From: a virus
Direction: 5' to 3' (one strand)
Length of the DNA stretch: 24,369 bases
IMG/VR virus record: IMGVR_UViG_3300035698_011943
Coordinates: 1-24,369 of that record
The position numbers were made by a program, and so were the translations under genes. The notes beneath the pieces are model-generated. The model worked only from the letters and a program-made list of their open reading frames with translations. It searched no databases and was not told where the DNA came from. Positions 1-24,369 of the stretch are shown here, in pieces (within the stretch, counting starts at the first letter, position 1; every line of letters begins with the position of its first letter).

Positions 1-1010
1 AACTTTCTAATTTTTCTATTAACAATATTTTTACCTGGTTTAGATTCTAACTGTTTTAAGTAATCATATTTCATACTATGAGTAAAATATGAAGATGAAA
101 ATGATTTTATTATCGATTGAAAAGAATTTAAATTTAATACACGATCAAATATTTTATTTAAAAATATCGAAAAATACTCATTATCTAAATTTATTTTTTC
201 AAATAAAACATCTATAAATTTAATTAATGGTGTTTCTGAATATAAATTATTTAAAATTTTATCAATATACAATCTACTAATTAAAGTATTATCATAATAT
301 ATTCCAGTATTTGATACTTTAAATTTTATAGCATCCAAATCATCAAATGTATTAATCCATTGAAATAAAAAATTCCAATCATTCCTAGAATTTTGAGTTC
401 TTGCTTTTTTATATTTGTTTTGAATATAAACTTTTAATTCATCTAAATCTTTAAATTTATCATTCCATACAAATACTTTAATACAATTCATTCCTAAACT
501 ATATCCATTATCTTTTAACAAACTTCTAATTAATTCAGTTCTATGTAAACCTTTAATTTTATTTTGATAAATAGATTCTTCAGAATAAAAACGTAATGTA
601 GATAAATATTCATATTCTATTAAATTATTTGCTAACATTATATCAATCTGAATTGGATTATGTATTTCTGAATGATTACTTTTAAATTCAATAGTTATGA
701 TATTATACAAATAAGATTTTACTTTAAATCTATATCCAAAATATTTAATTAATTCTTTTTTAATTTCATCAAACGAACCATTAATACTATTGATTAAAAA
801 ACATAAATCAATATCACCACTTTTCCCAACAACAAATTTAAAATCATTTTCTAATATCTGTCTAGTTGAACCTAAACCTATACAAGTATTTAAATTTAAT
901 AATTTTGGAATATCTTCATCATGTTCACAATATTCAAGAAATTCACTTACTATATATTTAATATATTTTCTTTTGATTGATTTTGTATTAATAAAACAAT
1001 TTCCAGACAT
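1..1010 (-). CDS. Nucleotidyltransferase-fold protein, C-terminus cut by window edge
   Basis: At least 336 residues read leftward off the window edge. A strong ribosome site (AGGAGGA) sits 7 bases before the ATG at 1010. Residues 47-50 (GSTR) followed by GDIDL (D66, D68) and IQIDIML (D123) match the G-S-x(n)-D-x-D plus third-acid pattern of the polymerase-beta nucleotidyltransferase superfamily. The rest is helix-rich and unrecognised. It lies next to the tRNA cluster, most of whose members lack an encoded CCA end, so tRNA end repair is one possible role. The sequence does not match classic CCA-adding enzymes closely enough to say so, and a toxin-type or nucleic-acid-modifying transferase is equally possible. 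All three visible Trp codons are TGG and none is TGA. Confidence 0.6.
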   Translation of the reverse strand, partial: MSGNCFINTKSIKRKYIKYIVSEFLEYCEHDEDIPKLLNLNTCIGLGSTRQILENDFKFVVGKSGDIDLCFLINSINGSFDEIKKELIKYFGYRFKVKSYLYNIITIEFKSNHSEIHNPIQIDIMLANNLIEYEYLSTLRFYSEESIYQNKIKGLHRTELIRSLLKDNGYSLGMNCIKVFVWNDKFKDLDELKVYIQNKYKKARTQNSRNDWNFLFQWINTFDDLDAIKFKVSNTGIYYDNTLISRLYIDKILNNLYSETPLIKFIDVLFEKINLDNEYFSIFLNKIFDRVLNLNSFQSIIKSFSSSYFTHSMKYDYLKQLESKPGKNIVNRKIRK

Positions 1011-1012
1011 AA

Positions 1013-1204
1013 CTATTCCTCCTCAGAAAACATTTTTTGCCAACAAATATCACAAAATCCAGAAATAAATAATTCTCTTTCACCAGCAGTTAAATTAGGC
1101 ATTGCATGTTGAATATATTTTCCATTACGCCATTCTTCAATTTGTTCTGGTTGAACATTGATTTCGTATTCTTTTTTACAAATTTTACATTTTATTAATA
1201 TCAT
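1013..1204 (-). CDS. Small zinc-ribbon protein
   Basis: A 63-residue protein starting at ATG 1204, just after the UCA tRNA and ending 2 bases before the next gene start. Two Cys pairs (CKIC at the N-terminus and CDIC near the C-terminus) form a probable zinc ribbon around a helical middle. The block LTAGERELFISGFCDIC resembles small uncharacterised zinc-ribbon proteins common in large phages. The frame stays open further upstream through the tRNA, but that part is tRNA sequence, so I chose the internal ATG. Both Trp codons are TGG. The function is unknown; a nucleic-acid-binding or regulatory role is only a guess from the zinc ribbon. Confidence 0.7.
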   Translation of the reverse strand: MILIKCKICKKEYEINVQPEQIEEWRNGKYIQHAMPNLTAGERELFISGFCDICWQKMFSEEE

Positions 1205-1242
1205 TTTTATAACTCTTTCATTTATATATTTTATAAACCAAG

Positions 1243-1339
1243 CAGGCCGTGAAGGAGTCGAACCCTCGGGGACAATGGTTGGAATATCATCCGCAGATTT
1301 GAAGTCTGCCCCAAGTACCGTAGCTTGGTCCAACGACCT
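1243..1339 (-). tRNA. UCA-anticodon tRNA with long variable region (UGA-reading)
   Basis: The acceptor stem AGGTCGT/ACGGCCT forms 7 pairs with one G-U. The anticodon stem GCAGA/TCTGC is perfect around the loop CTTCAAA, giving anticodon UCA. The T arm is GAGGG-TTCGACT-CCTTC. The variable region is about 25 bases rather than about 5, and the D arm (CCAAG/CTTGG) is set back by 4 bases, for a total of 97 bases. No CCA is encoded. The ends A1-U72, G2-C71, G3-C70 and G73 are those of bacterial tRNA-Trp, which suits TGA read as Trp. The long variable region recalls tRNA-Sec or tRNA-Ser, and an automatic call of SeC(TCA) is likely. The amino-acid identity is inferred, not shown. Confidence 0.8.
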
Positions 1340-1417
1340 ATTTATTAATTTCTTCTTTCAAATAACATTTATAATATAACTCATATACTTTTAATATGCA
1401 AATGTTTTATTATTTTG

Positions 1418-1488
1418 AGCAGGATAAAGAAATCGAATCCTCATATGATGCGTACAAAACACCGGTTCTACCATTGAACTAATCCTGC
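1418..1488 (-). tRNA. tRNA-Thr (UGU)
   Basis: The acceptor GCAGGAT/ATCCTGC is perfect, the D arm is GTTC/GAAC, and the anticodon arm GGTGT-TTTGTAC-GCATC gives anticodon UGU (codon ACA). The T stem GAGGA/TCTTT contains two G-U pairs. No CCA is encoded. ACA is an A-ending codon that suits this AT-rich genome. Confidence 0.85.
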
Positions 1489-1508
1489 TTATTTCAAATA
1501 ACATTTAG

Positions 1509-1584
1509 TCGAGAAATCCAGATTCGAACTGGAATACACTGATTTCCAAAACCAGTTCTTTAGGCCAAATTAAGATATTTCTCG
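1509..1584 (-). tRNA. tRNA-Pro (UGG)
   Basis: The acceptor CGAGAAA/TTTCTCG is perfect, and the anticodon arm CTGGT-TTTGGAA-ATCAG gives UGG (codon CCA). The T arm is TCCAG-TTCGAAT-CTGGA and the discriminator base is A. The 3' end is followed by CTA, so CCA is not encoded. Confidence 0.85.
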
Positions 1585-1595
1585 ATTTTTAATTG

Positions 1596-1666
1596 TGCAT
1601 CTTTCTTGAATCGAACAAGAATCCCTCGGGCTTCAACCGAATGCTCTTCCATTGGGCTAAAGATGC
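1596..1666 (-). tRNA. tRNA-Phe (GAA)
   Basis: The acceptor GCATCTT/AAGATGC and T stem TCTTG/CAAGA are perfect. The anticodon arm TTCGG-TTGAAGC-CCGAG gives GAA. The discriminator is A and is followed by CAA rather than CCA. Confidence 0.85.
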
Positions 1667-1672
1667 ATTTTG

Positions 1673-1746
1673 TACTCCTTCTCAGAATCGAACTGAGAAA
1701 CACAGACTTTTGAGGACTGCCGCTTTGCCAATTAGCGTAAAGAAGT
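1673..1746 (-). tRNA. tRNA with CAA anticodon (Leu-type, short variable loop)
   Basis: The acceptor ACTTCTT/AAGGAGT has one wobble pair. The D arm is CGCT/AGCG and the T arm CTCAG-TTCGATT-CTGAG. The anticodon loop CTCAAAA gives CAA (codon TTG). The anticodon stem CAGTC/GTCTG has one T-T mismatch. The variable loop has about 5 bases, whereas bacterial tRNA-Leu normally has a long variable arm, so the Leu assignment rests on the anticodon alone. The T arm and variable loop closely resemble those of the neighbouring UAA tRNA, suggesting duplication. Confidence 0.7.
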
Positions 1747-1758
1747 ATTTTTAAATAG

Positions 1759-1831
1759 TAGCCCTTCTGAGATTCGAACTCAGAAACACAAGATTTTAAA
1801 TCTTGCTGCTTTTCCGTTAGCATAAAGAGCC
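1759..1831 (-). tRNA. tRNA with UAA anticodon (Leu-type, short variable loop)
   Basis: The acceptor GGCTCTT/AAGGGCT pairs with two wobbles. The anticodon stem CAAGA/TCTTG is perfect around TTTAAAA, giving UAA (codon TTA, the main Leu codon here). The T arm is CTGAG-TTCGAAT-CTCAG and the discriminator A. The variable loop is short, unlike normal bacterial tRNA-Leu. CCA is not encoded. Confidence 0.75.
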
Positions 1832-1866
1832 ATCATTTCATTATTTTATCAATTTTCAAAAAACAT

Positions 1867-1953
1867 TGGTGCAACGAGGAAGATTTGAACTTCCAATTGT
1901 CCGAAGACTGCGGTTTTACAGACCGCCTGCTTATCCAGTTTGCATACCGTTAC
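1867..1953 (-). tRNA. tRNA-Tyr (GUA)
   Basis: The acceptor is GTAACGG/TCGTTGC, and the anticodon arm GCGGT-CTGTAAA-ACCGC gives GUA. It has a normal long variable arm with a GTCTTCGGAC hairpin, as expected for bacterial tRNA-Tyr. The T loop is TTCAAAT. It is the only tRNA of the seven with an encoded CCA end. It comes first in the cluster in the direction of transcription. Confidence 0.9.
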
Positions 1954-1960
1954 ATACTAT

Positions 1961-2152
1961 TTATTTAATTTCTCCATGTATAATTTTTGATTTTTCTACT
2001 AATTCATAATTAATAATATCACCATTATCAAAAGCCATACCAATTTTAATAAAATTACATTCCAGAAATTCTGGAATTCGATCTAAGGCATTAAAAACAT
2101 TACTTAAATCTTTTTTATCATTGATAACTATTTTAATATTCATTTCAGTCAT
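1961..2152 (-). CDS. Small hypothetical protein
   Basis: A 63-residue protein upstream of the tRNA cluster, with ribosome site AAGGAAA 5 bases before the ATG. The sequence alternates beta-type stretches (MNIKIVIND, FIKIGMAFDNGDIINYELV) around a helix, so it is probably a small alpha/beta fold. I do not recognise it. It has no Trp or Cys cluster. It ends 7 bases before tRNA-Tyr and is probably the first gene of the tRNA transcript. No function can be given. Confidence 0.7.
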   Translation of the reverse strand: MTEMNIKIVINDKKDLSNVFNALDRIPEFLECNFIKIGMAFDNGDIINYELVEKSKIIHGEIK

Positions 2153-2182
2153 AACATTTCCTTTTCTTTTTTTATCTTACTA

Positions 2183-2211
2183 AATATAAACATTATTTTT
2201 ATAATATGCAA
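2183..2211 (-). promoter_or_regulatory. Possible sigma70-type promoter for the minus-strand tRNA operon
   Basis: On the minus strand TTGCAT at 2211-2206 and TATATT at 2188-2183 are separated by 17 bases, about 30 bases before the first minus-strand gene. The -35 match is poor and the DNA is AT-rich, so chance similarity is a real possibility. Confidence 0.3.
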
Positions 2212-2274
2212 GATATTTTTTTTACTTTTATAAATATTTTGAACTTAAAAAATTAAATAAAAATAAAAAAGTTT

Positions 2275-2292
2275 AAAAAATATTTATTTATG
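2275..2292 (+). promoter_or_regulatory. Candidate late-promoter motif (copy 1)
   Basis: AAAAAATATTTATTTATG lies 24 bases before the amidase ATG, in the spacer between divergent genes. It is one of four near-identical motifs in the window that precede plus-strand genes. A TATAAATA box, identical to the T4 late consensus, also occurs at 2229-2236. Confidence 0.4.
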
Positions 2293-2315
2293 TCTATTAA
2301 TATAAGAGAAATTTA

Positions 2316-2810
2316 ATGAAAAAAATTAAAAGAATAATTATACACCATAGTGCAAGTGAATGAGGAAATGCTTTTACTATTGATAAATGACATAAAGAAA
2401 AAGGATGATCAGGAATTGGATATCATTGAATTATAAATAATGGATATACTAATTATTCTGATTATAAAAATAATAGAAAATTTTATGAATTAATTGGTTC
2501 AATCGAATGTGGTAGAACTTTAGATGCTGATGAATGAATACAAGCAAATGAAAAAGGTGCTCATGCTTATGGATATAATATAGATAATTATTATATATGT
2601 TTTATTCATAAAAATGGTAAATATCATAATTTAATGTTATTTAAATTATTTAGTTTTTTAGTTGAATTAATTATAAAATTTAATATTGATATTGATAATA
2701 TAGTTGGACATTGTGAATTGGATTCAAAAAAACCAGAATGCCCTTCAATTGATATGGAAAAATTAAGAAATGATTTAAAAAATCATTTTGAAGAAATTGA
2801 TATAGAATAA
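2316..2810 (+). CDS. N-acetylmuramoyl-L-alanine amidase (endolysin)
   Basis: This 164-residue single-domain Amidase_2/PGRP-type enzyme would cut the amide bond between MurNAc and L-Ala in peptidoglycan and so lyse the host. Seen in the sequence: IIIHHSAS (H10/H11, first zinc ligand), GWSGIGYHW at 30-38, GAHAYGYN at 81-88, and VGHCELD with H132 followed by PECPS with C142 as the remaining zinc ligands. No signal peptide is present, so release should need a holin, and none is visible here. All five Trp codons are TGA, so with the standard code the protein would stop at residue 15. It is the first gene of the plus-strand block and follows a candidate late promoter. Confidence 0.92.
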
Positions 2811-2830
2811 AATATAGAGGAAATAATAAA

Positions 2831-3148
2831 ATGAAAATCGAAGAAAAACAATTAAGAGAAATAATTAGAGAAGAAATTCAAAAATTGAATGAATCAGGTA
2901 AAGCCGATACATTATTAAAATTATTAAATAACTTAACTACAGATGGTAAAGGGTTTAAAAAAGATAAATTTAAAGATGGTAGAGAAAAAATCATAGGTGG
3001 AGAATTATCATTAGATAAAAATGAAAATCCATTATTTAATTACCATAATGACAAAATTGATCCAAAAGTAGAAAAAATATTAAAAAAATATAATTGAGAC
3101 TATGAATGAGAAGATTCGGGCACAATAGTTTTTTATAAAGAATTTTAA
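2831..3148 (+). CDS. Putative capsid-targeted protein with QLRxII N-terminal tag
   Basis: A 105-residue protein with ribosome site GAGGAAA before its ATG. Residues 7-21 (QLREIIREEIQKLNE) form an amphipathic helix ending in L-N-E before Ser22. The same tag recurs in proteins at 10384, 11328 and 14638, and L-x-E matches the cleavage site of T4 gp21-type prohead proteases. After the tag the protein is Lys/Asp-rich and unrecognised. Two TGA codons near the C-terminus read as Trp (NWDYEWED). I infer packaging into the prohead and tag removal; the mature role is unknown. Confidence 0.75.
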
Positions 3149-3169
3149 TAAAACAAATAAGAGGAATAT

Positions 3170-3628
3170 ATGAGAAATAATTCAAACTTAGACCCATCAA
3201 AAACTTCTTGAGATTATATTAAAAAAGCAAACGAACAAAAAATATTTATTACTGTTCCAACTCAAAATGAAGATGGTAAATGAGTTGATAAATCATTATT
3301 ACCAAGTTGACATAGACATTCGGTTGGTACCGCTTTTGTTGATTCAGAAACAATGGTTTGATATAGAAGAACAAAAGATGGAAGAAAAGAAATGGAAAAA
3401 GATGATCCATTAAATAATCCAGTAACTCCTTTATTTTGTCCTAAATGTGGTAACATAATGAAAAGAGGAGATTTAGATACAAAAGCAATGTTACATACTG
3501 GTGGTTGTTTTATTTGTCATATAAACGAAAAAGCAGAAACAAATGAAAAAGCAAATATTCATGAATTTAAAAGAAAACTCAAAATAATTAAAGAACAAAT
3601 GGATAAAGAAAAAGAACAACAAATATAA
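3170..3628 (+). CDS. Zinc-ribbon protein upstream of terminase
   Basis: A 152-residue protein with ribosome site GAGG 5 bases before the ATG. The N-terminal half is Trp-rich (four Trp, all TGA). The middle holds a zinc ribbon, FCPKCG followed about 25 residues later by CFIC. The C-terminus is a charged helix (residues about 120-152, Lys/Glu-rich). Its stop overlaps the terminase start by one base (TAATG), so the two are probably translated together. It occupies the position of the small terminase gene, but I see no gp16-like features, so that role is only a positional guess. Confidence 0.75.
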
Positions 3629-4242
3629 TGTCCGAACAAATCCAAAATATTGAATTAACTGAAGATCAAGAACTAAAACAAACAATTTTTAGAGAAATTG
3701 CAAAATGCTCTAAAAGTTATGAATATTGTTTATTAAAATATGGTAAAATTCCAATACCAGGTAAAGGTAATATGCCTTTTATATTAAGAGAATATCAAAA
3801 AAAATGTTTAAAAGTATTTGAAGATAAAGAAGATGTTATAATTTTAAAATCTCGACAATTAGGATTATCAACCTTAGTTGCTGGATTTATTGCTTGTGGA
3901 ATGATTTTTGAAGAAAATTATAATGCTTTAGTAATTGCAACAAAAAAAACAACAGCAATAAATTTAGTTAAAAAAGTTAAAGTTGCATTGAATAAATTTC
4001 CATCATGATTAATGACTGAAAAAATTAGAAAAGATAATGAAATGTCGGTTGAATTAACTAATGGTAGTTTTGTAAAAGCGGTTCCAAGTTCTGGAGATGC
4101 TGGAAGGTCTGAATCTCTATCCTTACTTGTTTTAGATGAATGTTTAACTTATGACAATAAAATAAAAATAAAAAATAAAAACACTGGTGAAATAAAAGAA
4201 GTTAATATTGGAGAATTGTATTTAAATAACTATTACAAATAA
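3628..4242 (+). CDS. 17: Terminase large subunit, N-terminal half fused to split-intein N fragment
   Basis: A 204-residue protein. Residues 1-171 are the N-terminal ATPase part of a T4 gp17-like DNA-packaging motor: KSRQLGLST at 74-82 is the Walker A-like loop (SRQLG as in T4 gp17) and SLLVLDE at 165-171 is Walker B with the catalytic Glu. Immediately after that Glu, Cys172 starts CLTYDNKIKI, a textbook intein block A. The frame ends 33 residues later at TAA. The rest of the intein and the terminase lie in the gene at 5767. Protein splicing in trans should join E171 to a Cys and give a normal-length terminase of about 556 residues. Residue 128 is a TGA-coded Trp. Confidence 0.9.
4141..4239 (+). 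other. Split intein N fragment (IntN, block A only)
   Basis: 33 residues from Cys172 to the stop. CLTYDNKI is the conserved N-terminal splice block with the nucleophilic Cys. A typical split intein has an IntN near 100 residues that also holds block B; here block B lies in the C fragment. This is therefore an atypically early split. The insertion is directly after the catalytic Glu of Walker B. Confidence 0.88.
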
Positions 4243-4270
4243 GTTAAATGTTTCTGTTTTTTTACCATTT

Positions 4271-4287
4271 AAAAATATTTATTATTG
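4271..4287 (+). promoter_or_regulatory. Candidate late-promoter motif (copy 2)
   Basis: AAAAATATTTATTATTG lies in the 72-base gap between the terminase N half and the endonuclease gene, 27 bases before the endonuclease ATG. It resembles the copies at 2275, 9163 and 20201. Its presence would let the endonuclease and the terminase C half be transcribed separately from the N half. Confidence 0.35.
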
Positions 4288-4314
4288 TAAATAGTAATTT
4301 AAAAAAGATAAAAT

Positions 4315-5766
4315 ATGATAAATTCAAATAGATTAAAATGTGAAATATGTAATAAAAAATTTACAACTGGAAGCAGTCAAACAAAACATTTAAAAAAATA
4401 CCATCCAGAAATATCATTTGAAGAATATTATACTAAGTTTATGATGAAACCAAATGAAAATAAATGTATAATATGTAATAATAAAATTGAATTTAAAGAT
4501 TTATCTTTTGGATTTAAAAAAACATGTTCGAAAAAATGTGAAAATATATATAAAATGCAAAAAACTAAAGAATCTTTATTAAAAAAATATGGAGTTATAA
4601 ATGTAAGTCAATTAAAAAGTGTTCAAAAAAAGAAAAAAGAAAATAGTTTAAAAAAATATGGGTTTGAATCTCCATCCCAATCTGATATTGTTAAAAATAA
4701 AATGAAAAAAACAAATTTAGAAAAATATGGTGTTGAATATTCATTACAATCAAAAGAAGTTAGAGAAAAAATAAAAAATACTTGTAAAGAAAAATATGAA
4801 GTTGAATATATAACACAAGCAAAAGAAATTAAAGAAAAAATTAAACAAACTTGTTTAAAAAAATATGGTGTTGAATATTCATTACAATCAAAAGAAGTTA
4901 GAGAAAAAATAAAAAATACTTGTAAAGAAAAATATGGTGGTATAGGTTTAGGTTCTGGTGAAATTAAAGAAAAAATAAAAAATACAATGATTAAAAAATA
5001 TGGTAAAGATAATCCCGCAAAAGTAAAAGAAATTAGAAAAAAAATAGAAAATACTTGTAAAGAAAAATATGGAACAAAATGTGTTTTACAAGACAAAAAA
5101 CACAATATGAAATTATTTGGTTATGAAGATATAAATAAAGTTCCAGAAATAAAAGAAAAAATAAAAACATCTAGATTAAATTCATTACAACGAACACATG
5201 GTAAACATTTAAAAAATTATTCACAAACAAAAGAATGAAAAGAAAAGATTAAAAATACTTGAAACGATAAAACAAAAGAAGAATTAAAAGAAATTAGTAA
5301 TAAAATAAAACAAACAAAATTAAAACTATATGGAAATGAAAATTATAATAATATAGAAAAAGGAACAAAAACAATATTTATTAAATATGGTGAATATGCA
5401 AAATATTGTCCAAATTTTTCTTTAAATTCACAAAAATTATTTGAATCTTTAACTAATAAATTAAAAGAAACTCATAAAAATATTGAATGTTTTTATGCTA
5501 TAAATGGTAAAGATAAAAAAACAAATGAATATAGAGTTTTAACAAAAAAATCAATAAAATATTTAGATTTTTATATACCACAATTAAATAAATGAATTGA
5601 ATTTGATGAATCTTTTCATGAAAAACAAATTAAAAAAGATAATGAAAGAACATTATTAATTAAAGAAAGTATTAAAAATATTGAATTATTAAGAATAAAA
5701 GAAAAAGATTTTTTAAATAATCCAGATTTAATTTTAAATAAATGTTTAAACTTTATTGGAAAATAA
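4315..5766 (+). CDS. Free-standing homing endonuclease (Vsr-like) inside the split intein locus
   Basis: A 483-residue protein between the two terminase-intein genes. Domains: a C2H2-type zinc finger (C9, C12, H25, H30), a second Cys cluster (CIIC and CSKKC, about 50-80), then about eight repeats of some 23 residues of the form KYGVxxxxQSxEVREKIKNT (about 85-310), a DNA-binding module seen in phage homing enzymes. The C-terminus has D418, then WIEFDESFH (E429, D431, H435) and D442, the E-D-x-H-D arrangement of very-short-patch-repair-like endonucleases associated with fractured-gene split inteins. It probably cuts intein-less terminase genes to spread the intein. Three in-frame TGA codons read as Trp. 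The stop abuts the next ATG with no gap. Confidence 0.85.
4721..4936 (+). repeat. 78-base direct repeat inside the endonuclease gene
   Basis: Bases 4721-4798 and 4859-4936 appear identical over 78 positions with a spacing of 138 bases (46 codons). The repeat encodes EKYGVEYSLQSKEV and the following helix. It reflects recent duplication of two KYG modules in the coding sequence and is not a CRISPR or mobile-element end. Confidence 0.85.
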
Positions 5767-6105
5767 ATGATTAATAAATATCAGAATAAAAAACAAATAA
5801 ATGAATGAGAAGTATTGACTCCAGATGGATGAAGTGACTTTGATGGTATTAAAGAAACATCTTCAAACAAAATTATTAAATTTTCATTTAATGATAAAAC
5901 TTATTTAAAATGTACTAATACACATAAAATAAAAATTTTAAATGGAACATTTAAAGAAGCAAATAAATTAAAAATTAATGATTTATTATTTAATAATATT
6001 TCTATACAAAAAATTGAAATTATAAATATTCAACAAAAAGTTTATGATTTATTAAATGTAAAAATGAAAAACCAATATTTTAGTAATAAAATTATTAATC
6101 ATAAT
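5767..6105 (+). other. Split intein C fragment (IntC, blocks B, F and G)
   Basis: 113 residues. CTNTHKIKI is block B with the T-x-x-H pair, VYDLLNVKMKNQYFSNKI is block F, and IINHN followed by Cys is block G with the cyclising Asn. There is no endonuclease domain inside; the endonuclease is the separate gene just upstream. Together with the 33-residue N fragment it makes a mini-intein of about 146 residues. Confidence 0.88.
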
Positions 6106-7263
6106 TGTGCCCACATTAAAGGAATTGATAAAATTTGAACTGGAGCATCAGAAACATTATCTGAATCTGGTGGACAAACAATTGTAATTTCTACACCAAA
6201 CGGTGTTGGTAATTGGTATCATAAAAAATGAACAGATGCCGATGAAGGTTTAAATAATTTTTATCCAATTAGATTAGATTGGTGGGTACATCCAGATAGA
6301 GATGAAGCATGAAAAGCAGAAAGAATTAAAGCATCATCCGAACGAGAATTTGAACAGGAACATGGTTGTTCATTCTTAGCAACAGGAAACACTTTAATAA
6401 AAGGTTGAAAAATAAAAGAACTTATTGATAAAACTGAAGATCCTATTTTAAAATCAAAAGATGAATTGACTTGATTTTGAAAATTACCAGAAAAAAATAA
6501 ACATTATATGATTGCTGCTGATACTGCTGATGGTGGTGATGATGGTGATTTTAGTGCTTGTCATGTAATTGAATTAGAAAATTGTGAACAAGTTGCTGAA
6601 TTTAAAGGGCATATGAATCCTAAGAAATTTGGTGAATTATTATTAGAATTAGCAAAAGATTATAATGAAGCATTATTAGTAATAGAAAGAAACAATTTAG
6701 GTCCGGCTGTAATTCAACCAGTTATGGATGCTTTTTATGAAAATTTATTTTTTAGTAAAAGAGGTTCGTTAGATTTTGTTGATCCAAATATAAATAATGG
6801 AACACTTGAAAATGATTTAGATAAAACTAAAGGAAATGTAAAACCTGGTTTTATAACAACAATGAAAACAAGACCATTAGTAATTCAAAAAATAGATGAT
6901 TTTATTACTGAAGATTTAGTAATTATTAAATCAAAAAGATTAACAACCGAATTATTAACATTTATAAATATTAATGGAAAATATCAAGCAATGAGTAGTT
7001 ATCACGATGATTTAGTAATATCATTTGGTATAGCTTTATTTATTAGAGATACAGCAATTAAATTAAGAAAAATAATAAATGATTTAGATAATACACGATT
7101 AGATTTAATTTTAGAAAAAAATCAATCATTTCATAACAAAAAAAATAGTAAAGCAAAAAAAAATGATTTTAATATAATTTATACAAATTCAAATACAGAA
7201 GATCCATATACACAAAGATATGGTAAATATTTTAATTTTGATATGAAAGAACTTTTAAATTAG
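5767..7263 (+). CDS. 17: Split-intein C fragment fused to terminase large subunit C-terminal part
   Basis: A 498-residue protein. Residues 1-113 are the intein C fragment, ending in KIINHN. Cys114 begins the C-extein CAHIKGIDKIW, which continues the ATPase after Walker B. The following STPNGVGNWYHKKW is the coupling region. From about residue 245 comes the RNase H-type nuclease with MIAADTADGG (Asp ligand), LVIERNNLG (Glu) and SYHDDLVIS (Asp), as in T4 gp17, which cuts the DNA concatemer. Trp codons mix TGA with three TGG. It needs the N half at 3628 to be active. It ends 15 bases before the portal gene. Confidence 0.92.
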
Positions 7264-7278
7264 TATAAAAGGAATATA

Positions 7279-9081
7279 ATGAATAAAAAAGATATTGAAA
7301 CTAAAAAGGGAACAGTTAATCCAGAAAACGTTTTTGATAATTTAAAAAAATTATTTAAAGTAGATAATGCGTTAACTTATATTAATCATAAAAAAATTAA
7401 TATTGACCAGATTGGTAATAAAAATAAAGAATATGAAACTAATCTTGATAGAAATTATGGTGGTATTTATACAAATAATCAAAAAATGAGTGAAAACCAA
7501 AATCTTCAATCTATTAATAGAAGATTACGTTATAGAGATTATGAAACTATGGATATGGATAGTATAGTTGCTTCAGCATTGGATATTTATGCTGAAGAAA
7601 GTACCTTAAAATCTAATGAAGGTTTAGTTGTTTCAATAAAATCAGAAAAAAAAGAAATAAAAGAAGAAATAGAAAAACTATTTTTTAATATTTTGAATAT
7701 CGAATTTAATGCATTTCCATGAATTAGAAATTTATGTAAGTATGGTGATTTCTTTTTAATATTAGAAATTTCTCCTGGATTAGGAATTACTAATGCATAT
7801 CCATTTTCAGTATATGAATTAGAACGTGAAGAACAAAAAATTACTGAAGGTGAACGTCAAGGAAAAAAGAAAATAGTATTCAGATTAACTGGTGCAAATA
7901 GTTATTTAAAAAATAATTTATCAAATTATGAAGTTATTCATTTTAGATTATTAAGTGATACAAATTATTTACCATATGGAAAAAGTATTATTGAAAGTGG
8001 TAGAAGAACTTGAAAACAATTAAAATTAATGGAAGATGCAATGATGGTTTACAGAATCATGAGAGCACCTGAAAGAAGAATTTTTTATGTTAATGTAGGT
8101 AATTTACCAGTTCAAAATATTGATGCTTGGATGGAAAAATTTACAAATAGAATTAAAAAAGAACAAATTATTGATAGATCAACTGGTGAATTAGATTTAA
8201 AATATAATGTTCAAAATACACTTGAAGATTTCTTTTTTCCAGTAAGAGGAAACGAATCATCAACCAGAGTAGAAACATTACCCGGTGGTGCTAATATGGA
8301 TAAAATAGAAGATATTGAATATCTTTTAAGTAAATGATTCAGTAGTGTAAAAATTCCAAAATCATATTTACAATACGAAGAAGATATGAATGGAAAAGCA
8401 AATTTAGCATTAGAAGATATTAGATTTGCCCGTTCAGTTGAAAGAGTTCAAAAAACCATTGAATCAGAATTTAGAAAATTAGCATTGATTCATCTTTATT
8501 CTACCGGCAAATTTAATGATGAAGAATTATTAGATTTTGATATTGAGTTAACTCATTCATCAAATTTAAGAGAACAACAAGAAATGGAAATCATGACTAA
8601 AAAAATTGATTTAGTTAATGCTGCCAAAGATAATAAAATTTTACCAACTGAATATTTTTATAAAACATTGTTTAGATTTTCTGATGAAGAAATTGTTCAA
8701 ATAAGAAAACAATTAATGGAAGATTCTAAATGAGAATGAATTATGGAAGAATTAAAATCTAATGGAATTTATGAAGAACCAACATTAGATGATATTAATG
8801 ATAATGATGAAGAAAATGAAGAAAACGATTCAAATGATAATGAAGATAATAATGATAAAGAAAAAGATTTAAAAGATAAAGAACGAGAAAAAGAAAAAGA
8901 TTTAAAAGATAAAAAAAATGAACGTGATAAAGAATCAAAAGATAAAGATAAAGAAAATAAAGAATTATCAAAACAAGGTACAGAGTTTGATCCTAAAAGA
9001 ATAGTAGGAAACAAACCCAGTATTAATGCTCACAATGATTTAGGAATAATTTTAAAGAGTTTAAAAACAAAAAAGAATTAA
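7279..9081 (+). CDS. 20: Portal vertex protein (T4 gp20-like)
   Basis: A 600-residue protein forming the dodecameric portal through which DNA is packaged and to which the tail attaches. Family features: LRYRDYETMDMDSIVASALDIYAEE near residues 90-115, a compact central domain with FRLLSDTNYLPYGKS (about 220-235), then MRAPERRIFYVNVGNLP (about 260-276), SKWFSSVKIPKSYL and the long helix with SVERVQKTIE. The last about 110 residues are very acidic then Lys/Asp/Glu-repeated, with unusual low complexity. Trp is mostly TGA. At the 3' end the dnaX-type slippery heptamer A-AAA-AAG is followed by 25 more sense codons in the -1 frame, described separately. It follows the terminase gene directly. Confidence 0.92.
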
Positions 9082-9149
9082 ACCCCGTTAAAAAAATCTT
9101 TGAAAATATAAATATTGACAGTTTATTAACAACAGAATTAGTAAAATAA
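9069..9149 (+). other. Candidate -1 frameshift extension of the portal C-terminus
   Basis: At 9069-9075 the portal frame reads ACA AAA AAG, containing the classic -1 slippery heptamer A AAA AAG. The -1 frame continues as KKELNPVKKIFENINIDS and onward to TAA at 9147-9149, whereas the zero frame stops at 9081 after N. One extra A in the run would have the same effect. The extension has coding-like composition, but I cannot tell a programmed shift from a homopolymer error or chance. Confidence 0.4.
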
Positions 9150-9162
9150 ATAAAAATTAAAT

Positions 9163-9180
9163 AAAAAATATTTATTAATG
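9163..9180 (+). promoter_or_regulatory. Candidate late-promoter motif (copy 3)
   Basis: AAAAAATATTTATTAATG lies in the portal-to-next-gene spacer, 33 bases before the ATG at 9214. It is identical over 18 bases to the copy at 20201. Confidence 0.45.
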
Positions 9181-9213
9181 AACATATTATATCCGACAAA
9201 TGGAGAAAATCAA

Positions 9214-10080
9214 ATGAAAAATGCTAAATTAAAGCATAATAAAATTAAAAATACTGGTATTGTTTGAGATTTATTAGTAAAACAGTTAACGAATGATATT
9301 TTAAATGAAAAAGAAAATAGTGATATAAAAAATATTATCTTTGAATTTTTTAATAAAAAAACTGAATTGTATAAAGAATTTTTATTATATAAAGTTTTAT
9401 TAAATACAAAATTCAAAAATCAATCAGCAGCAAATGAATTAATTACTGAAGTGCAAAAAACATCAAGATTAATTAATTTTAAAAAACTGAACGTTGAAAA
9501 ATACAATCTTATTAAACAATTAAAAGAAAAATTTGATGTTAAAAAGTTTTTTAAATCATCCATTCCAAATTATATTGTTTATGCAAGTTCATATAAATTA
9601 TTAAAACTTGCAGAATGTCCAGATATTGAAACGGATATTGGCGAAGTTAGTTTAATAAAAGAAACATTAATTAATAACATTTTATCTTCAAAAACAAAAA
9701 TAGAAAAAATTGAATTATCAGAATCAAAACAAGATTATATTGTTGATAATTTAACATTTAAACTTTTAATAGAAAATTTTAATAAAAAGTATAAACATCT
9801 TAATTCAAAACAAAAACATATTCTGAAATTATTTATTGAAAATCCAATTGATTCAACTATTTTAAAAGATGAAATAACTGAATGTATTAATGATTGTTAT
9901 AATAGATTTACGGATATAATAGAAACAATTAATGATAATGTTATTGTTATTAAAACAAAACACATATTAGAAAATATAGAATCTATAAAAGGAAAAATAA
10001 AAAATAATATTATGAAATCATCTATCATTAATAATTTATTATTATTTGAAGAATTATATAATGAATTAGAAAAACTGTAA
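9214..10080 (+). CDS. Conserved phage head-region protein of unknown function
   Basis: A 288-residue protein. I start it at ATG 9214, preceded by GGAGAAAATCAA and a candidate late promoter, because the frame is intact from there once TGA at codon 18 (VWDLLVKQL) is read as Trp. The N-terminal block NTGIVWDLLVKQLTNDIL and the SAANELITEVQ region look like a conserved family found after the portal in other large phages, but I cannot name it. The rest is almost entirely helical and Lys/Ile/Asn-rich, with no motif or membrane segment. A structural or assembly role is inferred from its place between portal and prohead protease. Confidence 0.75.
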
Positions 10081-10091
10081 GGAATACTAAA

Positions 10092-10376
10092 ATGAATAAT
10101 GATTCGGATATAAACAAATTAAAAAAAGATTTATTAGAATATAATAATAGTACAGAATTTAATGATAAACGACCACACCAAAAAATAGGTATTATTGCTA
10201 AAAATGTATATAAAGATTTATGTGATGCTGAAAAAAGATTAAATTTAGCAGTAAGTTTTAAAGAAGATGGCAAAGTCACACAACGAGATTATTGAAAATG
10301 AACTCCACAACATGTAGAAAAAATCGTATTAAAAATTAGAAATTTAATGACTTTAATTCAACATTTAAAAAAATAG
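10092..10376 (+). CDS. Small hypothetical helical protein
   Basis: A 94-residue protein starting 11 bases after the preceding stop, with GGAATA as a weak ribosome site. A TGA pair reads YWKWTPQH near residues 67-74. The protein is predicted mostly helical (LKKDLLEY, KNVYKDLCDAEKRLNLAV) with one Cys and no motif I recognise. It is probably cotranscribed with the head genes. No function can be given. Confidence 0.7.
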
Positions 10377-10383
10377 GATTATA

Positions 10384-11325
10384 ATGGAATCACAAGAAAA
10401 ACAATTAAGAAAAATTATTAGAGAAAAAATTCAAAGATTGAATGAAGGTATAGAAGATTCTGGTATTTTTAAGGCTATATTTTTAGCAGGAGGTCCTGGT
10501 AGTGGTAAAACTTATGTTGTAAAACAATTATTTGGCATTCCAGAAAAATTAAATATATCAACATTTGGATTAAAATTAGTCGGTTCTGATACAGAATTGG
10601 AATCATTATTAAAAAAATATTTTGATACTGTTGATATGGATAATATGCCTGTAGATTTATTTAAACAATTAACAGATCCATCATCTAAAGATTATAGTGG
10701 ATTAAGAACATATGCAAAAGAATTAACTGCCCAAAGACTAAAAAATTATACAATTGGTAGATTGGGTGTTATTATTGATGGTACTGGACATAAAATAGAT
10801 GCAATTAAAAAACAACAGAAAGAATTAATATCACTTGGATATGATACATACATGATTTTTGTTAATACATCATTAGAAACATCATTAGAAAGAAATAATT
10901 CCAGACAAAGAAAATTACCAAACGATATAGTAACTGATTCGTGAAATTTAGTTCAAAAAAATATGTTAAATTTAAAAAAATTATTTGGAAATAAAAATTT
11001 TTTATTAGTTGATAATAATGAACATTTAAATCAAAACCAATCAGATAAAAAATTCAATAACTTGGTTAATAAAGGGCTTATGCAATTTTTAAAAAAACCA
11101 ATTAAAAATAAAACTGCTTTAGATTGAATTGAAAAACAAAAAATATTAAAAAATCGTGGAAATAAAATGAAAGAATCATCAGAAAAACAATTAAGAGAAA
11201 TTATAAAAAAATTAATAGATGAAATAACAACAACAAGTGCAACTCCTGGTTATGATTCAAAATATGCTTTTAAAGATTCTCCATTAAGTGGTAGTGCTAA
11301 TATGTTACAAAATAAGGAAAAATAA
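10384..11325 (+). CDS. P-loop kinase (zeta-toxin/PNK-like) with N-terminal capsid-targeting tag
   Basis: A 313-residue protein. Residues 7-21 (QLRKIIREKIQRLNE before Gly22) are the shared tag with a gp21-type L-x-E site. AIFLAGGPGSGKTYVV (31-46) is a Walker A loop; later VIIDGTGHK, LGYDTYMIFVNTSLE and NNSRQRKLP resemble zeta-toxin-like kinases, with the Arg-rich lid. The likely chemistry is phosphate transfer from ATP; the substrate is unknown. After about residue 245 comes a second tag-like helix SEKQLREIIKKLIDE followed by ITTTSATPGYDSKYAF. An internal in-frame ATG at 11167 could start a separate 53-residue protein, so this may be a fusion of two genes. If packaged in the head, the kinase would be delivered with the DNA. 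Confidence 0.8.
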
Positions 11326-11327
11326 AA

Positions 11328-11627
11328 ATGAAAATTAAAGAAATACAATTAAGACAAATAATAAAAGAAGAAATTCAATGATTAAATGAATCTGATGATA
11401 TTTTTAATAAAATTGGAGAACTTGCCAAGAACAAAGTATTACTAGATATGAGGCCGGATCTTGCAAAGATTTTTGGTAAGAAAAATGTTGATTTTGCATT
11501 CTCACCAGTATCACATTTCAGAATAAATTATAAAGGAAAAATAATTATCATTGTTAATAAAAAATATGCAGATAATGCTGAATTAATTGTTGGTACTACG
11601 GCCATTGGATATGAAGGAAAAATATAA
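11328..11627 (+). CDS. Putative capsid-targeted protein, C-terminus possibly frameshifted
   Basis: A 99-residue protein starting 2 bases after the previous stop. Residues 7-21 (QLRQIIKEEIQWLNE before Ser22) are the tag with an L-N-E cleavage site; the Trp in it is TGA. The remainder (residues 22-99) has a beta-rich second half (FRINYKGKIIIIVNKKYA) and no recognised domain. Several codons (GCC, CTT, AGG, CCG) are less AT-rich than its neighbours. In the -1 frame the coding continues as KKLINEMTTTSA, matching the C-terminal motif of the kinase gene just upstream, so the present stop may be an error or a shift site. Confidence 0.72.
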
Positions 11628-11674
11628 AAAAATTAATAAATGAAATGACAACAACAAGTGCAATACTAAAATAA
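11627..11674 (+). pseudogene. Displaced C-terminal TTTSA segment
   Basis: Read in the -1 frame relative to the 11328 gene, this segment encodes KKLINEMTTTSAILK and then TAA. It aligns with KKLIDEITTTSATPG at the C-terminus of the 10384 gene. It has no start codon or ribosome site of its own except an ATG nine codons from the end. It is either the true C-terminus of the 11328 gene, separated by one missing A in the run at 11618-11622, or a remnant of duplication. Confidence 0.45.
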
Positions 11675-11686
11675 GGATTAATAAAA

Positions 11687-12217
11687 ATGGCAAAAATTAA
11701 TATATTAAAATATAAACAAGTAGGAAAACTTAATAAATATGATATTCAATCAGTTTGATTTGAAGATAAATTAGTTGGATTTAAATATATGGGTAAGTTA
11801 ATAATGGCTAAAAATCTTGAAGATAAAGTTCCATATTTAAAAGGAATAAAAGGTGATAAGAAATATTTTATAAAATCATATATTTTAGATCCAAAGATGT
11901 CAAAACCTATGAAATGATATAATAAATATGAATTAAAAAAAGATGAATCATTAGAACAACTTAGACAAATTATTAAAGAAGAAATATTTTTAATATTAAA
12001 TGAAAAATTAGAAATTGGTGATAAAATTAAAATAATATATAGTGGTATTCATAAAAATGATCAAATGTCTAAATATTTTCATGGAAAAACTGGTACATTA
12101 AGATCAAAAGAAGGAAAACAATGAAATGTTAGATTAGATAAATCAGTCAATATTCCAGGTACTGGTGAAGTTAAATCTGATTCTTGAGATACTACCTTTA
12201 TTAAAAGAATAAAATAA
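11687..12217 (+). CDS. Two-part protein with internal tag-like helix and SH3-like C-terminus
   Basis: A 176-residue protein with ribosome site AAGGA upstream of the ATG. Residues 1-85 are unrecognised. Residues 91-106 (QLRQIIKEEIFLILNE) copy the capsid-targeting tag found at the N-terminus of neighbouring proteins, here in the middle. The following LEIGDKIKIIYSGI, GKTGTLRSKEGKQWNVRLD looks like a small KOW/SH3-type beta barrel. The layout suggests fusion of an upstream gene with a tagged gene; cleavage after LNE would release a barrel of about 70 residues. Five Trp codons, all TGA. Confidence 0.75.
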
Positions 12218-12221
12218 TAAA

Positions 12222-12581
12222 ATGAAACTTCAATATTTATTAACAGAAATAACCATAAAACAATTATCAAAAAATATTAATGTTAAAATTGATATTGATA
12301 AAACTAAACATGCTTCAGAAAGACAACATCGGCACGATGAAGAAATTACTGATAATGATATTATAAATACTGCTAATAAAACATTAGAAATAATTGCTAA
12401 ACAATTAATGTTTAATAAAATTGATATTGGAGATAATATTTTAATTCATGATAAAAAAACTAATTTAAATTTAGTTTGTGTAATTAAAAACGAAAAAGGA
12501 ATATTAGATTTAGTCATTATTACAGTTATGAAAAAATCAAATTTTAAACCAAAAACTGGAACTAAAACAATTGTCATATAA
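12222..12581 (+). CDS. Putative capsid-targeted protein with HxxxRQHRH motif
   Basis: A 119-residue protein starting 4 bases after the preceding stop. The N-terminus MKLQYLLTE-ITIK resembles the short T4 capsid-targeting sequence (MKTYQEFIAE-A), with L-T-E before Ile10 as a gp21-type site. The body has KHASERQHRHDEEITDNDII, then a beta-rich part (NLNLVCVIKNE, LDLVIITVMKK) and a basic C-terminus. The His-Arg helix followed by beta strands recalls the RelE/BECR-type small nuclease fold; that is a weak resemblance and not a call. Its stop overlaps the next start (ATAATG). Confidence 0.7.
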   Translation: MKLQYLLTEITIKQLSKNINVKIDIDKTKHASERQHRHDEEITDNDIINTANKTLEIIAKQLMFNKIDIGDNILIHDKKTNLNLVCVIKNEKGILDLVIITVMKKSNFKPKTGTKTIVI

Positions 12582-12772
12582 TGAAAGTATTAATAAATCA
12601 AAGCAAATATAAATATATATTTAGAAGTTATAGAATTTTATTAATTACTCTTTTATTAAAATTTAAAAAATTAAATCATAGTATATTTTATGATGATCAA
12701 ATACAAAATAATGAAAAAAATAAAACAATAAAATTAGATAATTTATTCAATGAAATATTAAAAGAAATATAA
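12581..12772 (+). CDS. Small hypothetical basic protein
   Basis: A 63-residue protein overlapping the previous stop by one base (TAATG), which suggests coupled translation. The first half is basic and hydrophobic (RSYRILLITLLLKFKKL), enough for a short amphipathic or membrane-touching helix but not a clear membrane span. The second half is Asn/Lys-rich. I do not recognise it, and its reality rests mainly on spacing in the gene string. Confidence 0.5.
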   Translation: MKVLINQSKYKYIFRSYRILLITLLLKFKKLNHSIFYDDQIQNNEKNKTIKLDNLFNEILKEI

Positions 12773-12785
12773 AGGAGATTAGAAA

Positions 12786-12947
12786 ATGTTATCAATAGAA
12801 ATGAATAACAATTTTGAAAAGTTAAAAAAATTAATAACAATAAAAAATGAATTATTAATAGAATCATTATTAAACATAAATACAACTAAAGAAAGTTTTA
12901 TAAAATTTAAAAATCAATTAAAGGAAATTTCTCATGTTAAATCTTAA
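12786..12947 (+). CDS. Very small helical protein
   Basis: A 53-residue protein with the strongest ribosome site of this block (AAAGGAGATTAGAAA before the ATG). It is a single helical stretch (NFEKLKKLITIKNELLIESLL), with LLIE before Ser as a possible gp21-type site near residue 25. It overlaps the next gene by 14 bases in another frame. Function unknown; it could be a scaffold-core or internal head peptide by location. Confidence 0.55.
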   Translation: MLSIEMNNNFEKLKKLITIKNELLIESLLNINTTKESFIKFKNQLKEISHVKS

Positions 12948-13236
12948 TAATAAAAATAGTGCAATTGACAAACCATTCTCAATTAATAAAAATGGTAATA
13001 TCGAAAGAACAAAAACAAAAAATATTCAAAACAATGTATTGAATGAAGATGTAAACGTTAAAATGAAAGATGGTGAATCATATAAAGAATTTTTCAAAAG
13101 AGCCATGAAAGAAAAAGGCATTGATAAAATAGAAAATATGTCAAAAGAAGAAAAAGATAAATTTTTTACTACAATAGAAAATTCTTGAACAAAAGAAGAT
13201 CCTAAAACAAACGATAAAGATGTTAGAGACGAATAA
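12934..13236 (+). CDS. Small phage protein with FFKRAMKEKG...KFF C-terminal motif
   Basis: A 100-residue protein with ribosome site AAGGAAATTTCTC before the ATG. The N-terminal 55 residues are polar and probably disordered. The C-terminal part GESYKEFFKRAMKEKGIDK, then SKEEKDKFFTTIENSW, looks like a small conserved helical module seen in uncharacterised phage proteins of head clusters. One TGA-coded Trp follows ENS. Acidic C-terminus (DVRDE). No function can be given. Confidence 0.68.
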
Positions 13237-13246
13237 GGAATAAATC

Positions 13247-13594
13247 ATGTCACTATCAAAAGAAAAATTAATTAATTTAATAAAATCAACTATAAAAGAA
13301 GAAATTAAAAATTATTTATATGAAAACATATCTATAAAAAATAATTTAGATACGGTTGAAATATTATTTTTAAAAGGCATTAAAGATCAAGAAAAATTAA
13401 AACAAATAATTTCTTTATTAAAAAAATATAAAGGAATTGAAAATGTTAAAAAAACAAATAATGGAATGGTTTTTAAATTAAAAGATAATCTTTCAACAAC
13501 AGAATTTATTACATTTGTAACTGAAATAAAAAATAAATTAGGTTTTTCTATAAAAAGAGAAAATAAAAATATATATATAGTGAGTTTAACATAA
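13247..13594 (+). CDS. Hypothetical protein with divergent capsid-targeting-type helix
   Basis: A 115-residue protein with AAGGAATAAATC before the ATG. The N-terminus KLINLIKSTIKEEIKNYLYE is a looser version of the tag helix, ending in L-Y-E before Asn. The body looks like a ferredoxin-like alpha/beta fold (DTVEILFLKGI, IISLLKKYKGIENVKKTNNGMVFKL), possibly with a repeat of that fold. No catalytic motif is visible. Its stop overlaps the next start (ATAATG). If packaged in the head it would be processed at the tag; that is inferred from context. Confidence 0.7.
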   Translation: MSLSKEKLINLIKSTIKEEIKNYLYENISIKNNLDTVEILFLKGIKDQEKLKQIISLLKKYKGIENVKKTNNGMVFKLKDNLSTTEFITFVTEIKNKLGFSIKRENKNIYIVSLT

Positions 13595-13788
13595 TGCTAG
13601 AAAATAAAGTAATACTTGATATAACCGATACAATATTAAACAATGATTTATTAAAAGAAAATTTATCAAATATATTATTAGAATATACATTAGATAAAGA
13701 AGATATTAATGTTATACGAGACATTATTAGGGATGAAGTTGCTGATATTATGAGAGATTTATGGAAAAAAAGAAATATTTGAATATAG
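13594..13788 (+). CDS. Small acidic helical protein before prohead protease
   Basis: A 64-residue protein overlapping the previous stop by one base and ending 12 bases before the gp21-like gene. It is wholly helical and acidic (LLKENLSNILLEYTLDKED, NVIRDIIRDEVADIMRDLW), with an Ile-Trp-Ile end in which Trp is TGA. Position and acidity recall the small prohead core proteins gp67/gp68 encoded just before gene 21 in T4, but there is no sequence evidence beyond that. Confidence 0.6.
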
Positions 13789-13800
13789 GAATATAATAAA

Positions 13801-14424
13801 ATGGAAAATGAAAGAAAATTATTAATAGAATTTATTGGATATTTGCAAATTCCTAAATCTACAATTATGGAAGCAAAATCAAATACTAATAATAATATCA
13901 TTATAGAAGGTAAAATTCAAGCTGCTGAACAAAAAAATAAAAATGGCAGAATTTATCCCAAATCAATTCTTATGAGAGAATATAAAAGATTTTTAGAAAA
14001 AATTAAAAATAAAGATAATGGTGGAGAATTAGATCATCCAGATAGTCCTATTGTAAATTTAAGAAATATTTCTCATAAAATTATTGAATTATGGTGAAAA
14101 GGAAATGATTTATATGGTAAAGTAGAATTAATAGATACACCAAATGGTAATATTGCTAAAAAATTAGTTGCTTCTGATTTAAGATTGGGGATTAGTTCAA
14201 GAGGATTAGGTAGTGTAAAAAGACAAAATGGTTGTGATATTGTTCAAGAAAATTTTGAATTATTAACTTGGGATTTGGTAAGCACCCCTTCAACACATGG
14301 AGCTTATTTAGATTTAAAAGAATCTGATAATAAAGAATCTATCATTGAACATAAAACTACAATTGATAAAATTAATATCATCATTAATAATATCATTGAA
14401 TTGAATAATTATATTAAGGAATAA
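13801..14424 (+). CDS. 21: Prohead core scaffold protease (T4 gp21-like)
   Basis: A 207-residue protein with RBS-like AGGAATATAATAAA before the ATG. It is the maturation protease that works inside the prohead, cleaving scaffold and internal proteins after L/I-x-E. Family blocks: KNGRIYPKSIL (47-57), GGELDHPDSP (74-83) with catalytic His79, LRLGISSRGLGS (127-138) with the active Ser at 132/133, and WDLVSTPST (157-165). Adjacent Trp residues 98-99 are TGG then TGA. The length equals the T4 enzyme. Its neighbours carry L-N-E sites matching its expected specificity. The scaffold and major capsid genes are not in the window. Confidence 0.93.
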
Positions 14425-14438
14425 AATAAAGGATAATC

Positions 14439-14633
14439 ATGAAAAAAATAGTTCCACCAATGATAACAGTTAAACAAAATGAATCGATTGAAAAAATGTT
14501 AAAACGTTTTAAAAAAATGGTTAAAAAATCTAAAATTTTACAAGATTATAAATTACATACTCATTATGAAAAGCCTTCAGAAAAAAGAAAAAGAAAAGAA
14601 TGTTTATATAAATCAAAATACAAAAAAGGATAA
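14439..14633 (+). CDS. rpsU: Ribosomal protein bS21 homolog
   Basis: A 64-residue basic protein with AAAGGATAATC before its ATG. TVKQNESIEKMLKRFKKMV aligns with the bS21 pattern (V-x-E-N-E-x2-x2-A-L-R-R-F-K-R), HYEKPSEKRKRKE with its YEKPTxERKR block, and the C-terminus is Lys-rich. bS21 sits on the 30S subunit next to the anti-Shine-Dalgarno end of 16S rRNA and affects initiation, and phage-borne copies are known. It lies between the prohead protease and a tagged protein, so it is probably made late and may favour phage mRNAs. Confidence 0.85.
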   Translation: MKKIVPPMITVKQNESIEKMLKRFKKMVKKSKILQDYKLHTHYEKPSEKRKRKECLYKSKYKKG

Positions 14634-14637
14634 AAAA

Positions 14638-14874
14638 ATGAAAATTAATGAAACACAATTAAGAAAAATGATTAAAGAAGAATTAGATAAATTGAACGAA
14701 GTATACATGACACCAGAAAAACTTGGATTAGAAATCGATATGGCATTACAAAATTTAGGTGATGCAATTAAAAACGTAAAAGACCCTAGAGCATATGGTG
14801 AAAAATATTTTAGATCAGCAGAAGGATTATTAAAAACACTTTTAAATTTAACAAAAATTGTAACAAAAATGTAA
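14638..14874 (+). CDS. Putative capsid-targeted protein with QLRxMI tag
   Basis: A 78-residue protein. ATG 14638 lies 4 bases after the bS21 stop, with AAAAAGGATAAAAAA as ribosome site. Residues 7-21 (QLRKMIKEELDKLNE before Val22) are the shared tag. The mature part MTPEKLGLEIDMALQNLGDA, then ARAYGEKYFRSAE-like helices, is a small all-helical domain that I do not recognise. It is the last plus-strand gene before a convergent junction: its stop is only 5 bases from the stop of the minus-strand recombination gene, and no terminator hairpin is visible there. Confidence 0.75.
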   Translation: MKINETQLRKMIKEELDKLNEVYMTPEKLGLEIDMALQNLGDAIKNVKDPRAYGEKYFRSAEGLLKTLLNLTKIVTKM

Positions 14875-14879
14875 AATAA

Positions 14880-17800
14880 TTATACATTCACATAACTAAA
14901 TTTACCATCATTATGGATTTCAATACTATTATCTACAGAATCTTTTATAGATATTAAATGAGTTATTAATAAAACATTTTTAAATTTTCTTTTAATATAA
15001 TTAAATAAATTAGAAATTGAACATAATACATCATTATCCAAAGCAGAAAATTGTTCATCTATAGCAAACAATGTTGATTTGGGTAATGATGATAATTCTA
15101 ATAACGCAACCCTCAAAGCAATCCCGGCAATAACATTTGCCATACCACCTTCGGATTCAATAATTTTTCTATCACCATCATTCCTTATCAAAATAATAGA
15201 TAAATCGTTTTCACCATCATATTTTATTTGTAATGAAAATGGTACTGTACCTTCTAATATATTAGATATTTTTTTATTAATTTCTGGTAGGAAATCTTTT
15301 ATAATTTGTAATGGTATATTATCTTTATCCATTGCTTCAATGTAATATTTATAATAACAACATTCTTCATCCAATTCTTCAATTCTATGTAATTCTTTTA
15401 CAACTTTATTTTTTTCTAATTCACTTGTTTTCTTTTCAATTATTAAATCTGTAATTTTATTATTATTATTTTCTAATAATTTTTTATTTGATTTTAATAA
15501 CATTTCTAATTCTTTTATTTTATTTTGTAATGCAATAACATTTTTAATATTATTTTTATTTTGATTATAAATTTCAATTTGTTTATCAATACCAATTATA
15601 TCATTATTTAATTGTTGTATGTCTTTATCTGTATCTAATAACTTATATTCATTAAATTTAATAGATTGATTTAATGCGTTTATTTTTGTTTTTATATTTT
15701 TATAATTTTTATAATTATCATAATAATTTTTTAAAATTTCATAATTTTCATTTTTTTCATTTTTTTCTGATAACAATTTAACTGATTGTGGTTTTAATTC
15801 ATTTAATAATTCGTTTTTACTTTCTGAAGCTAATTGTAACCAAGAACATTTTTTACAAAGTTCTTCGGTTAAACATCATGGTTGTTCACTTAATATTTTA
15901 GTTTGACTTAATTTATTTTCAATTATAAATTTCAATTTTTCTATTTTTCTATTTACTACATTAACATTTTTTCTTGCATCATTAAATCTATTTTCAATAT
16001 TATCAAAATCAACATCATTATATTTATCTAATTTCAATTTTAATTTTTGTAAATTGTCTTTATCTATTTTTATTAAATCATTAGTTTCATCATATAATTC
16101 TTTATTAAGTTTTAAACTCGCATATTTTGTTACTTTGTTTTGTTGCAAATTATCAAAATCAATAATAATAGTATTTGAATTATTAATTTTTTTCTGAATT
16201 TTCTTAATATCAATTTCAATTTGTTTAATTATATTTTTCAAATTTACTTTATCAGTTTCCAATTCTATAAGTTTCAAAGATAATCCAGTAATAATATTAA
16301 CCAATGAACTAAATTTTTCTTTTACTTTTTTACTTAATAAATCATCTAGAATAATATTTTTTCTTCTGTATATAGTTTTTGCTTTATCAAATTTCTTTTG
16401 TATTGATTCAAGACCAATCATTTGACTTATGAAATTTTTTCTATGGCTGGAACTTTGAATAAATTTGGTAGAACGATTTTGAGGAATCATTGTAGTATTA
16501 AGAAAATCTTCTGGTTGACCTATTAATGTTCTGATTGTTTTTTCAGTGGTATTTTTATCATCACCATTTAATGAAATTTCATCAGTATTATTTATTTTAT
16601 AAAAATTTAATTTATTTTTAATTAATCTTTTTTCTCCATTCAAGTGATTTTCTTTTAATTCAATTGTTCTTTCAATAACATGTTCAACATTATTAATTTT
16701 TATAAATGCTTTTACACTACCATGATTTTTTTTATCATTTACCATATGTATTATGTTAATTTTCTTTTGCGTTCTACCATATAATGCAAAAAATATAATT
16801 TCAAATAAACTAGTTTTACCCGCTTGATTTTTGCCAAATATTCCAGTAACATCTTTTATATTATCAAAATCAATTTTATTATTTTCACCATATTTACATA
16901 AATTAGAAAATACGATTTTATTTAAAGATCATATTGAATTATAATTAGGAAGAGTATATTTTCCTTCTCCTTCTAATATTTCTTCAATTTCTTTATTGAT
17001 ATTTAATACTTTAACAATTTCTTCGTCTTTAATATTTTCATATCTTTGTTGCAAAAATGATTTCAACAATTTATTTTGTACTGCAATATCATGAAAATTA
17101 TTAAATCTTAATTTACTATTTACATTTGTAGTATAATCATTAGATTCATTAAGAATAGAAATTTCCATTGGTTTACATTTTTTATTTATCTCATTTAAAA
17201 ATTTATTTTTATATTTTAATGAAATATCATCTATAAAAATTCTAATTCTAGGATTGGTTACTTTTATATCATCTAAATTTTCAATTTTATTTTTTTTAAT
17301 ATGAATAGTATAAAAAGTATTAGGATTTTCAATAGGAATAAATGTAGAAGATTTTTCATTTAAATTCCACATTAAATAACCTTTTTCTGGTGATTCGCCA
17401 TAATCTTGAGTTATTAAACTTCCTGGATATTGAATAAAATTATCATCTGAAACAAGTTGTCTTTTATGTATATCACCTAAAAAAGTATAATCATACATTT
17501 TAAAATATGATTTATTAATTTTAGATTTGAATTCATAATTATATTTATTGGTTGATAAATCAACTGTACCATGTCATAAAGCAATATTAGTTTGTGTCTT
17601 ATCATATATTACTTTTGGATGTTTATTATCAAGTAAACTACAATGGTAAAAATCAATATTGTTATATCTATATATACCAGATTTTTCTAATAAAAAAACG
17701 TTATCAATTTTATTTACTTTTTCAATTGCAGATAATACATTTTTTCTTTTTATGTTACTTAAATTTATATCATGATTTCCCGGAATTACAATCACATCAG

Positions 17801-18053
17801 CAATTTTAGATAAATTTTTAAATAATGAATAAACTATTTCAAACACTTCTGGAGATATGGTAGTTTTTGAATGTATAATATCGCCTGCCAAAATTATTAA
17901 ATCTGGCTTTAGTTCTTTTAAATTTTCATATCATAATTTAAAAACATTTTCAAATTCTTTATGTCTTGTGCTATTTCTAATATGAATATCCGCAGAATGA
18001 GCAATTTTTATAACTGAATTAGATTGTTTTGTTTTTAATTCTTTAAAATACAA
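14880..18053 (-). CDS. Fused recombination nuclease-ATPase (T4 gp47-gp46, SbcD-SbcC)
   Basis: One frame of 1057 residues. The start is TTG 18053 after AATAAGGT; no in-frame ATG precedes the first motifs. Residues 1-370 are an Mre11/SbcD/gp47 nuclease: SADIH (D22, H24), AGDIIH (D58, H61), PGNHD (91-95), WHG (160-162), LGDIH (192-196). W375, a TGA codon at 16929-16931, links it to a Rad50/SbcC/gp46 ATPase: Walker A GKNQAGKT (407-414), two coiled-coil arms, a zinc hook CKKC (733-736), signature SEGG and Walker B LFAIDEQFSALD, then ITHL. The complex resects DNA ends for recombination-dependent replication. In T4 these are two genes. If TGA at 16929 were a stop, no start with a ribosome site would serve gp46. 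Confidence 0.88.
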
Positions 18054-18062
18054 AATTTTACC

Positions 18063-18212
18063 TTATTTCTTTTTATACATTGGGCATTGTGTAATAATTG
18101 CTTTACCATGTTGTTTGCATTTATGAATACATTTTTTACACAATTTATTTATACCATATTCTTTTCAAAGATAATCATCTGTTTCGATTTTCTTTTTTGT
18201 TTTTTTACTCAT
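18063..18212 (-). CDS. Cys-rich mini-protein
   Basis: A 49-residue basic protein read between primase and the recombination gene. The N-terminus is Lys-rich (SKKTKKKIETDDYLW, Trp as TGA). The C-terminal half has five Cys and His: LCKKCIHKCKQHGKAIITQCP, a likely zinc-binding knot. The start at ATG 18212 has no strong ribosome site (GGTATAATT). Its stop is followed after 9 bases by the TTG start of the next gene. Small proteins of this Cys pattern occur in replication regions of large phages; the role is unknown. Confidence 0.68.
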
Positions 18213-18214
18213 AA

Positions 18215-18301
18215 TTATACCATTTTTAATTTTAATTTTAAAATATCTTCATTTGTAAATATTTTTGCGTTTTTACATTTTATAAATATTTCTTCTTGAG
18301 A
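18215..18301 (-). other. In-frame coding-like continuation after the primase stop
   Basis: Directly after the primase TAA (18304-18302) the same frame runs on for 28 sense codons, starting SQEEIFIKCKNAKIFTNED, to a TAA at 18217-18215 just before the next gene. The composition matches protein coding. A TTA-to-TAA change would explain it, as would read-through or chance in AT-rich DNA. Confidence 0.35.
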
Positions 18302-19161
18302 TTAAACTTCTGGATTTTTATCTAATTTTAAAAAAATTGGTTTAGTATCAATATCATATAATTTTAATTTTTGAATTAATTTAATATAATCTCCTACAGC
18401 ATCTCCGTCCAACATCAAATACACAAAATCAATATCATGTTCTATTAATTGTTTAATAAAATTATCAGATATTTTTTTACCTAATAATGGTACTGAATTA
18501 TAATCAACTGAAATTGCATCAAAAAAACCTTCAACTAGTATTAATGGTATATTCCAAGAAATATATTGTTCAAAAGGTATAATATCAAGTTTTGAAACAT
18601 ATGGATTTTTATATGGTTTGTACAACACATCTTCATATGCTCTACCAGTAAAATAATTTAAATTACCTTCTTTATCATAACTTGGTATAATAATTCTATT
18701 AAAATATTCACCAGATTCACAGTAACCAATATTATATTTTTTTATAATTGACATTGGTATGTGTCTATCATGCTTAATATAATATAAAGCATTTTTATAT
18801 CCAAATGATTTTTTTGGTTTGATAATGGCCAAAAATCTTTTGGTAATTTTAATTCTGTTTTATCTAATTGGTTTTCTAAAATGTTAATGGTATTAATTTG
18901 AATGTTATCATTTAAAATAGTTGATAATTGTTTAAATTTAATTTTACTTGCACCAATTTTTTTTAATAAAGAATAAAATGATTTGCCTTTTAAATCTTGA
19001 CAAGCAAAACATTGGTATTGACCAGTTTCAAAGTTAATTCATAATCTGGATTTTCTATGATTCATTTTAGGGCATTTAAAAGAATAATTTCCTTTAGTAT
19101 GTCGAATACTAGGTCCTAGTATTTCTTCAAAAAAATTTAATATGTCTTTATTTATTTGCAT
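18302..19161 (-). CDS. DnaG-type primase, frameshifted at an A7 run as given
   Basis: Two overlapping frames make one primase of about 286 residues. The first, from ATG 19161, has a CHC2-type zinc finger (FKCPKMNH, later YQCFAC) and reads to LPKDFWPLS. At the A7 run (forward T7 at 18809-18815) the sense continues in the -1 frame as KKSFGYKNALYYI, then YNIGYC, then the TOPRIM domain: LILVEGFFDAI (Glu) and YLMLDGDAVGD (Asp-x-Asp). It makes RNA primers for lagging-strand synthesis. One more A would restore a single frame; A-AAA-AAT is also a usable -1 slip site. As written the zero-frame product stops about 20 codons after the run. No helicase is visible in the window. Confidence 0.85.
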
Positions 19162-19237
19162 TGATATTTTCTAATTTTGAACCAATTTTATTATATTTCA
19201 TACAGAATATAACATATTTAATTGTTAAAAACAAGAA

Positions 19238-19837
19238 TTATTTTAAATATTTTTTTTGACAAGATAAAGATATAATTAATGAATCTGAAATATCAAATGC
19301 TTCTTTACTTAATTTATCTTTTCTTTTCATTCTGGGAAGTTGTTTATAAAATGATTTACCATATTTTTTTATTAAAAAACACATAGCAAACCTTTTAGGT
19401 GTTGGTTTTTTAAATGATTTATTAGTTGATTTACCTATAGCTAATTTTCTTGCCGTACTGGGGTGTATTTTTTGAATTATATATTTATGTTCTTTTCATA
19501 ATTCGTAATATATAATATTGTTTATAGTAATTAACATAATTTTTACATTTGCTTTTGTTTTACCAGTTGCAAAATTTTTTAAACTATCTTCAAGAAATAC
19601 ATATTTTATGTCTGAATATTTAATTAATATTTTTTTAATTTCATTTACTGAATAAATACATTTGAAAATTAAAGTTTCATTATCAGTATAAATTGTTGAA
19701 TCTTTAGATTCAACATATAAATTTGGTTTAATAAAACCAAATTTTATAATATCAGAATTAATATTATTTTTAATTATATTAAATCCAATAGTTGTTGTTG
19801 ATATATCTAAACCTAAAATTAAATTATTTTTAATCAT
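19238..19837 (-). CDS. RuvC-like Holliday-junction resolvase
   Basis: A 199-residue RNase H-fold nuclease. LILGLDISTTTIGFN (D11) is the first RuvC motif, YVFLEDSL (E83) the second, IHPSTARKLA (124-133) the conserved His-containing loop and EAFDISDSLIIS (D182, D185) the last. It should cut branched DNA before packaging, the job done in T4 by the unrelated endonuclease VII (gp49). I chose ATG 19837 because the RuvC core begins there; the frame extends to a TTG at 19882 but without a ribosome site. W114 is TGA. It is first in the minus-strand replication block, about 75 bases before primase. Confidence 0.87.
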
Positions 19838-19924
19838 ATTTTTTAACCATTTTTCATTTATAGATTGTTCACATTTCAACAAATTAAATTGTAATAGTTA
19901 TTTTCTATTAAATTTAAAATTATA

Positions 19925-20168
19925 GTTATAGGTTTCGTTTCCTATAATAACGCCTATTATTGTTTGGTAGTAAAGAGTTAAACCGCAGTAACCATTTTAT
20001 AAAAAAATATATACACAATAATAGGACTTACGGAGTCTTGATAACGATACTATTACTCGATAAGTTAGTTTTCCTTTTTTTAAAGGAGCGGTATTAATTG
20101 TATTTCATTAAGTAAATATGTTTCAATTTTTCAAAAGTGGTGTTTTTATTCAAAAAACTTTTGTTTTT
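19925..20168 (+). ncRNA. Candidate structured RNA in a gene-free region
   Basis: No supported gene lies between 19883 and 20256. The stretch holds several pairings: 19925-19932 with 19941-19948 (TATAGG/CCTATA core, 8-base loop); 19953-19963 with 20015-20025 (11 pairs, CCTATTATTG/CAATAATAGG); ACTTA 20026-20030 with TAAGT 20061-20065, enclosing GAGT/ACTC; TCCTTT/AAAGGA at 20072-20087; then a terminator-like hairpin. Its GC content locally exceeds the flanks. The plus orientation is preferred because the last hairpin is followed by T residues. I match it to no known RNA family. Confidence 0.45.
20132..20168 (+). terminator. Possible rho-independent terminator
   Basis: CAAAAGT (20132-20138) pairs with ACTTTTG (20157-20163) and is followed by TTTTT. 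The stem is AT-rich and the loop is 18 bases, so it is weak. It lies between the candidate RNA and the tail operon. Confidence 0.35.
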
Positions 20169-20200
20169 ACATCTAAACTATTTAAAATTAAAAAAATAAT

Positions 20201-20220
20201 AAAAAATATTTATTAATGAA
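20201..20220 (+). promoter_or_regulatory. Candidate late-promoter motif (copy 4)
   Basis: AAAAAATATTTATTAATGAA lies 36 bases before the tail tube ATG. Bases 1-18 are identical to the copy at 9163. It is the only upstream signal found for the tail operon. Confidence 0.45.
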
Positions 20221-20256
20221 AATAATAAATATAAAAAAAACTAGGAGATAAATAAA

Positions 20257-20778
20257 ATGAATTATGGCGAATTAATGGCAAATGGTGTTGATAAAATTGG
20301 ACAACCTAAAGAAAAAGATTTGTTCATTTTTTCAGTATTTTTTGGAAATGGAACAGATGAAGCTTTAGATGCTTTTACAATTAAAACTGCTGGAAGACCA
20401 AAATTTAGTAATGATGAATATAAATTAAATTTTTTAAATTCAGAAAGAAAATTTAAAGGTAAAACAATTTTTGATGATTTAGATATTACTTTAATTGATC
20501 CAATATCACCAGCAGCTTCAAAAAAAGTTTGATCTTGGGCTTTAAGACATTATGATCCTGAATCAGGACTGTGTGGTTATAAATCAACTTATGCTGCAAG
20601 AGAAGCAAGAATTGATATTTTATCACCTGCAGGAACTCTTATTGAAACTTGAGTACTTCATAATGTATGGATTGGTAATGGAGATTTTGGTGATTTGGAT
20701 ATGTCAGTAAAAGAACCTCAAGAAATTTCATTAACATTAAAGTACGATTTTCCAGTTCTTGAACGTACGGTTAGATAA
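20257..20778 (+). CDS. 19: Tail tube protein (T4 gp19-like)
   Basis: A 173-residue protein with ribosome site TAGGAGATAAATAAA before the ATG. It forms the inner tube through which DNA passes. Family blocks: FSVFFGNGTDEALDAFTIKTAGRP near 27-50, FKGKTIFDDLDITLIDPI (about 67-85), KVWSWALRHYDPESG, then YAAREARIDILSPAG and a C-terminal beta strand LTLKYDFPVLERT. Trp codons are two TGA and two TGG. The length is close to T4 gp19 (163). It starts the tail operon behind a candidate late promoter. The sheath gene is not in the window. Confidence 0.9.
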
Positions 20779-20813
20779 AAAATAATTTTTAATAATAAAA
20801 CCCAGGAGGCTAT

Positions 20814-21617
20814 ATGCCAGAAGAAAAAAATGTAGACCAATATTCTACTTTTTTAGTTAATTTACCATCTAAAGGAAAGTTATATTCCGAAGATTCACCA
20901 TTAAGAGATGGTGTAATTGAAATGAAATATGGCACTACAAAAGAAGAATATATTTTATTAAATAGAAGTTATATCAATAAAGGTATTGTTTTTAATAAAT
21001 TATTAGAATCATTAATCGTTACTAAAAATATTAAAATTGATGATTTAGTAATAGGTGATTTGAATACATTAATTATTGAAACAAAAAAATCTATGTATGG
21101 TCCTACTTCAAATATGAAAGTAAAATGTCCAGTATGTAATGATGAAATAAATTTTGTTTTTGATATTAATAAATTAGAAGTATTTGAAATACCAGAAGAT
21201 GTAGAAGAAAATTCATTTGAGTTTACAAGTAGTCTTAAAAACAAATTTACTTATCACATTTTAACACAAGGTGAAAATGAAAATTTGAAAAAAACTATTA
21301 TTAAAAAAAATAAATTAACAAATAATGGTTCAAGAAATGTAACGTTATCTGATGGTCTTGTTCAAATTATTGATGCCATTAATGATGATAATAATAAATC
21401 AACTATTAGAGATTATATTAAAAATGGTAAAATGTCTTCCATTGAAAGTAGAGAATTAAGAAAAGATATAACAAAAAATACACCAGATGTAGATTTAGCC
21501 AAACGTATTGAATGTAATAATTGTTCATTTTATGATTATGTTGATATACCTTTAGATATTAACTTTTTTTGAAACTCAGGCGATGACGATAGAAGATATT
21601 CTGGACGAAATTTTTAG
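20814..21617 (+). CDS. Baseplate hub protein of T4 gp26 type
   Basis: A 267-residue protein with a near-perfect ribosome site CCCAGGAGG 8 bases before the ATG. The N-terminus FLVNLPSKGKLYSEDSPLRDGVIEMKYGTTKEEYIL is typical of the T4 baseplate gp26 family, which adds to the central hub. It carries a four-Cys zinc site (CPVC at about 105, CNNC near 242), also seen in marine-phage members. One TGA Trp (NFFWNSG) near the end extends it 17 residues past the standard-code stop, and that end overlaps the next gene by 35 bases. Confidence 0.82.
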
Positions 21618-21765
21618 TCTTGTTTATCATTCACATTTTGATTTTAATACAGTTTGACAAATGCCTGTTACTTATAAAAGATATTTAATTTTAAAGTTAA
21701 TTGATGTAAAAGAAAAGGAACAAAAAGAAATACAACGTGAAATAAATAAATCTAAAGGAAAATAA
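21583..21765 (+). CDS. Small overlapping tail-assembly protein
   Basis: A 60-residue protein starting inside the 3' end of the gp26-type gene (CTCAGGCG before the ATG) and ending 9 bases before the tape measure. The sequence MTIEDILDEIFSLVYH, then VWQMPVTYKRYLILKLID, ends in a Lys/Glu-rich helix. A TGA Trp precedes QMPVTYKRY, a segment that looks conserved in phages with this gene order. Its location, between hub gene and tape measure, suggests an assembly chaperone or gp51-like factor; no catalytic motif is present. Confidence 0.7.
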
Positions 21766-21774
21766 AAACAAATA

Positions 21775-24057
21775 ATGCCTAGAAAAGAAAGAAATATATT
21801 CAATGATGTAACTTTGCAATTGTCTGGGAATATTAAAAAAAGTAATAATATTTTTAATAAATTTTTTGGTAAAGCTAAAGATTTAATTAATCAATTAAAT
21901 GAAAATTATAAAAAACCACCAGGAGAATCTGGAAAACCATTAGGTGATTTCGGTGAAAGATTTAGAAGTGCTTTAGAACATATTCCAATTGTAGGTAAAT
22001 CAATTGCTGATGGAGAATTTGATAGAGATAGTTTTCTATTCGTTGGACCTGTGGAAAATGCATTAGATAATATTGTTTTAAAAGCAAAAAATGTATTTTC
22101 TAAATTATCAAAATTTAATAAAACTTTACTTGTTGGATTAGTTGCTATTGCTACAATTGCCATTGCTATGTTTAAAAGTTGGGATGAATCATTACATAAT
22201 TTTATAACTGGATTAGGAGTATCCAGAAAAGAAATGAAAAAATTAACATCACAAGCAAGAGATGTTTATTTACAAACTGCTCAATATGGAACAACAATGT
22301 CAGGAATTCTTGATGTTACAAAAGGATTAATTACTAATATGGGTGATTTATCTTCTATAGATCAAGATTTAATATATACTACATCAATAATTGAAAAAAC
22401 TTTTGGTATGACAAGTGATTCTGCTGCCGAATTAGTTGCATTTCAAAAAAGAACATTAGGATATTCTACAGATCAAGTAAAAGATTTTTCAGTAATATTA
22501 AAAACATTATCAGATATTAATAATGTTATCCCTGGTGAAGTTATGAGAGAAATAGCAAGTAATTCTGAAGATGTTGCTAAATATAGTAAAGGAACAGGAA
22601 AAAATATTGCTTCTGCTGCAATTTTTGCTAAAAAATTAGGTGTAGAATTTTCTAATATACTTGGATTGGCAAATTCATTATTGGATATTGAAACCTCAAT
22701 GGAATCAGCAATGAAAGCCCAGATTTTCTTTGGTACTAATTTAAATGTTGGTCTTGCAAGACAACAAGTATTACAAGGTGATATATTAGGTGCCAATAGA
22801 ACTATTTTAAGTCAATTATCAGAATCAGTTGATTTAAATAATCTTAATGTTATATCAAGACAAGAATTAGCAAATATATTAGGAACAACTGCTGATAAAG
22901 CAATTGCAATGGTTAAAAATTATGAAAAAACAAAAGACTTGACACAAGAAACCGTTGATATATTAAATGGTAGTGGAGATTTTGCTGATAAAATGGATAC
23001 TTCATCAGTTCAATCAAATTTAAAACAATTTTTTCATTTATTAAAATTTGTGTTTGCTCCATTTATGCAACCATTATTAGATGGAATTTCTTGAACATTA
23101 GAAAAAATAAATTTTGGATTAACTTTTATTGTAGGTAATATGAATAATTTTTCAAAATCTACTAAAGAATGAACTAAAACAGCACAAAAAGCAGAAAAAG
23201 CCGCAAGAGGATGAATTGGAGCATTTTTAATTTCTGGAGGAATCATATCAGCAATTGTGGGAATAAAAAAATTAGGTAAAGGAATTGGTGGTGTAGTAGG
23301 TGGATTGATGAAAATGCCGGGGAAAGGTGCAGGAAAATTTTCTGGATTTTTAAATAGTTTTAATCCGAAAAAAATGTTAGCCGCTGGATTTGCCATGATT
23401 GAATTAGCCGCAGCTACATGAATTATGTCTAAAGCAATGCAACAATTTAGTACTGGTGTTTCTTGAAAAGGTGTTGCATTGGGAGTTACATCATTAATTA
23501 TATTAACTACAGTATTAATTGGATTAGGAATAGCAATATCGGCAGCATCTCCTGCTGTATTATTAGGAGCGGCAGCATTTGCCATAATGGGTGCAGGAAT
23601 GTGAGTTGTTGCTAAAGCAATGCAAGGATTTTCAAAAGCAGGTCAAATGATTCAACCAGTTTTAGAAACTTTAAAGAGTTTAAATCCCGCTCAATTATAT
23701 GGTGTTGCTCTAGGATTAAACGCTATCAGTTTAGCCTTATTAGGATTTACAAGTACCGCAATTATTTTAGGAATAGGTTCAATATTAACTGGTGGCGTAT
23801 TTAGTAAATTAGCAAGTGATATTACATTAATGATAAAACCATTACAACAAGTAACTAATGAAGCCCATAAAGCAAGAATGGAATTATTAAGTTTATCTGG
23901 TGCGAATTCTACAAAGGCTGTTATAAAATCTGTTAATTCAAATAATAAACTTTCTGGAACAACTGGAAATATTAATGTTGTAGTAACTCCAGCAGATGTT
24001 ATTTTAGATCATAAAAAAGTTGGTAAAATAGTATTTGATGTTATGAGAGGAGATTAA
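21775..24057 (+). CDS. Tail tape-measure protein
   Basis: A 760-residue protein that sets tail length and occupies the tube lumen (the T4 gp29 role). The N-terminus is soluble and helical (residues 1-110), followed by a hydrophobic segment LLVGLVAIATIAIAMF (about 118-133), a long alanine-rich helical middle and several hydrophobic Gly/Ala segments around 480-680, including SIILTTVLIGLGIAISAASP-like and LGFTSTAIILGIGSILTGG stretches. Such segments are normal for tape measures. It ends in NVVVTPADVILDHKKVGKIV, a common tail-protein C-terminal beta motif. Trp codons are six TGA and one TGG; with the standard code it would break into pieces. Confidence 0.85.
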
Positions 24058-24063
24058 TAAATA

Positions 24064-24369
24064 ATGATTGATAAAGCAAATAATATATTTTTATCAGAAA
24101 AAATTTCTGAAATAAAATTTATAGATGAAGAATTAAAAAATTTAGTATTTGAAAAACCTTCATTTACTCAACCTACTGATTCACAAAATAAAGCACATAA
24201 AGATGATTTTGCAAGATTAAAAAATATTGATATACATACACAATCTGAACATTCTAGTTTAAATATTATATTTGGTAGAAGTTTAAATTTTTATATAGGT
24301 GGAATTCCTGTTTTACAATGAGAATTAGGACATTCAATAGGTTCTAATCTTGAAAAATCATGATTATCA
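24064..24369 (+). CDS. Baseplate or tail-tube-end protein, cut by right window edge
   Basis: 102 residues visible, starting 6 bases after the tape-measure stop (AATAATAAATA, weak ribosome site). The N-terminal part is acidic and polar (LSEKISEIKFIDEELKNL), followed by PSFTQPTDSQNKAHKDDF and a beta-rich part FGRSLNFYIGGIPVLQW, with Trp as TGA. By T4 gene order a tail-tube-end protein (gp48 or gp54) would fit here, but no motif confirms it. Confidence 0.6.

What the first reader, a model, noticed from the sequence alone, without database searches (positions are those of the whole stretch)
4141..6105. Fractured terminase: split intein with a 33-residue N fragment and a Vsr-like endonuclease gene between the halves
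The terminase is broken right after its Walker B Glu. CLTYDNKI starts the intein in one gene; blocks B, F and G end in IINHN-Cys in another gene 1.5 kb away; an endonuclease with D418/E429/D431/H435/D442 sits between them. Fractured genes with split inteins and Vsr-like (EDxHD) enzymes are known. Here the split falls just after block A, leaving block B on the C side, which is the rare atypical split class. The combination of atypical split, terminase active site and intervening endonuclease in a TGA-recoded phage is unusual and would give a natural trans-splicing pair with a very short N part.
Basis: partly seen in the sequence, partly recalled or inferred. Interest (0 to 1): 0.85.

Follow-up and report, generated by a model that had tools for sequence, protein, structure and literature searches.

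The report
Phage packaging gene with split intein
A phage's DNA-packaging motor gene is broken in two by an endonuclease gene, and each half carries part of a self-splicing protein element (a split intein) that should rejoin the halves after translation; this is a clean new example of an arrangement already known from other T4-like phages, not a new kind of system.

Summary
TerL is broken directly after the Walker B Asp-Glu. The 5' gene ends in a 33-residue intein N fragment; the 3' gene starts with a 113-residue C fragment ending HN|C. A 483-codon endonuclease-like gene lies between. All three need TGA=Trp. The fragments score 35.5 and 92.2 bits against profiles built without them (best of 2000 shuffles: 12.0 and 14.5). 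Joining the exteins gives a 556-residue TerL collinear with intein-less terminases.

Best explanation: a fractured gene with an atypically split, AceL/GOS-TerL-type intein that splices in trans. The nearest solved structure is Cat, the engineered consensus of that class (30/104 residues; here 33/113). Relatives occur in 83 phage records, mostly Campylobacter and T4-like phages; the T4-like ones examined share the TerL site, so "rare" is overstated.

Contiguous versions exist at the window's own site. Splicing and endonuclease activity are untested.

The parts
3628..4140 (+). N-extein: first 171 residues of TerL, ending ...LLVLDE at the Walker B motif
   Evidence: PHROG 5989 terminase 1.5e-34; aligns to T4 gp17 structures, 3.6e-15
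4141..4239 (+). IntN, 33 residues CLTYDNKIKIKNKNTGEIKEVNIGELYLNNYYK, block A with Cys1; stop TAA 4240-4242
   Evidence: 35.5 bits against HMM of other IntNs, best of 2000 shuffles 12.0
4243..4314 (+). Spacer with several in-frame stops; no stable fold, terminator or known RNA family
4315..5766 (+). Endonuclease-like protein, 483 aa: zinc-finger-like N end, DUF7487 repeats, C-terminal Vsr-like (EDxHD-type) domain with D418/E429/D431/H435/D442 (codons 5566-5640)
   Evidence: PF24308 5.9e-37, PF21598 8.4e-6; PHROG 3339 homing endonuclease 3.5e-33; 19.2 bits to a Vsr-like profile built without it
5767..6105 (+). IntC, 113 residues, with block B TNTH (5914-5925), block F and block G ending His-Asn (6100-6105)
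   Evidence: 92.2 bits, best of 2000 shuffles 14.5; Cat intein 6dsl 4.6e-8; fold match 6dsl 4.7e-8
6106..7260 (+). C-extein: last 385 residues of TerL starting Cys+1 (CAHIKG...), rest of the ATPase and the nuclease domain
   Evidence: PHROG 2 terminase 2.1e-21; fold match to T4 gp17, 6.3e-17
6196..6201 (+). Empty second insertion site (ISTP/NGVGNW), occupied by the intein in relatives L016 and L048

Best explanation
This is a fractured TerL gene. TerL-N with IntN, and IntC with TerL-C, are translated as two proteins. The 33-residue IntN docks into the 113-residue IntC and completes one HINT fold. Class-1 splicing then follows (Cys1 acyl shift, transfer to Cys+1, Asn113 cyclisation) and yields a seamless 556-residue terminase, ...LLVLDE-CAHIKG.... 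The gene between encodes a Vsr-like (EDxHD-type) homing endonuclease whose DUF7487 repeats probably form a DNA-binding array; it would cut intein-less terL alleles and so spread the insertion. Shown here: the anatomy, the homology, intact catalytic residues, collinearity of the joined exteins, recurrence of the arrangement, and relatives that keep the split intein without the endonuclease. Inferred: trans-splicing, endonuclease activity and its target, and that splicing is needed for packaging.
For: Profile scores far above shuffles for both halves. Nearest solved relative is the atypical split intein Cat, by sequence and by fold of the predicted IntC. Gap-free junction of the joined exteins with intein-less TerL. 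Same site and split in T4-like isolates and in L049, L053 and L060, with nuclease genes between. L060 has the same endonuclease architecture at the same site. The Vsr-like profile finds I-Bth0305I 3r3p at 1.2e-6. Fragment sizes 33/113 match GOS-TerL 37/115, AceL-TerL 25/104 and Cat-TerL 30/104 (PMC11766414).
Against: No splicing or cleavage data. The window's endonuclease domain is divergent (19.2 bits) and its predicted structure is unusable. The host and the rest of the genome are unknown, so an intact second terL elsewhere cannot be excluded.
Confidence: 0.9

Rival explanations
1. RNA splicing: a group I or group II intron, not an intein, carries the endonuclease gene and is removed from the transcript.
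For: Phage ICP1 terL is RNA-spliced (PMC10448857), and in Campylobacter phage IBB_35 part of the terL insertion was described as an intron (PMC3322345).
Against: No intron family in the window at Rfam gathering scores and none in 3600-7300 at permissive thresholds; both intein halves are conserved protein sequence with catalytic residues.
Confidence: 0.03
2. Gene in pieces without splicing: the two TerL proteins assemble non-covalently, as described for the NrdA halves separated by mobE in a T-even-like phage (named from memory and from a citation in PMC3322345).
For: Both halves have their own start codons and the intein N half is short.
Against: All splicing residues are kept, and the break lies inside the ATPase core right after the catalytic Glu, where two unjoined chains are unlikely to work.
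Confidence: 0.04
3. Artefact or decay: a mis-assembly, or a terminase pseudogene in decline.
For: A single metagenomic contig of 24 kb; contiguous inteins exist at the same site.
Against: The same layout is found in many independent isolates and contigs; both exteins are full-length and collinear; a relative with the same code is also split.
Confidence: 0.03

Closest known systems
AceL-TerL, GOS-TerL and the engineered consensus Cat-TerL (atypically split inteins)
   Same: Same gene, split between blocks A and B, short IntN (25-37 aa) and IntC of 104-115 aa, Cys+1; Cat is the top structural and sequence match
   Different: New sequence (IntC about 31% identical to Cat in the fold match); in-frame TGA codons; Cys1 as in AceL and unlike Ser1 of GOS-TerL
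Split TerL inteins of T4-like phages (PD112, PspYZU05, phiR1-RT, JK32, Thanatos-2)
   Same: Same insertion site DE|C and same split position; nuclease gene between the halves, or fused to IntN in JK32 and Thanatos-2
   Different: In PD112 the nuclease is of another family (TnsA-like), and the intein is only about 36% identical
Fractured genes with EDxHD homing endonucleases (Dassa et al. 2009; type structure I-Bth0305I, 3r3p)
   Same: Broken gene, split intein halves, separate Vsr-like endonuclease gene between them; the domain profile finds 3r3p at 1.2e-6. Dassa 2009 is known here from citations and memory only
   Different: Endonuclease here has a long DUF7487 repeat array and a zinc-finger-like N end; activity unproven
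L016 and L048 (IMG/VR contigs with in-frame TGA)
   Same: Closest inteins by identity (65% and 53%), same split position, in-frame TGA read as Trp
   Different: Inserted 31 residues further downstream (STP|C); L016 has only an endonuclease remnant and L048 none

Membership tests
Atypically split TerL intein (AceL/GOS/Cat class) | Both halves homologous to known TerL split inteins | tested here: met
Atypically split TerL intein (AceL/GOS/Cat class) | Split between blocks A and B, IntN of 25-37 residues | tested here: met
   33-residue IntN with block A only; blocks B, F and G in IntC (sizes)
Atypically split TerL intein (AceL/GOS/Cat class) | Catalytic residues Cys/Ser1, block B TxxH, penultimate His, terminal Asn, Cys+1 | tested here: met
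   C at 4141, TNTH at 5914-5925, HN at 6100-6105, C at 6106
Atypically split TerL intein (AceL/GOS/Cat class) | Splices in trans | not testable with these tools
   Needs co-expression
Fractured gene with homing endonuclease | Endonuclease gene between two halves whose products together make one protein | tested here: met
EDxHD (Vsr-like) homing endonuclease | Domain homologous to I-Bth0305I / Vsr-like nucleases | tested here: inconclusive
   Profile that includes the window hits 3r3p at 1.2e-6; the window's own domain scores 19.2 bits to a profile built without it, best shuffle 9.9; single-sequence PDB search found only zinc fingers; model unusable
EDxHD (Vsr-like) homing endonuclease | Site-specific cleavage of the intein-less allele | not testable with these tools
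   Needs purified enzyme
Group I/II intron in terL | Conserved intron RNA core in the insertion | tested here: not met
   No Rfam intron match in 3600-7300 even at E<=5

The most novel reading that the evidence does not exclude
The split intein has moved between two non-allelic sites of the same essential gene among close relatives: Walker B (DE|C) in the window, motif III (STP|C) 31 residues downstream in L016 and L048, with the other site empty in both the window and L016. The split state then outlived its endonuclease, which is a remnant in L016 and absent in L048. If so, split inteins can relocate within a gene and persist as free-standing trans-splicing pairs.
Probability: 0.35. Interest if true: 0.55.

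Novelty: new member of a known kind. Interest (0 to 1): 0.33.

Why it matters
It adds a well-formed natural trans-splicing pair with a 33-residue N part, of practical use for protein labelling. Together with its relatives it gives a comparative series in one gene (no intein, contiguous intein, intein split by an endonuclease gene, split intein with the endonuclease lost) on which the origin of natural split inteins can be tested. It also shows the terminase ATPase site as a recurrent target with several insertion points.

Tried and rejected
RNA intron: no Rfam match. Structured spacer or terminator: none. Relatives of TerL-N and of the nuclease C-domain alone in viral contigs: none by pattern scan. 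TerL relatives in bacterial genomes: none in one scan, so the host stays unknown. Pfam Intein_splicing over the whole record: no match at E<=0.001, and 22.8 bits against a cut-off of 35.8 for IntC alone; standard models miss these short diverged halves. Site switching: window and L016 inteins pair with 84-90 bootstrap and 75-77 SH-aLRT, but a single clade of all Walker B inteins is not rejected (AU p=0.16), so it stays a suggestion. Dassa 2009, Stevens 2018 and Bachmann 2015 are not held in the library; what is said of Dassa rests on citations and memory.

Full report
WHAT IS THERE. Read with TGA=Trp, three consecutive + strand ORFs make up the locus: TerL-N with IntN (3628-4242, 204 aa), an endonuclease-like protein (4315-5766, 483 aa), and IntC with TerL-C (5767-7263, 498 aa). 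The code is justified: TGA columns face Trp in table-11 terminase and portal homologs as often (39 of 80) as TGG columns do (13 of 28). The intein begins at the Cys codon at 4141 and resumes at 5767, ending at His-Asn (6100-6105) before Cys (6106).

IS IT REAL. HMMs were built from intein halves of other phages only, without the window and L016. The window's 33-residue IntN scores 35.5 bits and IntC 92.2 bits; among 2000 shuffles of each the maxima were 12.0 and 14.5. IntC finds Cat, the engineered consensus of the atypical TerL split inteins, in the PDB (6dsl: 4.6e-8 by single sequence, 1.4e-21 by profile). An AlphaFold model of the 3' protein has a fairly confident beta-rich intein part, and its best intein match is again 6dsl (E 4.7e-8, TM-score 0.75 by target length), next to T4 and RB49 gp17. 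The joined exteins, 556 residues, align through the junction without a gap to the intein-less TerL of Flavobacterium phage immuto and of contig L017. TerL-N aligns with T4 gp17 up to its Walker B DEC, so the break lies immediately after the catalytic Glu.

HOW IT MOST LIKELY WORKS. The residues needed for class-1 splicing are present (Cys1, TNTH, HN, Cys+1), so protein trans-splicing to a seamless terminase is the most likely function; this is inferred, not shown. The intervening protein has DUF7487 repeats (5.9e-37) and homing-endonuclease PHROG matches, and a C-terminal Vsr-like domain. A profile of nine related domains from viral contigs scores the window's domain at 19.2 bits (best of 2000 shuffles 9.9). 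The profile that includes the window finds I-Bth0305I, the EDxHD type structure, at 1.2e-6. EDxHD membership is therefore likely, but the window's domain is divergent and its model is unusable. That the endonuclease spreads the insertion by homing is inferred from the known behaviour of such enzymes.

CONTEXT. Related IntC sequences occur in 83 phage records and in 17 viral-contig loci, one of them L016 again. At the same DE|C site, split forms are seen in T4-like isolates and in L049, L053 and L060. In PD112, PspYZU05 and phiR1-RT a nuclease gene lies between the halves; in JK32 and Thanatos-2 it is fused to IntN. Contiguous mini-inteins at this site exist in Nitratidesulfovibrio phage SRB7757, Campylobacter phage CP21, L051 and L055. 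The protein between the halves varies: DUF7487 plus a Vsr-like domain in L060 (the window's type), a TnsA-like nuclease in PD112 and L049, and a NUMOD3 protein in L056, whose intein sits at another TerL site. The position between blocks A and B thus looks like the entry point of different endonuclease genes into one intein family. Published relatives are GOS-TerL (37/115), AceL-TerL (25/104) and Cat-TerL (30/104) (PMC11766414), the terL intein of Salmonella phage Maynard (PMC3868846), and IBB_35, whose authors described an intein plus an intron in terL (PMC3322345).

THE CLOSE RELATIVES. L016 (63% identity in the best segment, in-frame TGA) carries its split intein at ISTP|C, 31 residues downstream. 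Its Walker B site reads VIDEAAHIGN and is empty, while the window's ISTPNGVGNW site is empty. Between L016's halves only about 100 nt remain, whose ends read like the start and the end of a similar endonuclease gene. L048 (in-frame TGA, 22% GC) has the same second site and no endonuclease gene. By identity the window's intein is closer to L016 (65%) and L048 (53%) than to the same-site inteins of L049 (46%) or L060 (41%). Tree support for a site switch is moderate, and a single clade of all Walker B inteins is not rejected (AU p=0.16).

VERDICT. Rarity was overstated: this is a further member of the fractured terL / atypical split intein kind. The informative part is the comparative series around it.

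Noticed in passing
window 1242-1953 (-): Cluster of seven tRNA genes, one (1242-1339) with anticodon UCA and a selenocysteine-tRNA-like shape (RF01852 38.2 bits, gathering 47). A UCA anticodon would read the recoded UGA, yet it does not look like tRNA-Trp.
   Followed up: partly
L016 1738-3975; L017 7281-10415: Portal protein genes of both relatives carry contiguous inteins; the window's portal (7279-9081) has the L016 site empty (MNGKANLALEDI).
   Followed up: no
L014 (Campylobacter phage CP21) and L007 (IBB_35): CP21 terL appears to hold three inteins: contiguous near Walker A, split at FRGFS|C, contiguous at DE|C. In near relative IBB_35 the DE|C intein is interrupted by a MobE-like gene, a candidate contiguous-to-split pair.
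   Followed up: partly
window 2711-3148, 10384-11325, 11328-11627, 11687-12217, 14566-14874: Several otherwise unlike small proteins share a motif like EKQLRxIIREEIxxLNE; it also occurs in L016 ORFs. Possibly a sorting tag such as a capsid-targeting sequence (guess).
   Followed up: no
window 3628, 4315, 5767: TerL-N, endonuclease and TerL-C all start in the same reading frame, separated by stops, as if from one continuous ORF; this is not so in L060, so it may be chance.
   Followed up: partly
L010, L011, L012, L050, L056 and others: TerL of diverse phages holds related inteins at several further sites (before SFRGS/SFLGS in Vibrio phages, before LIIDEM in L050, at LLY|C in L056), so the gene is a recurrent intein target.
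   Followed up: partly
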